This document shows, in pieces, positions 1 through 64,000 of a stretch of DNA of 64,000 nt. This DNA comes from Candidatus Obscuribacterales bacterium (GTDB taxonomy: Bacteria > Cyanobacteriota > Vampirovibrionia > Obscuribacterales > Obscuribacteraceae): assembly GCA_019750335.1 (NCBI GenBank), contig JAIEOQ010000008.1:248001-312000 (forward strand). The letters run 5' to 3'. Below the pieces are notes generated by a model. The model saw only the letters and a program-made list of their open reading frames with translations. It had not been told where the DNA came from and made no database searches. The translations under genes and the position numbers were made by a program. How positions within the stretch are numbered: the first letter of the stretch is position 1; each line of letters begins with the position of its first letter.

Positions 1-1062
1 GCGAAAGCGCCAGATGCGCCCATCAAGATAATAGTGCACCATGCCGAAACCAAGGACAGCACCAACAAGTATCTTTCTAAGCACCGAATCTTCGGCAACC
101 GTATTGCCCAACAAAGAAAAAGCAGTCAAAAACAAAACAAACAAAAGTGATATTGCCGAAAAGAGCAGAACTGGTCTGACTGTGGGCAAAAGCTGCAAAC
201 GCTCGTCTTTATATTTTTCGGCAACTAACGAATAATTCAAGCCGATATATTGCATCCAATGAATAATCAACGGTATGAATAAAGCTTGAAAATAATCCTG
301 GCCCAACCAGGCAAAAGGCGCTAAATAGAGGACAGACATCAACCAAAAACAAAAAGCCGGTACATTGAATTTTTGTCCTTGGCTCAGCTTAAGATACAAA
401 ACAAAGCAATATTGTCCGGCGCTAAATAGAGCAACTAAGCCAAATAGAGCAATAGCCACGTGCCAAAAAAATTCTTTGAAAGAATAATGAAAAAAGACAC
501 GATCAAAAAAGATTAGCGAGAAAAAGACTGCCGCACTGCGCTGACTGAATAGCTCAATACTACGATCGACTACAGCTTCACCTTTTTTCGGATCGTGATA
601 AAGCAAAAGAATGCCTATATTCTGCTGCACCGCATGGTTCAAAGACCAAAGAATATAAAACAAAGCAGTGATTTCCGGACAGACAAACTGTCCAGCGATA
701 GTAGCCAAAAACAATGCCGTCGGATAATAAATGAAATGACGTCTGTTTTCAGCCAAGCCTAAATACTGCTTGCGATTTTCTTTGTCAAAAAAATGAAACC
801 AGGTTGCTCCTTGATGAAAAGGTCCAAGAAAAACACCTTGCTGCAAAATCAAAACTAAAACAGCTAAATTCAAAAGCTGCGCCTGTTGCAGACCAGCAAA
901 CAAAAGCAACGCCAGGGGCAAAGGTAAAAAGAAAAAAGCAAGATCCCAACGGGGCCCGAAAAGCCACCCGTTCCTTGAGGGAGTCTCCTGCGATATATAA
1001 ACGTTCAAGGTCCTGGGTCCAGGGTAGTAATAAAACCAGTCAAGCATAAGCGAGATACACAT
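1..1062 (-). CDS. Polytopic membrane protein, 3' end outside window
   Basis: An uninterrupted reading frame of 354 codons runs from an ATG at 1062 leftwards off the window edge, so the C-terminus is missing. Translation shows several hydrophobic segments separated by short polar loops (for example a stretch rich in Phe/Leu around residues 35-65) and many aromatic residues; the visible end carries HYYLDGRIWRFR. A second in-frame ATG lies at 1047 and there is no clear ribosome site for either, so the start is uncertain. It is divergent from the TPR gene at 1110 with under 50 bp between starts. The style resembles other membrane proteins of this window, but I do not recognise the family. That it is coding is well supported by length and composition; the function is unknown. 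Confidence 0.75.
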   Translation of the reverse strand, partial: MCISLMLDWFYYYPGPRTLNVYISQETPSRNGWLFGPRWDLAFFFLPLPLALLLFAGLQQAQLLNLAVLVLILQQGVFLGPFHQGATWFHFFDKENRKQYLGLAENRRHFIYYPTALFLATIAGQFVCPEITALFYILWSLNHAVQQNIGILLLYHDPKKGEAVVDRSIELFSQRSAAVFFSLIFFDRVFFHYSFKEFFWHVAIALFGLVALFSAGQYCFVLYLKLSQGQKFNVPAFCFWLMSVLYLAPFAWLGQDYFQALFIPLIIHWMQYIGLNYSLVAEKYKDERLQLLPTVRPVLLFSAISLLFVLFLTAFSLLGNTVAEDSVLRKILVGAVLGFGMVHYYLDGRIWRFR

Positions 1063-1109
1063 GTCAATGTAGCGCCTGGCGGGCAAAAATCTTGATAAGA
1101 TCTCTTTTG

Positions 1110-2120
1110 ATGTTGAAAATCGTCATTAAAGCCGTTTGCATCTCCCTTGCTATCTTAGGAACAGCAGTCGCTGTTTACGGATTAAGCTGGTACTTATGGC
1201 TGCAAGAGATAAACGCTTTCTCCCAGGCTTATATGACAAGCGACTATTTGAAAGCGCAGCGTCACATCAAATCTTGCCTCTGGCTGTCCGCGCCCTGCAA
1301 GGGATACGATCCACGCTACGTCAAATCACTACAGTTTCAAGCCGCTCTTTATGCCGTCCGTCGAGAGCTAAATAAAGCAATAAGCGTGCAAGAAGATGTT
1401 CTTAAACTGGCCCGCGAAAATAAATACAGCCCACTTAGTTTCGGATGGATTGTCCAGCAGTCCGCTATGGCTCTTCTTTTACGCAAAGCCGGAAGATATG
1501 CCGAAGCCGAGAATCGTTACATTGTTGTAATTACAACATTAGAGGTAAGAGTAGCTTTAGCAAAAAAAATTGCTCCTCCAGACGATCCCGAAACCGCTGA
1601 GTTACAGAGAATGCTTGCCGAAGCCCTTGATTATTCAAGCTGGGTATTGATCAAAGAAAAGAAATTCAGCGAAGCCGAAGCCATGCTTAATCGTTGCCTC
1701 GACTTAACCAAACAAGAATACGGTCCTGATTCATTCAAGCTTATTTCCCCTCAAGTCGAATTGGCTTATTTGAAAAACGAACAAGGAAAGTGGAACGAAT
1801 CACGCCCGCTTTTGGACAAAGCTCTTTCTTTTCTGAAAAAACAAACACCTGGAACTAAAACCTCGGCATATACAACTGTCGCTATCTTGACCATGGCAAA
1901 TTTATTTCGCGATCATGATTGTCCAAAAGAAGCCGAAGAGTCCTATAAGTTAGCAATTGACAGCTGCAAGCTGAATGTAGCCGGAGCTGAAAACAACCTT
2001 TTCATGACTGACATACTTACCTCTTACGCTAAACTTCTGGAACAACAGTCACGCCAGCCTGAGGCAGAAAAACTAAAAGCCGAAGCTAAAAGAATTCGCG
2101 AGCAACCGCCCCTTGAATAA
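1110..2120 (+). CDS. Membrane-anchored TPR-type protein
   Basis: 336-residue protein with one N-terminal transmembrane helix (about residues 3-25, ending near YGLSWYLW) and a helical remainder. Paired-helix repeats of tetratricopeptide type are visible: AGRYAEAENRY (about residue 130), KKFSEAEAMLNRCLDL (about 190) and CPKEAEESYKLAI (about 270). Such proteins usually scaffold other proteins; no enzymatic motif is visible. The frame is open upstream to a TTG at 1092, but the ATG at 1110 directly precedes the membrane helix and is preferred; the ribosome site is weak. The stop overlaps the TTG start of the oxidoreductase downstream by 8 bp, so the two are probably translationally coupled. The repeat count is by eye; specific partner unknown. 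Confidence 0.8.
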   Translation: MLKIVIKAVCISLAILGTAVAVYGLSWYLWLQEINAFSQAYMTSDYLKAQRHIKSCLWLSAPCKGYDPRYVKSLQFQAALYAVRRELNKAISVQEDVLKLARENKYSPLSFGWIVQQSAMALLLRKAGRYAEAENRYIVVITTLEVRVALAKKIAPPDDPETAELQRMLAEALDYSSWVLIKEKKFSEAEAMLNRCLDLTKQEYGPDSFKLISPQVELAYLKNEQGKWNESRPLLDKALSFLKKQTPGTKTSAYTTVAILTMANLFRDHDCPKEAEESYKLAIDSCKLNVAGAENNLFMTDILTSYAKLLEQQSRQPEAEKLKAEAKRIREQPPLE

Positions 2121-3444
2121 AAAACAAACACAATTTTTATCCGGCTGGGGAAGATATCCGACTTTAAGCTGCAATGTTTATCAACCGCTAAACGAATCTG
2201 AATGCAGAAGAATTATCTCTAGCGACAGCAACAGCTTTATTGCCCGCGGCGCCGGACGCGCCTATGGCGATGCAGCCATCAGCCAAACCAGCGATATCGT
2301 TATTTGCGATCGCTTGACCAAATGCTCATCATTCAACAGTCGAAACGGTATCTTGCGTTGCGAAGCCGGAGTGACAATCGGTCAAATCATTGAGACTTAT
2401 CTGCCCAAAGGCTGGTTTCCGCCGGTCGTTCCCGGAACCAAACATGTCACTGTCGGTGGTGCCATAGCCGCCGACATTCACGGCAAAAATCATCATCGTG
2501 ACGGTTCATTTTGTCGTTTCGTCAAATCAATGTCTCTCACTCTTGCTGACGGGCAAACAATTACTTGCTCACCCGAATATAACGCCGACCTGTTCTATGC
2601 CACAGCCGGCGGCATGGGTTTAACCGGAATCATAACCGAAGCCGAGTTGCAACTTATCCCGGTGAAAAGCCCGCTTATCAGTACAAAAAAAATTGTCTGC
2701 CAAGATCTAGCTTCACTTTGTACAAGTCTTGAAACAGCCGAAAAAGATTATCAATATTCAGTAGCCTGGCTTGATTGCTTATCCGAGCAAGGACGCGGCA
2801 TAGTCATATTGGGAAATCATACTCAAGTTGAATTTCCCAACACAAAATTTTTTACGCCACTTAGCGTGCCGGACATAGTGCCATCAGGACTAATCAACGG
2901 TTTGACTATCGGACTTTTCAATGAAGCGTATTACCAAAAAGCCATTTCAGAAAAAAAAGAAAGCATGGCTGGCTACAATCAGTTTTTCTTTCCACTCGAT
3001 GTGCTAAACAACTGGAATCGTCTTTACGGCAAATCCGGCTTCACACAATACCAATGTGTGCTGCCCTCCGAGAACGCTTTGCCAACTATGCAAGCAATGC
3101 TTAAGCATCTGCGCCAAAACAACTCAGCACCTGCTCTTGCCGTCCTAAAAAGATTCGGCGCACAAAATAACGATGCTCCACTTTCATTCCCAATGCCGGG
3201 CTATACTCTTGCTTTAGACATAGCTGTTCATCCAGCGCTTCAGGCTGTACTTGCCGAAATGGATCAAATGGTCATTGCTGAAGGCGGGCGTGTTTATTTA
3301 GCTAAAGATGCTTTTCTAACGCCTGAGAGTTTCCGCGCCATGTACAAACATTTCCCTGAATGGTTGGCGATTAAAAACAAATACGATCCGCAAAACAAGT
3401 TTTCATCAGCTCTCAGTCAGCGCTTGCGGATGAACAAACTCTGA
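2113..3444 (+). CDS. FAD-linked oxidoreductase, DprE1-like
   Basis: 443-residue flavoenzyme of the FAD_binding_4 / decaprenylphosphoryl-ribose oxidase (DprE1) type. Evidence is the FAD-binding signature ARGAGRAYGDAA near residue 48 and the family block GTKHVTVGGAIAADIHGKNH near residue 115, which is very close to the DprE1 version, followed by a GGMGLTGII motif near 175. DprE1 oxidises polyprenyl-phospho-ribose at C2; whether this homologue uses that substrate or another polyprenyl-phosphate or sugar alcohol cannot be read from sequence. No DprE2-like reductase is adjacent. The start is a TTG overlapping the previous stop, typical of coupling. Family assignment is strong, substrate is inferred. 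Confidence 0.88.
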   Translation: MNKKQTQFLSGWGRYPTLSCNVYQPLNESECRRIISSDSNSFIARGAGRAYGDAAISQTSDIVICDRLTKCSSFNSRNGILRCEAGVTIGQIIETYLPKGWFPPVVPGTKHVTVGGAIAADIHGKNHHRDGSFCRFVKSMSLTLADGQTITCSPEYNADLFYATAGGMGLTGIITEAELQLIPVKSPLISTKKIVCQDLASLCTSLETAEKDYQYSVAWLDCLSEQGRGIVILGNHTQVEFPNTKFFTPLSVPDIVPSGLINGLTIGLFNEAYYQKAISEKKESMAGYNQFFFPLDVLNNWNRLYGKSGFTQYQCVLPSENALPTMQAMLKHLRQNNSAPALAVLKRFGAQNNDAPLSFPMPGYTLALDIAVHPALQAVLAEMDQMVIAEGGRVYLAKDAFLTPESFRAMYKHFPEWLAIKNKYDPQNKFSSALSQRLRMNKL

Positions 3445-3528
3445 CTAAAGAAGAGACTCAAATGCAATCTGCAGGAATCCCGAGCATCGATCCGTTTGTC
3501 AGCTGACTGCTGGGTTTAAGCCCACCCC

Positions 3529-3557
3529 TTGACACCGTCGTTCAAAGTGTTTAAAAT
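3529..3557 (+). promoter_or_regulatory. Sigma70-type promoter of toxin-antitoxin operon
   Basis: TTGACA at 3529-3534, 17-bp spacer, TAAAAT at 3552-3557; start of transcription expected near 3564, 34 bp before the antitoxin ATG. This is among the best promoter matches in the window. Confidence 0.7.
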
Positions 3558-3574
3558 GTACAAAATAGTTAAAC
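3549..3574. promoter_or_regulatory. Putative antitoxin operator (inverted repeat)
   Basis: GTTTAA (3549-3554) and TTAAAC (3569-3574) form an inverted repeat with a 14-bp centre that covers the -10 box and transcription start. Phd/YefM antitoxins commonly autorepress from palindromes in this position, so this is a plausible operator; it is short enough to be chance. Confidence 0.4.
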
Positions 3575-3597
3575 TGATTAATTTAGAGGCTTTGTCC

Positions 3598-3858
3598 ATG
3601 AAAACTGTTACGGCAACTGAACTTAAAACCAAAACGGGTGAAACCCTAGATGCTGCACAAAAGGAACCTGTCTCTATCGAAAAGAATGGTCGAGCAGTTG
3701 CAGTAATCATTCCTCAAGCTGAATATGAGCGCTTTACTAGGCTTGAAAATGATTATTGGATGTCCAGGATTGAATCCGCAGAAGCAAGTGGTTACATAGG
3801 GGTAGAGGCGACCCATGCTCTAATCAAAGACAGATTGAAGAAAAATGCTAAATCCTGA
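3598..3858 (+). CDS. Type II antitoxin, Phd/YefM family
   Basis: 86-residue antitoxin. The N-terminus MKTVTATELKTKTGETLDAA and the following VSIEKNGRAVAVIIPQAEYE match the Phd/YefM fold, where the N-terminal half binds operator DNA and the C-terminal tail (here ending LIKDRLKKNAKS) wraps the toxin. The ATG at 3598 is chosen because the conserved N-terminus begins there and AGAGG lies 7 bp upstream; the frame is open further upstream but that would run into the promoter. It overlaps the RelE toxin gene by 14 bp, the usual arrangement. Likely autorepressed through the palindrome at 3549-3574. Confidence 0.9.
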   Translation: MKTVTATELKTKTGETLDAAQKEPVSIEKNGRAVAVIIPQAEYERFTRLENDYWMSRIESAEASGYIGVEATHALIKDRLKKNAKS

Positions 3859-4114
3859 TCTAACCAATGATGCAGCGCGCTTTTGGAAAAGGCGAGATAA
3901 CAAACAATTTCTACAAATACTTGGGACTATCACAGCACTCTGTGGAAACCCACGCCCACATGATTCAATCGCAATGGGTGATGTTAATTCCCACTTTAGA
4001 GTGGATATCGGAGAATTTCGTATCATCTATTGCTTCGACAAAACAACGCTATACATAACGGTCATTGGAAATCGTAATGATAAGGATGCCTATAAAGAAT
4101 TTGATCGTAAGTAA
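3845..4114 (+). CDS. Type II toxin, RelE/ParE family
   Basis: 89-residue toxin downstream of and overlapping the Phd/YefM antitoxin. The pattern FRVDIGEFRIIYCFDKTTLYITVIGNRNDKDAY is the RelE/ParE core: a central strand with the FR.D.G..R..Y motif and a C-terminal strand followed by a basic/Tyr tail. RelE enzymes cleave mRNA at the ribosome, ParE members poison gyrase; R/K/Y content favours RelE-like activity, but this is not decided by sequence reading alone. The module lies between unrelated operons and is convergent with the next gene. Confidence 0.88.
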   Translation: MLNPDLTNDAARFWKRRDNKQFLQILGTITALCGNPRPHDSIAMGDVNSHFRVDIGEFRIIYCFDKTTLYITVIGNRNDKDAYKEFDRK

Positions 4115-4135
4115 GACTGGCTAGAATGACAATTT

Positions 4136-6538
4136 TCAAACTGACCTACTACCCTTTTTCGCCCCGAATAAAGAAATAAAAGCCATTATATAAACAACAA
4201 CGCCAAGCCAGAAAAGCGTAGAGATGCCAAAAACGATAGAGACGAGCAACGCTAGCACTGAGCCGCATACCGAGCCGGCACCGTTGATACCCCAATAAAG
4301 TGGAATAAGCTTGGCGTTGTTTTGGGCGCAAGCTTTAATGCCAGCAGGGAAAGCGCAGCCCATGAAAAAGCCGATTACAGCAAGCAAAGCCATGGCAACT
4401 GCTAAACGTGTCGATGTTTCTGCGCCACGGAAAAGTTCAAATAGATAGGGGCTAGCTAAGCCATAAAGAATAAGTGAGATTGGTAACGCAGCAACTGTTT
4501 TAAGCGGTGTCGAGATGCGCTCACTGAAATAGCTGCCGATGCCGCTGGCGACAAGCAAAGTAAATAGAACTACTGTGATGCCATAGACCGGATGCCCAAG
4601 AAAAACTATGCAACGTTGTATCTGCGAAATTTCAACAAACATGAAACCCACGCCGATACACAAGAAATAAAGCATAAAAGGACCAGCACCGTTGAAATCA
4701 TATTTTTCTTTGGCAAAACGCAAAGGCAGATAAATGCATAGATAAGAGAAGCCGATGCTGGAAAGGACGAGTCCGAGCAATGTAGCCACTGCTTGTAGGT
4801 TGAAAGTATAGGAGAATTGTTTTTTCAAATCATGATTGTAAGCATTCTCCAGCCGCATCATGTTAAAAAAGAAAGGGCTGTCGTCTGTAGGCGGCGCAAT
4901 GTTCAAAGGAAAGTTTTTGTAGACCTCCAGAGGGCTTTCTTTGCCGGCGAGTTGGGTGAACATTGGGTCAATAGATGTATTCGGGCTGAGAATAATTTCA
5001 AAGCCCAGCGGTTCACAAAGGTTTTTCAGATCGCTAAGTTGATTTTTAGTGAAGGGTGAGCGACTAACAAGCATGATGCCAACACCGTCCGGTCCGTCCT
5101 TTTCGGTAGTGGCTGGGATGTTGCGAATAATCACCATATGCTTGCGCGGGTCAGCGACTTTTTGTCGGCGCAAAGATTCAGCAGCAAGGGCTGTAAGTCG
5201 ATACATTTCAGCCGGTGTTTTACGTTCATACCAGCGCGAGACGCTGAATATGCCCTGAGGGCTTAAATGGCTGAGAAAAACATCCCAACCTTCAACCGTA
5301 TAAAGCGCATTTTCAGTAAGAACATAGGCACCGCTGGCAGTAGCAGCCCAAGTATCAATGAAAGACATTTCGATAATGTCAAAGTGCTTATTCGAGCGCG
5401 TAATATGACTACGAGCTTCATCATTGACAAACTTGACGTTAGGCAGCTTATCCAAATGTCCGGTGAAATCACCGAATTTATCATTGACTGCAGCAATAAT
5501 ATTGTTATTGATATCCACTGCTTCAACACTCTTGGCGCCAAGGGCCAGAGCCGACACTAAGTCATAGCCGCCGCCGGAACCGATGATTAAAACGTCGGCA
5601 TTTTTCTTTAGTTGATAAACCAAATTGGAAGCGTTGTAACGCAGAAAATCCAGCTTGCTATAATCACCGTCAAAGCCGACCATTGTCGTACGAGCACAGC
5701 CGTCAATCTCCAGGTTCAAGCCTTTACTCGGATGAGTAAAACGATAGGCTGAGCTTATGCCCGGATAATAGAAATGCAAAGGTTTGGTCAGATCACCCCA
5801 AACTGTAACTCGCGAAAATGAGTTCCACTTTTCATATAGCGGCTTTTCTACATATTCGCCTTTAACCCAATAAATACGCACGGCACCAGGCAAATCATTG
5901 TTGAAAAGATAGCTATGGGCAAGCGTGCATACACCAAGAGCAAGAGTAGTGCAATATACGGCAAGACGAAACTGACGCGGGCATGAAGTAGCAAAACAAG
6001 AAGCAGCGACACAAGCCCAGAAAGCAACAAATAATACAGCGCTAAAGCCATCTAGCAAGTTGAGAGAAGTAACTAACAACAAGCAGCCGGCAGCGGCTCC
6101 ACAAAGATCAGCTGCATATAATCGACCGATTTTTTCGTTGTACGACTTGAACAAAAGCGATATGAGCATACCGCCAAAAATAAATGGCACTGAAACACAA
6201 GCATAAGTAAAAGCAGTCGAGAGCGATTGCAGAATCGGATTGTTCCCCGGCGGCAGCGCGATATGCAAAAACAAAGAAACAACCACGGACAAAGCACAAA
6301 AAAGACTAAGTTTGCTTGCCCGGGCAAACAAGCCTTCAGTTTCTTGCAGAGCCGGAAAAACATAAAGGAGCATTGCCCCTAGCGTCATGCCGAACATGGC
6401 TGTTGAAACAGCCATAAAAGCAAAGTGATAATACATAGTAACGCTGAAAATACGGGTCAGCAGAAGCTCATACATCAAAGTGGCTAAAGCAATAAAGAAT
6501 AAGCCGAGATATATCGAGCGTGACATTTGATTACTCAT
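4136..6538 (-). CDS. Fused membrane protein/spermidine synthase-like
   Basis: 800-residue last gene of the sugar-nucleotide operon. Residues 1-220 hold about six transmembrane helices, starting [20 protein letters not shown]; residues about 300-480 form a Rossmann-type aminopropyltransferase-like domain with VLIIGSGGGYDLVSAL and EAVDINN (the acidic residue that normally binds the nucleoside ribose); residues about 570-800 hold further helices. The usual catalytic VDxxDP segment of spermidine synthases is replaced by IIEMSFIDTWAAT, so polyamine synthesis is doubtful. Its start overlaps the stop of the upstream paralogue by 4 bp (ATGA). Membrane-bound spermidine-synthase-like proteins are widespread but poorly characterised; the operon suggests a role in glycan modification or export, which is inference. 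Confidence 0.82.
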   Translation of the reverse strand: MSNQMSRSIYLGLFFIALATLMYELLLTRIFSVTMYYHFAFMAVSTAMFGMTLGAMLLYVFPALQETEGLFARASKLSLFCALSVVVSLFLHIALPPGNNPILQSLSTAFTYACVSVPFIFGGMLISLLFKSYNEKIGRLYAADLCGAAAGCLLLVTSLNLLDGFSAVLFVAFWACVAASCFATSCPRQFRLAVYCTTLALGVCTLAHSYLFNNDLPGAVRIYWVKGEYVEKPLYEKWNSFSRVTVWGDLTKPLHFYYPGISSAYRFTHPSKGLNLEIDGCARTTMVGFDGDYSKLDFLRYNASNLVYQLKKNADVLIIGSGGGYDLVSALALGAKSVEAVDINNNIIAAVNDKFGDFTGHLDKLPNVKFVNDEARSHITRSNKHFDIIEMSFIDTWAATASGAYVLTENALYTVEGWDVFLSHLSPQGIFSVSRWYERKTPAEMYRLTALAAESLRRQKVADPRKHMVIIRNIPATTEKDGPDGVGIMLVSRSPFTKNQLSDLKNLCEPLGFEIILSPNTSIDPMFTQLAGKESPLEVYKNFPLNIAPPTDDSPFFFNMMRLENAYNHDLKKQFSYTFNLQAVATLLGLVLSSIGFSYLCIYLPLRFAKEKYDFNGAGPFMLYFLCIGVGFMFVEISQIQRCIVFLGHPVYGITVVLFTLLVASGIGSYFSERISTPLKTVAALPISLILYGLASPYLFELFRGAETSTRLAVAMALLAVIGFFMGCAFPAGIKACAQNNAKLIPLYWGINGAGSVCGSVLALLVSIVFGISTLFWLGVVVYIMAFISLFGAKKGSRSV

Positions 6539-8580
6539 TTCCAGTTGATTACCGACATCAGGTTAGATTGATCGTCGGTCCAAACACGCATATCTTTGGG
6601 GCTTGGTGTTTGATCGACATAAAATTTGCTGGCATCAGGAGACTTGATTTTGGCAAAAGCCGTAAGCTCCTCAATCATGGATGGCTCTTTGCTCATCACC
6701 ACATACATGGCACCTTTGCTGACCATGACACAGCTTTTCAAGCCAAGCTCTTCAGCTAATTTACCAAGCAAAGGCGGCAAATTAAGATAAGAGTTGCTGA
6801 CATGAAAAACAAGCAGTCCGTCATTTTTCAGATGCTTCAAATAAATTTCAGCAGCTTGTTTAGTAAGCAAATGGCACGGGATAGCATCACCGTTGAAAGC
6901 ATCGACAATAAGCACATCAAAAGCCTGGGGTGATAGTTTTTCCAGAATTGCTCTGCCGTCACCGACACTTATGTCGAGAGTCGCTTTAGTACGTTTCAAA
7001 AAGGTAAAATGTTCTTTGGCGATACGTACTACTTTTGGATCCAATTCAAAGAAATGAATGCGATCCCCAGGTTTGCCATAAGCCCCAAGCACACCAACAC
7101 CTAAGCCAACATCACCGTAGCTGATTGGATTTGTTCCGCGTTTTTGACGAATGAACTCATCGACTATATTTACTTGCTCCCAGTAAACACCGGCAGGTGT
7201 ATCTTGCTTAGCCGGGTCAATATATTGCTGTCCATGATTGACTTTGCCATGGTACATCACTAAACATTCGTCTTCTTTTTTCACTTGTACGGCGCTATAA
7301 AAATTGCGTTGGCGGTCAATTATGTTCGGACCGCGTCCCAAACCGAAAGCAGCAACAACTAAAGTAATTCCAACTAAAGCCAAAGAGAGATAGCCTAAAG
7401 TTTTATTCGGACGAGCAAGAAACTGTTTGATTGAAAGTTGATAAACGCTATAAACAGCAATACAAGCCAACACTATAATGCGCTCGGCGTTGAATTCGAA
7501 AATAAGCGGTGTGACGATACCAACTAAAAATCCACCTAAAAAGCCGCCTAAAGCAATAGCTAAATAAAAGGTTGTCAGCTTTTCAGCTTTTGGCTTACTT
7601 AAAGCAAGCTCGCCGTTGCAGATCATGCACAGCTGAAAAATCAGTATCAAATTCAAAAGCAAACGCAACAAAAATCCGCCTTGAGGCAAGAACTGCTCGC
7701 AAGCAGCTATCGGCATCCAGGAGATCAAATAAAGATCACGCTTATAAGTGGACACATTGCCAAAAACAAAAATGAAGCTCAATAGATAAAGAGCCAGAGG
7801 TAACACCCACAGCAAGGGCATCGGTGATACGTCTGCTGTTATATAAGCTGTCGATGACATCAAAACAGCCGAACCTAAAGCGCTAAATAAAGTCCAGAAA
7901 ACAAATTGGCGCGGCAATATTTTTTCAGCAAGCTCAGAAACAACTTGATTGCTGACAGCGACAACCGGCGATAAATTCCGCCAAGTAAGAAAAGCTGCTC
8001 CACAAGCCATGATTGCCATGGCTAAAAAAGATACTGCCCAATAATTTACTGTAGAACCGATAGTAAAGTTGGATTCAATTACTGTCGGATAACACAAAAG
8101 AGCAAGCATAGAGCTAAAGTTAGAGATGCTGTAAAGACGATAAGGATCGCCTAACTGAGCCATACGAAACCAAACTTGCATAATCCCGCTCACTGTAGAA
8201 AGCATAATTGCCGGAATCGCTATATTGGCAAAGAGCGTTTTTAAGAGCGAGAAAGCCGGCTCAATATCAGGATCACAATGCCAACTGCTGCCAGTCAAAT
8301 TGAATGCTGAAAATGTAGCCAAAGCTAACAAAGAGAGATAAACAAGTATTTGGCGGCGCCCGGGAAGACTGTTTAGAACAGAACTTAAAGCATAACCAAG
8401 CAAAAGCGTGGTCTGAAAAAAGAGCAAACAAACGTTCCAAACACTGGCGGTACCGCCAAAACGTGGAATGACTATTTTGCCGACTACAGGCTCAATTAAA
8501 AAGAGTAAAAAAGCACCAAAAAAAACTGTGCTTCCAAGCAAAACAGCTAACAATCTTTTTTCGGGTAAACCTTCGTTCAT
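6535..8580 (-). CDS. Fused membrane protein/spermidine synthase-like
   Basis: 681-residue paralogue of the downstream gene, with a different order of emphasis: about twelve transmembrane helices in residues 15-430 (first helix [18 protein letters not shown]), then one soluble Rossmann domain (about 480-650). The family landmarks are [14 protein letters not shown], the acidic [14 protein letters not shown] and [19 protein letters not shown]. In true spermidine synthases the last block reads IVDxxDPxGP; here the second Asp pair is replaced by Phe-Asn-Gly-Asp, a form common in membrane-fused members. Overlaps both neighbours by 4 bp, so it is cotranslated with the acyltransferase upstream and the second copy downstream. 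Start at the ATG before NEGLPEKR. Confidence 0.84.
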
Positions 8581-9251
8581 TTTCGATAACGCAAAACTTT
8601 CGCCGGCACACCGGCGACAACAGCATAAGGCTCCACATCAGCCGTAACGATAGCGCCAGCCCCGACGATAGCACCTTCACCGACAGTGATACCAGGCAAC
8701 AAAACGGCGTTAGCACCAATGTCAGCCCATTTGCATACACGCACAGGCAGAATCTCCAAATCAGTTTTTAAGATTGGTTGATCCACAGGCATTGCCGTAT
8801 GTTCGGAGCCGATAACTTTAGCTCCTGGTCCCCAACCGACATAATCTTCCAGAATTAAATCACGAGCATCAAAATAACTGTGCGGTCCGATCCAGACATT
8901 GCTGCCTATCTGGCAGCGCCCATCGAAACGTCCTTGAATAATGCTTTGAGCACCGATAAACACATTGTCGCCTAACTCAAAAGTTTCAATATGTTTGACA
9001 GTGATATTTTCTTCTACTTTCAACCCTTGTCCGATTTTAGGGCAAAGAGCATGCCAGAGAATACGACGCATCATTCGATCAAACTGTGAGCCGCCGGCAC
9101 AATGCCGGCCAAGCAATAAAGTCAGCTCTTCTTGGGTGCTGGTTTGGCGCAAATGCTCAGCCATGCCCAGCTCAAACTCAGGATCCGGACTGACTTGAGC
9201 GTTAGCGTGAACAGCCGGCACTACACGTTTAGTATCTTTTGACTTGCTCAT
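8577..9251 (-). CDS. Hexapeptide-repeat acyltransferase (WcaF-like)
   Basis: 224-residue left-handed beta-helix acyltransferase. The C-terminal 110 residues show the isoleucine-patch repeats ([43 protein letters not shown]) and end with the family signature [14 protein letters not shown]. The N-terminal region up to residue 85 includes [20 protein letters not shown], similar to WcaF-type colanic acid acetyltransferases. These use acetyl-CoA to O- or N-acetylate sugars. It sits 6 bp after the fused dehydrogenase-aminotransferase and overlaps the following membrane protein by 4 bp, so it belongs to the operon; it may decorate the finished glycan, while the other hexapeptide enzyme (12643-13128) would act at nucleotide level. 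Confidence 0.86.
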
Positions 9252-9257
9252 ACTTTT

Positions 9258-11699
9258 TTAGCCGGTAACTCCAATCAAGGCATCCTTAATTACACTTACC
9301 ACTCGAGCCACCTGATCTTCACTCATTTGGTCTTGCAAAGGCAAAATCAAACCTAAATCCTGACTTTCTTCGCTAATTTTCAGAGATTGAGACAGTTTGG
9401 AGCGATCCAAATAAGCACCTTCTCGATGAGCGCACATAATTCCCGGGCGAGTTTCAATGCCATGGCTTTGCAAAATATTGCTCACTCGTTCGCGAATTTG
9501 CTTGTTGGGCAAGCGAATACAAAAACTTTGCCAGTTACTTTTAGCCCAGGCCGGTTCAGCAGGCAATGTTATTTCATTTAGACCGGACAGCAAATTTTTA
9601 TACACAGCTGCCAACTGCCGACGTCGTTCAACCAAGCCAGGCAAGCGTTTTAGCTGCTCGCGTCCGACCGCCGCTTGAATATCAGTCATTCGATAATTAA
9701 AACCGATAAGCGGATAAGCACCATTTTCGAGGCCATGGTTGCGCAATTGTTTGAGCAAACGATCTTTATCAGAACTTTTGCTTGTAATCATGCCGCCATC
9801 ACCTGTAGTTAATAGTTTCCGCGGATGGAAAGAGAAGCAAGCAAAGTCGGCATGAGGACGGCCAATACGTTCCCATTGCCCGTTCAACTGAATTTCGCTA
9901 CCAGCGGCACAAGCCGCATCTTCAACTAGAGGCAGTTTGTGTTTAGCAGCTATTGTTAGCAATGCTTGCAGATTGCAGGGCAGACCCATTTGATCCACAC
10001 AAAGAATCGCTTTGGTTTTAGCTGAAATTGCTTTTTCCACAAGCTCAGGGTTGATATTAAAAGTATCCGCTTCAACATCAACAAAAACAGGCGTTGCTCC
10101 GCAATAATGAATACTGTTTGCAGTGGCAATAAAAGAATGACTAACTGTAATTACTTCATCCCCCGGTCCAACACCGCAAGCTAACAAAGCCAGGTGCAAA
10201 GCTGCCGTTCCCGAAGAGACAGCTGTAGCATGTGGCGCTCCGCAATATTCGGCAAACTCGGCTTCTAAAGCTGCAACTTGCGGACCTTGCATAATCCAAC
10301 CGGAACGAATGGCACTGGCCGCCGCCAAAGCTTCCGGACTGGCAAGAACCGGCTTTGCCAGCGCCATAAAAGGTTCTTGGTCTTCAGCATCAGGCAGGCT
10401 CGAAGCAGATTGTCTGCCGATCCCCATATAACCTAAAGCAGCAGCTTCGATTGTTTGCGGCTGCCAAAAATTTCGCCCATCAACGATAAAGCGGCAACCA
10501 CGCTTGTACAAAGAGGCAAAATCCGGATTAGTAAAAGCATCATGAGCAGTGTTCAAAATAATAATTTCTGGGATGACATCAGCTTCAAGAGAGCTCGGCA
10601 CAAAGCCGGCCTGTTCGATTTCATCGTTGTTGTACAAAGGATCACAAAGCAGTACACGCGCACCGCGACTTTCAAGCTCATGACGTAAAAGAAAAGCCGG
10701 CGAAAGAATGGATTCTTTTACTTGAGGGCGAAAAGCCAACCCTAAAATAAGTACGGCTTTGTCAGCAATCTTGCCATATTTACGTTCCAGGCCATCAACA
10801 ACATAAACCGGCTGCATATCGTTGATTAGGCGGCTGTCACCGACCAAGCTGGCTGACACATGGCGTTTGTCGGCATCATGCAATAAGAAATATGGATAAA
10901 CCGGTGTGCAATGTCCGCCTACACCTAAGCCCGGTTCAAGAATTGACGCCTCACCATCGGTGTTGGCCGCTTTCAATACTGATTTGATATCAACATTTAC
11001 CGCGTCGGCATAACGAGCCAGCTCGTTAGCCAAAGCAATGTTCACATCCCGATAGACCATTCCGGCAAGCTTTACCAGCTCAGCCGCTTCCAGAGTAACG
11101 ACATTTATTATCGGTGCTTTTAAATAACGCGAATAAAAGACAGCAGCACGCTCAGCTGCAGCTTCGTTTATACCGCCAACGATTTTGGAAGTTTTGGACA
11201 AATTAGCAAGCACCTTTTGGCTCTTTACACGTTCAGGCGAAAAAACAAGATCAAAGTCTTGACCGGCTTTTAAACCGGTCGATTCAAGAATCGGCAGCAA
11301 AGTACGCGTGCCGCCGACAGGCAATGTTGTTTCATAGGAGACCATGATGCCCGGCTTCATGCCGGCAGCTATGTTTTGCGAAACAACTTTTATCACCGAA
11401 AGATCCGCATGACGATCAGCTGTGAGCAAAACCGGAACAATGACGATCACTACATCGCTCTCACTTACAGCTTGAATAGTGTCGGTAGTAGCTTTAAGCT
11501 GCTTGCGCCCAACAACGTCATTAAGAACAGCAGCTAGACCGGGCTCATCAAAAGGAGCAAGTCCTTGATTGATCGTATCGACTACCGCTTGATTGACGTC
11601 ACAAGCGAATACTTTGGCACCGCCTTGGGCCAAAGCACAAGCAAGCGGCAAGCCCATTTTGCCGGCTCCAATTACAGCGACAGTATCAATTTTGTCCAT
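9258..11699 (-). CDS. Fused nucleotide-sugar dehydrogenase-aminotransferase
   Basis: 813-residue natural fusion. Residues 1-425 are a UDP-glucose/GDP-mannose dehydrogenase-family enzyme: Rossmann start VAVIGAGKMGLPLA, the middle-domain block AELVKLAGMVYRDVNIALANE and the catalytic cysteine C264 in GLGVGGHCTPVYPYFL. Residues about 445-810 are a DegT/DnrJ/EryC1/StrS PLP aminotransferase: SSGTAALHLAL (about 495), VEDAACAAGS with D594, and the Schiff-base lysine K628 in FHPRKLLTTGDGGM. Separate proteins with these activities (WbpA and WbpE) oxidise UDP-GlcNAc to the uronic acid and later aminate its 3-keto derivative. Linker is short, about 20 residues. All key residues are present, so both halves should be active. 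It overlaps the SDR gene by 14 bp. Confidence 0.93.
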   Translation of the reverse strand: MDKIDTVAVIGAGKMGLPLACALAQGGAKVFACDVNQAVVDTINQGLAPFDEPGLAAVLNDVVGRKQLKATTDTIQAVSESDVVIVIVPVLLTADRHADLSVIKVVSQNIAAGMKPGIMVSYETTLPVGGTRTLLPILESTGLKAGQDFDLVFSPERVKSQKVLANLSKTSKIVGGINEAAAERAAVFYSRYLKAPIINVVTLEAAELVKLAGMVYRDVNIALANELARYADAVNVDIKSVLKAANTDGEASILEPGLGVGGHCTPVYPYFLLHDADKRHVSASLVGDSRLINDMQPVYVVDGLERKYGKIADKAVLILGLAFRPQVKESILSPAFLLRHELESRGARVLLCDPLYNNDEIEQAGFVPSSLEADVIPEIIILNTAHDAFTNPDFASLYKRGCRFIVDGRNFWQPQTIEAAALGYMGIGRQSASSLPDAEDQEPFMALAKPVLASPEALAAASAIRSGWIMQGPQVAALEAEFAEYCGAPHATAVSSGTAALHLALLACGVGPGDEVITVSHSFIATANSIHYCGATPVFVDVEADTFNINPELVEKAISAKTKAILCVDQMGLPCNLQALLTIAAKHKLPLVEDAACAAGSEIQLNGQWERIGRPHADFACFSFHPRKLLTTGDGGMITSKSSDKDRLLKQLRNHGLENGAYPLIGFNYRMTDIQAAVGREQLKRLPGLVERRRQLAAVYKNLLSGLNEITLPAEPAWAKSNWQSFCIRLPNKQIRERVSNILQSHGIETRPGIMCAHREGAYLDRSKLSQSLKISEESQDLGLILPLQDQMSEDQVARVVSVIKDALIGVTG

Positions 11700-12639
11700 G
11701 TTGTTTGAACCAAGCCAGTGTTTTTTCCAAGCCTTGAGGCAAGCTTACTTTAGGTTCAAATTTAAGCATGCGACGGGCTAAATCGATAGACGGCACACGA
11801 GCTCGCACTTCGGAATGGACACCTTCGCGATGCTCGATTTTGGCATGAGAATCCAGGCTGGCCATCATTCGCGCCAAGCTTAAAGTGGTTACTACTTCTT
11901 TCGGATTGCCGATATTGAAGACTCGCTCTTCTTGCGAAATGCGGTCGATAGCCGCAATGACTGCATCAACCAGATCGTCGATATAGCACCAAGCTCGTAT
12001 AGCCGAACCATCGCCATAGACTTGCATTGCTTGCCTGGCCGCCACAGCTCGACAAAAATTGCTCACTGCACCTTCGCCAACTTGACGGGGTCCATATATA
12101 TTGAAAGGACGAATGATCGTGCAGCCGAATCCATATTTATCGGCATAACGCAAAACAAAATTTTCACCGGCAAGCTTGCTTGTGGCATAAACCCAGCGTG
12201 ACTCGGCTACCGGTCCGATACCGCATGGCCGGTTTTCATCCACCCAAAGAGCATCGGAACCGTAAACTTCGCTGGTAGAGAAATAAACGAATGAACCGAT
12301 ACCAGCCTTAGCTGCTTGTTCCAATACATTGACCGTACCTAAAATATTGGTCTGCAACGTACGCAACGGCTCGGCATAATAGCTGGATACTCCAGCGATG
12401 GCCGCCAAATGAACGACAACGTCAACTTCGGACAAAGCTTCGGCTATGGCAACCGGATCTTCGACATTACCGTTGACTATATTTACACGACGATTTTGCG
12501 AAAGCTGCGGTGCGAATTTCAAAGAATCACGCCGAAAATTGTCAAAAAGCGTAATCTCCCAACTTGCCAATCCGCACAGTCTTTCAGCTAAATGAGTGCC
12601 GATGAAGCCGGCGCCGCCTGTGATCAGAATCTTTGCCAC
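11686..12639 (-). CDS. NAD-dependent epimerase/dehydratase (extended SDR)
   Basis: 317-residue extended short-chain dehydrogenase. The N-terminal MAKILITGGAGFIGTHLAERL is the NAD-binding glycine motif, VVHLAAIAGVSSYY and YFSTSEVYGS follow, and the catalytic pair lies in WVYATSKLAGENF (Tyr-x3-Lys). The block IIRPFNIYGPRQ and a C-terminal substrate domain are typical of sugar-nucleotide 4-epimerases and 4,6-dehydratases. Given the neighbouring 6-dehydrogenase it most likely epimerises a UDP-uronic acid, but a dehydratase is possible. Three bases separate it from the acyltransferase upstream. Confidence 0.88.
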   Translation of the reverse strand: MAKILITGGAGFIGTHLAERLCGLASWEITLFDNFRRDSLKFAPQLSQNRRVNIVNGNVEDPVAIAEALSEVDVVVHLAAIAGVSSYYAEPLRTLQTNILGTVNVLEQAAKAGIGSFVYFSTSEVYGSDALWVDENRPCGIGPVAESRWVYATSKLAGENFVLRYADKYGFGCTIIRPFNIYGPRQVGEGAVSNFCRAVAARQAMQVYGDGSAIRAWCYIDDLVDAVIAAIDRISQEERVFNIGNPKEVVTTLSLARMMASLDSHAKIEHREGVHSEVRARVPSIDLARRMLKFEPKVSLPQGLEKTLAWFKQHGQN

Positions 12640-12642
12640 AAC

Positions 12643-13128
12643 TTATTCCTTTACCAACACTCGCGACGGATTGCCGACAACAACAGCTCCGGCAGGCACA
12701 TCTTTAGTAACTACGGCGCCGGCGCCAACAAGAGCATTTTCGCCGATTGTGACATCACACATAATTACTGCGCCCGAGCCAATCGACGCCCCTTTTTTGA
12801 TACGTGTCGGACGGACTTGCCAGTCGGATTCATTTTGCAAAGCACCGCCAGCGGTGGCAGCTTTCGGCCGGCGGTCATTTATAAAAACAACGCCATGACC
12901 GACAAAAACTTCATCCTCGATGATCACCCCTTCGCAAACGAAAGTATGACTTGATATTTTACAACGGTCACCAACCACGGCATTTTTTTGAATTTCGACA
13001 AAAGTACCGATTTTGCAATTACGCCCGATTTTACAGCCGTAAAGGTTAACGAAATCAGCAACATAAGTGTCTTCGCCGATGACGACATCAGGCGATATTT
13101 TTTGCAAGGGTCCGCCAACAAACATCAA
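12643..13128 (-). CDS. Sugar-nucleotide N-acyltransferase (WbpD/WlbB-like)
   Basis: 161-residue left-handed beta-helix enzyme made almost entirely of hexapeptide repeats (VVIGEDTYVADFVNLYG onwards). The block GHGVVFINDRRPKA is characteristic of WbpD/WlbB, which N-acetylate the 3-amino group of UDP-2-acetamido-3-amino-uronic acid, and the end AVVVGNPSRVLV is the usual C-terminus. Its place directly after the Gfo/Idh oxidoreductase (4-bp overlap) and before the SDR and dehydrogenase-aminotransferase reproduces the WbpB-D-E-A gene set. Full length for the family. Start is the first of two consecutive ATGs. Confidence 0.9.
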   Translation of the reverse strand: MMFVGGPLQKISPDVVIGEDTYVADFVNLYGCKIGRNCKIGTFVEIQKNAVVGDRCKISSHTFVCEGVIIEDEVFVGHGVVFINDRRPKAATAGGALQNESDWQVRPTRIKKGASIGSGAVIMCDVTIGENALVGAGAVVTKDVPAGAVVVGNPSRVLVKE

Positions 13129-14162
13129 TGGACCCCCATCAGTACAACTTTTTGCGATTGACCGCTTTTCAGCGAAACATCGGCAAGCTCCAGAAGCTGC
13201 ACAACACGCCGCCCGGCCTCACCATCGCTTATCGGCTTATTGCCGCTTAAAACGCAGTCGATAAAATGTCGCGTTTCAATGCGCAAAGCTTCGGTCAAAT
13301 CATAAACCGGTGCCCGCATCTCCCCATGACGATATTGAATCAGAGCGCGATAACGTTCGCGATCTGTTTCGGGCGCTTTCATCGTATCGATCCCTTTATC
13401 GTACACTCGCACTTTATCGCTTTGACTGGAATCGTCAAATACAATCATACGTCTGGAACCGCCGATAAAAATCTGCCTGATTTTAACCGGTGAAAGCCAG
13501 CTTACATGCACATGAGCGATCAGATCGTCGGCAAAGCTTAAGGTCAAATAAACAATGTCTTCGACAGCATTTTCGGTGTGAGAAGCACCGATAGCATGCA
13601 CCGAAAGCGGTGTGCGCCCAAGCAAATAATCCATGATCGCAATATCGTGAGCGCCAAGATCCCACATCACGTTTACGTCAGCTTGAAATAAGCCGAGATT
13701 AGCTCGCATCGAGTTGAAATAAAGCAGATCGCCCAGCTCCTCTTTTTCGAGCAACTGTTTCATCAGCCGCACCGGTCCATGATAAAGAAAAGTATGATCG
13801 ACCATCAGGATCAAACCTTTCTTGCGGGCCAGTTCAATCAGCTCAGTACATTCTTTCGAGCTGCGACACATAGGTTTTTCAACTAAAACATGCTTGCCCA
13901 TTGACAAAGCTTGTTTAGCCAGCTCAAAATGCGTCTCCACCGGAGTAGCAATCACTATCGCTTGCAAACTGCTATCGTTAAGCAGGTCTTCGTAATTGGT
14001 GGTAAACACCACATTTTGATACTGGCTGCGATACTGCTTAAGGCGCTCCGGATCGCGATCACAAATGTATTTGATCTCCACGCGTTCATCGCTATGGAAA
14101 TTACGCGTTAAGTTCGGGCCCCAATAACCGTACCCGACGATACCTAGTTTTACTTGTTGCAC
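13125..14162 (-). CDS. Gfo/Idh/MocA oxidoreductase (WbpB-like)
   Basis: About 345 residues. It starts VKLGIVGYGYWGPNLTRNF (NAD-binding), followed by IVIATPVETHFELAKQAL and the lysine-containing HVLVEKPMCRSSKE, the catalytic signature of Gfo/Idh/MocA enzymes; DHTFLYHGPVRLMKQLL and WDLGAHDIAIMDYLLG are the WbpB/WlbA-type second-domain blocks. WbpB oxidises the 3-hydroxyl of UDP-GlcNAcA before transamination. The frame is open to a TTG at 14246, but that codon lies within the -35 box of the operon promoter; the GTG at 14162 is placed just before the conserved strand and is preferred. First gene of the seven-gene operon. Confidence 0.9.
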   Translation of the reverse strand: MQQVKLGIVGYGYWGPNLTRNFHSDERVEIKYICDRDPERLKQYRSQYQNVVFTTNYEDLLNDSSLQAIVIATPVETHFELAKQALSMGKHVLVEKPMCRSSKECTELIELARKKGLILMVDHTFLYHGPVRLMKQLLEKEELGDLLYFNSMRANLGLFQADVNVMWDLGAHDIAIMDYLLGRTPLSVHAIGASHTENAVEDIVYLTLSFADDLIAHVHVSWLSPVKIRQIFIGGSRRMIVFDDSSQSDKVRVYDKGIDTMKAPETDRERYRALIQYRHGEMRAPVYDLTEALRIETRHFIDCVLSGNKPISDGEAGRRVVQLLELADVSLKSGQSQKVVLMGVH

Positions 14163-14184
14163 GCTTGCCAAGCTACCACACGGA

Positions 14185-14212
14185 TTGACAAAATCAACGG
14201 CGTTCCTACAAT
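14185..14212 (+). promoter_or_regulatory. Promoter of the glycosyltransferase unit
   Basis: TTGACA (14185-14190), 16-bp spacer, TACAAT (14207-14212), about 52 bp upstream of the GTG at 14264. A close match to the housekeeping consensus. Lies inside the transcribed leader of the divergent operon. Confidence 0.62.
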
Positions 14213-14217
14213 GGTTA

Positions 14218-14246
14218 AGTTTATCAGCGAAGCCAGGATTGGTCAA
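14218..14246 (-). promoter_or_regulatory. Promoter of the uronic-acid sugar operon
   Basis: On the minus strand TTGACC (14246-14241), 17-bp spacer, TAAACT (14223-14218). Transcription would begin near 14211, about 50 bp before the GTG at 14162. It is back to back with the plus-strand promoter at 14185-14212, so the two units may interfere with each other. Confidence 0.55.
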
Positions 14247-14263
14247 AGGCGGAGGAGCAAGAC

Positions 14264-15187
14264 GTGCAGCAACAAACAGGCACGATCTTATCCGTGGTTG
14301 TGCCTTTGTACAACGAAGAAAGCAACTTCTCCTCCCTCCTGCAATCTCTGAAAGAACTTGAGACTAATCTGCCTGCCGTAAAATTCGAATTTATTTTTGT
14401 CGACGACGGCTCAACCGATCGCACTTATGAGCTGGCGTCCGCCGCCGCCAAAACAGCAAATATCACAGCTCTGAAACTGGCGCGCAACTATGGCAGCCAC
14501 GCCGCAATCGCCGCCGGTTTTTTGCAGGCCAACGGCAACTGCGCTTTATTTATCGCCGGCGACATGCAAGATCCCCCCGAGTTAATCAGCGAAATGCTTG
14601 AAGCCTGGCAGCAAGGCTACAAAATAGTTTGGGCGGCACGCAGTAAAGTCGAAGGCAAGTCTTTGAGCGGCACTTTCTTCTCTAATTTCTATTGGCATCT
14701 TTTCAATTTAGCTGTTGATCATCCGGTGGTGGCCGGTGGCGTTGATTTTGCTTTGATCGATCGCACGGCTCTACTCGCTCTCAAAGAACAAGCCCAAGCA
14801 GCAATCCCGATTTTCGCTCAAATAACCGAAACCGGTTACCCGGCAAAAACAATTCGCTATGTAAAAAGAGAACGCGCCGGCGGCAAATCCGGTTGGACCC
14901 TGAAAAAGAAATTTGCTCTTGTTTTTCAAACTCTATCTTTTTCAACAAAACCTTTTCGTCTTTTCTGCCTGGCCGGCATGCTTCTTACCGGTTTTAGCTT
15001 GATTTATGCGCAGTTCGCTTCATCGTCCCCCGCCCTAACCATCAGCGGTCATATTTTTATTCTGGCCCTTTTCGGACTGGCAATCTTATTGATGGAATAT
15101 CTGGGGTTGCGCCGGCGCGCATCAAATTCGATACCACGTTTTCAAATTGAACGCATTGCCGACCGCGGCCACGAAAGAGCGCTATGA
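14264..15187 (+). CDS. GT2 glycosyltransferase, GtrB/ArnC-like
   Basis: 307-residue polyprenyl-phosphate glycosyltransferase type. The N-terminal GT-A domain has LSVVVPLYNEESNF, FIFVDDGSTDRTYE and LARNYGSHAAIAAGF, then GDMQDPPELI as the second acidic site; two transmembrane helices at about residues 240-290 close the protein, as in GtrB, ArnC and DPM1-type enzymes that attach a sugar to undecaprenyl or dolichyl phosphate at the membrane. The GTG start is preceded by GGAGG with a 7-base spacer. The last 4 bp overlap the membrane-protein gene downstream, suggesting that the lipid-linked sugar is used by that protein. Confidence 0.9.
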   Translation: MQQQTGTILSVVVPLYNEESNFSSLLQSLKELETNLPAVKFEFIFVDDGSTDRTYELASAAAKTANITALKLARNYGSHAAIAAGFLQANGNCALFIAGDMQDPPELISEMLEAWQQGYKIVWAARSKVEGKSLSGTFFSNFYWHLFNLAVDHPVVAGGVDFALIDRTALLALKEQAQAAIPIFAQITETGYPAKTIRYVKRERAGGKSGWTLKKKFALVFQTLSFSTKPFRLFCLAGMLLTGFSLIYAQFASSSPALTISGHIFILALFGLAILLMEYLGLRRRASNSIPRFQIERIADRGHERAL

Positions 15188-16692
15188 GCAACAAAACCGA
15201 AAAGTTATCGCCGCTACCCACGCCTGGTGATTTTCTCTTTTTGATCATTATGCTTGTGCTGATGGTCACTTTGCCTAACTATCTTTTCAATGACGCCTCG
15301 ACAGGCTGGCATTTAGCATTGGGTGATTATGTGCTAGAACACGGTCGCGTCCCCTTTCAGGATTTTATTTCTTACACATTTGCCGGCAAGCCTTGGATCG
15401 CCTTTTACTGGCTCGCCGATGTTTTCATCTCTTTAGCCAATAAAATTGCTGGTACCAACGGTATCGCCCTTTTAATTGCGACTACTATCGCTTCAATTTT
15501 TCTAGCAATATACGGACGCTGCCGCCAGTCTGGCTGCCATCTGCTCGTCAGCCTGGTTCTGGTTTTCGCCGGCATTATCGCTTCAACTATGCATTGGCTA
15601 GCCCGCCCTCATATCATTACGTTTGTCGGCATTTATCTTTTTGCCACGACCCTGGAAGATTACTGGCGTCAGCGCATCAGCTTCAAAAAAGCGTTACTGA
15701 TTTTAGTGCCGACCATGCTTGTCTGGGTAAATTCGCATCCCGGCTTTATTTTCGGCTTCGCCCAAAGCGGGATTTATCTAGCGGCTACTTGCTTGTTTTT
15801 CTTGCTAGGCAAAGAAGGGTCCGGCAAATCATTACGCGAACTGCTTATTCTTATTGCGGCTATGGCTGCGGTAACTTTGATCAATCCTTACGGATTGGCT
15901 TTGCATGCTAATGTCGCCGGTTATTTAAAACAATCGACAATCACCAACTATGTAGATGAATATCTTTCGCCTGTTTTTCATGGCTCGATTCAAACCGGTT
16001 CACTTGAATTTGTCTTTTTTACCTTGGCTCTCGGTCTGGCTTTTTCACGTAAACAACCATCCTTACCTCTATTTTTGTCAGTAGCCGCTTTTGCGCACTT
16101 GGCATTGTCAGCTACTCGCAACATCCCTCTTTTCATCATTGTTGCTCTTCCCTGCATCGGCGAACTGCTGGCAAACATTTCTTTTTCAGGCAAACAAGCC
16201 GATTATTTACAAAAAATGAGCTTGTCAATTGATAAACAAGAGTCTCTTTGCCGGCTGCACATACTGCCAATATTAACGGTAGTTATATTTGCCATACTGG
16301 CCATCGGCGCACAACCCTTATTCGGTAAGTCAGTCCTCAGCTGTGGTTTTGATCCACAAAAAGTGCCGACCAAAACTTTGCAATGTATCCGAAAGCTACC
16401 GGCCAACGAGGGTTTTAACTACGTCAATTGGGGCGGTTATATTTATTACGAAGGTCATGTTCCGGTATACATTGACGACCGTTCGTCTTTTTACGGCGAA
16501 GACTTCTATCTGCAATACGCAAAAATTGTCTGGCTCGAGCCGGGATGGAAAGAGATACTTAAGCAAAAGAAGATCAATTGGATATTATTTCCGAAGAACG
16601 ATCCTGTTTCCGAGCGGCTTTTAACCGAGCCTGATTGGCGAATACTTTGCCAAGACGAAGCTTCTTACGTCTTTGAAAGAGTGACAAAGTGA
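15184..16692 (+). CDS. Large polytopic membrane protein, GT-C-like
   Basis: 502 residues with about ten transmembrane helices and a soluble C-terminal domain of about 110 residues. After the first helix comes LFNDASTGWHLALGDYVLEHG and the segment RVPFQDFISYTFAGKPWIAFYW, the arrangement of an acidic residue in the first periplasmic loop seen in GT-C-type enzymes that use lipid-linked sugars; the motif also occurs in uncharacterised proteins. The C-terminal part contains GFNYVNWGGYIYYEG and VYIDDRSSFYGEDF. Coupled by a 4-bp overlap to the GtrB-like gene, so a role in transferring the sugar to an acceptor is likely but inferred. Confidence 0.7.
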   Translation: MSNKTEKLSPLPTPGDFLFLIIMLVLMVTLPNYLFNDASTGWHLALGDYVLEHGRVPFQDFISYTFAGKPWIAFYWLADVFISLANKIAGTNGIALLIATTIASIFLAIYGRCRQSGCHLLVSLVLVFAGIIASTMHWLARPHIITFVGIYLFATTLEDYWRQRISFKKALLILVPTMLVWVNSHPGFIFGFAQSGIYLAATCLFFLLGKEGSGKSLRELLILIAAMAAVTLINPYGLALHANVAGYLKQSTITNYVDEYLSPVFHGSIQTGSLEFVFFTLALGLAFSRKQPSLPLFLSVAAFAHLALSATRNIPLFIIVALPCIGELLANISFSGKQADYLQKMSLSIDKQESLCRLHILPILTVVIFAILAIGAQPLFGKSVLSCGFDPQKVPTKTLQCIRKLPANEGFNYVNWGGYIYYEGHVPVYIDDRSSFYGEDFYLQYAKIVWLEPGWKEILKQKKINWILFPKNDPVSERLLTEPDWRILCQDEASYVFERVTK

Positions 16693-16704
16693 ACAAGGAA
16701 TGAT

Positions 16705-16735
16705 TTGACAAGTGAGCGCTGGTAGGGGTTAAGAT
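16705..16735 (+). promoter_or_regulatory. Putative promoter for GT2 gene at 16762
   Basis: TTGACA at 16705-16710 followed after 18-19 bases by TTAAGAT (16729-16735). The -35 is perfect but the -10 is weak and the spacing slightly long. AGGAAAAAG at about 16746 supplies the ribosome site for the ATG at 16762. Confidence 0.45.
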
Positions 16736-16761
16736 AGACAGGATCAGGAAAAAGCCTTGCC

Positions 16762-17541
16762 ATGAACGAACAAAAACAACAACAATCTTTAGTTGACAAC
16801 AAGTCGACCGCCACCAAAGTTATCGTCACCATGCCGGCATATAATGCGGCAAAAACTTTGATCAAAGTATTCGACGAAATCGACAAAACAGTAGTTAGCG
16901 AAATCATTTTGGTCGATGACTGCAGCAAAGACGACACTGTCGATGTTGCAAGCAAGCTGCCGATTAAAGTAATCCGCCACCCGCACAACGTCGGTTACGG
17001 CGGCAACCAAAAAACTTGCTATTCCGAAGCTTTGCGCGACGGCGCCGATATCGTAATCATGCTTCACCCTGACTATCAGTACGATCCGTTAAAAGTACCG
17101 GATATGATCGCTCCGATTTTGTCTGGCGAAGCCGACATTGTGCTTGGTTCACGTTTCATTGGCGGCGGCGCTCTTAAAGGCGGCATGCCGATGTACAAAT
17201 TCATCGCCAATCGCTTTTTAACGACAACGCAAAATATGGTGCTCGGCACAAATCTTTCCGAATTCCATACCGGCTACCGCGCTTACAGTCGCAAATTCCT
17301 TGAAACAGTGCCTTTCTTACGCAATTCACTAGCTTTCGTATTTGATGCTGAAATACTTTGCCAAGCAGTTTATTTCGGATTTAATATCGCCGAAATCGGT
17401 GTCGAAACACGCTATTTCCCTGAAGCTTCATCGATCAACTTCATGAACAGCGTTAAGTACGGTATGGGTGTTTTAGGCACATTGGCTAAATTTGCCGCTG
17501 CCAAAGCCAACATCCGCAAATGCGATCTGTTCAGACCCTAA
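16762..17541 (+). CDS. GT2 glycosyltransferase, DPM1-like, soluble
   Basis: 259-residue family 2 glycosyltransferase without transmembrane helices. VIVTMPAYNAAKTL, IILVDDCSKDDTVD, HNVGYGGNQKTCYSEAL and IVIMLHPDYQYDP give the nucleotide-sugar and metal sites; FHTGYRAYSRKFLE is the acceptor-side motif common to dolichyl-phosphate-mannose synthase-like bacterial enzymes. It presumably charges polyprenyl phosphate. It has its own promoter and good ribosome site, and its 3' end overlaps the convergent HTTM gene by 11 bp. Confidence 0.88.
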   Translation: MNEQKQQQSLVDNKSTATKVIVTMPAYNAAKTLIKVFDEIDKTVVSEIILVDDCSKDDTVDVASKLPIKVIRHPHNVGYGGNQKTCYSEALRDGADIVIMLHPDYQYDPLKVPDMIAPILSGEADIVLGSRFIGGGALKGGMPMYKFIANRFLTTTQNMVLGTNLSEFHTGYRAYSRKFLETVPFLRNSLAFVFDAEILCQAVYFGFNIAEIGVETRYFPEASSINFMNSVKYGMGVLGTLAKFAAAKANIRKCDLFRP

Positions 17542-18745
17542 CATCTTTGAATTCAAAAAGCCATTGATTAGCGCTGCGATAATAGCGACAGCTGCGTTTA
17601 TATTGGTAGCGCCCGTTCACTTCTAAAACGACTTGCAAACGAATCTCTTTTGCTTCTTTGTGTTTGCTCAACACATATTGCGCCAGCTTCAACATATCCG
17701 TTTTGCTGGAAGCAATTTTCATTCGCCCTTCCACCGGCAATTCATGCCAATCTCCTTGATCGTCCAAATAACTGACGGTCAAGCTTGGGGTTTTCTCCCA
17801 GAACAGATACATGGCAAAGCTCCAGGGCCAACGATCGCCGAAGCTCATTGAAGCAAAATCATTCCAGCCGCCGACAAAAAAGCGCGCCGGCATCCACAAA
17901 AGCAAAATTATCAACGCGCAAGCCCAAGGGATTTCTTTTTTGCTGTTCGCAGGTAAAGACAAAGAAGCTGTTTGTACAGCCGGATTCGGTTTGTCGAAAA
18001 AAGCCAAATAACCAAGCCACATTACAAAAGCAAAAGACTCGATACCGGTCCATAAACAAGAGAACAAGCCATGCACCACTATTGCCACAACAAAAGCAAA
18101 TATACGACAAGACTTAAACCAGGGCGCAATCGCTAAAAACAACTCAGAAAAAAGCGCTCCGCAAGCCAAAAATCGAGCCAGGGGTAAAGTCAGATGCTGA
18201 CCCTGCATCCACTGAGCAGCAAACTCACGCATGCCGACACCGTTATTTAGAATATAAAGAAGGGTTTGTCCGGAAATAAATTCAGGATGCAATTTATGCA
18301 GAACAGAAAATAAATAACAAAGACTAACACTAATTTGAATCAGTCGTCGGCTTAAGCTCAAACCAGGATGATAAAAAAGCAGGGACAAACAATAAGTAAA
18401 AAGCAAAACTGACATGCCGCTTTGGACAACAAGTCGTTCGACAAAACTGTAAATCAAAAGAACCAGAGCCGGCACAACTAAAAAAATGCGTTGTTTAGCT
18501 CCAAAAAGCAAGAACAAAGCGCTCAGCCCATAAGCGCTCCACAGCAAAAGATCAAACTCAAAACTAAAAGCCGGTAATTCAAAAAGCTTGTCGCCTAAGC
18601 GCCATGCAGTAACCCGATAAGGTTCAGCTTTGGCTAGCCAATAAAGAAGCATCGGCAATATTTGTAAAAGAAGCAGTCCGCACAAGCGGCGAATCAAGCC
18701 GGTATAACCTTCCGGCAAATAAAGCCATTTAACTATGGATTGCAT
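17531..18745 (-). CDS. HTTM-domain membrane protein
   Basis: 404 residues with about eight to ten helices in the first 300 and a soluble tail of about 100 residues. The segment YLFSVLHKLHPEFISGQTL (about 145-165) matches the HTTM signature, the membrane domain shared with vitamin-K-dependent gamma-carboxylase, where a Lys-Leu pair and an aromatic-x2-Gly follow a Tyr/Phe-rich helix; AALFSELFLAIAPWFK is the later helix. No DCC domain is attached here, unlike the HTTM protein at 38673. It is the last gene of an apparent guaA operon and overlaps the ATP-grasp gene by 17 bp. The biochemical role of bacterial HTTM proteins is largely unknown. Confidence 0.75.
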   Translation of the reverse strand: MQSIVKWLYLPEGYTGLIRRLCGLLLLQILPMLLYWLAKAEPYRVTAWRLGDKLFELPAFSFEFDLLLWSAYGLSALFLLFGAKQRIFLVVPALVLLIYSFVERLVVQSGMSVLLFTYCLSLLFYHPGLSLSRRLIQISVSLCYLFSVLHKLHPEFISGQTLLYILNNGVGMREFAAQWMQGQHLTLPLARFLACGALFSELFLAIAPWFKSCRIFAFVVAIVVHGLFSCLWTGIESFAFVMWLGYLAFFDKPNPAVQTASLSLPANSKKEIPWACALIILLLWMPARFFVGGWNDFASMSFGDRWPWSFAMYLFWEKTPSLTVSYLDDQGDWHELPVEGRMKIASSKTDMLKLAQYVLSKHKEAKEIRLQVVLEVNGRYQYKRSCRYYRSANQWLFEFKDVRV

Positions 18746-19616
18746 CAGTCATTCCGGCGGTAGCGAGAATAGCGTCTGCAAGTTTACCCGGCGCTTCAGC
18801 GGAGAAGCTGAGAAAGAGTGACGGTTCAATCAACTCCAACTCCATAAGCAAAGAGCGATCACTATCGTCGCGCACTAAATCGACACGAGCATAGGCCGGT
18901 GTTTGCGGCAAAAACGCAATAATTTTTTGCCCAAGCGCTATTTCAGATGCGCTGGCTTGACACGCTGTTTCGCCGGCTTCACCGGCAACAGCTAACTGCT
19001 GAAAAGCCGATTTGCGCACAGCGTGAGAAAATTTACCGCCGAAGAACATCAAAGAACGTTCACCATATCCGGTGACCGAATCCATATAAGGTTGGATCAT
19101 TACTCCGCCTGCGGCAAGCAATGAATCAAGATGCTTTTGACCGGCAGCGAGGCTGATATGGTCAGGGGCTGAAACACGCTGTACCCCATAAGTACTCAAA
19201 CCAACAACCGGTTTGACAATTGCTTCAGCCCATGTTTTAGCGGACAAAATTTCGCTCAAATTTTCTTTGCTGCCTGCTTCAATAAAATGAGTCGGTACAA
19301 TCGGAATGTTTTGCTGCTCTAGTTCTTGCAGATATGTTTTACGGCTATTCCAAAGCAAAAGCTCCGGTACGTTCAACAAGCGAGTTTTCTTTGCCGTATT
19401 ATTTATCCAGCGACAAAAGCCTTGATGATCTTGGTGATAATCCCAAGTTGAGCGAATAATACAAATTCCGGACCGTTCCCAAACTACACTAGGGTCGTTC
19501 CAAATAGCTGCTTGCACACGAAAACCTTTTTCTTCCAGCAAGCGAGCAAGCAAACGGTCGTCCGGATCAAGATCCGGCAGCATCGTACAAGTAATCAAAG
19601 AAAAATCGCAGTTCAT
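18729..19616 (-). CDS. ATP-grasp ligase, DcsG/RimK-like
   Basis: 295-residue ATP-grasp-type protein. The pre-ATP part has CIIRSTWDYHQDHQGFCRWI and SRKTYLQELEQQNIPIVPT; the ATP-grasp core shows AEAIVKPVVGLSTYGVQRV (Lys-Pro for ATP binding), GERSLMFFGGKFSHAVRK, and the metal-binding end LMELELIEPSLFLSF. This order is closest to the DcsG/prokaryotic glutathione-synthetase-like group, which ligates a carboxylate to an amine or thiol through an acyl phosphate. The first residue follows a stop/start overlap of 4 bp with the lipoprotein gene. Substrates are not predictable; association with an HTTM protein and a lipoprotein is unusual. Confidence 0.82.
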   Translation of the reverse strand: MNCDFSLITCTMLPDLDPDDRLLARLLEEKGFRVQAAIWNDPSVVWERSGICIIRSTWDYHQDHQGFCRWINNTAKKTRLLNVPELLLWNSRKTYLQELEQQNIPIVPTHFIEAGSKENLSEILSAKTWAEAIVKPVVGLSTYGVQRVSAPDHISLAAGQKHLDSLLAAGGVMIQPYMDSVTGYGERSLMFFGGKFSHAVRKSAFQQLAVAGEAGETACQASASEIALGQKIIAFLPQTPAYARVDLVRDDSDRSLLMELELIEPSLFLSFSAEAPGKLADAILATAGMTDAIHS

Positions 19617-20197
19617 CTTTTTTCCTCGGCGCTCAATTGATTACGAAAATCGCTGCGTGAGCTTTGTTTGTTCTCCGATTCCATGAACTTATAAACCATA
19701 TTTTGTTCAGTATCATGTCCGATTACACGCGCACTATCAGCTGGGCCCTCGCCTTCTAAAGCACGCCAATAAAGCTCGCTGGCATCAAGCAAAGATTCAT
19801 GCACCCAATAATTTTGCAAATGAGGGCTTGAGTCACGGAAACTCTTTTCGGATGACCAATAATGATAAGCAAAAAGAGCGCGCTTAGCATATGGCACATA
19901 AGAGTTCATATCTACGCTTAAATCCTGCTTTTGTTCGACTAAAAATTTAGCGTATGCAAGAGCAAATTTTGCTTTCTCAACTGAAGGTATACGTCTGTAG
20001 CCTGACTTAAACACTCGCGGCTCGCGACCGGCAATCCAGCCGTCGGCACAACCTTGATCCATTTCCATAGCTAAACGTGCTACCAACTCTTCGGGAGCGA
20101 CATTGCTATTAACGGAGCTTGCCTGAGGTTTGACTGTGCAAGCTCCCAGCAAAGCTGCCAAAAGAAAAGCCGGCAAAACACCGAGCCTTTTGAACAT
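19613..20197 (-). CDS. Lipoprotein of unknown function
   Basis: 194 residues beginning MFKRLGVLPAFLLAALLGAC, a signal peptide with lipobox LLGA-C at Cys20, so lipid-anchored. The mature part contains two or three amphipathic helices with aromatic clusters (AKFALAYAKFLVEQKQD, FAYHYWSSEKSF) and no recognised domain. An earlier GTG exists at 20209 but the ATG at 20197 has GGAG five bases upstream, and that site overlaps the 3' end of guaA, so translation is probably coupled to guaA. Overlaps the ATP-grasp gene by 4 bp. Confidence 0.75.
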   Translation of the reverse strand: MFKRLGVLPAFLLAALLGACTVKPQASSVNSNVAPEELVARLAMEMDQGCADGWIAGREPRVFKSGYRRIPSVEKAKFALAYAKFLVEQKQDLSVDMNSYVPYAKRALFAYHYWSSEKSFRDSSPHLQNYWVHESLLDASELYWRALEGEGPADSARVIGHDTEQNMVYKFMESENKQSSRSDFRNQLSAEEKR

Positions 20198-20199
20198 GC

Positions 20200-21822
20200 C
20201 TACTCCCACTCAATCGTAGCCGGCGGTTTTGACGTCACGTCATAAACCACCCGATTGACTCCTTGCACTTCATTGACAATGCGACGCGAGATCGCATCAA
20301 GCAGATCGTAAGGCAAACGTGCCCAATCGGCAGTCATGCCGTCTTCGCTTGTTACAGCTCTGATCACGACTTGATTTTCATAAGTACGCTTGTCGCCCAT
20401 TACACCAACTGACTTAGTTGGCAAAAGTACGGCAAAAGCTTGCCAGATTTGTTTATACAAACCATGGGACTTAACCTCTTCACGCACAATCCAATCGGCA
20501 TCGCGCAACATTTTCAATCTTTCCGGGGTCACTTCACCGAGAACCCGTATAGCTAAGCCCGGGCCTGGAAAAGGATGGCGTTGACGAATACCGTCCGGCA
20601 CGCCTAAATCAAGGGCGACGCGGCGTACTTCGTCCTTAAAGAGCTTAGCAAAAGGCTCGACCAACTTAAATTGCAAATCTTTAGGCAAACCACCAACATT
20701 GTGATGTGATTTGATTTTGACCGCTACACGTTCTCCGGTTTTTGGATCAACCGTAGAACCGGAGGATTCAATAACATCAGGATAAAGAGTGCCTTGCGCT
20801 AGAAAATCAAAAGGTCCTAGTTTTTTTGATTCGGCTTCAAACACACGAATAAATTCATTACCGATTACTTTGCGCTTCTCTTCCGGATCAATAACACCGG
20901 CAAGTTTGCCGATAAAGCGGTCGCGAGCATCAATATAATGGACATGAATATTAAAATCGTTAGTGAATTTATCTACCAGCCATTCAGGCTCGTTTTTGCG
21001 CATAAAGCCTTGATCGATAAACATACAGGTCAGTTGATCGCCGATTGCTTTATGCAACAGAAAAGCCAGAGTGGAGCTGTCAACTCCACCGGAAAGCGCC
21101 AAAAGTACACGTTTATCACCGACTTGTTTACGTACTTCAGCAATTGCCGTTTCCAAAAACTTACTCACGGTCCAATTTTGCTTACAACCGCAAACATCGG
21201 TAACAAAGTTACGGATAATATCCTGCCCATTCTTGGTGTGAACCACTTCCGGATGGAACTGAACTCCGTAAAAACCTCTTTCTTCATCAGCAATCGCTGC
21301 CGATGGCGTACTCATTGTGCAAGCGACGGTGCGGAATCCGGATGGCAAGCCAACCACACTATCCCCATGGCTCATCCAGCTGTCTAGGCTGGGCTCCAAA
21401 CCCTTAAAAAGTAAGCCATGATGAATAACAGTCAAAATGGAGCGGCCGAACTCTCTAACCGTTCCCGCCTCAACAACTCCACCGAGCTCCTGGGCCATCA
21501 ACTGCATGCCGTAACAAACACCAAAAACCGGCAGTCCGAGCCGCCAAATCTCCGGGTCGCATTTAGGAGCGCCTTTGTCATATACGCTATTGGGACCGCC
21601 GGAAAGAATAATTCCTTTTGGATTTAACCTTTTCAACTCACTGGCTGAGATGCTGAAAGGCAAAAGTTCGGAATAAACATTAAGCTCTCGCACTCGGCGA
21701 GCGATTAATTGGGAATATTGTGAACCGAAGTCCAGAATGACAATGCTGTCGGCAAGACTGTTGTCTTGCAAAGATGTACTGGAGCGAGCCGGATCGGCTG
21801 TAGTCACCTTCAGAAACCTCAT
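20200..21822 (-). CDS. guaA: GMP synthase (glutamine-hydrolysing)
   Basis: 540-residue GuaA. The class I glutamine amidotransferase domain has [18 protein letters not shown], nucleophile cysteine in [16 protein letters not shown] and the His/Glu pair in [11 protein letters not shown]; the ATP-pyrophosphatase domain has [16 protein letters not shown]; the C-terminal dimerisation domain ends [17 protein letters not shown]. It converts XMP to GMP with glutamine and ATP. Full length with about 20 extra N-terminal residues before the first strand, so the start could lie slightly downstream. Promoter for three downstream genes as well; divergent from the kinase gene with 64 bp between. Confidence 0.97.
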
Positions 21823-21886
21823 CTGACCTGAAGGCTTGATTTTACTTTAAAATAGGAAGGTAATCCAGAAACAAAGAGGCAGGGTT

Positions 21887-24163
21887 TTGGAATTGGGCAG
21901 CAAGGAATCACTGAACACGGAAAAGGTCTGTGTGGCTTGCGGTCGGGAGTTTCCCGGCGACGTTGAAGTTTGCCCCGATGACGGTACTTTGCTCACCCCC
22001 CTTACCAAAGAACCCAAAGCTGGTGACATTTTTGCCGAACGCTATGAGATTCTTGGAATCATCGGCGACGGTGGGATGGGTAAAGTTTACAAAGCCAAGC
22101 ACAATTTGATGAAACGGGTGGTCGCAATTAAATTGCTTCTTCCCCATCTGGTCTCAAGCGCTTCCGCTCTCAAACGTTTTCAACAAGAAGCTCAAGCTGC
22201 CAGTGCTTTGAATCACCCGAACATTCTTACTGTTTATGATTTCGGCATTTCAAATCAAGGCATGCCCTTTATGGTCATGGACTTTTTGGAAGGGACGAAC
22301 TTATCAACGTTAATTCAAGAGCGCGGTCATTTAAGCATCAATCAAGCTTTAGCCATATTTACTCAGGCCTGCTCCGGTCTTGCTCATGCTCACCAAAAAG
22401 GGGTGATTCATCGCGACTTGAAGCCAGCAAATTTAATGCTTGTAGATTATGACGGTCAGACCGATTTTCTCAAAGTCGTCGACTTCGGCATTGCGAAGCT
22501 GCTTCAACCTGACAGTTCAACAGCCGAGCCTTTAACTCACACCGGCGAAGTTTTCGGCAGCCCTCTATATATGAGCCCGGAGCAATGCCGCGGTTTGGAG
22601 CTGGATCAACGTTCCGACATTTATTCTTTAGCTTGCGTTCTATATAGAAGCGTTACCGGACGTCCGCCTTTTGCCGGCGGCACCCCGATGGAATGCATGT
22701 ACAAACAGGTTAATGAATCGGTAATTTCTTTTAGCGACGCCTGTCCGGAACTAAATTTACCTGAAGCTCTGGAAAGAATCATTTTCAAAGCGATGGATAA
22801 GAATCCGGACAATCGTTATCAAAGCATGCTTGAGTTTCATGATGCTTTATCCGAATTGGCCGTGCTTTATCCATACGGCAAGAAGACTGTACGTGTTTTT
22901 TCAGTGCCGCCTTCTTCACCACTGGCAGTATCAACCGAAGATCTAACCGACAAAATTTCACGTAAAGAGAATGCTCTTGAAGCATTGGAAAAGCAAGATT
23001 ATTCCGCCCAGAAAGAGCCGCCGACAGCACCAACAAGAGCGCTAGAAGAGATACAGCAAAATCTAGCAGCAAAGCTTTCCACCGCCGGCAGCAAAAAAAT
23101 GATCATCAGTACTGTTGCCGGAATAGCTCTTTTAGCTTTAGCACTTTTCGCTGTGCAAACCTTGCAAAAACCGGTCGAAGTGCCACCGGAGAATGCACCG
23201 CTCACCGGCAACCCGCAGCAACAAGTGGATGAGCTGATTGATGATTCGACAACAGCTACCAATCAGGGCGACTATACCAAAGCCACTGAAGCGCTCGAGC
23301 GAGCAGTCAAATATACCGATGAAATGAAAGATCCTAACCCGAGCTTGGTAAAGGTTCTGCCGCCGCTGGGCAAACTTTACTTTCAATCAAGTAAATTCGA
23401 ATTGGCTCAACAAACATATGAACGCTTGCTTCCTCTGCAAAAGAAAGTGGATGGCGCCGACTCAATTCCGGTCGCTCAAACAAAAACATATATCGCTTTG
23501 TCTTTAGTCGCTCAAGGCAATCTTGATGATGCCGTGCCGCTCTTAAACTCAGCTTTAAGCGCCTATAAAAAAGTCGGACCAAAAGAACGTACTGGTTATT
23601 CCGATGTTCTTTATGGTTTAGCTAAAGTTAAAACCCAGCAGGGACAATACGCCCAAGCAATCAACACCTTGAACCAAGCGATTAGCCTAAAAACACAACA
23701 AGATGGACCTGACAGCCCCGATGCCGCGGCTTATATGGATGACCTCGGTCAAGTTTATTTATTGCAAAACAAGCTTCCTCAAGCCGAATCGATACTGAAT
23801 AAAGCACTGGCGATCAAACAAGCCAAGCTTGGTGCCGGCTCCTTAGGTGCAGCCGATACTTTGAAAAACCTCGGTACTCTATATTTTCAAAAAGGAAACT
23901 TAGACAAATCGGAAGCGATGTTCACTCAAGCACGGACGATCAAAAACCAAGATCTCGGTCAAAAAAGCCTCGGCGCCGCAGAGATAATGACCGCCTTGGC
24001 CATGCTTTATACACGCGAACAAAAATATGCTCAGGCTGATGCGCTTTTTCAGCAAGCTTTGGCCATACGAACCCAGGAGCTAGGACCTAACGCTCCTTCG
24101 GTTAAACGGACAAAAGATCTTTATGCCGTTTTGAAGCAAAAAATGCAAGGCAAAAAACGTTGA
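21887..24163 (+). CDS. Ser/Thr protein kinase with zinc ribbon and TPRs
   Basis: 758 residues in four parts. Residues 12-35 form a CxxC...CP.DG zinc-ribbon (C15, C18, C29). Residues 53-320 are a Hanks-type kinase: glycine loop GDGGMG (60-65), Lys82, HRDLKPAN with D177, DFG at 199, APE-like YMSPEQC. A single transmembrane helix near 403-422 follows a flexible linker. The outward-facing rest carries about six TPRs of the kinesin-light-chain type (DYTKATEALERAVKY, GQYAQAINTLNQAISL, NLDKSEAMFTQARTI). The start is TTG with GAGG upstream. The 4-bp overlap couples it to the methyltransferase gene. Kinase activity is well supported; ligand and targets unknown. Confidence 0.93.
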   Translation: MELGSKESLNTEKVCVACGREFPGDVEVCPDDGTLLTPLTKEPKAGDIFAERYEILGIIGDGGMGKVYKAKHNLMKRVVAIKLLLPHLVSSASALKRFQQEAQAASALNHPNILTVYDFGISNQGMPFMVMDFLEGTNLSTLIQERGHLSINQALAIFTQACSGLAHAHQKGVIHRDLKPANLMLVDYDGQTDFLKVVDFGIAKLLQPDSSTAEPLTHTGEVFGSPLYMSPEQCRGLELDQRSDIYSLACVLYRSVTGRPPFAGGTPMECMYKQVNESVISFSDACPELNLPEALERIIFKAMDKNPDNRYQSMLEFHDALSELAVLYPYGKKTVRVFSVPPSSPLAVSTEDLTDKISRKENALEALEKQDYSAQKEPPTAPTRALEEIQQNLAAKLSTAGSKKMIISTVAGIALLALALFAVQTLQKPVEVPPENAPLTGNPQQQVDELIDDSTTATNQGDYTKATEALERAVKYTDEMKDPNPSLVKVLPPLGKLYFQSSKFELAQQTYERLLPLQKKVDGADSIPVAQTKTYIALSLVAQGNLDDAVPLLNSALSAYKKVGPKERTGYSDVLYGLAKVKTQQGQYAQAINTLNQAISLKTQQDGPDSPDAAAYMDDLGQVYLLQNKLPQAESILNKALAIKQAKLGAGSLGAADTLKNLGTLYFQKGNLDKSEAMFTQARTIKNQDLGQKSLGAAEIMTALAMLYTREQKYAQADALFQQALAIRTQELGPNAPSVKRTKDLYAVLKQKMQGKKR

Positions 24164-25722
24164 TTTTACTTGAGAAAGATAAACGTCTTTCCGAATCAAT
24201 GATTTGGAAGATGCTGGAAGAATATTATGATACAGCCAGCATTAAAGCCTGGGATCAAATACCTTTTTATCCAACAAGCAATCCGTTCATAGCTGAAACT
24301 TATGCTGAAATGATTTTGGCATTTCTCAAAGATTATCGTCCATTCTTAGACCTTGAAGAACCAGTTTATATAATGGAATTAGCTACCGGCTCCGGTTGCT
24401 TCAGTTTTTACTTGTTGCAAGAGCTTGAACGCAAGCTGGCATATTTTCAAAGTTCTCTCGGTCTAAAACTAAAATATGTAATGACCGATTTTACTAAAAA
24501 CAACGTTAAAAGCTGGGAAAGCAACGAAAAGCTGAAGCCATATATTGAATCAGGCAAACTGGAATTAGCTGTATTTCGTCCGGAGACAGACAGCAAGCTG
24601 TTATTACGTCCCTCATCCACAACCGTTTCCAGCGGTTTCTTCCGCAATCCGGTTATTGTAATCGCCAACTACTTTTTTGATTCAATCAAACAAGACGCTT
24701 TTCAAATTCGTTCAGGCGAACTATATGAAGCTCTACACAGCTTTTATCATGCCGATGAAAGCAAACCGATTTTCGCCAAAATGCGCAAATCCGAAAGTTA
24801 TAGCAAAGCAAATCCCAATCATTATGCCGATGCCGATTTTAATCAGATTTTGCAGCAATATCAAAATGAATATCTTGACGCTTCGGTGCTTTTTCCCATT
24901 GGAGCGCTGAATTGTTTGCAGAATTTGCGCGACTTAACGCAAAACAAACTGGTCCTACTTTCATCGGATAAAGGTTTTACCGACAAAGCTTATATCGTCG
25001 GGCATCGAGAACAAACTTTTCTCCCTCACCACGGCGTATTCTCCTATTCAGTGAATTATGACGCGATCAAACGTTATTTTGAGAATCAAGGCGGCACAAG
25101 CTTAAATACAAGCGACGATAATCTTTCCATCGCCACTTCAGCCAATTATCTTCTACCCAAGCAGGAATGCTTACTTGAAGAAAGCCGCTTTTATTTCGCT
25201 GAGAAAGTTTGCAAACAAAATGTGGCAAACTATCTTTATTTTTTACAAGATTTTTTAGTTGAAATAAAACCGAGCAAATCAAACGAACTATTGCGAGCTT
25301 GTTTGGCTTATGTGCAGCTTTGCAATTTCGATCCGATTCTTTTCTGCTTGGTGGCGCCTTACATTTACGAAGCGATCGAAACTATAAATCGCGCTCAAGA
25401 AGAACAGCTGCTCATGATTATCGAAAAGGTGCGGGCAAATTTTTACGCCGTACAACAACAGTTCGATGTTTTTTATTGGATCGGCCGAGTTTATTACGGA
25501 CTCAATCATGCTTTAGAAGCTATTGAAGAATTCCGACATTCAATAAAAATATTCGGTCCAAACAGCGCCACTCTCTACTACATGGCTGCCGCCCATGAAT
25601 TACGCCAAGAGCACCAATCCGCGCTGGATATATATGAGCTGGCGCTCCAATTTGAGCCAACTTGCACTTTAACTCAAGCCAATATCAAACGTTTGCAAGA
25701 CGGACCGCTCAAACAAAAATAA
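24160..25722 (+). CDS. MidA-like SAM methyltransferase with TPR tail
   Basis: 520 residues. The first 300 look like a class I methyltransferase of the MidA/DUF185 kind: VYIMELATGSGCFSFYLL is the SAM-binding glycine loop, KYVMTDFTKNNVKSW the following acidic strand, and VIVIANYFFDSIKQDAF corresponds to the N-E/Y-F-F-D motif of that group. The last 120 residues are helical with TPR-like pairs (GLNHALEAIEEFRHSIKIF, HQSALDIYELALQFEP). MidA methylates an arginine of complex I in mitochondria; bacterial function is open. Start TTG overlaps the kinase stop (TTGA). Ends exactly against the convergent glucoamylase gene. Confidence 0.7.
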   Translation: MILLEKDKRLSESMIWKMLEEYYDTASIKAWDQIPFYPTSNPFIAETYAEMILAFLKDYRPFLDLEEPVYIMELATGSGCFSFYLLQELERKLAYFQSSLGLKLKYVMTDFTKNNVKSWESNEKLKPYIESGKLELAVFRPETDSKLLLRPSSTTVSSGFFRNPVIVIANYFFDSIKQDAFQIRSGELYEALHSFYHADESKPIFAKMRKSESYSKANPNHYADADFNQILQQYQNEYLDASVLFPIGALNCLQNLRDLTQNKLVLLSSDKGFTDKAYIVGHREQTFLPHHGVFSYSVNYDAIKRYFENQGGTSLNTSDDNLSIATSANYLLPKQECLLEESRFYFAEKVCKQNVANYLYFLQDFLVEIKPSKSNELLRACLAYVQLCNFDPILFCLVAPYIYEAIETINRAQEEQLLMIIEKVRANFYAVQQQFDVFYWIGRVYYGLNHALEAIEEFRHSIKIFGPNSATLYYMAAAHELRQEHQSALDIYELALQFEPTCTLTQANIKRLQDGPLKQK

Positions 25723-27717
25723 CTAAACCGGCATAATTGTGTGAGCAAATACTGCCTCAGCCATTAATTGTCGGCGTTTTTCCAAATATTCCGACACACA
25801 CATAACAAAAGTGGCATGACTCCAAGTCAGGGGCGAAACAGACAAAGGCTCATTAGTATAGGGATGTACCTGTTCGGCAAGCACACCGGAAGGTAAGGCC
25901 CTGTCGGCAACCCATTCCATTATTTCTAGAGCACTTTTCAGCGACTCGGGACTTTTAGCACTGGCAATGTCATATTGAGCTAACCACATAGTACAAATGA
26001 ACCAAGGATTACCAGGCACATTCTCGATATCTTGTGAGACTTGGTGATAATAATCGTTCTCGTATCTAGCTACACCGCCAACATCGGTTTTCACCCATAA
26101 ACGTCGACGAATCGCCTCCATTGTCGCTTGCACTTTAGGATCTTGTGGTGGCAAAGCACCAAAAGCAAAAACAGCATACATAGCAGCGTCAATAGTCATA
26201 TCTTGTTCATAACCGTTTTCTGTTGGTGTCGCCATCCGACAAAAACGCTGCTCCTGCTCATTCCACATATATTTGAGCATCGCTTCTTTGACTTCATGAG
26301 CCGTTTGCTCATATTTTGCATGCAACTCGCTTTCGCCAAAAGCATGAGCAAATGAAGCCGCTGCTTTTAAACCGCCGATCACGCTTGCTACGGTAAACAA
26401 ATGAACCCCATAGCGTTCTTCCCATAAATCATGAGAAGGAAAAGGCAGCTTTGTTTCCGGATTACGGAAGCGACATAAGAAATCGGCAGCTCGCTGAACC
26501 AAGCTCTCAAAAGACTCGCGAATATATTCAACATCACGATGTTTGCGGAAATGTTGCCACATAGACCACAAAACAAGAGCTGTTTCATCCTCTTGAATCG
26601 GCAGATCCAAGCGCCCGTCGCGCAACCATGGATGCCAGCTTGAAGCCAGAGTTTTATCCGGATTGTATTTGTGCAAGAGATAACCTTCTTTTTTGATTAC
26701 CGCAGCACAAAAGCGGTAAAAGCCATGAGCGATGTCCCGATAGCCGGCTCGAGTGAGAGCCGAAGCAACAAGCGCACCATCACGTGGCCACATATATGAA
26801 TATGTGTCTCGAGCAAATTGAACGATATCGTGATCGTTAGCGGCGATAATCGCCCCGCCTCGATCTACTTGAGTACGAATAACAAGCAGACTGCGTTTAT
26901 ACAAATCAATGATTTTCGGCGGCAAACTTTGGAAATCGAGATATTCCGGATTCACCCATAAACGCCAATAGTTTTGATTGCGCGGTACGAAATAAGCCGG
27001 ACCGCTGTCTTTAACTGTTTTATCAAGGGCGACAAGATCTTCATAGCACTCGCCAAAAGCAATCCAGTAATGGGCAACAGCCTGACCATGAGCCGGTACA
27101 CGCACTGAAGTACCAACGGTAGAATCCACGGAACCTTGGACGATGGCGTTACCACCCAGCTCTCCGTCTTCGGCATCACGCCAGGTTCCTTCCATACCGT
27201 CCATCGCTTTTTTGCCTACGGCCCAGCGTTCAACTCCCCATTTGTCAGTGCCGGAACAGTTAGCTAAAAACCAGCGATTTTTTTTGTAATGAATAACCGC
27301 TTCTGTACGCGGATCATAAAATGCCGTATCACCAACCTCATTTTCGGAGATATAAAAATCATGATGAAAAAACAAACGAACATTACGCTCTTTGCCCGAT
27401 AAATCTTTGACATGTATTTCGCGCAAATAAATATCGAAAATGTAGTCGACCAGATCGTGACAAACAAGCTCCAAACCCAGGGTTTCGTTGCGCAGCAAGA
27501 CATCTGTCACCAGGGTCTCTTTCATATATTTGCGTTCTAGATGCCATTCATCGCCAACCCAGGCGAACTGCCCGTCCACCCAAACACCGAAGCGGCACAA
27601 ATGACCGATAGTCTGATTTTCCTGCCCGACGTGAGGATAATAAATATCCCTCAGTCCGTAACTTTTATCGAAGTTGATCAAAATCTTGCCATTACCGACC
27701 GGAAGATCTCGCGGCAT
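25723..27717 (-). CDS. Glycoside hydrolase family 15, glucoamylase-like
   Basis: 664 residues without signal peptide, hence cytoplasmic. The N-terminal beta-sandwich starts MPRDLPVGNGKILINFDKSY; the (alpha/alpha)6 barrel shows FARDTYSYMWPRDGALVASAL, the general acid region LPIQEDETALVLWSMW and the base region LPSGVLAEQVHPYTNEPL..SH. GH15 enzymes remove glucose from starch, dextrins or trehalose; the intracellular location and family fit glycogen or trehalose breakdown. An upstream extension of 21 codons exists, but AAGGAG lies 7 bases before the ATG at 27717. No terminator separates it from the convergent methyltransferase gene. Substrate inferred. Confidence 0.92.
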   Translation of the reverse strand: MPRDLPVGNGKILINFDKSYGLRDIYYPHVGQENQTIGHLCRFGVWVDGQFAWVGDEWHLERKYMKETLVTDVLLRNETLGLELVCHDLVDYIFDIYLREIHVKDLSGKERNVRLFFHHDFYISENEVGDTAFYDPRTEAVIHYKKNRWFLANCSGTDKWGVERWAVGKKAMDGMEGTWRDAEDGELGGNAIVQGSVDSTVGTSVRVPAHGQAVAHYWIAFGECYEDLVALDKTVKDSGPAYFVPRNQNYWRLWVNPEYLDFQSLPPKIIDLYKRSLLVIRTQVDRGGAIIAANDHDIVQFARDTYSYMWPRDGALVASALTRAGYRDIAHGFYRFCAAVIKKEGYLLHKYNPDKTLASSWHPWLRDGRLDLPIQEDETALVLWSMWQHFRKHRDVEYIRESFESLVQRAADFLCRFRNPETKLPFPSHDLWEERYGVHLFTVASVIGGLKAAASFAHAFGESELHAKYEQTAHEVKEAMLKYMWNEQEQRFCRMATPTENGYEQDMTIDAAMYAVFAFGALPPQDPKVQATMEAIRRRLWVKTDVGGVARYENDYYHQVSQDIENVPGNPWFICTMWLAQYDIASAKSPESLKSALEIMEWVADRALPSGVLAEQVHPYTNEPLSVSPLTWSHATFVMCVSEYLEKRRQLMAEAVFAHTIMPV

Positions 27718-28202
27718 AATTTTCTCCTTGGAGGCAGCAAATTCACTAAGGCAACTATTTTCGATATGCCGCAGCCTCAATCAACTCAAACTCATTTATG
27801 GCAAGCTGCAGATTAAGTGCAGTAAAGACAATTCAATTTGACTGCCGCTGGTAAAGCTTCGCTAGGTCAATTCAGCCAACTAAGTCACTTGTCATTTTTT
27901 GGCAAAAATTGGCGCCCCTGGCGTAGGGGTAGTTATTAGGCTTATTCGAGCCCCTAGCCCTGGAAGCTTACGCCCGGGTAATATTTACATCCCTTGTTCC
28001 TTGGGTCCTGAGCGCACTAGGGTCTCTCAGTCTCTAATTCACCCGCATTAACCATTGGTCATACCCGCAACAGATAACTAGTTCACTAGTTGAGCAATCC
28101 ATCCGGATGCCGCACTCGACAAAAAGGTCGAGCTGGAGTTGGTTTGACTTTTAGCCTGTCGTTTTTAAACCTGTTTCAAACCATTATTTTGAAAGAACAA
28201 TC
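27718..28202. other. 485-bp divergent intergenic region with palindromes
   Basis: No convincing reading frame. On the plus strand it holds a small stem CCCCT-GGCGT-AGGGG (27915-27929), a C-rich stretch to about 28000 and three close palindromes: AACTAGT-TC-ACTAGTT (28076-28091), CATCCGGATG (28100-28109) and CTCGAC-AAAAAG-GTCGAG (28115-28132). They lie 70-125 bp upstream of the gene at 28203. They could be operators, a structured leader or part of a small RNA; it does not match the conserved cores of RNase P, SRP or tmRNA that I know. Confidence 0.5.
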
Positions 28203-28670
28203 ATGCGCAACCTGACTCTGATCGCTGCTTCGGCTGTGAGCCTCGTCCTCTATCAAATCGTGATTTTGGTTCTCTCCGGCGGATTTCGCGAAATCGGCTT
28301 ATTCCTGCCGATCGTCGCCATCGTCGGCGGCTCGACCGGCGCGGCAATCGGTGCTCTCGGTTTGGGTCTCAGCCGGCTTTTCCGTCGCTCCACCGCCAGC
28401 CCCAAAACCTTCGCCGCCCTTTCGTCCGTAGCATCAATCCTTGTTGGTATGGCTATCTACGCAATCGGCAACGCTGGTCATGCAAGCGACAGCCCGCAAT
28501 TTATCTGGGCCGCGACTTTCTATGTGACTAGCATCGCGCCTTTTGCTTTGCTCCGCGTGTTGCCCGAAGGACTCTTGCTGACTTTCATCGGCACGGCTTT
28601 GATGGGCGCCGTCACCGGAGCGCTGGCCTCTCACGCCACGAACAAGGTACACGGCAACACGGCGGCTTAG
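28203..28670 (+). CDS. Small polytopic membrane protein
   Basis: 155 residues, four predicted transmembrane helices (about 5-25, 35-58, 75-92, 100-140) separated by short loops. Small residues dominate (VGGSTGAAIGALGLGLSRLF). No known family recognised. ATG preceded by GAAAG. Opens the accessory block and is followed by its own hairpin at 28705-28730 before the next gene. Confidence 0.7.
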   Translation: MRNLTLIAASAVSLVLYQIVILVLSGGFREIGLFLPIVAIVGGSTGAAIGALGLGLSRLFRRSTASPKTFAALSSVASILVGMAIYAIGNAGHASDSPQFIWAATFYVTSIAPFALLRVLPEGLLLTFIGTALMGAVTGALASHATNKVHGNTAA

Positions 28671-28704
28671 CCCCAAGAATAGCCGATTGAGTTTTGAACA
28701 GTTC

Positions 28705-28730
28705 AGGTGCGGAGGCGAACCTCCGCACCT
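28705..28730 (+). terminator. Hairpin after 28203 gene (11-bp stem, CGAA loop)
   Basis: AGGTGCGGAGG and CCTCCGCACCT form a perfect 11-bp stem closed by the stable tetraloop CGAA, followed by TTATT. Could terminate or act as a 3' stabiliser; the next start codon is only 32 bp on. Confidence 0.6.
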
Positions 28731-28761
28731 TTATTCCGCTACACCAAGAATAAGAAACAAC

Positions 28762-29820
28762 ATGAGTACATCCGAAAAGAAGCAGATTCTCGCCTTTGTC
28801 GATGCTCCCGATCCGGACAATTTCGTCCAACTGATTGCTTTGCACAAGCTCAATCCGGATGCCGAAGTCAATGTGGCTCTGACCGGACGTCCGGTCCGTT
28901 TCAAAGCAACGAAAGACCATCCTACCTGGAAATGGGATCTGCAAAGTTCACGCATGGCCCAAGAAGCTTCGGCTGCGCGCATCAAGAACTTTTTGCGCCA
29001 TTTCGGCATCAACGTCAGCCGTGTTTTCGACGGCGGTATCGCTCCGCGTACTCTCGTTCCGCACCATATTCACTTCGAGGAGTATTACCGCTTTCTTGAC
29101 GTGGACCCGCTTTGCGCCTTGCGCCACAGCGAACTCGAACCGCAAGAAGAGCTGGTGGAGCTGATTCTCAAGACTCAGAACGCTTCGTTACCTCTGGCAG
29201 TCGGTGGTCCAATGACCGGCTTGCACCAAACCATCGTACGCTGCCCTGAAGTGACGACTCGCTTCAAAGAGCTCCACGCCATGTTCGCCACTTGGGGCAC
29301 TGTCGCTCTAATGCAGTTTGACGACAAGCCGCGCGGCGCCCTGCAGTTCAACGTTGCTTGCGATCCGCAAGCGGCGCACGGGGTTCTTTGCGGACTGGAT
29401 TGTCCGATTTATCTGATGCCGACCGAAGTGACCCGGGTGAAGTCCATCGGCTTTGAAAGCGCGCAAAAGTTGCGTGAATTCTTGCCGGAGAACAAAGGCT
29501 CCAACGCCCTCTATCATCTCTACGCTCTTTGGTATGACGCTGCCGTCAAGCCGCGTCAAGCCAAGAATCCGGAAGAGTTGATTTTCATCCACGACTTGGT
29601 TGCTGCTTTCAGCCTGGATGAAAAGTTGCGCAGCGCAATCTACGACATTGTACCGGTGGAGATCACCTCGGTACCTTATCTGCCGCGTGAATCGGCGGAT
29701 TGGGGCAAAGTGCTCATGAACAAGACCGACAAGTCCAGCAAGATCTGGGCGGCCACTGGACTGAAAGCCGATGGCGCAGCCAAGTATCTCGAAGCGTTGA
29801 AACAAGTTTTGTCCGCCTAA
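28762..29820 (+). CDS. Nucleoside hydrolase-like protein
   Basis: 352 residues resembling the inosine-uridine nucleoside hydrolase fold. An early strand ILAFVDAPDPDNFVQLIAL takes the place of the family's DTDPGIDDAxAL calcium site; LPLAVGGPMTGLHQTI fits the GPLTN segment, and LQFNVACDPQAAHGVLCG fits the E.N...DP.A loop. The aspartates are only partly kept (third position Pro, fourth Asn), so hydrolase activity is uncertain. N-terminal upstream codons in frame are ignored because the ATG at 28762 starts the first strand. No signal peptide. Followed by a hairpin. Confidence 0.6.
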   Translation: MSTSEKKQILAFVDAPDPDNFVQLIALHKLNPDAEVNVALTGRPVRFKATKDHPTWKWDLQSSRMAQEASAARIKNFLRHFGINVSRVFDGGIAPRTLVPHHIHFEEYYRFLDVDPLCALRHSELEPQEELVELILKTQNASLPLAVGGPMTGLHQTIVRCPEVTTRFKELHAMFATWGTVALMQFDDKPRGALQFNVACDPQAAHGVLCGLDCPIYLMPTEVTRVKSIGFESAQKLREFLPENKGSNALYHLYALWYDAAVKPRQAKNPEELIFIHDLVAAFSLDEKLRSAIYDIVPVEITSVPYLPRESADWGKVLMNKTDKSSKIWAATGLKADGAAKYLEALKQVLSA

Positions 29821-29831
29821 GGAACACTGAG

Positions 29832-29867
29832 CGGGAGAGAAGTGCTTGAACAGGTGCTTCTCTCCCG
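29832..29867 (+). terminator. Hairpin after 28762 gene
   Basis: CGGGAGAGAAG (29832-29842) pairs with CTTCTCTCCCG (29857-29867) around a 14-base loop; 11 perfect pairs, followed by TCTCTC rather than a U-tract. The next gene begins 25 bp later. Confidence 0.55.
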
Positions 29868-29891
29868 TCTCTCATATAGAAACGAGATTAT

Positions 29892-30398
29892 GTGTTTACA
29901 GCATACTGTCGTCATTTGGGTTTGATTACCGACCACGGTTTTTCCTGGAAGGGTCTGGGAAAATTCCTGTTTCAGTGGGCGATCATTACCGCCATTTTTT
30001 GTCTCTCCTTTTCCGCCGCACCTGGAACAAACTTGGGCGAGCAACCCATTGCCGTGCTCGGTTTGGCTTTATTTTGCACTGCGGCTTGTCATGCCGCATG
30101 CAAACTGGCCTATCACGGATCGCTCTGGTGCATCGACCGCTTGGTACACAGCGGCGGATTGGTGGGGCAAGCACTTTTTGCCATCCTCGTCACCGTCCTA
30201 ACCCTAGGCTTTGCTCTGGCGATTTTCAGCATTCCGATGTTACTGATTAAAGCGGCGTCGTGTCTAGCACCGCAAACCGTTGTTTTTGCCGGCTACAACA
30301 CAGCTTTTTTATGCGGCATAGCAATGCATTGCGCTGACGCTGTAATTGCCGATCTGACCGGTATTCGCCTGATGGCCGGCAAAGCCCGAATCAATTAA
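29892..30398 (+). CDS. Small membrane protein
   Basis: 168 residues with four hydrophobic helices (FLFQWAIITAIFCLSF, IAVLGLALFCTAACHAACKL, ALFAILVTVLTLGFALAIF, VFAGYNTAFLCGIAMHCAD) and several cysteines. No family recognised. The GTG at 29892 is used; an ATG two bases upstream is out of frame and stops after 11 codons. Located between hairpins at 29832 and 30416, so it seems to be a single-gene unit. Confidence 0.6.
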   Translation: MFTAYCRHLGLITDHGFSWKGLGKFLFQWAIITAIFCLSFSAAPGTNLGEQPIAVLGLALFCTAACHAACKLAYHGSLWCIDRLVHSGGLVGQALFAILVTVLTLGFALAIFSIPMLLIKAASCLAPQTVVFAGYNTAFLCGIAMHCADAVIADLTGIRLMAGKARIN

Positions 30399-30415
30399 AC
30401 CTCAGACTTTCCACC

Positions 30416-30436
30416 GCGCCGATTGTATATCGGCGC
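30416..30436 (+). terminator. Hairpin after 29892 gene
   Basis: GCGCCGAT-TGTAT-ATCGGCGC, an 8-bp perfect stem 17 bases after the stop; no U-tract. The remaining 150 bp before the next ATG (30591) show further partial repeats but no reading frame. Confidence 0.5.
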
Positions 30437-30590
30437 AAACGGTAGTTTCGACATATGCATTTTTGGCTGCGGGTTCTCACCGCGGTCACAGGTGCGTTGA
30501 AACTGCCGTACAGACACCGGTGCCGAACGCTTGGGCATTGCATCTGTGTCTTCAAATATAAAAAGCTCAAGCACAAAAGAGAGAAACATC

Positions 30591-31736
30591 ATGAACGCAG
30601 AAAAATCCTTGCCTTTTCGCCCTCTGCACTATGCCGGCAATAAGACGTACCCTATCATCAACTGCCTGCAAGAAGACGCCCACCCGCTTCTTCTGTCACT
30701 TACAGAAGCGATGCGTGCGGCAGAGGACTCCCAAAGACTATTTTCCACCGATCATGGTCCCTTGCATAGCTGTAAAGGACAATTGAACGAAAGACAGTAC
30801 GCCGAACGGGTCGAAAAACTGAGCGGAACGGATCTGCAGAAGCTTGAGAAATTGGTGAGAGAGCAAAATAATCTGCGCTGCTCTTACGCCATGGAACTGG
30901 TTGCCTTAGGATATAGCCTTCCCGAAGACAAACGAAGGCTGGAGCATCTCAATCAGGTCCTAGTCCAGGTTGCCGAATTCGCCAGCCGGCTAGAGTGCAC
31001 CGACGAAAAAGCCCGACATGTTCGCAATGTTTACATCAACAATTGCCTCCTGGCCAGACAGCTCATCGCTTTTGCCAAAGAGAGACGAGCCAAGCTGATC
31101 CCGGAACTCAACTCGCCTTGCGCGAAAACTTCTCTGGATGCGTTGAACACCGCATACGAAGAGGATGGTCGGTTTTTAGGCTCGGTCGATCTGGATCGTC
31201 TGCACGGCAAATACATACGCGGGCTCAGCGATCAGGCTTTCGAGCGACTGGAAACGCTGTTCGACTATGCCCGTTCTTTGTATTGGCAGGCGGAAATGGC
31301 GCTTAAGCTCCTCAAAGAAAAGCGGGGCATGCTCCACGAAGATCAGTTTTTGCAGCAAGTGGAGAAAGCAGCTACTAACGGCGGTCATGAGCTAACAGCA
31401 ATCAGACAGACCCAGACAGAACGCCGCCGGCTTTTCGTCAGCGCTGCCACTGCCTATGCATCTCCTGCTCAAGCTCTGCAAGAAAGCCTGGATGAGCTAA
31501 AGATCGGTCTGGAAGCCGCTCGGTCCTTCATTGAGGAAAGCCCTCCCCAAGAACGGCAGACCTTGTTAGTGATGAAAAGCAACTGTGTCGCGGCTCGCTC
31601 TTTGCTCCATACTTGCGCTCTTTCCTTAGCTCGGCATCCTGTCGATCATGAAACGGACCGCGACCCGCTTTTTCTGAAGGCAAGGGCGACATTTGATGAG
31701 GCTTTGCTTGAGCTTCTCAAGCCTGTGACAATCTGA
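30591..31736 (+). CDS. Helical protein, paralogue of 58102 gene
   Basis: 381 residues, no signal peptide or membrane helix, almost entirely amphipathic helix with heptad-like spacing. I do not recognise a family, but it is clearly related to the product of 58102-59184: DAHPLLLSLTEAMRAA aligns with NPHPLQAALTTAVAKV, VALGYSLPEDKRRLEHLNQ with IALGYQPQEWKDLAELKQ, YINNCLLARQL with YASNCLAARAV, and VMKSNCVAARSLL with AMQSNCIAGQMVL. The two conserved Asn-Cys pairs suggest a structural or metal/thiol role. The ATG has GAGAAACATC upstream; a 20-codon upstream extension is ignored. Has its own terminator. Confidence 0.72.
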   Translation: MNAEKSLPFRPLHYAGNKTYPIINCLQEDAHPLLLSLTEAMRAAEDSQRLFSTDHGPLHSCKGQLNERQYAERVEKLSGTDLQKLEKLVREQNNLRCSYAMELVALGYSLPEDKRRLEHLNQVLVQVAEFASRLECTDEKARHVRNVYINNCLLARQLIAFAKERRAKLIPELNSPCAKTSLDALNTAYEEDGRFLGSVDLDRLHGKYIRGLSDQAFERLETLFDYARSLYWQAEMALKLLKEKRGMLHEDQFLQQVEKAATNGGHELTAIRQTQTERRRLFVSAATAYASPAQALQESLDELKIGLEAARSFIEESPPQERQTLLVMKSNCVAARSLLHTCALSLARHPVDHETDRDPLFLKARATFDEALLELLKPVTI

Positions 31737-31752
31737 TTTCTTCTTCCGCCTT

Positions 31753-31800
31753 AGCGAACGCCGGCTAGCTAGCTAGTCGGCGTTCGCTCTCTTTTGTTTT
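31753..31800 (+). terminator. Terminator after 30591 gene
   Basis: AGCGAACGCCG (31753-31763) pairs with CGGCGTTCGCT (31778-31788) around a self-complementary GCTAGCTAGCTAGT core, followed by CTCTTTTGTTTTAG. A good factor-independent terminator. Confidence 0.75.
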
Positions 31801-31833
31801 AGACAGAAAATCAAAATCGAAGGGGCAAATATT

Positions 31834-32205
31834 ATGGATACTATCTTGCAATTGTGGCCGGTTTGGACGCTTCTCGCTTTGGGATTGGCCTTGTTTTTGT
31901 TCAACATAAACCAGGCAACAAGCGGCTATCACTCCATGCGTAACCTTGACCAACGGCGCAAAGAACAGCAAGCGCGATTACTTGAATATCGCAAACTCAT
32001 TCAAGAGCTGGGGGCGTTGAAGAGGCAGTTCCAAACCAAAACATCCTCCCTGAGCGAAACCGAACGACTGGAACTTTGGCGTCCGGTCGATAAAAGCTTG
32101 ATGAAAGTGTTTAGTCATGTCATGGCAGGCAGTCATACAACAGCTCATGACCAGCTGCTTGAGACTGTCGCTCAGGCAAAAGAGCTCCTGGACAAACTAT
32201 CTTAG
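31834..32205 (+). CDS. Small membrane-anchored helical protein
   Basis: 123 residues with an N-terminal transmembrane helix (about 5-25, PVWTLLALGLALFLFNI) and a charged helical tail containing RRKEQQARLLEYRKLIQEL. No domain recognised. The reading frame continues, after the TAG at 32203, for another 67 codons without a stop (see 32239-32409), so the present protein may be a shortened version of a longer ancestor. Confidence 0.65.
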   Translation: MDTILQLWPVWTLLALGLALFLFNINQATSGYHSMRNLDQRRKEQQARLLEYRKLIQELGALKRQFQTKTSSLSETERLELWRPVDKSLMKVFSHVMAGSHTTAHDQLLETVAQAKELLDKLS

Positions 32206-32238
32206 AATCAGGCAGAGAAAATAGCGGCGCAGCATGAA

Positions 32239-32409
32239 TTGGCTCATCCGCAAATTGTTTTTGGAAGTGACCAGGATCGACATTTTCACGATTTAGTTTT
32301 TGTCTTCGGCAAAATCTACCCTTGGGGTTATCAAACCGAACGTGGATGGATAGAACACGAGCAGTATCGCGAGTGGAAGAACAGCGGTTTTCCTCAAGAC
32401 AGTAACTAA
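32239..32409 (+). CDS. Small ORF in frame after a stop codon
   Basis: The frame of the preceding gene stays open from 32206 to the TAA at 32407-32409. The only start codon is TTG at 32239, giving 56 residues with a globular composition rich in aromatics and His (IVFGSDQDRHFHDLVFVF, IYPWGYQTERGWIEHEQY). No ribosome site is visible. It could be a small gene, a remnant of a longer protein split by the amber codon, or produced by readthrough. Confidence 0.35.
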   Translation: MAHPQIVFGSDQDRHFHDLVFVFGKIYPWGYQTERGWIEHEQYREWKNSGFPQDSN

Positions 32410-32430
32410 CCAAAGAGAAAGGAGCTTTCC

Positions 32431-32988
32431 GTGGCTACCTTATTTTTACTAATCGGTCTTTGTTTCCTCTCCTATTTTTTCGGCTCTATGGCTGCTTTGG
32501 TCTTTACCAGCGGTCCGGCTGCCGTATTCATTTTAGGAGCGATTCTTTCTCTTGTTGCGGCCTATGTCGCTCACCAGATATCGGATGGCAAATTAACTTT
32601 TGCGATTCTGATCGCCGCGATTGCTTTCATCCCGACCATCCGCATATTGCGCAACAGCTCAAATGACGGCAAGGAGCTCAAAGCAATCGCCACGGAGGTA
32701 GTTCAATTCGGATTGGAGCATTTTACCGCTCTTGACACCGACAGCAGTGGCACCATCAGCGAAAACGAAATGACGCATGGTGCCAGCAATCGTCAATTCA
32801 CTTCTGTTCAACGCCGCCTCGTCGAACACATGTACGCTCATCGCAGCCGCATTGGCCATGTAACCGACGTCGATTATGACTGGAACCCGGCTACGGAAAC
32901 GATTGACAGCACTACCTATTACGGTATCAGCAAATTAGATCTGCAGTCTTACCAACACCGGCTAGCTGAGCGATACAAACGCTGGTAA
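32431..32988 (+). CDS. Membrane-anchored EF-hand protein
   Basis: 185 residues: three hydrophobic helices in residues 3-72, then a cytoplasmic or periplasmic domain with a canonical EF-hand loop, D102-T-D104-S-S106-G-T-I109-S-E-N-E113, where Asp1, Asp3, Ser5, Gly6, Ile8 and Glu12 are all in place for Ca2+. The C-terminus LDLQSYQHRLAERYKRW closely matches the end of the paralogue at 37451-38101. GTG start with AGGAG seven bases upstream. Calcium sensing is a reasonable inference; a single EF-hand would need to pair. Followed by a strong terminator. Confidence 0.78.
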   Translation: MATLFLLIGLCFLSYFFGSMAALVFTSGPAAVFILGAILSLVAAYVAHQISDGKLTFAILIAAIAFIPTIRILRNSSNDGKELKAIATEVVQFGLEHFTALDTDSSGTISENEMTHGASNRQFTSVQRRLVEHMYAHRSRIGHVTDVDYDWNPATETIDSTTYYGISKLDLQSYQHRLAERYKRW

Positions 32989-33000
32989 TCAACTTTCCGC

Positions 33001-33045
33001 AGGATGACGCCCTTGTAATGCAAAGGCGTCATCCTGTATTTTTTT
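33001..33045 (+). terminator. Rho-independent terminator
   Basis: AGGATGACGCC pairs with GGCGTCATCCT (11 bp) and is followed by GTATTTTTTT. Textbook terminator for the plus-strand EF-hand gene. Confidence 0.88.
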
Positions 33046-33080
33046 GATCAATATTTACCATATACTATAGTTAATATTAC

Positions 33081-33118
33081 TAAAAACAGGAGCGGCAGAT
33101 TGTGTCCGCCGCTCCTGT
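33081..33118 (-). terminator. Rho-independent terminator, minus strand
   Basis: ACAGGAGCGGC (33086-33096) pairs with GCCGCTCCTGT (33108-33118); read on the minus strand the stem is followed by TTTTTA. Terminates the long minus-strand run starting at 44132. Faces the plus-strand terminator 40 bp away. Confidence 0.8.
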
Positions 33119-33151
33119 TCTTCGATTAACACAACAGGCACAAACGCACCT

Positions 33152-33451
33152 TTACTCGCCGAAGCGCTCTTTGATCATAGCCGCAGCCGCCCGCTCAAGC
33201 TTCTCGATATAATCAGCTTCCACAGCCATCGAGCCCGTATAAGCAAGACCTTGACAGATACCGCCAGCACCATCACTCCAACTGATTTCTTGGATCACAG
33301 CCAGAGGAACGCCGGCGTTCAAAGCCAGATAATAGATCCGGTCGGACCAATAGCAAGGACGGTACTTGTCGTCGGGTTGCAGACTCGGTTCAGTCGCCCG
33401 CGCAAGATTCTTTGCCAAAGTACGTTTTCGTGCAGGAGAAATTTCGTCCAT
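33152..33451 (-). CDS. Small soluble protein, unknown
   Basis: 99 residues, no signal peptide. Two helical ends (ARKRTLAKNLARAT and EADYIEKLERAAAAMIKERF) flank a central YWSDRIYYLALNAGVPLAVI with a glycine-rich loop. No family recognised. ATG preceded by AAGGA with an eight-base spacer. Ten bases after the Bax-inhibitor-like gene, so probably cotranscribed; followed by a terminator. Confidence 0.6.
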   Translation of the reverse strand: MDEISPARKRTLAKNLARATEPSLQPDDKYRPCYWSDRIYYLALNAGVPLAVIQEISWSDGAGGICQGLAYTGSMAVEADYIEKLERAAAAMIKERFGE

Positions 33452-33461
33452 TTCTGCATCC

Positions 33462-34091
33462 TTACTTGTCGCTTAAGGCCTCAATAAACTCCAACGCATA
33501 GAGGAAGAAGTTCAAGAAGTCGAGATAAAGCTGCATGCTCAGATTAATAGCCGCTTCCCAGGTGTTTTCACTCTTCGACAAACGGAAAAAGTCGAAAATG
33601 AAATAACCGGAGAAAACGAGCATACCGATGGTCGATTCAATCAAACGCCCGGTACGACTCAGCCTCCAGAAGATGGTAACTAAACCAACCAGAATCAGCC
33701 CGAAAAGAGCGATTCCGAGAATACCACCGAGGAAGGAGAAGTCGATGCCCGAAAGCGCACCGACAAGACCGCAACCAGCCATGACACCACCGGTGCCGAG
33801 GAACACAGCTGATACCGTTTGCCAACCCAAACGCTGGGATTTCATCTGCACAACCGGTCCGATAAACAAGCCGGAGACGAAAGTCCAGCCGGTCAAAAGA
33901 CCGATAGCAAAGAGCGGCGAAGCCTTAGCTGCAAAAGGAATGGCAATGGCACCGCCGATAAACAGCAAAAGAATCAGAATAAAGGAGCCCAGAGTGCGCA
34001 AGTTGCGCCCGCAATAAGCGCCCAAACCGCCGAGCATCATACTGCCGGTCAAAAGCAGAGCCACTTTAGCAAACAAAGTTGAGGCGATCAT
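33462..34091 (-). CDS. Bax inhibitor-1/YccA-like membrane protein
   Basis: 209 residues, seven hydrophobic helices and the BI-1/YccA ending INLSMQLYLDFLNFFLYALEFI, close to the family's ALSLYLDIINLFLYLLR pattern with the charged residue in the last helix. BI-1 proteins are pH-sensitive calcium leak channels in the inner membrane; E. coli YccA modulates FtsH. The Asp residues that form the proton sensor in BsYetJ cannot be confirmed by eye. Its neighbour set includes two EF-hand proteins, which makes a calcium connection attractive but unproven. Confidence 0.8.
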   Translation of the reverse strand: MIASTLFAKVALLLTGSMMLGGLGAYCGRNLRTLGSFILILLLFIGGAIAIPFAAKASPLFAIGLLTGWTFVSGLFIGPVVQMKSQRLGWQTVSAVFLGTGGVMAGCGLVGALSGIDFSFLGGILGIALFGLILVGLVTIFWRLSRTGRLIESTIGMLVFSGYFIFDFFRLSKSENTWEAAINLSMQLYLDFLNFFLYALEFIEALSDK

Positions 34092-34132
34092 GCTTGTCTT
34101 TCTTGTTTAAGGGTTTACGGATAATGACTTAA

Positions 34133-35062
34133 CTAAATGACGACGAATTTTTCTCCGGCTTTCCAAAAGCGATTTGCGTCAGCCAGCAAATCGTAAGCTT
34201 GCAGAAAGGTTGAATTCGCTTTGATCACTTCCAGGCGGCGAGCACCGCGGGACGACTTGTCCGGAAGCATAAGCTTAAGGCTAGCGTCTCCTCTGCTTAA
34301 AGTCAGCATGATCGCCCCATCGACCGACGGTCGCGTTACAGCGTAGGAAACACTGATGTTTCCCAAACGAGCATCAGTCTTGGCGAAACGATAGCTGCTC
34401 AAAAAGCCCGGAGCAAACGTTTCGCGCTCAAACCGTGCAACAGACTCATGCAGCCCAGCGATGAGCCTTGCGACTTCCGGATTGTTGAAAGCCGGTTTTT
34501 CATTTTCACGCAAAACACCTGGTCCGTCAAAATACAGATGCAAATTCATCGCCGTTATTACTTTACCGAGAAGATGAACAAAACCCTCTTTCGGCTTTTG
34601 AAAAACAGTAACCAGAACTTCGCGCTCACGGGCGGCGGAGCACAGTCCAATGCGCTCACGCCACACCGTAACGGTGAAGCGCAAAAGATATTCTAACTTG
34701 CCGACATGAGCAAGGACCAAGTGTTTCACTTCGGTCAAATCTCGCACAGAGCTCGCTACCGAATTGGTAACGCCGACTTGGCCCAAAAGACGATGCTCCG
34801 CATCGACCGCCACGATAAGCTCATGACGGCAACCAGCCAGATCGACTTTTTGTGGATCGTAAAGCGTGATCCCGTCTGTGCCCGAGCATAGAACCGGCTT
34901 GTAGGCCAGAAAGCTGACGTCAGCACGTTCAACTTTGATATGCACATCATCACAAGGTCCACGGGCAGGACTCAAGCTTGCCAGTGGAAGGGCAGCGACA
35001 ATAGAGGGATATTTCTCCATGAGCGCAAGAGAAGAGATAGAACGAACGGAGTGATTGCGCAT
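34133..35062 (-). CDS. Unknown soluble protein
   Basis: 309 residues without signal peptide or membrane helix; mixed alpha/beta composition. Segments such as VHIKVERADVSFLAYKPVL, KHLVLAHVGKLEYLLRFTV and SVDGAIMLTLSRGDASLKL look like strands of a beta-rich domain, with a helical C-terminus (STFLQAYDLLADANRFWKAG). No family recognised. ATG at 35062 has AAGGA eight bases upstream. Preceded by its own leader and the hairpin 35096-35121. Confidence 0.62.
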   Translation of the reverse strand: MRNHSVRSISSLALMEKYPSIVAALPLASLSPARGPCDDVHIKVERADVSFLAYKPVLCSGTDGITLYDPQKVDLAGCRHELIVAVDAEHRLLGQVGVTNSVASSVRDLTEVKHLVLAHVGKLEYLLRFTVTVWRERIGLCSAAREREVLVTVFQKPKEGFVHLLGKVITAMNLHLYFDGPGVLRENEKPAFNNPEVARLIAGLHESVARFERETFAPGFLSSYRFAKTDARLGNISVSYAVTRPSVDGAIMLTLSRGDASLKLMLPDKSSRGARRLEVIKANSTFLQAYDLLADANRFWKAGEKFVVI

Positions 35063-35095
35063 GTTTTATTCCTTCTGACCCTCGGTCAGAATTAA

Positions 35096-35121
35096 GAGAC
35101 CAGCCTTCGGCTATCGGTCTC
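35096..35121 (-). terminator. Hairpin after 35174 gene
   Basis: GAGACC and GGTCTC enclose AGCC-TTC-GGCT; a two-part stem downstream of the minus-strand gene ending at 35174. No U-tract. Confidence 0.4.
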
Positions 35122-35173
35122 AGAATGAATTAATGCCGCAGAGAAACACTCTCCGCAACCGGATTCGACACTC

Positions 35174-35581
35174 CTAACGACAGACAAATTCTTTCAACTG
35201 TTGAAGACCGCGCGGCACGCCGCCGGCGGAAATAAGCAGATGACCGACGGTCAAACAGGCGCCAACGCGCCATGCGCCGAATAAACCAATCGGTCCAATT
35301 ATGCCGAGCTTTGCACAAGCCCAAACAGCGCCAGCAGGAAGAACCGGCAACAGGATCAGGATGACCACAATGGACAGCTCGGTGATTTGTGTACGCTCGA
35401 AAACTTTTCGGCTGACCGCGGCGCAAGAATCATAACCGGGATAAAGAACGGCAAGCATGACTGCCGACGCAATAAGCGCCGGCAAACCGGTGATGCCACC
35501 GCTATCCAAAGTCACGTAAGCAAGCATCATCTCGATGCCGAAAATAAGACTGAGAGCAAGAACTTTATGTCCGATGCTCAT
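35174..35581 (-). CDS. Small membrane protein, tandem paralogue A
   Basis: 135 residues with about three to four helices (VLALSLIFGIEMMLAYV, LIASAVMLAVLYPGY, LSIVVILILLPVLPAGAVW, a C-terminal helix). It resembles the next gene upstream in length and landmarks: GIEMMLA versus GIEIMLA, LLPVLPAGAVW versus GILPLFPTAYLW, GGVPRGLQQLKEF versus LGLPGSVRSVIAY. The two are therefore likely tandem duplicates that have diverged strongly. Fifteen bases separate them. No function known. Confidence 0.62.
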   Translation of the reverse strand: MSIGHKVLALSLIFGIEMMLAYVTLDSGGITGLPALIASAVMLAVLYPGYDSCAAVSRKVFERTQITELSIVVILILLPVLPAGAVWACAKLGIIGPIGLFGAWRVGACLTVGHLLISAGGVPRGLQQLKEFVCR

Positions 35582-35596
35582 GGTTTCAGCTCCAAT

Positions 35597-36034
35597 CTAT
35601 CTGGTAGTAAAATCCAGATTTTCTCCATGAAGATAAGCAATAACGCTACGTACGCTTCCAGGCAAGCCAAGAAAACGAATGATCGCATGCAGCAAGGTCA
35701 TTGCTGCCGCAGTATGCCAGGCAGTGTAAAAATCAGGAGCGACGGCATCGCGAAGCGGTGATTCGGCCGTAAACCACAAATATGCCGTCGGAAACAGAGG
35801 CAAAATGCCGACGACAATAAGCAACAAAAGCGGAACTATCAAATCTCTGGGTAAGCGCACAGCAATTTTATAGAGCAGCCAACGGCAGACGCCCATACCC
35901 AAATAAAGCGAAAGAACCATGACGATTGCTGTCAGCAAGCATACCGAAGCGGGAAGCTTCAACATGCTGACAGCAAGCATGATTTCAATCCCAAGAAACA
36001 CAAGCCAGCTAATCACGCGCATGAAGATAAACAT
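35597..36034 (-). CDS. Small membrane protein, tandem paralogue B
   Basis: 145 residues with four helices (SWLVFLGIEIMLAVSML, VCLLTAIVMVLSLYLGM, LIVPLLLLIVVGILPLFP, a last amphipathic helix at TAAAMTLLHAIIRF). Paralogue of the downstream gene as described there. The ATG at 36034 has AGGTAG upstream; an in-frame ATG at 36022 is an alternative. A weak stem (36039-36057) covers the ribosome site. Confidence 0.62.
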   Translation of the reverse strand: MFIFMRVISWLVFLGIEIMLAVSMLKLPASVCLLTAIVMVLSLYLGMGVCRWLLYKIAVRLPRDLIVPLLLLIVVGILPLFPTAYLWFTAESPLRDAVAPDFYTAWHTAAAMTLLHAIIRFLGLPGSVRSVIAYLHGENLDFTTR

Positions 36035-36082
36035 GAATCTACCTGCCTTTGCAGTAGGTGCCGCGTTTTACAGCAAAACCTT

Positions 36083-36583
36083 TTACTCAAGGGTCTCCAA
36101 CGGTGCCTTGATCTTGAAGATACATTGAGTAACTTCAACCGAGACACCGCCCGGCAATGAAGCAACACCGGTAGCACTGCGCGTTCCGACACCGCGCTCT
36201 TTGCCGAACACTTGAGCCATCAGGTCGGAAAAACCGTTCATTACTTGCGGATGTTGAGTAAAACTCTCCACCGCATTCACAACTCCGGTAGCGCTGACCA
36301 AACGCTCAACCCGTGAGAGATCTCCGCCAAGAGCCTGCTTCACCGAAGCAAGAATAGCCAAGCCGATATCACGAGCGGCTTTGTACGCCTGTTCAAACAT
36401 CACTTCATCGCCAACCTTGCCGACGGAAAAGCCTTCGCTGATAGCGTCGTCCTGCGTGTGACCGGAGACATACAAGTAATTGTCGATGAGCAAAGCCGGG
36501 CGGTAGTTGCCTGCCGGCTGGCAAGCTGCCGGCAGTTCAATTTTGAGATCAGCCAAACGCTGATCAAATTCCGCTTTGGACAT
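36083..36583 (-). CDS. RidA/YjgF/YER057c-UK114 family protein
   Basis: 166 residues. NYRPALLIDNYLYVSGHTQ near residue 27, the middle helix LAILASVKQALGGDLSRVERLVSATG and the end GTRSATGVASLPGGVSVEVT are those of the RidA superfamily; the arginine in GTRSATG corresponds to the conserved Arg that binds the imino/enamine carboxylate. The insertion between VSGHTQ and FEQAY is typical of the YjgF-like subgroup rather than housekeeping RidA. RidA deaminates reactive 2-aminoacrylate; subgroup substrates vary. Start taken at the ATG before SKAEFDQR; upstream sequence is in frame but belongs to the preceding region. Confidence 0.85.
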   Translation of the reverse strand: MSKAEFDQRLADLKIELPAACQPAGNYRPALLIDNYLYVSGHTQDDAISEGFSVGKVGDEVMFEQAYKAARDIGLAILASVKQALGGDLSRVERLVSATGVVNAVESFTQHPQVMNGFSDLMAQVFGKERGVGTRSATGVASLPGGVSVEVTQCIFKIKAPLETLE

Positions 36584-36611
36584 ATGGAATTTGTCTTTCT
36601 TTGTTGATTGT

Positions 36612-37304
36612 TTAGGATCGATCAAGAGAGCTTTCGCGATCAGCAAACTGAGCAGTCTGAGTGACCAATATTTCCAATCCCCGCACCTCGTTACCCAGCT
36701 CTTGAGCAGCTCGTTGAAAGTGCTGCAGAATAGAGCCTTCATTGCGATGTTTCAAACAGCGATCTTGATATTCAGCGTGAAGAAGCTTCGCGACTGCCAG
36801 TCGTTGTGTCAGCAGTTCATACCAGGGCACGGACTTGCCCACTTCATGCAGCTTACCCACGACATAGTCGATAAGCATGTTACGGTGCAATTCCAGCGCC
36901 GCATTGACACCGCCGTCGACTTGAGAAGCATTGTTCAGAAACGGATTGTTGCCTTGGCAGCGTATCGTACAGAATGTCGATGCCACGCATTCCAATTGCG
37001 TAATCAGCGCTCCAAATATTTTCGAAACATCATCCACTCTCAAAGGTGGATGGTGAACAAAAGCAGTATGAGGGTTTTCTTGCGGAGGTCCCTTAGCCGC
37101 CATTTCTTCCAGACGAATCGCTTCACGTAGTTGATCGCCGTAAATGGCACGAATAGCCTGCAAGCACATGCCGAGACGATGGCGCACGTCATTTTCGTCA
37201 CGAAAAGATTTTTCTTGACTATACTCTTTAACTCTTTCTCCAGCCTTAAGACCAGCACCAAGGAGCAACGCAACGACACGCAGATAACGGACTTGAATGT
37301 TCAC
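36612..37304 (-). CDS. Unknown mostly helical protein
   Basis: 230 residues starting VNIQVRYLRVVALLLG (GTG with AGGGAG upstream). No clear transmembrane helix; remainder is helical with HHPPLRVDDVSKIFGAL and four cysteines between 130 and 160. The style and length resemble the large helical paralogues at 30591 and 58102, but I cannot align it with them. Follows the EF-hand gene after a strong hairpin and is 28 bp upstream of RidA. Confidence 0.6.
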   Translation of the reverse strand: MNIQVRYLRVVALLLGAGLKAGERVKEYSQEKSFRDENDVRHRLGMCLQAIRAIYGDQLREAIRLEEMAAKGPPQENPHTAFVHHPPLRVDDVSKIFGALITQLECVASTFCTIRCQGNNPFLNNASQVDGGVNAALELHRNMLIDYVVGKLHEVGKSVPWYELLTQRLAVAKLLHAEYQDRCLKHRNEGSILQHFQRAAQELGNEVRGLEILVTQTAQFADRESSLDRS

Positions 37305-37344
37305 TATTTTCTCCCTTTCACAGGAGTTGATTTCTAGGGCCATC

Positions 37345-37384
37345 CCGCTTGCCTGGGTTAAGCTTTCGGCAGCCAGGCAAGCGG
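37345..37384 (-). terminator. Strong hairpin after 37451 gene
   Basis: CCGCTTGCCTGG (37345-37356) and CCAGGCAAGCGG (37373-37384) form 12 perfect pairs with a 16-base loop. Minus-strand side is followed by GATGGCCC, no U-tract; lies in the leader of the gene starting at 37304. Confidence 0.6.
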
Positions 37385-37450
37385 ATATTCTCGGTGCAGA
37401 CCGACCCTCACTGTGCGGCACCACAATCCTTACGGATTAAGAAACAGAAG

Positions 37451-38101
37451 CTACCAGCGCTTATACTTCTCAGCAATTCGCGCCGGATAGTTCTGCAAAT
37501 CAGCTTTGGTTATACAGATAACACCAGTATCATTGTCGTTGATCTTAAGCGGACTACCGATTTCAGAACTGTACGTCTTCATATGCTTGAAGACGATTTG
37601 ATTCTGCAAAGACAGGAAGATCGACTCATATTCGTAATAACTCAGCTCCCCTTTATCGATAGACAGATCTCCGTTCACATCAATCTTGTCGAAGTGCGCA
37701 AGACCAAACGCCACTACTGCCGGTGCCATAGCTTTCATTTCATGCGCAGTCTGAGCTTCTTGGCGCACGGATACGACTGTCGACAGGAACGCGACTGCCG
37801 AAAACAAAAGCCCCGTCCGCCAGGTGAAACCGCATATTCTGCGCCAAATCAGATAGCCGAGACAACCGGCACCGATCGCACTTAATGCGCCAAAAGCCAA
37901 AGCAGCGCCGAGTCCAAAAGTACCAGGCATGTATACTGGCCAAATGCCGGCGCGCACGCTCAGAAACACACAGACGCCGAAGGCAAACATGGCAGCCATG
38001 AAGCTCATAAATCCGCCAACTCCGCGCATGACGGCGCCAGGATCAGCCAGAAGCGAAAGCCCAAAAAAAAGCAGCAAAAACACCGCAAGCACGATCTCCA
38101 T
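37451..38101 (-). CDS. Membrane-anchored EF-hand protein (paralogue)
   Basis: 216 residues: four hydrophobic helices up to residue 112, then a calcium-binding-like loop D141-V-N-G-D145-L-S-I148-D-K-G-E152. Asp1, Asn3, Asp5, Ile8 and Glu12 are kept, but the usual glycine at position 6 has moved to 4, so affinity may be altered. The tail ADLQNYPARIAEKYKRW is nearly the same as in the protein at 32431, and the segment AVVAFGLAHFDKIDVNGD parallels EVVQFGLEHFTALDTDSS. ATG preceded by AAGGA. The two paralogues lie 5 kb apart in opposite orientation. Confidence 0.76.
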   Translation of the reverse strand: MEIVLAVFLLLFFGLSLLADPGAVMRGVGGFMSFMAAMFAFGVCVFLSVRAGIWPVYMPGTFGLGAALAFGALSAIGAGCLGYLIWRRICGFTWRTGLLFSAVAFLSTVVSVRQEAQTAHEMKAMAPAVVAFGLAHFDKIDVNGDLSIDKGELSYYEYESIFLSLQNQIVFKHMKTYSSEIGSPLKINDNDTGVICITKADLQNYPARIAEKYKRW

Positions 38102-38124
38102 GGATAGTCCTTTCAGGTTCTAAA

Positions 38125-38598
38125 TTATTCTTGCTTCAAAACTTCCCACCCACCGCTGCTAGGATAGCTGTCAGGATCAAAATCAGGCCATCTGTATTTG
38201 TGAACGTAGCGACCAGCATACAGGCGATCCTTCTGCTCCCAGGTTTCACGAACGAGTTGCCGCTTTTGACCGGGACGAACGGTTTTCAGCCATCGGCAAC
38301 CGCCTTCCAACTCGTAAGTTTCCCCGGAGTCCAGATCTCTCATAACGACGTCGGTTAGCTCACCGTCCGCCTTGGATTCCACGATTTCAACGTTCACTTG
38401 CCTTGAGGCAATCAGCGTCCTCGGTTCGCCCCAACGCCACAGAGCGCTGAAACCACAAACGCCGAGGACGAGGACTATAAGAGCGAAAGGAATGCAGCAG
38501 ACGATCAACAATCGATCATCCTCATTATCATTGCCACCGCCACCGCCACCACCTCCTCCTAACTCTCCGGTCACAAGCATCATTGTCAAAGCGTCCAC
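38125..38598 (-). CDS. Membrane protein with polyglycine tract
   Basis: 157 residues. Begins VDALTMMLVTGE followed by nine consecutive glycines (GGA/GGT/GGC codons, 38533-38559) and an acidic NDNEDD, then one transmembrane helix (LLIVCCIPFALIVLVLGVCG) and a C-terminal soluble domain with strands around NVEIVESKADGELTD and a Trp/Tyr-rich end. No family recognised. The GTG at 38598 is chosen because AGGAG lies eight bases upstream; the frame extends a further 18 codons. Mixed glycine codons argue against slippage. Confidence 0.6.
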   Translation of the reverse strand: MDALTMMLVTGELGGGGGGGGGNDNEDDRLLIVCCIPFALIVLVLGVCGFSALWRWGEPRTLIASRQVNVEIVESKADGELTDVVMRDLDSGETYELEGGCRWLKTVRPGQKRQLVRETWEQKDRLYAGRYVHKYRWPDFDPDSYPSSGGWEVLKQE

Positions 38599-38672
38599 AA
38601 AAAATTCTCCTGCCCTTAGTGAGAATGAAAGAACGTGTGTCCGGCGACGCATAGTGCTTTACGAAAAGCCAA

Positions 38673-39947
38673 CTAGTAGCTAAAACGCTTACGCAAATCC
38701 GGCGGCAGAATCGGACAAGCATCGCCTGGTTTGGCGAAGAGCTGGCGGCGCACCTTGGCGATGCCATCATAGACGGTGTCGCGCAATACAGCCGGAACGA
38801 AACGAGCGAAGAAAGCGAACACATGCCAGGCGCCGCCTAATCGCTGCAACAGATACAACACCGCTGCCGAGCGGTAAAGAATACGCCCGTCAACACGCTT
38901 GACGACAATACTGTCCGGCAGGTTAGCGATGCCGCTTAGCGCTGCCTTGCCGCTATCGCTTTCCAGAGGCGCGAAGATAAACGCACCACCTTCAGCTCGA
39001 TCTTCAGCCAGCAAGAAACGGACCGCACCATGACACAATCCGCATTGACCGTCATAAAGCACCAAGTCCCGTGCATGTGCACCACGCGGGCGAACCCAAG
39101 CCGGGTCGAAAGTAAACAGATGCAATACGACCATACCGAAACTTAAGTCGGCGAAGTCAATAAGCAGCATCAGACCCAGATGCATAGAAAGCATCAAGAA
39201 CCAGATCCAAGGACGCAAGCGGCGTACAAAAGAGAGCGGCACATAAAGCAGCTCCAAACCGATGGCAGCCCAGGTCATGAAGTTGAGCACCACAGACGGT
39301 AGCAGAAGCATAGTCTCACGACCGAAACCCGGACGTGAAAGCGGGTTGTTCAACACATGCTCGATAGCCGTGCCTTCAACCCAAGAAGGGCTGACCAACT
39401 TGGTGTAGCCGCTGTAGCTATAGCCCACAGCCATAAGAATCCAGACCACCACAAAGATACTCTGGGGTAGGAACCAGCCACCACGCGGGTCAACACGCTT
39501 GTGCGCGCCGACAGAGCCGTAAGGCGCCGAGGGCAAGCAAGCATGCACAAGCAATAGCAGCCCGACGTACGGTAAGCCGGGGTTAGCAATCAGCGGGTTA
39601 CGTCCGAAAAGACATGCCCACACATACCAGAGCCCAATTGCCGCCAAACGATCGCGATAACCCACAGCCAACAGCATGCTCAAGCCAGCGGCTACAGTGA
39701 GCACACCGGTAACGAACAGCGGACTGTCGCACAAAGCGAACATATTCGGAAAAATCTTCAGTACCGGGCTCGCGCTTGCCGGCATGGCGCCAGCATTCGA
39801 GAACACTTCCGCTCCCCAAGGGATAAGAGCGCTGAAGTGAATGAGCAAATACAAGCCGAAGACGAAGCGGTACAAGCTGTACTGCCCGCCGGTCCAGCCG
39901 TTTTGCGAGGCATCGGTATCAAGCATGGAGTGTCCGTGATTAGTCAT
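38673..39947 (-). CDS. HTTM membrane domain fused to DCC thiol-redox domain
   Basis: 424 residues. Residues 20-285 are an HTTM domain of about eight helices with the signature VGYSYSGYTKLVSPSWVEGTA (about 174-194), the region homologous to vitamin-K-dependent gamma-carboxylase. Residues 293-420 form a DCC (DUF393) domain: DLVLYDGQCGLCHGAV with D299, C302 and C305, then SIVVKRVDGRILYRSAAVLYLLQRLG. DCC proteins are thioredoxin-like CxxC redox proteins. The start overlaps the preceding gene by 4 bp and has GGAGG upstream. A membrane oxidation or carboxylation reaction coupled to a dithiol is a natural guess, not shown. Confidence 0.88.
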   Translation of the reverse strand: MTNHGHSMLDTDASQNGWTGGQYSLYRFVFGLYLLIHFSALIPWGAEVFSNAGAMPASASPVLKIFPNMFALCDSPLFVTGVLTVAAGLSMLLAVGYRDRLAAIGLWYVWACLFGRNPLIANPGLPYVGLLLLVHACLPSAPYGSVGAHKRVDPRGGWFLPQSIFVVVWILMAVGYSYSGYTKLVSPSWVEGTAIEHVLNNPLSRPGFGRETMLLLPSVVLNFMTWAAIGLELLYVPLSFVRRLRPWIWFLMLSMHLGLMLLIDFADLSFGMVVLHLFTFDPAWVRPRGAHARDLVLYDGQCGLCHGAVRFLLAEDRAEGGAFIFAPLESDSGKAALSGIANLPDSIVVKRVDGRILYRSAAVLYLLQRLGGAWHVFAFFARFVPAVLRDTVYDGIAKVRRQLFAKPGDACPILPPDLRKRFSY

Positions 39948-40459
39948 CGTTGTACCTCCAACAGGCGCGGCAAGCCCGGCATGTCGCTTTCGCGAGCCGG
40001 TACATAACGCACACGCACATTGCCTGAAATGGTTTCGGGATCAATCCCCAACTCACGCAACAAGGGGCCGTTACCGGCAAAGGCATACTTGCTCACCGAA
40101 TCGAACATCGGCTTACCTTTGGGATCGGTGGCGAGCACCGGACCAAAAGCAAGCACGGCGCCGTAGATGTTGCGCCGGTTGTAGGGTCCTTGAATGCGAG
40201 CGTAAACTTCAGGCGTTACCGGCAAGGAATGCTCCTTGCCGTCGACACCTTTCCATTCGATAAAAAACTGAGTGGCGTAAGTCTCCAAGCCTTTGTGGGC
40301 AGTGAAAACCTTAGGGCAAGGCGAGCACATGGTGGTGGAAGCCAAGCCCTTGAGCCAGAGCTGACCGGTAAGATCACCGGTCATTTGCGCCAAACCAACC
40401 ACCAGCAAAACAGCGGCGATGATCTTGGCGCGTTTGTTGACTTTCGGGTCAATCTGCAT
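39944..40459 (-). CDS. Membrane-anchored partner of HTTM-DCC
   Basis: 171 residues with one N-terminal helix (IIAAVLLVVGLAQMTGDLTG) and a globular part facing outside, containing TTMCSPCPKVFTA with a CxxC pair, FFIEWKGVDGKEHSLPV and VRVRYVPARE. Small proteins of this general design accompany HTTM proteins in other bacteria in my experience, but I cannot name a family. It overlaps the fatty-acid hydroxylase gene by 11 bp and the HTTM-DCC gene by 4 bp; hence one operon and presumably one membrane complex. ATG with GGAG seven bases upstream. Confidence 0.7.
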   Translation of the reverse strand: MQIDPKVNKRAKIIAAVLLVVGLAQMTGDLTGQLWLKGLASTTMCSPCPKVFTAHKGLETYATQFFIEWKGVDGKEHSLPVTPEVYARIQGPYNRRNIYGAVLAFGPVLATDPKGKPMFDSVSKYAFAGNGPLLRELGIDPETISGNVRVRYVPARESDMPGLPRLLEVQR

Positions 40460-41198
40460 AGCGGGTCTCCCGACGTTGATTTTTGCTGACGTTATGACCG
40501 ATGATCATGGAGCCAAAGCGCATCTCATCGTTACCGAAACCGCAAGCAAAGCCGGCTTTCTTCGGATTGCAGAAAGTGCCGAAGAGCATATCCCAGATAG
40601 CCAGGTCAGCAAAGTTCAGATTGTGAAAGCCTTCTTTGTGGTGCAAGCAATGGCTTTCCGGGCGCTGAATGAAATAGCCGAGCCAGTAAGGTGTGGCGAT
40701 GTTGCTGTGATAGAACATCTGAATGCAAGCAGCAATTACAAGTGCATAAGTGGCAGCCGTCGTGTCCAAGCCGACGACGATGTAGAGCAAGCCGCTAACC
40801 AAAACACCGCTGACAAGAATCTCCAGCGGGTGGCGGTAGAAACTTGTCGCCACTTCGATACGCTGCGGACTGTGATGCATCTGGTGCAGCACCACCCACA
40901 ACCAGTGATTCGAATGACGGATGCGGTGCCACCAGTAATCAGCGAACGTGATCGCCAAGTAGCCGAGAATGGCGCCCCAAGCCGGCCCCATCCAGTCAGC
41001 CGACCAAACGCGGTTGGCGTACATCCAGTTTTCCCAAAGATAGCCCGAAACAAAAACCGTGCCCAACTGGAACGCATTGAGAAAAGCAGTGCGCGCCCAC
41101 CAACCAGTCACTTCAGGCAGAGTGCGGTTGGGCGCTTTCTTTTCCACAACAAACAACAAAATCGCTACCGCAAAAATAATTGCCATTGGAGTAAGCAT
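40449..41198 (-). CDS. Fatty acid hydroxylase/sterol desaturase family
   Basis: 249-residue integral-membrane di-iron enzyme. Four helices and the histidine boxes are complete: H91-x3-H95 (HRIRH), H105-x2-H108-H109 (HQMHH), H164 and H183-x2-H186-H187 (HCLHH). The family hydroxylates or desaturates membrane lipids, sterols, hopanoids or carotenoids using O2. First gene of the three-gene operon with the HTTM-DCC protein; ATG preceded by GGAGG at eight bases. The lipid substrate cannot be told from sequence. Confidence 0.92.
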   Translation of the reverse strand: MLTPMAIIFAVAILLFVVEKKAPNRTLPEVTGWWARTAFLNAFQLGTVFVSGYLWENWMYANRVWSADWMGPAWGAILGYLAITFADYWWHRIRHSNHWLWVVLHQMHHSPQRIEVATSFYRHPLEILVSGVLVSGLLYIVVGLDTTAATYALVIAACIQMFYHSNIATPYWLGYFIQRPESHCLHHKEGFHNLNFADLAIWDMLFGTFCNPKKAGFACGFGNDEMRFGSMIIGHNVSKNQRRETRYAD

Positions 41199-41235
41199 TT
41201 TGAAATCCTCCGACTTCCAAGGTCAAATGAGAGTT

Positions 41236-41571
41236 TTAGACGCGCTCGTCCTCAGAGCGCGCCCGACTTTGCGTTTGAAAATCCGCACCGATAGTCATGC
41301 CCAAAACAGCGTAAGCAAAAAGCACACCGCCGCAAAAGCAGCACAAAGCAACTTGATTTGCCGTACTGCTTGCCGTCAACAAAAGAGGCAAGAGCGACAG
41401 AATCATATTGCCCAACCCAAGAGCGCAAGCGTTGTTACGCGCGTAACTCGGATTGTCGACAGCCCGTGGCGATACTTTGAAAACGCGATAAAATCCGAAG
41501 GAACCGATTGCCGAGAAGAGCGTTGTCACAGGCAACCAAATAAACAACAGAAGCACAAGAACGGTAGCCAT
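41236..41571 (-). CDS. Small three-helix membrane protein
   Basis: 111 residues starting MATVLVLLLFIWLPVTTLFS, with further helices at NNACALGLGNMILSLLPLLL and ALCCFCGGVLFAYAVLGM and a charged tail. No family recognised. The long upstream extension (53 codons) overlaps the neighbouring gene and is rejected; AGGTG lies before the ATG. Thirty-seven bases upstream of the hydroxylase operon, possibly its leader gene. Confidence 0.6.
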   Translation of the reverse strand: MATVLVLLLFIWLPVTTLFSAIGSFGFYRVFKVSPRAVDNPSYARNNACALGLGNMILSLLPLLLTASSTANQVALCCFCGGVLFAYAVLGMTIGADFQTQSRARSEDERV

Positions 41572-41578
41572 AAGGCAC

Positions 41579-42115
41579 CTAAGAAAAAATGTTTTTTGCT
41601 TTTTGTGAAAGTCCAGTTTCGAACAAAGGCAGTTGATTTTTAGCCGGCTTGTGACGCCGACGGCGCTTCTTCTGAAGCGGCGGTGCCGTTTCGGATTTGG
41701 CTTTGCGAACTTCAACCGGCGGAATGGCACGATTTACCGCATAAGCAGTACTTTGCCAGTTGCAGGTAAAACCGGCAAGACTGCCAAGCTTTACCAACAA
41801 TTCAGCAGCTCGCAAATCACGATCGGCGCCATTCTTGAAATGACGGCAAGGAGCGGAAGCTTCTTTAGCCAGCTTGAAAGTTCGCCAAGCCGTACCATCG
41901 AAAAGCGAAGCGCGCAAAATTCCGGAGAAACCAGCATGAGCTTCACCGGCTTCACGTCTTTTCCGTCCTTGCACATCCAGATGGCTGTGCAAGCGGAAGT
42001 CACCGCTCTCCGGTTTTTCCGGCGAGCGCGCATGCCAGAGACCTTCTTCAAGAACACCATGCACATAAACACGCCCGGTCAGAACAACGGGCGCAAACTG
42101 ATTTTTTGTGCTCAT
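41579..42115 (-). CDS. Soluble basic-tailed protein, unknown
   Basis: 178 residues beginning MSTKNQFAPVVLTGRVYVHG. The first half has a beta-rich WHARSPEKPESGDFRLHSHLD region; the C-terminal 40 residues are strongly basic (KKRRRRHKPAK) and may bind nucleic acid or membrane surfaces. The segment AYAVNRAIPPVEVRKAKSE looks disordered. No family recognised. Confidence 0.55.
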   Translation of the reverse strand: MSTKNQFAPVVLTGRVYVHGVLEEGLWHARSPEKPESGDFRLHSHLDVQGRKRREAGEAHAGFSGILRASLFDGTAWRTFKLAKEASAPCRHFKNGADRDLRAAELLVKLGSLAGFTCNWQSTAYAVNRAIPPVEVRKAKSETAPPLQKKRRRRHKPAKNQLPLFETGLSQKAKNIFS

Positions 42116-42156
42116 AGTAAATCAATCCTTCCATCCGTGATTGATGTCGAACGAAT

Positions 42157-42390
42157 TTAAGTTGCTTTGAAAAGCTCACGAAACTGTGTGACTTCCTCCT
42201 TCGTACCGGCAACCGTAAACTCAAGATCGCCATTCCTACGAAAGATTCCCCTACGCTCGTCAACGTTTATGTCCGTCAAACACACTCCGGTAGTTTTCAG
42301 CAAGACGAGCAACTGGACTATGGCATCCATCGCTTTATCCATGCCTTGATAGCTGTAAGTTCCGGAAAGAGTGTGAGTTGCCCCGCTCAT
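42157..42390 (-). CDS. Small alpha/beta protein, unknown
   Basis: 77 residues: a strand (HTLSGTYSYQ), a helix (MDKAMDAIVQLLVLLKTTG), two strands (DERRGIFRRNG, DLEFTVAGTKEEV) and a terminal helix. Compact enough to be a small folded domain. Four bases downstream of the next gene upstream, so probably coupled. No family recognised. Confidence 0.6.
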   Translation of the reverse strand: MSGATHTLSGTYSYQGMDKAMDAIVQLLVLLKTTGVCLTDINVDERRGIFRRNGDLEFTVAGTKEEVTQFRELFKAT

Positions 42391-42393
42391 ATA

Positions 42394-42957
42394 CTAAGCC
42401 CCTGATTTTGTGAGATCTTGGTAGAGTTCATAAAAACGCAGGCGTAACGCATTTGTTCGCGGCTTACTCTGACCGGAAACAGCTGGATTTTTTACACACT
42501 CAAGAGCTTCACACAGGCTTGCATAGCCGTTATTTATCGCTTCATCCGTAGCGACGCACCAGTTGCCGAGATTGCCAGGGGAAGCCCCTTTTGTGCGCAC
42601 CGGCATTGCAACAAGCTGCTGCTGCGTCTTCTCTAAACACCCTTCGACTTCACGATTACCAGGACACAACCTAGCTACCAGAGCACGACAGTCGGCCAAA
42701 CGCAGTTTGAGCTCGTCAATCTGGAGCTGATAATCCCGCTCCTGAGGAAAAACCAGGACAAAATAGTTATAGAGAGCCGGCGCTAGGCCAATGAAAAATC
42801 CCAGCCAAGCACCGCTCAGCGCGCCGGCATACCAAGGAAAGCCGACAACTAATTTGCCCAAAAGCGCAAAGACCAAAGCAAAAGCAACAATAATCAAAAC
42901 CCCAGGAGTGGCTCTACCATCTAAACGTCGGTCGAGGTTGGTCCAGAAAGCGAACAT
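42394..42957 (-). CDS. Two-helix membrane protein with cytoplasmic tail
   Basis: 187 residues. Two adjacent hydrophobic helices (TPGVLIIVAFALVFALLG, YAGALSGAWLGFFIGLAPAL) followed by a helical tail with four Cys between 95 and 160 (DCRALVARLCPG, EGCLEKTQQQL). ATG at 42957 with GAGGAG upstream. Follows the permuted hydrolase gene by 23 bp. Unknown. Confidence 0.6.
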   Translation of the reverse strand: MFAFWTNLDRRLDGRATPGVLIIVAFALVFALLGKLVVGFPWYAGALSGAWLGFFIGLAPALYNYFVLVFPQERDYQLQIDELKLRLADCRALVARLCPGNREVEGCLEKTQQQLVAMPVRTKGASPGNLGNWCVATDEAINNGYASLCEALECVKNPAVSGQSKPRTNALRLRFYELYQDLTKSGA

Positions 42958-42980
42958 GAATATGCTCCTCAAACCGCAAG

Positions 42981-44132
42981 TTATTCCGCGACGGCGGTTC
43001 CAGCAACCGCTTCAAAAGCCGCTTTGTCGTCCAAATTGACCAGGCGGTAACACGGGTCGCTCAAAAGCCGGATCGGCAAAAGCGGGTTCAAAAGCCCGGT
43101 GCCAAGCCCAAGCATGCCGGTGCCGTAATTGCGAATCGGCACATTCAAACGCTGCAACGTTTCCAAAACGACACCCATGCAAGTCCAGCGGTCTTGGTGA
43201 ATAAAGCCGGTGTACTGCCCGTACCAGTCGTAACCGGTGGGCCAAACACGACGCTGTAACCAGACTTTGAAACCGAGCCAATAACTCGGCTTTTGTTGTT
43301 GCTTGGCGAGCTGCTCCCCTTGCTTGAGCAATTCGCAAAGAGAATCTTTGTCGAGCAACCAAGCTTTGAGACGCGCCGGAATGAACCAAGCCTTGCGCAC
43401 AAAGTTGTGACGCCGCTTAGTATCAGCTTCACGCCAGGCTTCGTTGCGAGCAAGCATATCTTCGGCAATCTCAATTGCTCGCGCGCTTTGCTCGGCGGTC
43501 AGCGGCTGACGCAAGCGCAAAACAACAAAGTGCTCGTTCAGCTTGTGCTCCATGGCGACAACAGCACGCGCCGTATGCATAACCACGCCTTTTTCCATGT
43601 AGGCAGTGTGGGACATCAAACGACCTTTACGCCCCTTAATTACAATCTCCACATGGCCGACGCTGTTATGCGTACGGGCAGCCATTCGCCCTCCGGTCAG
43701 GATCAGATCCCCTTCACGCATAGCTTCCGCCGGCGGATTGAGCCAAACATCTTTCGGTAGCGGTCCATGGCCGAAACGAATGAATTCGCTGCGACGTCGG
43801 CGATACAAAAGAAGCGTCCCAGCCCAACCAGCCAAAAGCGCAGTTGCTGAAACTTTGCAAACCAGATTCGGTAAAAGCAACAAGGACAACACGCACACCG
43901 CTAAACCAACGCAGGCAGGCAGCAGAATCTGCATACGCGACAAGTTGTCTTCAAAAGTTTTGAGCAACTGAGTCAAGCGAATCCAGGTGACTGCTTGTCG
44001 CAATGCCGTCACAACCAGCGTCGTCGCTAAAAACTGACTCCAGCTCATCTGCCCGAAGAAAGCAAGCAAAACAATGCCGGCAAGCAAAATATGCGCTGTA
44101 GCAACAGCAAATTTTTCCAAGCGATAAAGCAT
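42981..44132 (-). CDS. Membrane protein with permuted papain-fold (YiiX-like) domain
   Basis: 383 residues. Four hydrophobic helices up to residue 110 anchor a domain beginning EAMREGDLILTGG; SVGHVEIVI places a histidine at H160 and WTCMGVVLETL a cysteine at C318, the order (His before Cys) and the GDLI...GH motif of the circularly permuted NlpC/P60 (YiiX/YebB-like) hydrolases, which act on peptidoglycan peptides or acyl bonds. The ATG at 44132 is preceded by GAGGAG; a 21-codon upstream extension is rejected. It opens the minus-strand run. Family assignment is by motif only. Confidence 0.7.
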   Translation of the reverse strand: MLYRLEKFAVATAHILLAGIVLLAFFGQMSWSQFLATTLVVTALRQAVTWIRLTQLLKTFEDNLSRMQILLPACVGLAVCVLSLLLLPNLVCKVSATALLAGWAGTLLLYRRRRSEFIRFGHGPLPKDVWLNPPAEAMREGDLILTGGRMAARTHNSVGHVEIVIKGRKGRLMSHTAYMEKGVVMHTARAVVAMEHKLNEHFVVLRLRQPLTAEQSARAIEIAEDMLARNEAWREADTKRRHNFVRKAWFIPARLKAWLLDKDSLCELLKQGEQLAKQQQKPSYWLGFKVWLQRRVWPTGYDWYGQYTGFIHQDRWTCMGVVLETLQRLNVPIRNYGTGMLGLGTGLLNPLLPIRLLSDPCYRLVNLDDKAAFEAVAGTAVAE

Positions 44133-44230
44133 GACCAACTCCTCAGATTTGATTCGACAGTTAACGGACATCCAGAACACGCGGAAAACGCGCAAATCGA
44201 TTTCAGAAACAGCGAACTCAAGGAGGGTTT

Positions 44231-44395
44231 GTGACTTTAAATAGCTCTTATGGCTGTAGGGTGATAAACGAACGATTTAGACTACACATGAGTTGTAGTC
44301 AAGAATCAATGCTGTGCATCAGAGCGTTACGTTATACCGATGTCAGGAAGGCACCGCCAGAGGGACACGATGCCAGGAAAGCAGCGCCCATATAG
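44231..44395 (+). CDS. Possible 54-codon ORF with strong ribosome site
   Basis: GTG at 44231 follows AAGGAGG; the frame stays open to TAG at 44393. The 3' part contains an imperfect 30-bp duplication (44339-44358 and 44369-44388) that repeats the peptide DVRKAPP as DARKAAP. Composition is unlike the neighbours (many Arg, Cys) and there is no further support, so it may be non-coding. Confidence 0.25.
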   Translation: MTLNSSYGCRVINERFRLHMSCSQESMLCIRALRYTDVRKAPPEGHDARKAAPI

Positions 44396-44453
44396 TCATA
44401 AAGATCTGAAGACTTTCACTATAGATCTCTATATTAGAGAGGATAAAGCTGCC

Positions 44454-44500
44454 AAAATGCTAGCGCAGCTGGTGGCAGTCCTCGGCTGTGCTAGCATTTT
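44454..44500 (+). promoter_or_regulatory. Long hairpin abutting the start codon of 44504
   Basis: AAAATGCTAGCGCAGC (44454-44469) and GCTGTGCTAGCATTTT (44485-44500) make a 16-bp stem with one G-U pair and a 15-base loop. The stem ends three bases before the ATG of the lytic transglycosylase, so no ribosome site is free. With A- and T-runs at the foot it would also serve as a bidirectional terminator between the divergent genes. Confidence 0.7.
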
Positions 44501-44503
44501 CCT

Positions 44504-46666
44504 ATGATGGCTTTCATACAGCGTTTTCAAAGGCATTTTCCAGCTTGCGCAGTGCCTTTTCTTAGCGTCCTTTTATTTGTCGGCTGCAGCAATTTACAAG
44601 CCGGCTCAAATGACCGTACTACGGGCAGTTTGCAAAGTTCAGATTTAGGCACGGATCCACGTCTTGCCGAACTGCTTGCCAGTCTGGAAGGAAAAAATAT
44701 TGAAGAGCGAAAACAAGCTTTAGCCGGCTTTCGTCTTTTAAATCTCAATTCTTCATCCAAAGAAAAGGCCGCTTATGTTTTAGCTCGGCTTATGAAAAAA
44801 GCCGGTACTACAGAAGATCTCAAACAAGCCATTCCTTTGTTTGAAGAGGCATCCCATATCGCCCCGCTCTGGGAGCGCTGTCAGTGGCACATCTCGGAAG
44901 CAGCCAACACCTTAGGTGATGAAAAACTTGTACGTCGTTGTCTCAACGACATTATCGCTCGCACTGCCGATCCGCTAAATAAGGCTCAAGCGCAATACTC
45001 TTTAGCGCAAAGTTATTTACGCGCCAACGAGCCCGAACAAGCAAAAGATCAATTCGAACTTATTACAACGGCAGCGCCGGATTCGCAATATGCCTTAGGT
45101 TCCGATTATTATCTCGGACGTAGATATTGGGACGCAAAAGAGAACGATAAAGCGCTTGAATTGTGGCGCAATTATTTACGCAAAAGCCCGGACGGACGCT
45201 TTGCCCAAGAGATAGTCGATTCAATGAATAGCGGTGCGGCAATCACACCGGCGGATCATGCATTGTTTGCTGAAGTTAGTTACGCACACGGTGACTGGTC
45301 GGATGCTTTAAAAGAATGGCAAATCGCTCATAATACCCGCGCTTGGTTTAAGCAAGCTCAATCTCTTTTACGTCTGAATAAAAAAGAAGCAGCAAAATCT
45401 CTGCTTTTAAGCGGTATTAAAATGCACAATCGCGACAGCAGCATTCCTGATGCTGCCAAGCTTTTAGCCAAATTGAGCAGCAAAGATCAAGCCGTAACGA
45501 TATGGAAATATGTACTTGCCGCTTCTCCTGCTTTTGCTGATGTAGCGATGTATAACTTAGCTTTGCGCTCACCTGAAAGCCAAGCACTGAGCTATTATGC
45601 TCAAATCGCCAACAAATATTCGCACTCAGATTATGCTCCCGAATCGGTCTGGTGGCTTACTTGGGATAAAATCAAAAAGGGCAAATCAGCAGCTGCTTTA
45701 GCCGACTGCAAAATAGCAAGCAAAAAATATGCTCAAGCAAAATCAGGCTCACGTTTTAGTTTTTGGATCGGTAAGTTAAACGAAAGACTCAAACAGAAAG
45801 GCACTGCTATTGCTGCTTACAAACAAACTGTCTATCAGTTCGGACATCATTATTATGGTTGGCGCGCTTACAATCGTATAGCTGCATTATCGGGAAAAGG
45901 CGACCGCGGCTGGTCAACTCAACCTTCAAGAGCGCAAAGCAAAGATTGGACTTGGCCAGAGCCACCGTATTTAATATCATTCTCCGAAATTGCAGTCGAA
46001 GCCGGAGCGACAGTTGCCCAGCTCTCCGAGCTGCATCAATGGGACGAATGCTACGAACTTTTACCCGACAAAAAATTACCTGAGCTACGTTCGCTCTGTT
46101 TGGCAAAACTAAACTTACCGCTAGAAGCAATTAACGCTATCAGCAAAGAACTGCATGGGCAGCCTAACGGAGCGCCTAAGTGGCAGCTGAGTTATCCATT
46201 GTTGCACGCCAGAACAATTGCTAATGAAGCAGCGACAAAACACGTAGATCCATTGCTTGCCCAAGCGCTTATTCGCGAAGAGTCGCGTTACAACATTTAT
46301 GCATTAAGCAGCTCCAACGCTATCGGCTTGATGCAGCTGCTACCGGCAACAGCCATGGGTGTAGCGAAAAGACTCGGCGTTTCAATCAACAGCAAAGACG
46401 ATATACACAAGCCGGAGAACAACATCAAGCTTGGTGTCGATTATTTGGGCTATACACTCGGTCGCTTCAAAGGCAACGCCATGCTTGCTGTAGCCAGCTA
46501 CAACGGCGGACCAAATGCCGTACAAAGCTGGACCAAACGTTATCCTCTTTCCGATCCGGATATTTTTGTTGAAAGCATTCCTTTCCAGGAAACGCGCGAT
46601 TATGTACGCAAAGTTTTCGGCAGTTTCTGGAACTATGAATATATCTACAATCACAGCCATAATTAG
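44504..46666 (+). CDS. Soluble-type lytic transglycosylase, lipoprotein
   Basis: 720 residues. N-terminal signal with lipobox (PFLSVLLFVGC), so probably outer-membrane anchored. Long alpha-superhelical middle of the Slt70 type with tetratricopeptide-like pairs (NKAQAQYSLAQSYLRANEPEQAKDQF) and a C-terminal SLT domain: LLAQALIREESRYN (catalytic Glu), SSNAIGLMQLLPATA, AVASYNGGPNAVQSW and ETRDYVRKVFGSF. It cleaves the MurNAc-GlcNAc bond to 1,6-anhydro ends. ATG follows directly after the hairpin. Unlike the neighbours it is AT-rich and ordinary. Confidence 0.94.
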   Translation: MMAFIQRFQRHFPACAVPFLSVLLFVGCSNLQAGSNDRTTGSLQSSDLGTDPRLAELLASLEGKNIEERKQALAGFRLLNLNSSSKEKAAYVLARLMKKAGTTEDLKQAIPLFEEASHIAPLWERCQWHISEAANTLGDEKLVRRCLNDIIARTADPLNKAQAQYSLAQSYLRANEPEQAKDQFELITTAAPDSQYALGSDYYLGRRYWDAKENDKALELWRNYLRKSPDGRFAQEIVDSMNSGAAITPADHALFAEVSYAHGDWSDALKEWQIAHNTRAWFKQAQSLLRLNKKEAAKSLLLSGIKMHNRDSSIPDAAKLLAKLSSKDQAVTIWKYVLAASPAFADVAMYNLALRSPESQALSYYAQIANKYSHSDYAPESVWWLTWDKIKKGKSAAALADCKIASKKYAQAKSGSRFSFWIGKLNERLKQKGTAIAAYKQTVYQFGHHYYGWRAYNRIAALSGKGDRGWSTQPSRAQSKDWTWPEPPYLISFSEIAVEAGATVAQLSELHQWDECYELLPDKKLPELRSLCLAKLNLPLEAINAISKELHGQPNGAPKWQLSYPLLHARTIANEAATKHVDPLLAQALIREESRYNIYALSSSNAIGLMQLLPATAMGVAKRLGVSINSKDDIHKPENNIKLGVDYLGYTLGRFKGNAMLAVASYNGGPNAVQSWTKRYPLSDPDIFVESIPFQETRDYVRKVFGSFWNYEYIYNHSHN

Positions 46667-47063
46667 AAACAGCTAAAGGCTGCAAAGGGCTCTTTGCGCT
46701 AACTAGCACAGCAAAAAGAAAGTTATCAAGATGGAACTGTAACTTATACAGGGCCAAACCAACCCGCATTACTTAACAGGCGTTTGAATACAAAGAACAA
46801 AGAGAAATAAAGTAAGCAGTCTTCTTTATCTCTTTCTGCAAAGGTATTTTTTTCCAAAGCAAAACACATAACAATCCCAGCCAAAGTAATGGACAGGAAA
46901 CTGTTATGTGTTGGAAAGTAGCATGAAGAAGATACGGACTCGGCAAGCGGTGTTGCTTGCTGACGCTTTCGCAAGCGTAGCGCCGTAGTAGAGATAAAAG
47001 CGAGCGGTGTTGCTCGCGTGACCGTTTGGTTTATCCCAGCGGTCCGAAAAAGGTATTAGAACT
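46667..47063 (+). other. 397-bp leader region with serial hairpins
   Basis: No reading frame. Contains an 11-bp inverted repeat AACACATAACA/TGTTATGTGTT (46863-46912) and, 47-121 bp before the next ATG, three hairpins: GCAAGC-GGTGTT-GCTTGC (46943-46960), ACGCTT-TCGC-AAGCGT (46963-46978) and GCGAGC-GGTGTT-GCTCGC (47000-47017). The first and third share the twelve bases AGCGGTGTTGCT including the whole loop. A structured 5' UTR or small RNA. Confidence 0.6.
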
Positions 47064-47759
47064 ATGTCCGAAACCAATCTTCCCGCAGTCGTAGCCAACG
47101 AAAAAGAAGCCGATTTTCTTGAGATCTGCCGTCAGTATCCCGCAGCGATTGAGGCCGCAAGCCAAACCCTACGGGCATCACACAGCGCCAAAAAAGCCCA
47201 GCAAGCAGCGCAGAAACTGCGCAACCAAGCTGCCGACGCCCTAGACGAAGCAATCATGGAATATGCCGCCGCCAGACAAGCTCGGCGCGCTTACCATACC
47301 TGGAACGATGAGCTGAAACAACGCCAATCTGCTGCCTGGGACGACTACAATGACACCAAACACCGGCTTAAGAAAGCAGCCGAGAATGGCGACGAAAACC
47401 AATGTCGCGAGCTCGGAGCTAAGGTTGCCCAGCTAAATATTCAACGAGAGGAAGTGGGCAAGCAGACTATCGAAGCCATCCAGAATAATCCCAAAGAATG
47501 GGAAATCAATAATCGCATGACGAAGGCAACCGAAGCTAAGACGGCTGCCCAGAAAGCTTTGGATGCAGCCGATGCCGAGCTCGAAGCCGCTAACAAGCTT
47601 GCCAAAGAGACCGAAGAAGCGTACCAGAAAGCTCACGGCGCTGAAAACATACTAGCCGACAAGGTTTGGCTTTGGGCTGAAGCAGCCTACATTCCTGCAG
47701 CGAAACCTATCGAAACCGCAGCTGATCCTCAAGAAACCGACAAGATCATCAGCCACTAA
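47064..47759 (+). CDS. Cytoplasmic coiled-coil protein
   Basis: 231 residues, no signal peptide, almost wholly alpha-helical with heptads (KAQQAAQKLRNQAADALDEAIME, EAKTAAQKALDAADAEL). The C-terminus has KVWLWAEAAYIPAAKPIE, which could cap the rod. Resembles in style the exported coiled-coil proteins at 54941, 56912 and 59308 but lacks their signal and shared landmarks. First of four closely packed genes; preceded by serial hairpins. Confidence 0.65.
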   Translation: MSETNLPAVVANEKEADFLEICRQYPAAIEAASQTLRASHSAKKAQQAAQKLRNQAADALDEAIMEYAAARQARRAYHTWNDELKQRQSAAWDDYNDTKHRLKKAAENGDENQCRELGAKVAQLNIQREEVGKQTIEAIQNNPKEWEINNRMTKATEAKTAAQKALDAADAELEAANKLAKETEEAYQKAHGAENILADKVWLWAEAAYIPAAKPIETAADPQETDKIISH

Positions 47760-47774
47760 CCCCAAGGACTATTA

Positions 47775-48137
47775 ATGCGCTGGCTTATTGCCAAATTAGG
47801 CGGGCTTCGCCAAAGAGCGCCCAGCCTCGAACAAGTGCAGAGTTACGCCGACACCAGCGCAAAGTGGCTCTCACGAGCCGCTTTGTTGCTGGCTTTTATT
47901 GCTAGTTTCATCGTGTTTTGCTTGGTGACATTGCTGGCCGTTTTGCCTTACATCACCATCACGCACACATTGTGCGCAGCACCGATTGTCGCTCTCGTTA
48001 CTGCTGTTTTCGTTTATTCGCTTGCCAGCCGCCCTGCCGATGTCGCCGATAAAACCAGCCGCGGATTGTGGCTGACTCGCACGGCAATCAGCTTGGCAAA
48101 ACGTTTAGCAGTGAAAAAATCCGGACAAACACCCTGA
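47775..48137 (+). CDS. Two-helix membrane protein
   Basis: 120 residues with two adjacent hydrophobic helices (LLLAFIASFIVFCLVTLLAVL and AAPIVALVTAVFVYSLA) and short charged ends. AAGGA precedes the ATG by six bases. Fifteen bases after the coiled-coil gene; likely its membrane anchor or partner, an inference from position alone. Confidence 0.62.
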   Translation: MRWLIAKLGGLRQRAPSLEQVQSYADTSAKWLSRAALLLAFIASFIVFCLVTLLAVLPYITITHTLCAAPIVALVTAVFVYSLASRPADVADKTSRGLWLTRTAISLAKRLAVKKSGQTP

Positions 48138-48171
48138 CCCTAAAATCCATTCAAAACCGAGAAAGAAACAT

Positions 48172-48459
48172 ATGAGCAAGCTCATCCAAAAAGCCCAAGA
48201 ACTCCTCCAGAAGGTCGGCGATGAAGTCGGCATTCCTTCGGCTTCGGAATTCACCACCGAAGCGGCCGCCGATTCCGCACTCGGCCCCAAGCTCGCCGAG
48301 CTCGAAGAGAAGTACCGCGTTGCTTGCGGCAAGAACGGTTTGACCACCAATGGCGACTGTTGGCAGCAATGCGCCCCGACTTATTTGGCGACCAAGGGCT
48401 GGCGCGCCACCCTCGAAGACGGCGGACTGGTCGTCCATACCGGCGACGTCGAGAAGTAA
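48172..48459 (+). CDS. Small soluble protein, unknown
   Basis: 95 residues. N-terminal helix SKLIQKAQELLQKVGDE, acidic middle, then GKNGLTTNGDCWQQCAPTYLA with two Cys and a C-terminal hairpin WRATLEDGGLVVHTGD. High-GC codon choice fits the block. No family recognised. Confidence 0.6.
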   Translation: MSKLIQKAQELLQKVGDEVGIPSASEFTTEAAADSALGPKLAELEEKYRVACGKNGLTTNGDCWQQCAPTYLATKGWRATLEDGGLVVHTGDVEK

Positions 48460-48512
48460 GAGAGCAGCAGCGTTTTCTCTTCTCCACTATCCCATAGGCA
48501 ACAAAAACACTT

Positions 48513-49094
48513 ATGCAATATCAAGAACACATTCTCAAAGAAACCGCCGACCGTAATCTCGGCATCGCCGAAGAGTGCGCAAAAGAAGGGGAGATCGCAG
48601 AGCAACGGGTTCTTTTACAAGCAGCTTTGCTCCTTGCCAAACGAATCCGCTCCAAGTCCTTGACCAAAAAGATCGAATCTAAACTGGCTAAACTGCCCGC
48701 CACCGACGGCGAAATTTCGCCCTTCCGTAAAGAGCTTAGCGCACTGGTTGCTCAGCTCGGCAATGAATACGGGAGCGAATGCACCAACGACGGCGAAGTG
48801 CACCAAACGACAGCCAACACCATCGAGGCGGCCGTCGTCGAATGTTTCGGCGTCGAGCAAACCGTGTTCGACCGGCCGGATTTCACTTCTTCTTTCAAGA
48901 AGGGGCGCAAGGCAGCGGCGCACCGCAAGTTCTGCGCCCTGGTCGAACAGCATAAGGCCAGCTACATTCTAGCCGGCGACGAAGAGTGTTTCAGTCCCAA
49001 CGAGTCGGATCGAGGCGGTTTCCGTTACTGCTTCTTCTTCAAGCAAGAATCCGGCAAGAATCTGCTTGCCAGTTTTGAGTGCGCCGAGACCTAG
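48513..49094 (+). CDS. Soluble protein, unknown
   Basis: 193 residues. The first 70 are helical with alternating Glu/Lys; the rest mixed, with DDFTSSFKKGRKAAAHRKFC-like basic segment at about 125-150 and SDRGGFRYCFFFKQESG near the end. No signal peptide or known domain. Ribosome site not evident; 53 bases after the previous gene. Followed by a strong hairpin. Confidence 0.58.
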   Translation: MQYQEHILKETADRNLGIAEECAKEGEIAEQRVLLQAALLLAKRIRSKSLTKKIESKLAKLPATDGEISPFRKELSALVAQLGNEYGSECTNDGEVHQTTANTIEAAVVECFGVEQTVFDRPDFTSSFKKGRKAAAHRKFCALVEQHKASYILAGDEECFSPNESDRGGFRYCFFFKQESGKNLLASFECAET

Positions 49095-49100
49095 TTTTTG

Positions 49101-49140
49101 GACAAAAAGGAATACGGAATAAAGCCTATTCCTTTTTGTC
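49101..49140 (+). terminator. Terminator after 48513 gene
   Basis: GACAAAAAGGAATA (49101-49114) pairs with TATTCCTTTTTGTC (49127-49140): 14 perfect pairs, 12-base loop, with the T-run in the descending arm. Works in both directions and also lies beyond the convergent zinc-ribbon gene. Confidence 0.8.
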
Positions 49141-49217
49141 GGCGCTCTAAATACTATCGCTTTTAGTAAAAAGTAGCGAAAGAAAATGCGACCAGCCTGC
49201 CTAAGCAAAACAAAAAA

Positions 49218-49466
49218 CTATGTTTCGCCCGGTTGATCGGGGTTTAAGCCGAGGAAGTTACGCCAAATACTGGTCGGGGTACTTAAAGTCGAATTATCAG
49301 CTTGCACGCGGCGCAAGTTACTGATTGGCGGCGGTAAAGCTTCCGGTTGTTTTTCAGCAGCGGCTGCTTTTCTTCTGGCTGCAGCAAAAGAATATCCGCA
49401 AGTTGAACAGACAGCCTTGTTGGCTGGTGCTCTGAATTTGCAACGTGGACATAATTGAAACTGCAT
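49218..49466 (-). CDS. Zinc-ribbon protein
   Basis: 82 residues starting MQFQLCPRCKFRAPANKAVC, a double CxxC zinc ribbon (CPRC and CSTCG), then a basic AAARRKAAAAEK helix and a disordered tail. Such ribbons mediate protein or nucleic-acid contacts; a similar ribbon begins the kinase at 21887. The ATG at 49466 is preferred over an upstream in-frame start because the ribbon starts there. Confidence 0.72.
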   Translation of the reverse strand: MQFQLCPRCKFRAPANKAVCSTCGYSFAAARRKAAAAEKQPEALPPPISNLRRVQADNSTLSTPTSIWRNFLGLNPDQPGET

Positions 49467-49604
49467 TTCGACTTCCCGAGATACCGATAAGATGATCATT
49501 CCCAGATCAAAGACAATTCTGCCATAAGAATGTTAGCCTCATGTTAACTGTCAGGTAAATTCCTGACAAGTAATTTTATGCTCAAAATTGCACTCTATAG
49601 TCAG

Positions 49605-50588
49605 TCAGTATTTTCGTTGCGTTTCCCACAACCAAGCAGAATACAATATTTGATCAAGCTCAAACTGTGGACTCCAATTTAACTGCTTAAATGCTTTACT
49701 GGCATCGGCCACTAAAATAGGAGGATCGCCCGAACGTCGCGGGCCAATTTCTTGAACTATTGTTTTGCCGGTAATATTCTCGGCTTTTGCAATCAACTCT
49801 TTGACCGAACATCCAACACCAGTTCCCAAATTTAAGATAGCGCCGGTTCCACCATCAAGAAGCTGGCGCAAAGCTAACAGATGGGCCGAACACAAATCAG
49901 ACACATGAATATAATCACGGACACCGGTACCATCTGCAGTATCAAAATCATCGCCGAAAATCGTTATTTTTTCGCGTTTGCCTGCCGCTACTTGCAAAAC
50001 CAACGGTATTAAATGAGTTTCACAAGCATGACTTTCGCCATATGAACCGTCTGCCTCTGCGCCGGCAGCGTTGAAATAGCGCAAGGAAAAATGCGACCAA
50101 CCATGACAGCGTTGATACGTAGCGAGAATATGTTCCACCATCATTTTAGATAAGCCATAGGCATTGATCGGATTCAAAGCCTCTTTTTCATTCAATAGTT
50201 TTACTTGCGGTACTCCGTATACAGCGCAAGAGGAAGAATGGATAATCTTGCGCACGCCGGCCTCTTCCAGAGCCCGGCAAAGATTTATGGCGTTAGTAAC
50301 ATTATTGGCAAAATATTTATCCGGATTGCTTTCCGATTCACCAACCAGAGCACAAGCAGCAAAATGTACTACAGCCTTAATCGGATAAGCTTTCAGCAAC
50401 TTAAGCATTGCACCGTAATTGCCTAGATCCTCTTCGACAAATACCAGGCGATCATCGGCCGGCAAAGATTCGTGATGACCGGTGCTCAAATTATCAACAG
50501 CTAAAACTGCGGCATCAGGCCATTCGCGCAAGAGCTGGCGCACAAAATGGCTGCCGATATATCCTGCCGCTCCTGTTACTAAAATCAT
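49605..50588 (-). CDS. galE: UDP-glucose 4-epimerase
   Basis: 327 residues. MILVTGAAGYIGSHFVRQLL binds NAD; VVHFAACALVGESESNP, SSSCAVYG and NAYGLSKMMVEHIL (Tyr-x3-Lys) are the active site; FNAAGA, DYIHVSDLCSAH and LNLGTG follow as in GalE. Interconverts UDP-glucose and UDP-galactose for surface glycans. ATG at 50588 chosen over 50594 since AAGGG is properly spaced. A monocistronic, ordinary gene inside the accessory block. Confidence 0.93.
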   Translation of the reverse strand: MILVTGAAGYIGSHFVRQLLREWPDAAVLAVDNLSTGHHESLPADDRLVFVEEDLGNYGAMLKLLKAYPIKAVVHFAACALVGESESNPDKYFANNVTNAINLCRALEEAGVRKIIHSSSCAVYGVPQVKLLNEKEALNPINAYGLSKMMVEHILATYQRCHGWSHFSLRYFNAAGAEADGSYGESHACETHLIPLVLQVAAGKREKITIFGDDFDTADGTGVRDYIHVSDLCSAHLLALRQLLDGGTGAILNLGTGVGCSVKELIAKAENITGKTIVQEIGPRRSGDPPILVADASKAFKQLNWSPQFELDQILYSAWLWETQRKY

Positions 50589-50912
50589 GAACATCCCTTG
50601 CTAGTTGGTCACCTATGCCGGTCAATCATAACATTAGAAGCATTGCTAGCTGATCGATATCAGCTCAGCCGTTTCAGGGGGAAATTCACGTAGAGCCTCT
50701 CATTTTGCGCATTATGGAAAAACTAAGATTGCGCAAATACATTGTTTTTTTGCCAGCAGCTTTTATAGCCTGACATCATATTCGTCTTTCTTTTTCTAAT
50801 TCAGGATCATTCACTAAACAACGTTGCATTTCGAGTTCCAAGCATTTTGACTGTCCAGAACGACAGCATTGCACAAACTCGCACTGCAACAAATCTTCGA
50901 AAGGAGGAAGCC
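50589..50912. other. 324-bp divergent intergenic stretch
   Basis: No coding region. Contains AGCTGAT-CGAT-ATCAGCT (50648-50665) and two TTGCGCA copies near 50706 and 50731; otherwise AT-rich. Promoters for galE and the 51010 unit must lie here but none is a clear match. Confidence 0.4.
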
Positions 50913-51071
50913 ATGTATAAAGGCAAACCTTGGCCGTCGTATGCGTATCAAAGTCTGACTTCAACGAAATATTCAATCAATTTGGCTTCTAACTTTCAGG
51001 AGATTAATCATGATCCGCACAATCCTATTCCGCGACCGCGACTGCGGTCAACCGAATCAACAACGCTTTAA
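50913..51071 (+). CDS. Possible 52-codon leader ORF
   Basis: ATG at 50913 has the strongest ribosome site of the region (AAAGGAGG, six bases upstream). The frame runs to TAA at 51069 and overlaps the first 62 bp of the next gene in another frame. Peptide MYKGKPWPSYAYQSL then polar, Pro-rich. Might be a translated leader that controls the following gene. Confidence 0.35.
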   Translation: MYKGKPWPSYAYQSLTSTKYSINLASNFQEINHDPHNPIPRPRLRSTESTTL

Positions 51072-51564
51072 CCAGGGTACTTTCGAAGAATCGCCAACAG
51101 CGGCTTTGCGCCGCCTGGTAAGCTTTGACCTGCGTTTCGGCGCGAACGTAAGCCATATTTCGCCCACTGAATTGCATTTGCAATCAAGCTGTATGGACCT
51201 GATCGACACTACCGAATTCTCAGGGTCAGAAGACGAGATGGCACCGCTATTTGCCGCCATTCGTCTCTGCCAGGAACAATGTTCTTCGACATTTTTCATC
51301 CCGGATAATCTCGGTGAGTTGCTCAATCATCTACCACATGGTACCGCTGCAGATCCCGGCTTTCGCCTTTTGATCTCGCCCTTTGCCATGCGCGAAAACA
51401 ATTTGGCGCTCTGCCTGCTACTGCCTTCGGGCATTACTCACCCGGACGACATCGCTTGCGCCTTAAACATGCGCTTCGATGAGTTCCTTGCCGTATTTGA
51501 TCTCATGCAAGAGTTCGACAATACCTCATTCCGGGAAGTTGCTGCCGCTTGCGGGAACAACTGA
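51010..51564 (+). CDS. Soluble protein, unknown
   Basis: 184 residues without signal peptide. Contains AALRRLVSFDLRFGANVSHI, LGELLNHLPHG and a conserved-looking GFRLLISPFAMRENNLALCLLLPSG followed by helices DDIACALNMRFDEFLAVFDL. It looks like a compact alpha/beta protein, but I do not recognise it. CAGGAG precedes the ATG by seven bases. Own terminator. Confidence 0.62.
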   Translation: MIRTILFRDRDCGQPNQQRFNQGTFEESPTAALRRLVSFDLRFGANVSHISPTELHLQSSCMDLIDTTEFSGSEDEMAPLFAAIRLCQEQCSSTFFIPDNLGELLNHLPHGTAADPGFRLLISPFAMRENNLALCLLLPSGITHPDDIACALNMRFDEFLAVFDLMQEFDNTSFREVAAACGNN

Positions 51565-51586
51565 CTGAACCCAGAATGACTGTCGT

Positions 51587-51631
51587 CGGAGGATTATGCC
51601 TGTTTACTACTTGCATAATCCTCCGTTTTTT
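51587..51631 (+). terminator. Rho-independent terminator
   Basis: CGGAGGATTATGC and GCATAATCCTCCG (13 pairs) followed by TTTTTT. Ends the 51010 gene. Confidence 0.88.
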
Positions 51632-51670
51632 ATCATCGCTATTTACTAAAATAAATAGTACAAACCGAAA

Positions 51671-51716
51671 AAGAAAAAAGCGAAGGCGGGTCAATTCATT
51701 TGACTCCGCCTTCGCT
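51671..51716 (-). terminator. Rho-independent terminator, minus strand
   Basis: AGCGAAGGCGG (51679-51689) pairs with CCGCCTTCGCT; on the minus strand the stem is followed by TTTTTTCTTTTT. Ends the 51747 gene; convergent with the preceding terminator. Confidence 0.85.
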
Positions 51717-51746
51717 GCAAACTAGTGGTCGCAATTCAGAAACAGA

Positions 51747-52433
51747 CTAGCTCGTCAACTCGTCTGCTTCCTCATCACTGTCGTTATTCAGAGGAATGTC
51801 CAGTCCAGCCTGAATGAACTGTCGCGCTTGCGGCGTGCAAAAGATCTGAATCTCTTGCAGATTCGAAGCAGCAATGTTTGCCGCCTCGGCATTCAAAACG
51901 AGCTTGAGCTGATAAGCCATGCCCTTAAGATTAAGGGAGTTCTCGGTTGCCCGATTGGCAATGAACGGAATCGTCACTTTGCTGACGCCGAGCGCAATCG
52001 CTTCTTTGATCAGGATGGCAAAGGTTTTGTAAACAGTCTCGGCACCAAACTTTTCCGGACGACCGATGCCGACCAACAGCACTCGGCGTTGATTAGCGCT
52101 ACTGCTATCTTCAAGACCAGTTTCGACAAGCAGCGTTTCACCTTGGCGCCCTTCAAAGCCTTGGTCGATGATGCGCTGACGAATCAGCTCACCAATTTCG
52201 GGCGTTTTCGCCTGAAGGCATTCGGGTACTCGTTGCGAAGAAAGCTTGGCCACAAGCACCATGTCGGTGACGATGTCATCCAAAGCGCGGCGACCCATCG
52301 TTGTTTCAAACGTAAAACGAGGCATGCTCGGCACACTCGATGCCGGCGCCTCAACTGTAACTGCCTCAAACATACTCTGCGAAAAACCAGCAGACGCGCG
52401 CCGCGCCGGCCGGCGACCCGGGCGTGGATTCAT
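51747..52433 (-). CDS. Free-standing M17 N-terminal-like domain
   Basis: 228 residues. The central block RVLLVGIGRPEKFGAETVYKTFAI and ALGVSKVTIPF matches the N-terminal macro-like domain of leucyl aminopeptidases (M17), where it begins before the catalytic metal-binding half. The metalloprotease half is absent, so this is not a peptidase; the N-terminal 40 residues are basic and disordered and the C-terminus acidic (DSDEEADELTS). The ATG at 52433 is preceded by GGAG. In other bacteria such free domains occur near stress or repair genes; here no hint. Confidence 0.65.
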   Translation of the reverse strand: MNPRPGRRPARRASAGFSQSMFEAVTVEAPASSVPSMPRFTFETTMGRRALDDIVTDMVLVAKLSSQRVPECLQAKTPEIGELIRQRIIDQGFEGRQGETLLVETGLEDSSSANQRRVLLVGIGRPEKFGAETVYKTFAILIKEAIALGVSKVTIPFIANRATENSLNLKGMAYQLKLVLNAEAANIAASNLQEIQIFCTPQARQFIQAGLDIPLNNDSDEEADELTS

Positions 52434-53357
52434 GAGATTCTCCAAGCTAGTCTCACCATTGGCGTTTTTGCTGTCACGACCACTATGACAGCACCAATAT
52501 TGCTAAAACCAAATAAGCATCCATGCGCAGAAAGATCCTGCGATTAAGTTCGGAAAAATTGTGTCAATCAAGAAATTGGGATTTAAACCGTGAGTTTTGC
52601 CTCTGAAAAATCAAGCGATATATGACAACACTCAAACCTAGGAAAAATGAGCATACATATGCAATTACCCTAAACTTAAACAGGATTAAGAACAGAGACA
52701 AAACTGTTTCTCCCTCCCATTTCGCAGGTTTAGACAAGTAAATAAAGCCCAATATTTTCAGGCAAAACATTGGCCGTTTGGGGTTTCTACTGCTTCTAAA
52801 AGAATACGAAATCGTTAGCGCAAGCTACCGCAAAGCAACCCAATACTGCTCTTAACAGTCTTTAGCACTTCACTGACAAACACTGACTTTTTTCAGGCGG
52901 TGCACTGTCCTTGCGCTAGCGACACAAGCATATAGAAACTAAAGTCTAAGAAATATAGTTTTTCTTCAAGATCTCAAGGTTTCACTTTGCTCCGGATGGT
53001 ACCAGCTGAAATCCACTTCTGTTGCCGATCTTGTTGGCAACAGTTAAAAACGAAAACGCTCCGAATGAATAAGCTTGCGCGAGGATAAGTCTTCTCTTAA
53101 GCAAAACCGCTTTACCAGCCTTGGTTAGGGAGCATGCCACTTTCTAAGCTAAAGCACGTAAGTAATATCTCCGCCGATCCGAGTTCCCAAAAACAAACCG
53201 CAAAGCAAAGAGTAACTAGCAATCACTGTCTGCGTACAACAATCGTGTTGTACCTTGTTTCAGTATTTTGTTTCGATCATCTTCCTTTCAGCATCAGTAC
53301 GCACACCTAAGACTTTTCACCGATCATGAACAGTGCGCAAGCACCGAGGAGGACGAA
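52434..53357. other. 924-bp non-coding region with RNA-like repeats
   Basis: No convincing coding frame on either strand. Structures: an 11-bp long-range stem, GTTAGCGCAAG (52814-52824) with CTTGCGCTAGC (52910-52920), bracketing 107 bases; CTGTTGCC-loop-GGCAACAG (53019-53043); GTACAACA-ATCG-TGTTGTAC (53234-53253). An eleven-codon leader (ATG 53326) stops at TGA overlapping the TTG start of 53358. Likely holds one or more small RNAs or a long leader. Confidence 0.5.
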
Positions 53358-53939
53358 TTGATTTCCGTTAGCGTTACCGACCTGGCATCAAAACAGCCGT
53401 TTCTCAGCTTCATTCACAACACCACAACTTATGTCGGTGTGCCACATACGGCAGAAACCGTTCTTTGGGTGTCAAATGATGAACCTTGCTTTCTCGGTCT
53501 GGAAGCCGACTGCACTCGACTTACGGGCACGACCAAGCAGATCGCCATCCCCGGCGACGGCTTAGTTCTTTCTGCACTCAAGCAACCGCTTGTTCTTCCC
53601 GGTTCACGCGGTGGTATCGTTCCCGGCTTTTTGCGCCGACGGGCGATTCCTAAGCCCCAAGAAGAACAACCGCGTCTTTACGCTTTCCGTGCCGTGGTTA
53701 GCAAAGACCCGGGCGAAAGCGACATTCTCAGTACCGTGGACTTCCATCTTCTTTGCGAATTCGACTACAGGTGGGCACTGGCCATCCACCTCGAATTGCA
53801 GAGCAATCCTCAGGCTCTCGGCTCGCAAGCCATCTGGGAACGCGCCGAAGGGGCCTGTCCGACTTGCGCTGTCGTTCGTGCTCGCCTGCAGCGAGACTGG
53901 ACGCCGGAGACCTTAGGAGACGAAGCTTTCCTGCAGTAA
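53358..53939 (+). CDS. Soluble protein, unknown
   Basis: 193 residues from the TTG at 53358, which has GAGGAGG six bases upstream; a longer frame to 53268 lacks a ribosome site. Beta-rich first half (FLSFIHNTTTYVGVPHTAETVLWV), a basic loop FLRRRAIPKPQEE, and a C-terminal helix with GACPTCAVVRARL, a CxxC pair. No signal peptide and no family recognised. Confidence 0.62.
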   Translation: MISVSVTDLASKQPFLSFIHNTTTYVGVPHTAETVLWVSNDEPCFLGLEADCTRLTGTTKQIAIPGDGLVLSALKQPLVLPGSRGGIVPGFLRRRAIPKPQEEQPRLYAFRAVVSKDPGESDILSTVDFHLLCEFDYRWALAIHLELQSNPQALGSQAIWERAEGACPTCAVVRARLQRDWTPETLGDEAFLQ

Positions 53940-53998
53940 GCCTCCGGACTCAGCGATTTATCACCACTTTTCTCATTCAGACACAGACAGGAAAATTC

Positions 53999-54298
53999 AT
54001 GAACAAAGTGCAAATTCCCACGCCGCGCGAACGCGAAACGCACCTCGACTTCCAGCGACACCGTAACAGCCACGATGTTGCCGTGGAGCACTTACTCGAA
54101 CGCTGCCGAGCGGTTCTGCTCGGTCCGGAGCCGGACGACGGCAAATTGACCGTTTCCCTTTTCAGCGAACCGGAAGCAGTCGTTACTGAAGTCATCTCGA
54201 TTTTGGGCGAGAGCAACTGGCTCGCGCAAGAGCTGGATAACGGAAAGGGCGAGGGCTTCACCAACCTGGTGCTCACGTCCATGCCTTTCCCGATCTAG
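53999..54298 (+). CDS. Small soluble protein, unknown
   Basis: 99 residues: MNKVQIPTPRERETHLDF, helix VAVEHLLERCRAVLL, strand KLTVSLFSEPEAV, helix VISILGESNWLAQEL and final strand FTNLVLTSMPF. A compact alpha/beta plan. AGGAAAA precedes the ATG. A longer upstream frame overlaps the previous gene and is rejected. Followed by a hairpin. Confidence 0.6.
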   Translation: MNKVQIPTPRERETHLDFQRHRNSHDVAVEHLLERCRAVLLGPEPDDGKLTVSLFSEPEAVVTEVISILGESNWLAQELDNGKGEGFTNLVLTSMPFPI

Positions 54299-54366
54299 CG
54301 CTAAGCTTCGGCTCTTTGCGGTCTAGAGAGTTACGCATGCATTTATTTCCTCAACAGAAATAAACA

Positions 54367-54397
54367 GCCGGGATAGGGCAATGGGCTCTATCCCGGC
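54367..54397 (+). terminator. Hairpin between 53999 and 54422 genes
   Basis: GCCGGGATAG (54367-54376) pairs with CTATCCCGGC (54388-54397), 10 bp; lies 25 bases before the next ATG, no U-tract. Confidence 0.5.
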
Positions 54398-54421
54398 CGT
54401 ACACAGGATCGCAAAACAAAC

Positions 54422-54838
54422 ATGAGTATGGAAACCCTCCGTCGTATTCATCAACATCAGCAGCAAGAAGACCAGGACACCGATTCTCGCGAAGAGAGGC
54501 GCCAGGCTCTGCGTAGAGCACAGCCCAGCCAAGCCGAAGTGCAACAAGCAGCCGACCAGCTTTTTGCAGCCTGCGTTGCCTTGATCCGTCGAACACTGAC
54601 CGAAAGCCAGACAATAAGCCAGAAGGGCGGACGCTTGGTGTTTCGTTATGAAGCCCCTCGTTCGTCGCCGGTGCCCAACGTAGTGATCAAAGCCGTAAAG
54701 GAGCGTTTCGCTTCTGACGGCTGGTCGGTTGAACATCTCTTCAACGACGGTCGCAACCTCTACGAATGGCTGGATCTGTCTTCACCAACTCAATGGTGGA
54801 AGTCGGTATTACCTGCCGAGTGGCAAAAGCAGTCTTAG
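54422..54838 (+). CDS. Soluble protein, unknown
   Basis: 138 residues. The first 45 are Gln/Arg/Glu-rich helix (HQHQQQEDQDTDSREERR), then a folded part with AADQLFAACVALIRRTL, strand GGRLVFRYEAP and DGWSVEHLFNDG. No signal peptide. No family recognised. Own palindrome follows. Confidence 0.58.
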   Translation: MSMETLRRIHQHQQQEDQDTDSREERRQALRRAQPSQAEVQQAADQLFAACVALIRRTLTESQTISQKGGRLVFRYEAPRSSPVPNVVIKAVKERFASDGWSVEHLFNDGRNLYEWLDLSSPTQWWKSVLPAEWQKQS

Positions 54839-54848
54839 GTCGATTGGG

Positions 54849-54884
54849 CGGAAGGAGTACGCCGCTAGCGGCGTACTCCTTCCG
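54849..54884 (+). repeat. 36-bp perfect palindrome after 54422 gene
   Basis: An uninterrupted 18+18 bp perfect palindrome (left half starts CGGAAGGAGTACGCCGCT), ten bases after the stop and 57 bases before the next gene. No U-tract follows. As RNA it is a very stable stem; as DNA a candidate binding site. Confidence 0.8.
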
Positions 54885-54940
54885 GCATTGTCTCTTTATT
54901 GTTTTCAACGCCTCAGTAACTTACACGGAAACAACCCATT

Positions 54941-55894
54941 ATGCGTCGCATTCTTCCGGCAGTTTTGAGTTTCCTTTGCATTTTCGTCAGTCTTCAGCAA
55001 TACGTACACGGCGAAGAAACGCCGGCTAAGACCTCGACGCTGACTATCGAGTCCCAAGAGTTCAAGGACTACGTCGACGTCATTATCGACGTGCGTGATT
55101 TGCAGAAAGAAGAGAAAGAGCTTGGCGCTAAGTGCGCCGAAGACTCTCTTCGCCAAAAGCTAGCAGGCGACAAGCGTTACGAAGCTATCTGCAAATTTTA
55201 TGATGAGCTTGAAAGCTCATCTGTAGCAAAAGCCAAAGACCCGGTTGCTGCTTTTGCCGAAGCCAAGAAAAACAAGGAGCAATTGGACCAAGCCGAGCAA
55301 GAGCTGGCAGCACTCAATGCTGAACTTGCCGGCGAGGACAAGCAGAAGGTCCGTGAACGTCTGGCAAAAGTGCGTGAGCTACTGAAATCTGACTGGATTA
55401 GCATCTGGCGCATGCGTGAAATTGGAGAAAAGATCGCCAAAGAACTTGGCGGCGTCAATAACTACTCGCCGGAAGTGGAAGTCAAAATTCGCGCTTTGGA
55501 AAAAGCTTTTGCCGAAAAAGTAAAAGCGAAATCGCCGGACAACTATGAGCTGCAGGTAGCGATCTCTCAGTATGAAAGAGCGCTTCTCGACCTTGAAGTT
55601 GCCGAAGGTTATGCACGTACATACAAAGCCGAATACGATAAGTATCCGCCTTATTCGAAAACGATTGACGAGCAAAACGCGCTTGGCGACAAAGCCAAAG
55701 AGATTTTGGCAAAGCCTGCCGATGCAACAAACGCTGCCGAGTATCAAAAGGTGCAAGAAAGCATGCGCCTATTAGAGGAAAAGAGAGAAGCCTGGGATCT
55801 TGCTTCTCATACTTACCACCTTCAGACAGACAAAATTCGGCAACTTCAAGACGAGTACGAACTGGCTTTTCAGAAATTCGTACTTGCTCAGTAG
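54941..55894 (+). CDS. Exported coiled-coil protein, family member 1
   Basis: 317 residues with a Sec signal peptide (MRRILPAVLSFLCIFVSLQQ, cleavage after about residue 24) and a mature part of long Glu/Lys/Ala heptads. It shares landmarks with the proteins at 56912 and 59308: DPVAAFAEAKKNKEQ after the first helix, IRALEKAFAEKVKAKSPDN in the middle and LQDEYELAFQKFVLAQ at the end. No known domain; likely periplasmic or surface rod protein. Own hairpin after the stop. Confidence 0.75.
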   Translation: MRRILPAVLSFLCIFVSLQQYVHGEETPAKTSTLTIESQEFKDYVDVIIDVRDLQKEEKELGAKCAEDSLRQKLAGDKRYEAICKFYDELESSSVAKAKDPVAAFAEAKKNKEQLDQAEQELAALNAELAGEDKQKVRERLAKVRELLKSDWISIWRMREIGEKIAKELGGVNNYSPEVEVKIRALEKAFAEKVKAKSPDNYELQVAISQYERALLDLEVAEGYARTYKAEYDKYPPYSKTIDEQNALGDKAKEILAKPADATNAAEYQKVQESMRLLEEKREAWDLASHTYHLQTDKIRQLQDEYELAFQKFVLAQ

Positions 55895-55930
55895 TCCGAT
55901 ATCGACTATTTAATCCGACTTTTTTCAGAT

Positions 55931-55952
55931 TCCCAAAGCAGGTGCTTTGGGA
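55931..55952 (+). terminator. Hairpin after 54941 gene
   Basis: TCCCAAAGCA-GG-TGCTTTGGGA, a 10-bp near-palindrome 36 bases after the stop, no U-tract. Confidence 0.5.
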
Positions 55953-56070
55953 GCAGTAGCGGCTACGGGATAAATCATCCTGCAACTGCTTCAAGCACAT
56001 GTGCAATACCGCCTGCCTGGGGGCAACCGCGCTTGTGCAAACTAATCTCAGGTACAAGGTAACGAAGAAT

Positions 56071-56877
56071 ATGTCCAAATCCATCATCAATCAGTTCATC
56101 CCCTACAGCGCCAACGCCTTACTTGCCGAACTTGGCGAACGTTACAAGGCACTCGACCTTGTTTACGGTCCGGCAGCTGAAGCTTGCCGGCAGACCCGCC
56201 AGATCGGCAGCGAAATCAGCAATGCACAAAAAGCTCTGGAGCAGGAACTGGCTAAGGGCGACCAAGGGGGGAAGTCCAGAGCAGGCTCCTACCGTCATAC
56301 CATTGCACTCAAAACGCAAGAGCAGTCGGTAGCTTTGCTTACACAATGGGCTGTCAAAGCACCTTTGTATGACGCTCTGTTCAGCTTGCTTTCAAGCATG
56401 AGCCAAGTGAACGACTGGTTGCTCAGCCTGGCCAACACTCCGGATCAACATAAAAATCCGGAACGTCAGATCGGCATTGTCAACCTTGGAGTCTGCATCG
56501 AGCTGTGCCAGCAGGTAAGCGAGGTTTGCGCCAAATACGGCACGTTGGACGGAGTGAATTTCGGCTTTCTCGACAGCTTGCTGGAACAGCATTCGGGCTG
56601 GATCAAGCGGGAACGTCCCTACCGCTTCACCGCCACAATCGTCAACCAGCTCGACAACGTCAGCCAGCCCGATCTCAACCCACCGGCCGACCGCGCCTAT
56701 CTTTTCACCACCTGGCTTTTGCGTATCGACTCGCTTCTCGATCCAGTGCAAACGCCTTATCCCGTCGGCGATCAGGTTGGTTTTGCCAAATCGATCTTTC
56801 CGCCGAACAGCAAAATCGGAGACAAGATGCTTGTCACTGTCACCGACTGGCGTATGGAAGGGGTGCGCATTGATTAA
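56071..56877 (+). CDS. Soluble helical protein, unknown
   Basis: 268 residues without signal peptide, mostly helical (ALLAELGERYKALDLVYG, ISNAQKALEQELAKG, LYDALFSLLSSMSQVNDWLL). The C-terminal 60 residues are more globular with Pro and aromatics (KSIFPPNSKIGDKMLV). ATG at 56071; a 24-codon upstream frame is rejected. It lies between two exported coiled-coil genes and may be their cytoplasmic partner, inferred from position only. Confidence 0.6.
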   Translation: MSKSIINQFIPYSANALLAELGERYKALDLVYGPAAEACRQTRQIGSEISNAQKALEQELAKGDQGGKSRAGSYRHTIALKTQEQSVALLTQWAVKAPLYDALFSLLSSMSQVNDWLLSLANTPDQHKNPERQIGIVNLGVCIELCQQVSEVCAKYGTLDGVNFGFLDSLLEQHSGWIKRERPYRFTATIVNQLDNVSQPDLNPPADRAYLFTTWLLRIDSLLDPVQTPYPVGDQVGFAKSIFPPNSKIGDKMLVTVTDWRMEGVRID

Positions 56878-56911
56878 TTTGTATTTTTTCGATTCCCGAA
56901 AGGAAACTCCC

Positions 56912-57895
56912 GTGAACATCAAATACTACGCATCATTTTTGCTCGTCGCATTGTTTGCAATCTGCGGTTGCACGAAAGAACAGTCGGCCGCGAATCAGTC
57001 GAGCCAGCAGCCTCAAGCTCAACCGGCACCGGCAGCAACCGGCACTGCCACCGCGGCAACTAAGGTTGAGGAATACACCATCGACCAGATCTACGGTCAA
57101 TTGCTGGAATACCATCTTGAAGCCCACGAACTTGAGAAGCACGAACACGTGTTGCTCCAAGAAGAGAATGCTCTTGAGCAAGAAGTCAAAGCTGCCAGCA
57201 AGAAATTCTCGGCGTCAATAGACGCCGTCCAAGCTGCTTTAAAGCAAGCTTATGCAGCCAACGGCGATCCGCTGCAAGATTTTGCCGCGGCGCGCAAAGC
57301 CCAGGCCGAATCCAATGCTCTCGGCAAAGAGCTGAATAGACTTGATGATGCGCGTTATGCGAAGCGAAAAGAGTTCAACGAGACTCGCTCTAACCGCTTT
57401 AAGGCTGAAGGGCAAGTCGTTGCCTGGCAAAGGAAGTTGTCCTCTTCGGCGCCTGGCAAATCAATTCGCGACTTTGAAAACGATTTCGCCAAAGAGCTGA
57501 AAAATGCTTTGCCCGAAAACGAAGCTGTGAAGAAGTCGTACGCGACGTATGAAGCAGCCAGCGCCGAGCTCGCACCACTAGAAGCGGAATATGAAAAGCT
57601 GCGAACAGCTTACGTCGCTAAAAATTCGCAATGGATGGAAGAACATAATCTTGCAGGAAGAGCCACGGTTCTTCTGAACATGCCGGAAGATAAGGTTACT
57701 GCTGCCGAATACGCCGCCCTGCGCGAAGAGGCGCGCAAGATAACGCAACAAGCAGCGGATCCGACTGTGGTTCCTCGCTACAACGAACTGTCCTCGCAAG
57801 TAGACAAAGCAAGGCACGCCACAAATAAAGCCTTCCGTGAACTCTTCGTCACCTTCACTCAAGAGGTCGAAGCGCTAGCGGCGAAAAAGAAGTAA
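56912..57895 (+). CDS. Exported coiled-coil lipoprotein, family member 2
   Basis: 327 residues starting at GTG 56912 (AAAGGA upstream). VNIKYYASFLLVALFAICGC is a lipoprotein signal with the cysteine at residue 20, then a Gln/Pro/Ala spacer and long heptads. Landmarks shared with 54941 and 59308: DPLQDFAAARKAQAE, IRDFENDFAKELKNALPEN, and a final AFRELFVTFTQEVEAL. Lipid anchoring distinguishes it from the two soluble exported members, so the three could form one envelope assembly. Two hairpins follow. Confidence 0.75.
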   Translation: MNIKYYASFLLVALFAICGCTKEQSAANQSSQQPQAQPAPAATGTATAATKVEEYTIDQIYGQLLEYHLEAHELEKHEHVLLQEENALEQEVKAASKKFSASIDAVQAALKQAYAANGDPLQDFAAARKAQAESNALGKELNRLDDARYAKRKEFNETRSNRFKAEGQVVAWQRKLSSSAPGKSIRDFENDFAKELKNALPENEAVKKSYATYEAASAELAPLEAEYEKLRTAYVAKNSQWMEEHNLAGRATVLLNMPEDKVTAAEYAALREEARKITQQAADPTVVPRYNELSSQVDKARHATNKAFRELFVTFTQEVEALAAKKK

Positions 57896-57921
57896 CTGTT
57901 TGTTTTCCATACCTTCTGATT

Positions 57922-57960
57922 TTTGGCAGAGCAGGATCACGGTGATTCTGCTCTGCCAAA
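57922..57960 (+). terminator. First hairpin after 56912 gene
   Basis: TTTGGCAGAGCAG (57922-57934) pairs with CTGCTCTGCCAAA (57948-57960); 13 perfect pairs, with further inner pairing ATCAC/GGTGAT. No U-tract. Confidence 0.6.
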
Positions 57961-57975
57961 GCGGTTTCAGCACAT

Positions 57976-58012
57976 GCCTGTTTGTACCGGATTCTCTACC
58001 GGACAAACAGGC
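57976..58012 (+). terminator. Second hairpin after 56912 gene
   Basis: GCCTGTTTGT (57976-57985) pairs with ACAAACAGGC (58003-58012), and the inner CCGG/CCGG extends it. Fifteen bases beyond the first hairpin; together they fill most of the intergenic space. Confidence 0.55.
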
Positions 58013-58101
58013 GCTGAATCACGCTTCGGACACGGGTGCAAAAAACACTTGAGCACCGCGCCTGTGTTCCTTGTTTAAGCTCAAGTAGATAAGAGAAAAC
58101 A

Positions 58102-59184
58102 ATGAATCGTAACCTAAAAATCATTCCGGGGCTCAACGGCACTTTCAACTTTTTCCAGCTGGAAAATAATCCGCATCCGCTGCAAGCTGCGTTGACCACA
58201 GCCGTTGCAAAAGTGCGGGACAAAGATCGTCCGGCCGCCACGCGCGAACTCGTCAACCGGCGGTACAACCCTCTCAGTTTAAGACTCGGCGCGCCTCGCG
58301 ATACGGACGCGGCTGAACGTTACTTACAGATGGGGCTGGGTTGCCGTTATGCCAACAGCTTTATCGCTTTAGGCTACCAACCTCAAGAGTGGAAAGATCT
58401 TGCAGAGCTCAAGCAGGCAATCGTTGCTCTTGCTGATTATGCCCGTACCATGAACACCGTAGGTATGGATGAAACCTTGCAAGGGCTCTATGCCAGCAAC
58501 TGTCTTGCCGCCCGAGCGGTATATGACGCAAGAGCCGCCTTAATCCAAAGCCCTTCCGTCGTCACTCATCCCGAGATGCAAAAGATCGCAATCGAGCATT
58601 TACAGGTAGTTTACGGCTGGACAGGGTGCACAGTCGGTTTCGAGATGACCGGGTTGAACGCCGATGATTTTGTTTATATCAAAGGCATCGATCATCCGGT
58701 TTTTGTCGAGCTCGAAACCACCTTCAGTCAAGCTTCCGATTATCTAGACATGGCTGAAACTTCGGTTCGCCAGATGAAAGATCTGCGCGGACAGATAAGC
58801 AGCTGGGCTAGCGGGCAGCAGCAAAGCGGCTCACAAGAAGCGACAAAAGGTCAGACTCAGCAACGGCACCGGCGCTTGCTTTACCAGTTCAGCCATCGAG
58901 CCGGCTTGGAACACGCCGAGTTTGAGCTACGCAACCAGATGATAAATCTGCACGGCTGTTTGCATGATGCCCGGGCGATTATCGAAATGGAGCCGCAGAA
59001 CAATCCGGAATGGGCTCCGCCTTACAAGCGGCTGGCAATGCAAAGTAACTGCATTGCCGGTCAAATGGTGCTCAATCGCATCAACAGTCTGTTGCGGTCT
59101 TTCAGCGAAGAGCTGGCGAAAAATCTTGAGCAGCTTCCGCCCGCGGCGGATGCCTTCCAGCTAGCGACAAGCTTCGCCGAATAA
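58102..59184 (+). CDS. Helical protein, paralogue of 30591 gene
   Basis: 360 residues, soluble and helical, related to 30591-31736 along its length (see that entry for matched blocks). It keeps both Asn-Cys positions (YASNCLAARAV near 132 and MQSNCIAGQMVL near 316) and the RLAM/GYQP landmarks but lacks the Asp/Glu-rich middle of the other copy, having SSWASGQQQSGSQEA instead. ATG has AAGAGAAAACA upstream. The two copies lie near the two ends of the accessory block, 27 kb apart in the same orientation. Confidence 0.72.
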   Translation: MNRNLKIIPGLNGTFNFFQLENNPHPLQAALTTAVAKVRDKDRPAATRELVNRRYNPLSLRLGAPRDTDAAERYLQMGLGCRYANSFIALGYQPQEWKDLAELKQAIVALADYARTMNTVGMDETLQGLYASNCLAARAVYDARAALIQSPSVVTHPEMQKIAIEHLQVVYGWTGCTVGFEMTGLNADDFVYIKGIDHPVFVELETTFSQASDYLDMAETSVRQMKDLRGQISSWASGQQQSGSQEATKGQTQQRHRRLLYQFSHRAGLEHAEFELRNQMINLHGCLHDARAIIEMEPQNNPEWAPPYKRLAMQSNCIAGQMVLNRINSLLRSFSEELAKNLEQLPPAADAFQLATSFAE

Positions 59185-59204
59185 GTTTCCTGCTGCTGTT
59201 TATC

Positions 59205-59241
59205 GATGGAGGAGGTGCTCATAATGAGCGCCTCCTCCATC
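59205..59241 (+). terminator. 37-bp hairpin after 58102 gene
   Basis: GATGGAGGAGGTGCTCAT (59205-59222) is complementary to 59224-59241 with one G-U pair: 18 pairs around a single central base, so almost a palindrome. No U-tract follows. Confidence 0.65.
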
Positions 59242-59307
59242 TGCAGGACAAGAGAGTTGCACGTATTTTTTGTGAGATTCGCAAACCACTTATTACGAAA
59301 GTCCATC

Positions 59308-60294
59308 ATGCACAGATTCATGACTTTGCTTGCCGCTTTCAGCACTACAATTGCTTTTGCCCTTCAACCGCTTCAAGCCGAAGAGCAATCGGTAGCGCCG
59401 GCGCAACAACCCGCCGCCGTGACCACCCAGTCGGCATGCTTTCAGAAGTATGTTTCCAGTATTAAGGAAACGGACCGGCTGCAGAAGCTCGAAACCGAGC
59501 TCCTGCTCAAGCGAGCCGCCGCCGAGCAGGAACACAAAACCGCCAGAGCCGAAGCGGATAAGATCGACCAGCAGTTTCGCGCTGAAGTTCGCAAAGCAAT
59601 TTCAGCCACCGGCAGCGATCCGGTTGCTGCTTTTGCCGAAGCTCGCAAACTGCAACCACAACGAAAAGCGGCATTCGAGAAAAGTTTTGCCGCTTGGACG
59701 GTGCACAATGATTTGGCTGGACCGCTGTACAATACGCGCCAAAGCTTGAAAGAGAACTCGGCATTCTATACTCGCCAAAGGATCAACAACGAAATCGCCA
59801 ATCCGCTCTATGAATATCCTTTCTCGGCGAAGATCGAATACTCGGTGCGTGCCTTGGAAAATCAGTTCGTTCAAGAGTTGAAAGCGGCTTCGCCCAACAA
59901 GCAATTGCAAAACGCAATTAGCGAGTATGAAAAAGTCCTGCCCGAGCTGGAGGCAAAAGCTGCCGCATACGAAAAACTTCAGAAGTACACTTGGCAGTTC
60001 GACTATCCGGCGGTACTCGGTAATGATGATTACGAGCTGTTTGGAGCCGAAGCTTACTATGCATCCGAGGAAGTCCTGTTTGATCGTGCCAGCGAACTAC
60101 TCTCCAAGGAGCCGCTGGACGCCAACAGCGCAAATGCGCATAAAAATCTGCAGGAGCAGGGGCAGGAGTTAATTCAAAGCCGTGCCGACGCCGAAAAGGC
60201 TTGGGCACAGCGTGACGATGCTTTCAAGAAGCTTCGCGCCTGCGAAAAAGTTTATGAAACCACCTTCCAGAAGGTTGTGCTAAGCGCTCCTTAA
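59308..60294 (+). CDS. Exported coiled-coil protein, family member 3
   Basis: 328 residues with a Sec signal (MHRFMTLLAAFSTTIAFALQ, cleavage near residue 24) and mature coiled coil. Shared landmarks: SDPVAAFAEARKLQPQ, VRALENQFVQELKAASPNK and CEKVYETTFQKVVLSAP, closely matching 54941 and less closely 56912. An upstream in-frame extension of 34 codons runs through the preceding hairpin and is rejected. Ends the accessory block; followed by a strong terminator. Confidence 0.75.
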   Translation: MHRFMTLLAAFSTTIAFALQPLQAEEQSVAPAQQPAAVTTQSACFQKYVSSIKETDRLQKLETELLLKRAAAEQEHKTARAEADKIDQQFRAEVRKAISATGSDPVAAFAEARKLQPQRKAAFEKSFAAWTVHNDLAGPLYNTRQSLKENSAFYTRQRINNEIANPLYEYPFSAKIEYSVRALENQFVQELKAASPNKQLQNAISEYEKVLPELEAKAAAYEKLQKYTWQFDYPAVLGNDDYELFGAEAYYASEEVLFDRASELLSKEPLDANSANAHKNLQEQGQELIQSRADAEKAWAQRDDAFKKLRACEKVYETTFQKVVLSAP

Positions 60295-60314
60295 GCTGCC
60301 ATGAGCCAAGCAAT

Positions 60315-60360
60315 CAAAAACAGAGTCATGTGAATAGTTTTTCTCCCGACTCTGTTTTTG
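60315..60360 (+). terminator. Terminator after 59308 gene
   Basis: CAAAAACAGAGTC (60315-60327) and GACTCTGTTTTTG (60348-60360), 13 pairs with the T-run in the descending arm. May also act for the convergent punA gene. Confidence 0.75.
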
Positions 60361-60426
60361 GCAAAGATTTACTATATAAATTAGTATCAAGAAATGATCA
60401 ATTCAGGCTGCGACCTTCGCCTGCTC

Positions 60427-61245
60427 TTAGCCGACAACTGCTGCTCGGAAAAGCTTGTCTAAACGAGCAGAAGCTTCTTTGGCCGCTTCCAGAACTTCTT
60501 CGTGTCCGCCGATTGCTTCTTCCGGTTTCCACACGTTTGTAATCACCGAGATAGCCGTAGCTTGTGTTTTGCTACCATGGCAAGCAAGCAGTTCGGGTAC
60601 CGTCGACATACCGACGGCATCAGCTTTCAGCTTCTTGAGCATTTCAACTTCAGCAAGCGTTTCGTAGTTCGGTCCGAGCAAACCGGCATAAACACCCGTT
60701 TGCAGCGGGCGAAAACTTTTGTCTTGAGCACTCAAACGATTGGCAACAGCTAAAGTTGCTTCGCTTAAAGCGTTGCGACAATCGACAGCTTCACGTTTCA
60801 AAGCCGGCAGCAAACCTTGCTCGACATATTCCGGACTTAAATGATTACGATAGCCTGTGATTAGCATTAGATCGCCGACCGAAAATTTCGGATTCATGCC
60901 ACCGGCAGCATTAGTCAAATAAAGGTTAGGCACGCCCCATTCAACCAGTACTTGTGCCGGCAAAGTTACTACGTCCCAAGGATAACCTTCGTACAAATGG
61001 AAACGTCCGCGCAAAACAGCAACTAAATTTCCGGCAATTCTACCTAGTGAAAGTGAGCCAGAATGTCCGATCACACCAGGCGCCAAGCCAAATACTTCCT
61101 GGAAAGAAACGCTTGTACCTTCGTCAAGATCTTCAAGCAGTTTGACACCGGAACCTAGCACAAAAGCAGCTTTTGGTACTTCTTTGCTGAAAGAACGCAA
61201 AAATTCCAGAGCTTCATGAACCGATTTGGATGCTACTTGTTTCAT
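60427..61245 (-). CDS. punA: Purine nucleoside phosphorylase
   Basis: 272 residues of the trimeric (PNP/MTAP) family: AFVLGSGVK binds phosphate, GRFHLYEGY carries the catalytic His, YLTNAAGGMNP, GVYAGLLGPNYETLAEVEML and ADAVGMSTVPELLACH bind the base and ribose, VITNVW has the Asn that contacts the purine N7. Splits inosine/guanosine to base plus ribose-1-phosphate, which DeoB upstream in the operon converts to ribose-5-phosphate. GAGGAAC before the ATG. Two bases separate it from the degenerate homologue. Confidence 0.94.
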   Translation of the reverse strand: MKQVASKSVHEALEFLRSFSKEVPKAAFVLGSGVKLLEDLDEGTSVSFQEVFGLAPGVIGHSGSLSLGRIAGNLVAVLRGRFHLYEGYPWDVVTLPAQVLVEWGVPNLYLTNAAGGMNPKFSVGDLMLITGYRNHLSPEYVEQGLLPALKREAVDCRNALSEATLAVANRLSAQDKSFRPLQTGVYAGLLGPNYETLAEVEMLKKLKADAVGMSTVPELLACHGSKTQATAISVITNVWKPEEAIGGHEEVLEAAKEASARLDKLFRAAVVG

Positions 61246-61247
61246 GT

Positions 61248-61775
61248 CTAGTTCCTCGTCAAAGCGGTTATTTGTTGGATCTGTTCATCATTAAGCTCGA
61301 CGCCCTCGGGCAAAACAATACCAAGCACTTTCCAGTGGGCATGTGCTGCTATAAGCATTGCCGGCACCAGATTATGACAATAAAAATCTGCGCCGAGACT
61401 CTTCACGAAAGCTGCGTCATCGGCAGATAGTTTTAGACCTTGCTTAACGCCGGCGGCAATCCCTTTAGCAAAACCAGATAAACAGTCGGTTACATAAATG
61501 CCTTGCACGATTGGGAATCGTTCACCAAGCTCATGGTTCGGTCCAACAAGCGGGTTGCTGCCTGAAACATTCAAATGATCCGTCACTATAACCGGTTGTT
61601 TTTCTGTGCCACCAAAACAACGATCAATTACTACAACTGCTTTTACGCTTTGATCGCCGCGCACCAGATCGATAAACTCTGGTCCGAATTTATCCATTTG
61701 ACGGAAGCTTTTATTGCTACCGCTAAAATCGATTATTTGCGCTCCTTTAAGAGCCGAAGCTGTACAACTGGTCAT
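61248..61775 (-). CDS. Degenerate purine nucleoside phosphorylase homologue
   Basis: 175 residues that look like the second half of a PNP. VIVTDHLNVSGSNPLVGPNHELGERF matches the family's TDHINL.G.NPLIGPN block, and LGADFYCHNLVPAMLIAAHAHWKVLGIVLPE aligns with LGADAVGMSTVPEVIVARH...V.GIS, but the key Met/Ser-Thr and Asn are not conserved and the N-terminal phosphate loop is missing. No frameshift is visible and it is tightly packed (0 and 2 bp gaps) between deoB and punA, so it is probably expressed, perhaps as a subunit or regulator. Confidence 0.7.
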   Translation of the reverse strand: MTSCTASALKGAQIIDFSGSNKSFRQMDKFGPEFIDLVRGDQSVKAVVVIDRCFGGTEKQPVIVTDHLNVSGSNPLVGPNHELGERFPIVQGIYVTDCLSGFAKGIAAGVKQGLKLSADDAAFVKSLGADFYCHNLVPAMLIAAHAHWKVLGIVLPEGVELNDEQIQQITALTRN

Positions 61776-63041
61776 TTAAGCCACCTCGGATAGTTGCGGA
61801 ATAAACGAAACACCGCCATGCTGCCAGTCCATATCGAACCAGCCGGCAAGCGAAGCTGCCATATCATAAAAGCCTTTGCGCGTACCAACATTATGTTTAT
61901 TGTCAGCCAAATTAGCGATCGCTTTCGAATAAGCAAGCAATGGAACATATTCACGAGTATGATCCGTTCCCGGAGCGGTCGGGTCGTTACCATGATCCGA
62001 TGAAATCAAAAGCAGATCGTCTTCACGCATCGCTTCAACAATTTCACCCAACCAGTGATCAATCTCCACAAGCGCTTTAGCATAACCATCTACGTTGCGA
62101 CGATGACCATAAAGCGAATCAGTGTCGACTAAGTTTGTGAAAATCAGCTGAGCATCATTCGGAGCATTTTTGATTATTTCTTTGCCGGCAAACTGATATT
62201 TATTTTGAATAGCTTGCAGAGTCAGCTCAAGACCTTCTTTGTTGCTACCTGTATGTTGAGCATGACTCAAGCCTTGCTTATCGAATATATCTTCGATTTT
62301 GCCGATACCAAGCACTCCGGCTCCGGCTGTAAGCAGCTCATCGAGAAGAGTGACACCGGGTGGTTGAACGCCGAAATCGCGCCGCTCGAAACTCAAACGC
62401 TTGTAACTACCTGGCGCACCAGTGAAAGGTCGAGCAATCACACGCCCGACACGATGCTCACCTTGCAACATATCGCGCGCAATTTGACACCATTGATACT
62501 GCTTGTCCAACGGAATGGTGTCAACATGGCAAGCCAACTGCCACACGCTATCACCTGATGTATAAACAATCGGATAGCCAGTGCGTTGATGTTCTTCACC
62601 AAAATCATCCAATAATTGCGTGCCCGAATAGGGCTTATTACAAAGAACCTGTTTGCAGCCTGTTTCTTTGATAAAGCGGTCCAGCAGATCCTGAGGGAAA
62701 CCTTGAGGGTAGGTCGGAAAACCACACTTAGAAACAATGCCCATCATTTCCCAGTGTCCTGTTTGAGTGTCCTTACCGACTGAAAGCTCTTCCAACTTGC
62801 CATAAAAACCAACCGGCTTATCCAAAGCTTTAACGCCGCTAATTTGGCTTATGTTGCCAAGCCCGAGCCGCTCAAAATTAGGTAGCTGCAAGCCGCCAAC
62901 AGCTTGGGCCGTATTTCCTAAAGTGTTGCATTTCTCAGAATCGCCGAAAGCCGCAGCATCTGGCGCTGCACCAATACCGCAACCGTCAACCACCAAAATG
63001 ATTGCGCGCCTGTGCGAGTTGAACTTTAGAGCTTTGGACAT
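61776..63041 (-). CDS. deoB: Phosphopentomutase
   Basis: 421 residues of the alkaline-phosphatase superfamily: IILVVDGCGIGAAPDA (first metal Asp), GKDTQTGHWEMMG (phospho-Thr of the active site), QLIFTNLVDTDSLYGHRR and LLISSDHGNDPT...TDHTREYVPLL (metal Asp/His). Converts ribose-1-phosphate to ribose-5-phosphate. ATG at 63041 has GAGGGG upstream; a 32-codon upstream extension is rejected. Heads a three-gene nucleoside salvage operon. Confidence 0.95.
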   Translation of the reverse strand: MSKALKFNSHRRAIILVVDGCGIGAAPDAAAFGDSEKCNTLGNTAQAVGGLQLPNFERLGLGNISQISGVKALDKPVGFYGKLEELSVGKDTQTGHWEMMGIVSKCGFPTYPQGFPQDLLDRFIKETGCKQVLCNKPYSGTQLLDDFGEEHQRTGYPIVYTSGDSVWQLACHVDTIPLDKQYQWCQIARDMLQGEHRVGRVIARPFTGAPGSYKRLSFERRDFGVQPPGVTLLDELLTAGAGVLGIGKIEDIFDKQGLSHAQHTGSNKEGLELTLQAIQNKYQFAGKEIIKNAPNDAQLIFTNLVDTDSLYGHRRNVDGYAKALVEIDHWLGEIVEAMREDDLLLISSDHGNDPTAPGTDHTREYVPLLAYSKAIANLADNKHNVGTRKGFYDMAASLAGWFDMDWQHGGVSFIPQLSEVA

Positions 63042-63309
63042 GAAAACCCCTCTTCTAATAGCAAGCAGGACGCAGTGAAAAGCGCCACGGGCTCTATTGT
63101 GCAGCATGATTCTTGCCCATAAGCTCTCGTTGGGCAAAATTAATCCGCCCTTGAACCGTGAATAAGCAATTTGCTAGTTTTTAAGCCTGACCGAGAACCG
63201 CTTTTCATCTGTATTTCTTATCGACTGAATTTTTCTCCGATTCACTAAACCAGCAATTTTTCTTAGCCATAAGTTTGGTTTAAGGAAAAACAAAGTTTTA
63301 GGGGAAGAC

Positions 63310-63807
63310 ATGAATAAGCTCATCCTCAGCCTTGCTCTTGCAGCAGGGCTAATCTGCTCTGGCACTGCCATGGCAAACGGACCACACGGGCATCATCATG
63401 GAGGGGGTTTTAGCCACGGAGGCTCGCATCACCATCATCACGGCGGTTATGCAAGCGGCTATCGACCGGGCGGTGTATCCATCGGTATTGGCGGCGGCTT
63501 CGGCATCGGCGTTGGCAACGGCGGTGTGCGAATCGGCATCGGCTCCGGTTACAACCCGGGTTATGGCTACGGTTACAACCCGTATACCAACGGACGTTAC
63601 GGCGGTTATCGCCCTTACCCGGGCTATATCACCGTCTGGGTGAATGACGTTGTCGTCAATTACACCGTCTCACGCTTACCGAACGGACAGATTGTTCAAG
63701 TACCGGTCTACAGTTATCAGCGTCGTCTTGTCACTGCCCAGTGGGACAGTGTTCGCGGCGGCTACTGGTACTGGAACGGGGCTCGCCAATATGTCCGCGC
63801 TCAGTAA
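63310..63807 (+). CDS. Exported Gly/His-rich protein
   Basis: 165 residues with a signal peptide (MNKLILSLALAAGLICSGTAMA, cleavage after about 22). The mature part has two His clusters (GHHHGGG, HHHHHGG), Gly-Ile/Val repeats (GGGFGIGVGNGG), a Tyr/Gly-Asn region (NPGYGYGYNPY) and a folded end ITVWVNDVVVNYTVSRLPNG...VPVYSYQRRLVTAQWDS. The His-rich part suggests metal binding; the end resembles YXWGAP/DUF-type exported proteins but I cannot name it. AGGGGAAG precedes the ATG. Followed by a hairpin. Confidence 0.75.
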   Translation: MNKLILSLALAAGLICSGTAMANGPHGHHHGGGFSHGGSHHHHHGGYASGYRPGGVSIGIGGGFGIGVGNGGVRIGIGSGYNPGYGYGYNPYTNGRYGGYRPYPGYITVWVNDVVVNYTVSRLPNGQIVQVPVYSYQRRLVTAQWDSVRGGYWYWNGARQYVRAQ

Positions 63808-63819
63808 GTAATTGTTTTT

Positions 63820-63849
63820 CGCCGGGGGAGGCGATTGCCTCTCCCGGCG
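63820..63849 (+). terminator. Hairpin after 63310 gene
   Basis: CGCCGGGGGAGGC (63820-63832), loop GATT, GCCTCTCCCGGCG (63837-63849): 13 pairs with one G-U. The T-run precedes rather than follows it, so it is not a standard terminator on this strand. Confidence 0.55.
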
Positions 63850-63916
63850 CTAGCTGGAACTGAAACTTCCGGCTAGACTATCAATACCGCTCGACAATCT
63901 TCTCAGAGAGACTCCC

Positions 63917-64000
63917 ATGACTGAGCTACTAGTAATCGATGTCGGCAACAGCAATGTCAAATATGCTTTGTTCAAAGAAGGCAAGCTGGAAGAAAGCTGG
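63917..64000 (+). CDS. coaX: Type III pantothenate kinase, 5' end only
   Basis: The first 28 codons to the window edge, MTELLVIDVGNSNVKYALF.. The DVGNSN motif is the phosphate-1 loop of the ASKHA fold typical of CoaX (usually D.GNTN), which phosphorylates pantothenate, the first step of CoA synthesis. Truncated by the window, not by mutation. Confidence 0.82.
   Translation, partial: MTELLVIDVGNSNVKYALFKEGKLEESW

Follow-up and report, generated by a model that had tools for sequence, protein, structure and literature searches.

A fused dehydrogenase-aminotransferase gene in a nucleotide-sugar operon

We analysed a stretch of 64,000 nucleotides from a Candidatus Obscuribacterales bacterium, hereafter the window. 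Its minus strand carries a sugar operon in which a Gfo/Idh dehydrogenase, a hexapeptide acetyltransferase, a short-chain dehydrogenase/reductase (SDR), the fusion gene studied here and a second hexapeptide acetyltransferase follow one another in the order of transcription. The features are as follows.

13125 to 14162, minus strand: Gfo/Idh/MocA dehydrogenase, predicted UDP-sugar 3-dehydrogenase; start codon uncertain, the reading frame being open to 14246
12643 to 13128, minus strand: hexapeptide N-acetyltransferase, predicted 3-N-acetyltransferase; nearest solved relatives the WxcM-like 4mzu and the lipopolysaccharide acetyltransferase 3mqg (WlbB)
11686 to 12639, minus strand: SDR of the Pcryo_0617 oxidoreductase/decarboxylase type, with STSEVYG and YATSK; 14-nt overlap with the start of the fusion gene
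9258 to 11699, minus strand: whole fusion gene, 813 aa in one open frame
10458 to 11684, minus strand: NDP-sugar 6-dehydrogenase half, residues 6-414 (Pfam, NCBIfam, alignments)
10368 to 10415, minus strand: linker between the domains, about residues 429-444, predicted to be disordered
9288 to 10328, minus strand: DegT/DnrJ/EryC1/StrS aminotransferase half, residues 458-804, of the C4-aminotransferase type (Pfam, phmmer, tree, Foldseek)
8577 to 9251, minus strand: second hexapeptide acetyltransferase, a possible 4-N-acetyltransferase judging by its position

An earlier note, made from the sequence of this DNA, had read the 813-codon frame as a dehydrogenase joined to a DegT/StrS aminotransferase, and this was confirmed on the minus strand. 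The frame starts with an ATG at 11699 and runs through 813 codons without interruption; translation of 9258-11699 on the plus strand gave many stops. Pfam assigned residues 6-414 to a complete UDPG_MGDP_dh unit of three domains (N, central and C) and residues 458-804 to a complete DegT_DnrJ_EryC1 domain, both far above the cut-off. The catalytic C264 (in GGHC) and the PLP lysine K628 (in FHPRK) were unchanged in all six fusions that were aligned. AlphaFold modelled both halves confidently, with a mean pLDDT of 87.9, and residues 432-441 of the linker, whose length differs from fusion to fusion, had a pLDDT below 50. The pTM was 0.53. Each half is folded in the model, but the disordered linker holds them in no fixed orientation to one another, so the model does not tell how the halves are arranged.

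We also considered an internal start that would yield a separate aminotransferase. The candidate, Met445 (ATG), has no clear ribosome-binding site, and it is not a conserved feature, since the aligned fusions L039, L009 and L040 have no Met at this position. Counts of promoters and terminators in a scan of 8000-14600 were equal to those in shuffled sequence and thus uninformative. Directly downstream of the operon, and overlapping it by 4 nt, tandem genes at 4136-8580 (minus strand) encode two large proteins with spermidine-synthase-like domains, one of which matches a model for fused MFS/spermidine synthases.

The fusion recurs in three phyla

We identified one fusion of this kind in the whole genome and the same architecture in eight genomes from three phyla, namely four Obscuribacterales, three Acidobacteriota (among 297 sampled genomes) and one Elusimicrobiota (L039, the sole carrier among 248). 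Intact full-length fusions were found in a Candidatus Obscuribacter genome (G017/L037), in G013, in L038 and two further Acidobacteriota, and in L039; the gene of the remaining genome (G030/L040) is interrupted where contigs end, and two contigs carry its matching pieces. The full-length open frames in other genomes share 53-60% identity, which excludes the frameshift or assembly join that the earlier note had named as a refuting finding. The source is a draft genome of 14 contigs, but an annotation or assembly artefact has a negligible probability and is already refuted, because independent genomes of three phyla carry the architecture intact.

The distribution is patchy even inside the order, where 4 of 53 genomes, including that of the window, carry the fusion. 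Searches of 301 Chloroflexota and 237 Omnitrophota yielded no fusion at the cut-offs used. Among the Chloroflexota, 11 genomes encode near unfused aminotransferases at 53-57% identity, and in an omnitrophote and a sphingobacterium the unfused aminotransferase and dehydrogenase genes adjoin in reversed order. The aminotransferase halves of the eight fusions formed a single clade with support of 91/93; for the dehydrogenase halves, the tree neither showed nor rejected a single fusion clade (p-AU 0.25). The patchy spread over three phyla suggests a single fusion event followed by lateral transfer. As far as the literature searched shows, the fusion has not been described as such, while its component enzymes are of known kinds and the pathway proposed below has precedents.

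The aminotransferase half groups with C4 enzymes

The earlier note had called the second half WbpE-like. By sequence, its best solved relatives were perosamine synthase and a Psychrobacter enzyme (8vr5/8vr3), with WbpE well behind (219 bits for perosamine synthase vs 142 for WbpE). The top Foldseek matches included Pcryo_0618 (8vr5, 35% identity) and ArnB; also listed was a Vibrio vulnificus aminotransferase whose PDB title contains the fragment 'responsible for the biosynthesis of 2,3-diacetamido-4-a...'. However, the C3-type enzyme 7b0d reached 207 bits in the pairwise search, almost as high as 221. Because pairwise bit scores alone do not decide between C3 and C4 enzymes, we built a midpoint-rooted tree. 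The fused aminotransferases grouped with Pcryo_0618 and perosamine synthase, separated by a 100/99 split from the DesV/QdtB-type C3 enzymes, and the WbpE-type enzymes of the sister operons fell on the DesV/QdtB side of this split.

The active-site motif pointed the same way. The fusion and Pcryo_0618 have CFSFHPRK in common, whereas the other group mostly has CFSFYPGK. The fused half thus lacks both the grouping and the FSFYPxK motif of WbpE-type C3 enzymes, and it combines a position among solved C4 sugar aminotransferases with the PLP lysine. As clade and motif match C4 enzymes, we predict that the fused aminotransferase transaminates C4. The WbpE-like label is not supported: tree, motif and the weaker WbpE score speak against it, as do the separate WbpE-type enzymes of the sister operons.

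Some of the near unfused Chloroflexota aminotransferases (L080, L082-L089) lie beside a WbpE-type aminotransferase, a Gfo/Idh gene and an SDR that is not Pcryo_0617-like. These SDRs have SSSASVYG or SSSEVYG motifs, and the one tested (L084) was nearest to epimerases. The aminotransferase clade is therefore not tied to the decarboxylase alone.

The dehydrogenase half has two replaced active-site residues

The dehydrogenase half belongs to the nucleotide sugar dehydrogenase superfamily TIGR03026 (329.5 bits vs a cut-off of 189.8), and no NCBIfam equivalog reached its cut-off. UDP-GlcNAc as its substrate is suggested by gene context. When compared with the canonical active site of human UGDH (Cys276, Lys220, Asn224 and Asp280), the fusion keeps the cysteine (C264) and the lysine (K210), but Asn is replaced by Met214 and Asp by Tyr268. 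The four solved relatives that were compared keep both residues, the Asn at position +4 from the catalytic Lys and the Asp at +4 from the catalytic Cys, and so does the UDP-glucose-dehydrogenase-like protein of the window's own genome.

Besides the window's dehydrogenase stretch (10416-11699), Met214 and Tyr268 were also identified in unfused kin (L041-L047, L049 and L100), so that the replacements extend across the subfamily, fused or not. The catalytic water of human UGDH is bound by Asp280, and replacing this residue with Asn is detrimental (PMC3184952). Two residues that the solved relatives keep are missing from this subfamily of 6-dehydrogenases, and one of the two has a central part in the accepted mechanism. 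We think that the variant may still yield the acid through a modified active site, since Cys264 and Lys210 are retained and Wbp-like clusters that would require the acid have this variant too (L049).

A decarboxylase-type SDR always adjoins the fusion

The top structural match of the SDR was the oxidoreductase/decarboxylase Pcryo_0617, at about 40% identity, with 252 bits in a separate search; epimerases and UDP-glucuronate decarboxylases followed. Besides having this closest solved relative, the SDR carries STSE and YxxxK motifs, and STSE and YATSK were unchanged in its orthologues. On this basis the SDR is predicted to decarboxylate. It lies directly upstream of the fusion in 8/8 genomes, with its gene overlapping or abutting the fusion in every genome seen. 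In Psychrobacter cryohalolentis K5 the counterparts Pcryo_0617 and Pcryo_0618 (PDB 8vr2, 8vr3 and 8vr5) have neighbouring gene numbers; there the aminotransferase is a separate chain of 374-380 aa, whereas in the window it is fused to the 6-dehydrogenase.

Each of the eight fusion genomes also has a Gfo/Idh homologue. In the window, this protein scored 161.9 bits against the nearest NCBIfam model, UDP-GlcNAc 3-dehydrogenase, which is below the cut-off of 450, and its match to the solved Bordetella enzyme 3q2k, which we take to be WlbA, was weak (39.5 bits). The earlier note had proposed the protein at 13125-14162 as the assay partner of the fusion; it is indeed a Gfo/Idh/MocA dehydrogenase, but the direct upstream neighbour of the fusion is the SDR at 11686-12639. 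The second acetyltransferase had no close solved relative.

In L037, L038, L090, L091 and L039, a WbpE-type aminotransferase gene belongs to the operon or lies close to it. L037 has the complete six-gene set (Gfo/Idh, acetyltransferase, C3-aminotransferase, SDR, fusion and second acetyltransferase), and L090 and L091 have the same six genes reordered. In G030 an aminotransferase gene lies between the Gfo/Idh gene and the SDR, and in G013 a Gfo/Idh gene and an aminotransferase occur together on another contig. The operons of the window and of L092 have no C3-aminotransferase. Three genes of the WbpE/DesV type are present elsewhere in the window's genome, none of them beside a Gfo/Idh gene. The C3 arm of the window is therefore either completed in trans or unused.

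A proposed route to a triamino pentose

We infer that the fusion is a bifunctional enzyme in the synthesis of a rare UDP-amino-sugar; it probably serves the first step and a late C4 amination of a route to a UDP-2,3,4-triacetamido-trideoxy-pentose of the arabinose type. The N-terminal half would oxidise C6 of UDP-GlcNAc to the uronic acid. A C3 arm of Gfo/Idh dehydrogenase, separate WbpE-type aminotransferase and first acetyltransferase would then give UDP-2,3-diacetamido-glucuronic acid. The SDR may oxidise C4 of this sugar, with C6 lost as CO2, to give a UDP-4-keto-pentose, which the C-terminal half of the fusion would transaminate at C4. The second hexapeptide acetyltransferase could acetylate the new amine, and the resulting UDP-2,3,4-triacetamido-trideoxy-pentose would be destined for a surface glycan. 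The O-antigen of Psychrobacter cryohalolentis contains 2,3,4-triacetamido-2,3,4-trideoxy-L-arabinose (PMC8040287). Psychrobacter and Vibrio provide precedents for this type of pathway, which the proposal would extend to uncultured Obscuribacterales, Acidobacteriota and Elusimicrobiota.

Several features resemble the Wbp pathway of Pseudomonas aeruginosa (WbpA-WbpB-WbpE-WbpD), namely the types of 6-dehydrogenase, putative Gfo/Idh 3-dehydrogenase and hexapeptide N-acetyltransferase. Unlike that pathway, the window has no adjacent WbpE, its fused aminotransferase is of the C4 type and a decarboxylase SDR is present. Of the Wbp reading in the earlier note, a candidate C3 arm with Gfo/Idh and hexapeptide acetyltransferase genes is there, but the enzyme next to the fusion is a Pcryo_0617-type SDR and not WbpB. 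Its statement that 2-oxoglutarate recycles the NAD in the WbpB/WbpE couple agrees with the literature for P. aeruginosa but does not extend to every species (PMC10622841).

Other readings of the fusion share part of this evidence. A shorter route on UDP-GlcNAc, with the dehydrogenase, the SDR as decarboxylase and 4-oxidase, and the fused 4-aminotransferase, would end in a UDP-2-acetamido-4-amino-pentose. Its logic is that of ArnA/ArnB in the formation of UDP-Ara4N, the fused halves being steps 1 and 3 around an SDR whose gene touches the fusion wherever it was seen, and it agrees with the presence of ArnB among the top structural matches and with the operons of the window and L092, which do without a C3-aminotransferase. 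We nevertheless consider it unlikely, as it leaves unused the Gfo/Idh protein that all eight fusion genomes encode, and likewise the C3-aminotransferase and acetyltransferase that mostly stand beside it. A true WbpA-WbpE fusion, to which the Gfo/Idh enzyme would supply a 3-keto-uronic acid for amination at C3 on the way to UDP-2,3-diacetamido-glucuronic acid, would employ the Gfo/Idh and WlbB/WxcM-like enzymes and account for the window operon having no other aminotransferase; moreover, unfused dehydrogenase kin in Armatimonadota (L049) sit in clusters of acetyltransferase, Gfo/Idh and WbpE-type genes. We regard this reading as quite improbable, because tree and motif place the aminotransferase half with C4 enzymes, sister operons have a separate WbpE-type enzyme beside the fusion and the always-adjacent decarboxylase SDR would be left without a role.

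The replaced residues of the dehydrogenase raise the idea that oxidation by this half ends with the C6 aldehyde, or that the aldehyde is released, and that the fused PLP enzyme takes it directly to give a 6-amino sugar. The loss of Asn and Asp across the subfamily and the role of Asp280 in human UGDH would suit such a hand-over, which would make the fused steps consecutive and, if true, the protein a self-contained oxidase-aminase that makes 6-amino nucleotide sugars by true channelling. We consider it highly improbable, however, as the catalytic Cys264 and Lys210 are unchanged in the fusions, unfused members have these replacements as well, among them those from clusters that would need the acid (L049), and the adjacent SDR is of a decarboxylase type that requires a uronic acid.

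In the triamino pentose route that we favour, as in the shorter one, the SDR step comes between those of the two fused halves, and direct channelling between the fused sites is therefore unlikely. The earlier suggestion of direct channelling is thus not supported, as every version of the pathway places at least the SDR step between the fused reactions and the structure model has no fixed pose. A fixed ratio of the enzymes, or their clustering around the SDR, is most likely the more economical reason for the fusion than direct hand-over. The fusion, with which the SDR gene overlaps, would fix the stoichiometry and bring the enzymes together around the SDR. The conserved covalent joining of a first and a late, non-consecutive pathway enzyme suggests that selection has favoured a fixed stoichiometry or a decarboxylase-centred cluster. 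A similar logic is known from the route to UDP-4-amino-4-deoxy-L-arabinose, which likewise passes from a uronic acid by oxidative decarboxylation to a 4-keto-pentose and its C4 transamination, and in which ArnA also carries two pathway enzymes on one chain. ArnA, however, combines decarboxylase and formyltransferase, whereas the fusion combines dehydrogenase and aminotransferase, and its predicted sugar is a UDP-GlcNAc derivative.

Other genes in the window

Two further genes lie outside the operon on the plus strand. The one at 21887-24163 encodes a PknB-type serine/threonine kinase (339.9 bits, below the cut-off of 450). The other, at 2113-3444, encodes a DprE1-like oxidase whose 420.7 bits fall short of the NCBIfam cut-off of 500; such an enzyme is unexpected outside mycobacterial-type arabinan pathways.

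Follow-up and report, generated by a model that had tools for sequence, protein, structure and literature searches.

A single operon of three overlapping genes in Candidatus Obscuribacterales bacterium encodes what we tentatively read as a split membrane enzyme of the GGCX fold, composed of an HTTM protein and a small partner protein (Mid) and assisted by a DCC domain and a dedicated hydroxylase. In humans, GGCX is the vitamin-K-using enzyme of blood clotting. The split enzyme is possibly quinone-linked. The genes are located in the 64-kb stretch of DNA analysed here (the window) and comprise the following features.

40449–41198, minus strand: hydroxylase gene (gene 1), 249 residues, FA_hydroxylase PF04116
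39944–40459, minus strand: mid gene (gene 2), 171 residues, one N-terminal hydrophobic helix and an extracytoplasmic domain; forms its own cluster 23
38673–39947, minus strand: HTTM-DCC gene (gene 3), 424 residues
39093–39947, minus strand: HTTM domain, approximately residues 1–285 of the 424-residue protein; GGCX-fold membrane domain
38673–39063, minus strand: DCC (thioredoxin-like) domain fused to HTTM; PF04134, CGLC kept

A previous sequence-only reading had described three overlapping genes of these families, and both the coordinates and the family assignments proved correct. The hydroxylase and mid genes overlap by 11 bases, the mid and HTTM-DCC genes by 4 bases. An identical gene order is found at two other loci (L002 and L003) from two other genera; the arrangement is thus not due to chance. 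The hydroxylase-bearing operon is known from three genomes, one in each of three genera. Its occurrence as a single operon in all of these, together with a separate clade of its hydroxylases, bears out the proposal that the genes form one unit. No conserved substrate gene adjoins the operon. A literature search, conducted mostly outside subscription journals, revealed no description of this module among the papers listed.

The hydroxylase matches PF04116 with an E-value of 2.4e-26 (93.2 bits, cut-off 31). The three histidine motifs HRIRH, HQMHH and HCLHH, with eight His residues in total, are unchanged in all three operon copies, so that its designation as a complete eight-His di-iron membrane hydroxylase holds. 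These motifs and the membrane location are common to the FA_hydroxylase superfamily, which includes OlsE and the sterol desaturases. In a tree of 35 FA_hydroxylase proteins, the three operon copies form one clade (support 100/100) on a long branch. This separate clade sets them apart from the ornithine-lipid hydroxylase OlsE, and the window hydroxylase scores only 43.4 bits with the OlsE model NF052566 (cut-off 475). A PDB sequence search with the hydroxylase gave no matches. In total, 71 hydroxylase places were tabulated.

The HTTM domain of gene 3 scores 25.3 bits with PF05090, which is under the cut-off of 27.7, and its identity is backed by the fold and by profile comparison. The structural model is weak (pLDDT 59.6). 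Foldseek gave 15 PDB matches at E ≤ 0.001, every one of them to GGCX (best E-value 2e-6), and with VIA, GGCX is aligned over about 256 residues with a Z-score of 15.7, the first unrelated chain reaching 9.7. According to PMC12589487, K218 of GGCX is the catalytic base, W223 is the Trp of the naphthoquinone pocket and H160 is the His of the Glu pocket; a role of the TMD-PBD linker is also described there. In the window protein, K183 corresponds to K218, W189 to W223 and H256 to H287, the His of TM7. Column counts revealed the Lys in 109 of 111 HTTM proteins and in all five window-type proteins, while the Trp, the Gly following it and the H287 equivalent are each present in 111 of 111. A K-x(4-9)-W-G motif was found in all 12 named HTTM/SdpB proteins that were tested. 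The description of HTTM as vitamin-K carboxylase-like is thus supported by the GGCX fold and by the retained position of the catalytic base.

The conserved positions of K218, W223 and H287, and the fold, would also be expected of a true vitamin-K-dependent glutamyl carboxylase that has been split in two, and true VKGC homologues do occur in the host's bacterial family. However, H160 is replaced by Gly or Ala and N159 by Pro in all five window-type proteins, which means that the chemistry of GGCX cannot be carried over unchanged. The VKGC-type proteins of the family retain the His, and one of them (L043; PF22777 149 bits, E-value 1e-55 to GGCX) also retains the fused lumenal domain. Neither Mid nor HTTM-DCC matches this domain, PF22777, at E ≤ 1. 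A split true carboxylase is therefore hardly credible, and the residue pattern is best read as that of an HTTM-Mid enzyme which is probably not a Glu carboxylase.

A small gene encoding a one-helix protein is located directly upstream of the HTTM gene in the window and at four further loci. Among 101 HTTM genes from the host's bacterial family, 94 are directly preceded by a gene of cluster 1, which encodes small, one-helix, SdpA/DUF5819-like proteins, and four more by a gene of the Mid cluster. The start–stop overlap between cluster 1 and HTTM genes is 4 bases in 67 of the 94 cases. The cluster 1 profile matched all six DUF5819 proteins and one of three SdpA proteins at E < 0.001. It also matched the C-termini of five of five haloarchaeal HTTM proteins (E-values between 9e-6 and 5e-4, against 0.6 for the best among 1000 shuffles), in which the partner domain is fused at the place where human GGCX has its ninth helix and lumenal domain. 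Mid occupies the slot that is held elsewhere by SdpA/DUF5819-like proteins. Its conserved segment is SPxPKVF, that of SdpA/DUF5819 is W..F.P.P.

Position, topology and the order of strands and helices suggest, as the best reading, that Mid takes the place of the ninth helix and lumenal domain of GGCX. The nine-helix-plus-lumenal-domain plan of the human enzyme is matched only if Mid supplies helix 9. Sequence comparison reveals no homology between Mid and the lumenal part: Mid matched none of the Pfam and NCBIfam families, neither hmmsearch nor hhalign detected similarity to cluster 1, to SdpA and DUF5819 or to the lumenal domain of VKGC, and a PDB sequence search with the Mid and HTTM-DCC alignments gave no matches. 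The Mid model, likewise weak (pLDDT 60.6), has no PDB match at E ≤ 0.001, and GGCX is not among the matches listed, a result still compatible with a GGCX-like fold. The Mid family has five copies in four of 99 genomes of relatives. A genome-contig scan revealed three loci, all from Obscuribacterales; among 386 Cyanobacteriota genomes, none contained a homologue apart from the window's own genome, and none was found in plasmids.

The sequence-only reading had further described Mid as a one-helix protein with a CxxC and suggested a membrane redox pathway on a lipid or quinone-like molecule. The helix and a CSPC (residues 45–48) are indeed present in the window, but the motif is not conserved across the family. 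It occurs in three of the five aligned homologues, being broken (ASPC) in one of the two other hydroxylase operons and absent (ISPM) in the other. This is the outcome that the sequence-only reading had itself named as refuting, and a role of Mid as a CxxC redox protein was therefore rejected. An exchange of electrons, in either direction, between a dithiol in Mid and the HTTM-DCC fusion could be argued from the window, where Mid has its CSPC and the DCC domain its CGLC, and from the CSPC in both paralogous operons described below (L004 and L005). Loop charges and the topology of GGCX, on the other hand, would place DCC on the cytoplasmic and Mid on the extracytoplasmic side. If the topology is GGCX-like, DCC would lie opposite the domain of Mid and the two dithiols could not meet. 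Considering also the motif loss in the two other operons, we regard such an exchange as very improbable.

The DCC domain itself is well supported (PF04134, DCC1-like; 70.2 bits, cut-off 27.8, with CGLC) and the HTTM-DCC fusion is confirmed. Such fusions arose at least twice in the host's bacterial family, the one in the window representing a separate event from the other 20. DCC/DUF393 is fused or nearby in six of 13 bacterial plasmid HTTM loci which were read. The neighbourhood data thus corroborate the association, and a functional tie between HTTM and DCC is supported. Other fusions, in the host's family and in Virgibacillus, share the HTTM-then-DCC order and an upstream partner gene, which is DUF5819 in Virgibacillus; no hydroxylase was seen next to any of them. 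The notion of a fused dithiol as redox partner of HTTM stands only in part: the link to DCC recurs and CGLC is kept in the window, but the CxxC has been lost in 11 of the 20 other fused proteins of the family.

Loss of the motif from roughly one in two of these other fusions means that some HTTM-DCC proteins may be non-catalytic. Together with the fact that all three products are membrane proteins, it would fit a lipid-remodelling operon in which HTTM-Mid is a non-enzymatic lipid or quinone transporter, or a scaffold for the hydroxylase. We consider this improbable, as a role without chemistry would hardly explain a base Lys in nearly all HTTM proteins and an invariant Trp, Gly and His.

SDP toxin production in Bacillus requires SdpA and SdpB; to our knowledge, the chemical role of the two proteins has not been settled. 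As in the window, the SdpA-SdpB and DUF5819-HTTM pairs have a small one-helix gene overlapping, and directly before, the HTTM gene, a conserved K..W..G and often a DCC/DUF393 gene nearby. HTTM-Mid might process a secreted peptide in an SDP-like maturation, with DCC handling the disulfide and the hydroxylase as an addition acting either on the peptide or on its lipid. The gene order and overlap correspond to those of sdpA-sdpB, and a Niallia plasmid carries an SdpA-SdpB-toxin operon which is headed by a DUF393/DCC gene. PMC6818787 reports that yitPOM, a paralogue of sdpABC in B. subtilis, also produces a toxin. The match of HTTM-DCC to the SdpB profile TIGR04033 is weak, however (23.8 bits, far from the curated cut-off of 178.4), and Mid is missed by the SdpA and DUF5819 profiles. 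SdpC is over the cut-off in none of 50 genomes of the host's family (one match below it), and no toxin or immunity gene is conserved next to the three hydroxylase operons, which differ further from SdpA-SdpB by their hydroxylase. Peptide maturation is thus an unlikely function, though one with evidence on both sides.

A paralogous cassette in the window's genome (G000:C10) and in a second genome (G035) shares the Mid and HTTM families with the window operon, and both systems include an iron-dependent oxygenase-type gene. In the cassette, the membrane hydroxylase is replaced by a soluble, haem-oxygenase-like iron enzyme of the Haem_oxygenas_2 type and a U32 protein, and HTTM is without DCC.

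The window's genome encodes cytochrome oxidases and UbiA prenyltransferases, while menD reaches 51.6 bits, below the cut-off. VKOR matches (E ≤ 0.001) were found in 15 of 50 genomes of the host's family, a count uncorrected for relatedness. A short VKOR open frame over the cut-off (141–179 residues) is present in five genomes: the three with a hydroxylase operon, G030 and G022. In the former three and in G030, the gene adjoins one for a DsbA-like protein and is not located near the operon. Disulfide formation would account for VKOR equally well, and its role as a dedicated vitamin-K recycler was set aside.

Returning to the split enzyme, HTTM would represent helices 1–8 of human GGCX, holding the Lys base and the Trp of the quinone pocket. 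Mid would correspond to the ninth helix and lumenal domain, a part which would be a separate SdpA/DUF5819-type protein in most bacteria and fused in haloarchaea and true VKGC. The window system differs from GGCX in its distribution over two genes, in the loss of H160 and N159 and in the addition of DCC and the hydroxylase. We envisage that the hydroxylase acts first, in an O2-dependent hydroxylation of a membrane-embedded substrate. HTTM-Mid would then bind reduced quinone and, with K183 as base and O2, abstract a proton from the hydroxylated substrate or oxidize it at the extracytoplasmic face. The DCC dithiol at the cytoplasmic face may provide or relay the reducing equivalents.

A wider generalization is possible, though rather doubtful: HTTM proteins of bacteria, each paired with the small protein encoded upstream (SdpA, DUF5819 or the orphan family Mid), may all be split forms of one quinone-dependent GGCX-fold enzyme. 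Helices 1–8, which hold the base Lys and the pocket for quinone, would come from HTTM; helix 9, and the wall separating that pocket from the one for the substrate, would come from the partner. DCC, recruited more than once as a fused domain or a neighbouring gene, would be the electron donor, and in the window the enzyme would have been joined to a di-iron hydroxylase to yield a membrane product.

Should HTTM together with its small partner prove to be a GGCX in two pieces that uses the same base, then the window operon, SdpAB and the widespread DUF5819-HTTM pairs could all be tested for quinone-dependent enzyme activity, with specific residues as targets for mutation. The recurrent link to DCC suggests an electron source for HTTM enzymes. 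The operon itself would then represent a bacterial route to a hydroxylated membrane product, in a cyanobacterial lineage that is non-photosynthetic and has received little study.

The three genes lie where the sequence-only reading had placed them, with overlaps of 11 and 4 bases:

40449–41198, minus strand: fatty-acid hydroxylase (FA_hydroxylase)
39944–40459, minus strand: mid, a one-helix protein of 171 residues
38673–39947, minus strand: HTTM-DCC fusion

The observation made in that reading is confirmed, and its interpretation of the operon is partly supported. A search of 99 relatives' genomes revealed five copies of mid in four of them. In G017 (locus L002) and G013 (L003), mid again sits between this hydroxylase and the HTTM-DCC gene, with the gene order unchanged. 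On contig C10 of the window's own genome (L005/L008) and in G035 (L004/L009), it is located upstream of an HTTM gene without DCC, in an operon of another type. When 84,980 species were scanned, each represented by a single genome, only three Obscuribacterales mid loci appeared beyond the window; the relatives carrying the same loci are named as Candidatus Obscuribacter and Obscuribacterales metagenome-assembled genomes, which suggests that the window too belongs to this non-photosynthetic order of Cyanobacteriota. Among 386 Cyanobacteriota genomes, a sample which seems to lack G013, G017 and G035 as none of them was matched, only the two copies of the window's genome were found. Mid was not found on plasmids. 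Comparison of neighbours identified no substrate gene conserved beside the three hydroxylase operons. An ORF directly downstream of the window's operon (38125–38652, minus strand) encodes a run of nine Gly followed by a hydrophobic helix, and is not conserved at the other operons.

The second type of mid-HTTM operon occurs at two loci:

L008, 6930–10733, contig C10 of the window's genome
L009, 9715–13027, contig C259 of G035

It contains genes for a haem-oxygenase-like iron enzyme, a U32 protein, mid and HTTM without DCC, with a GNAT-like gene in the window's genome only. The Haem_oxygenas_2-like proteins score 26.3 and 24.9 bits, under the cut-off of 28.9. The U32 gene is present in exactly two of 50 family genomes, those with this operon; on an Enterobacter plasmid, a U32 protein 51.5% identical to it lies in a cluster that also encodes redox enzymes containing iron and a PLP enzyme. 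Two distinct families of oxygenase-type enzyme thus accompany mid-HTTM pairs, so that a small molecule or a lipid would be a likelier product than a carboxylated protein. FA_hydroxylase itself matches at 71 places in 35 of the 50 family genomes. When 32 fetched copies were placed in a tree with the three operon copies, the latter formed a single clade (100/100) on a long branch, and by eye no other FA_hydroxylase among the matches listed adjoins an HTTM gene.

The fold of the HTTM part points to vitamin K-dependent gamma-carboxylase (GGCX; VKGC). Weak as the AlphaFold model of HTTM-DCC is (pLDDT 59.6 from four sequences), it has 15 PDB matches at E ≤ 0.001, every one of them GGCX, and VIA-align gave Z 15.7 for GGCX versus 9.7 for the first unrelated chain. 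PMC12589487 assigns these roles in GGCX: K218 acts as the base on vitamin K hydroquinone; the substrate Glu is held by H160 together with N159; H160 also lines the quinone pocket, as does W223; and the membrane-lumenal domain linker (M401, M402) walls off the quinone pocket from the substrate pocket. This numbering was transferred to the bacterial VKGC L043 by sequence alignment and motif matching; the number H287 is our own, taken from that alignment. Across 111 aligned HTTM sequences (four VKGC-type, five window-type, 102 others), Lys occupies the K218 position in 109, and there is no variation at the W223 position, the following Gly or the H287 position. At the H160 position, the four VKGC-type sequences have His and the window type has Gly or Ala. 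VKGC homologues of Obscuribacterales are found at L043 (9013–10386) and L044–L046. Elsewhere in the window, a 404-residue protein without Pfam match (17531–18745, minus strand) matches our HTTM profile at E 4e-11; it has the Lys, in LHKLHPEFISG, and Phe at the W position, and seems to be a remote member of HTTM whose C-terminal part is extracytoplasmic and its own.

HTTM is present in 46 of the 50 family genomes, often in multiple copies. In 80 fetched neighbourhoods we counted 101 HTTM genes that are not VKGC-type and have another gene before them on the contig; five lacking such a gene, five VKGC-type loci (L043–L047) and one distant HTTM-like gene stand outside this count. Directly upstream on the same strand is a small one-helix gene of cluster 1 in 94 cases, overlapping by 4 bases in 67, and mid in four; L003 is a fifth mid case beyond the automatic ORF count. 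Of the other three, two follow a gene of a different one-helix family, and the third encodes an HTTM with a cluster 1 match in its own C-terminus. By eye, Obscuribacterales loci such as L052, L055, L057, L081 and L092 are conserved arrays with several partner-HTTM pairs, in which HTTM-DCC is followed by a small gene for about 247 residues, with TadG/pilus-like genes nearby.

The cluster 1 profile matched all six DUF5819 proteins of named plasmids at E < 0.001 and, weakly, SdpA (one of three at E < 0.001, and a second at 0.013). In Pfam, 12 of 40 members scanned, drawn from 101 of usual length, matched DUF5819, only at E 0.0006 or worse. The 18 plasmid records examined, of 23 with an HTTM match, comprise 13 bacterial and five haloarchaeal loci. 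Directly upstream of the bacterial genes are DUF5819 (8), SdpA (3), an unnamed gene of 168 residues (1) or no partner (1), the last being a short HTTM beside transposases. All five haloarchaeal loci have a single HTTM gene (501–517 residues) whose C-terminus matches cluster 1 (E from 9e-6 to 5e-4, calculated for 1000 sequences; among 1000 shuffled controls the best reached 0.6). L043 (E 1e-55 to human GGCX) likewise has its lumenal domain fused (PF22777), a domain whose profile resembles that of the partner family only faintly (P 0.029 in hhalign). We infer that the HTTM partner corresponds to helix 9 and the lumenal domain of GGCX as a separate gene. In Halorussus plasmids, thioredoxin and glutathione S-transferase family genes (L192, L203) or a thioredoxin family gene (L205) lie upstream of the single-gene HTTM with fused partner domain.

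Mid shares with cluster 1 the slot before HTTM, the overlap, and an N-terminal helix followed by an extracytoplasmic domain. Its predicted order strand-strand-helices-strand-strand resembles, by eye from sequence, the GGCX lumenal segment. No profile method used detected similarity to known partners, and its weak structure model matched nothing in fold searches. Mid is probably an HTTM partner of the kind inferred above. Its CxxC is present in the window, L004 and L005 and lost in L002 (ASPC) and L003 (ISPM). The sequence-only reading had named a lack of conserved CxxC among homologues as a result that would refute it, and for mid the alignment shows just this; unchanged in all five are S46-P47-x-P49-K50-V51-F52-T53 and H55.

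The proposed HTTM-DCC link holds more generally: fusions are common in the family, and DCC/DUF393 is fused or near in six of the 13 bacterial plasmid loci (Virgibacillus, fused; S. parvus; S. avidinii; NBC_00344, opposite strand; Macrococcus; Niallia), though the dithiol is sometimes lost. The DCC CxxC is kept in all three hydroxylase operons and absent from 11 of 20 other fused domains. In a tree including eight of the larger number of stand-alone DCC sequences found, the three window-type domains group with stand-alone proteins (100/97) and the 20 others form a separate group (98/97), which implies two or more fusion events, or else a later separation of fused copies. Loop charges of the window protein and GGCX topology hint that DCC may be cytoplasmic and the mid domain outside.

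On the Niallia plasmid (L190, 2699–5230), a DUF393/DCC gene is first in an SdpA-SdpB-SDP-family toxin operon, a gene order which suggests a redox step in SDP-type maturation. No SdpC-type toxin exceeded the cut-off in the 50 family genomes. Three COX1 genes exceed the cut-off in the window's genome, which also encodes two UbiA-type prenyltransferases; these would make O2 and a prenylated quinone plausible in this organism; menD was not found over cut-off there. Pairs of DsbA-like and short VKOR genes (L123, G000:C14:388345; L124, L125, L126) occur in G030 and in each of the three genomes with the hydroxylase operon.

The operon is a variation on the HTTM-partner pair. More widely, pairs of the SdpAB type resemble a GGCX enzyme divided into two proteins, its base retained.
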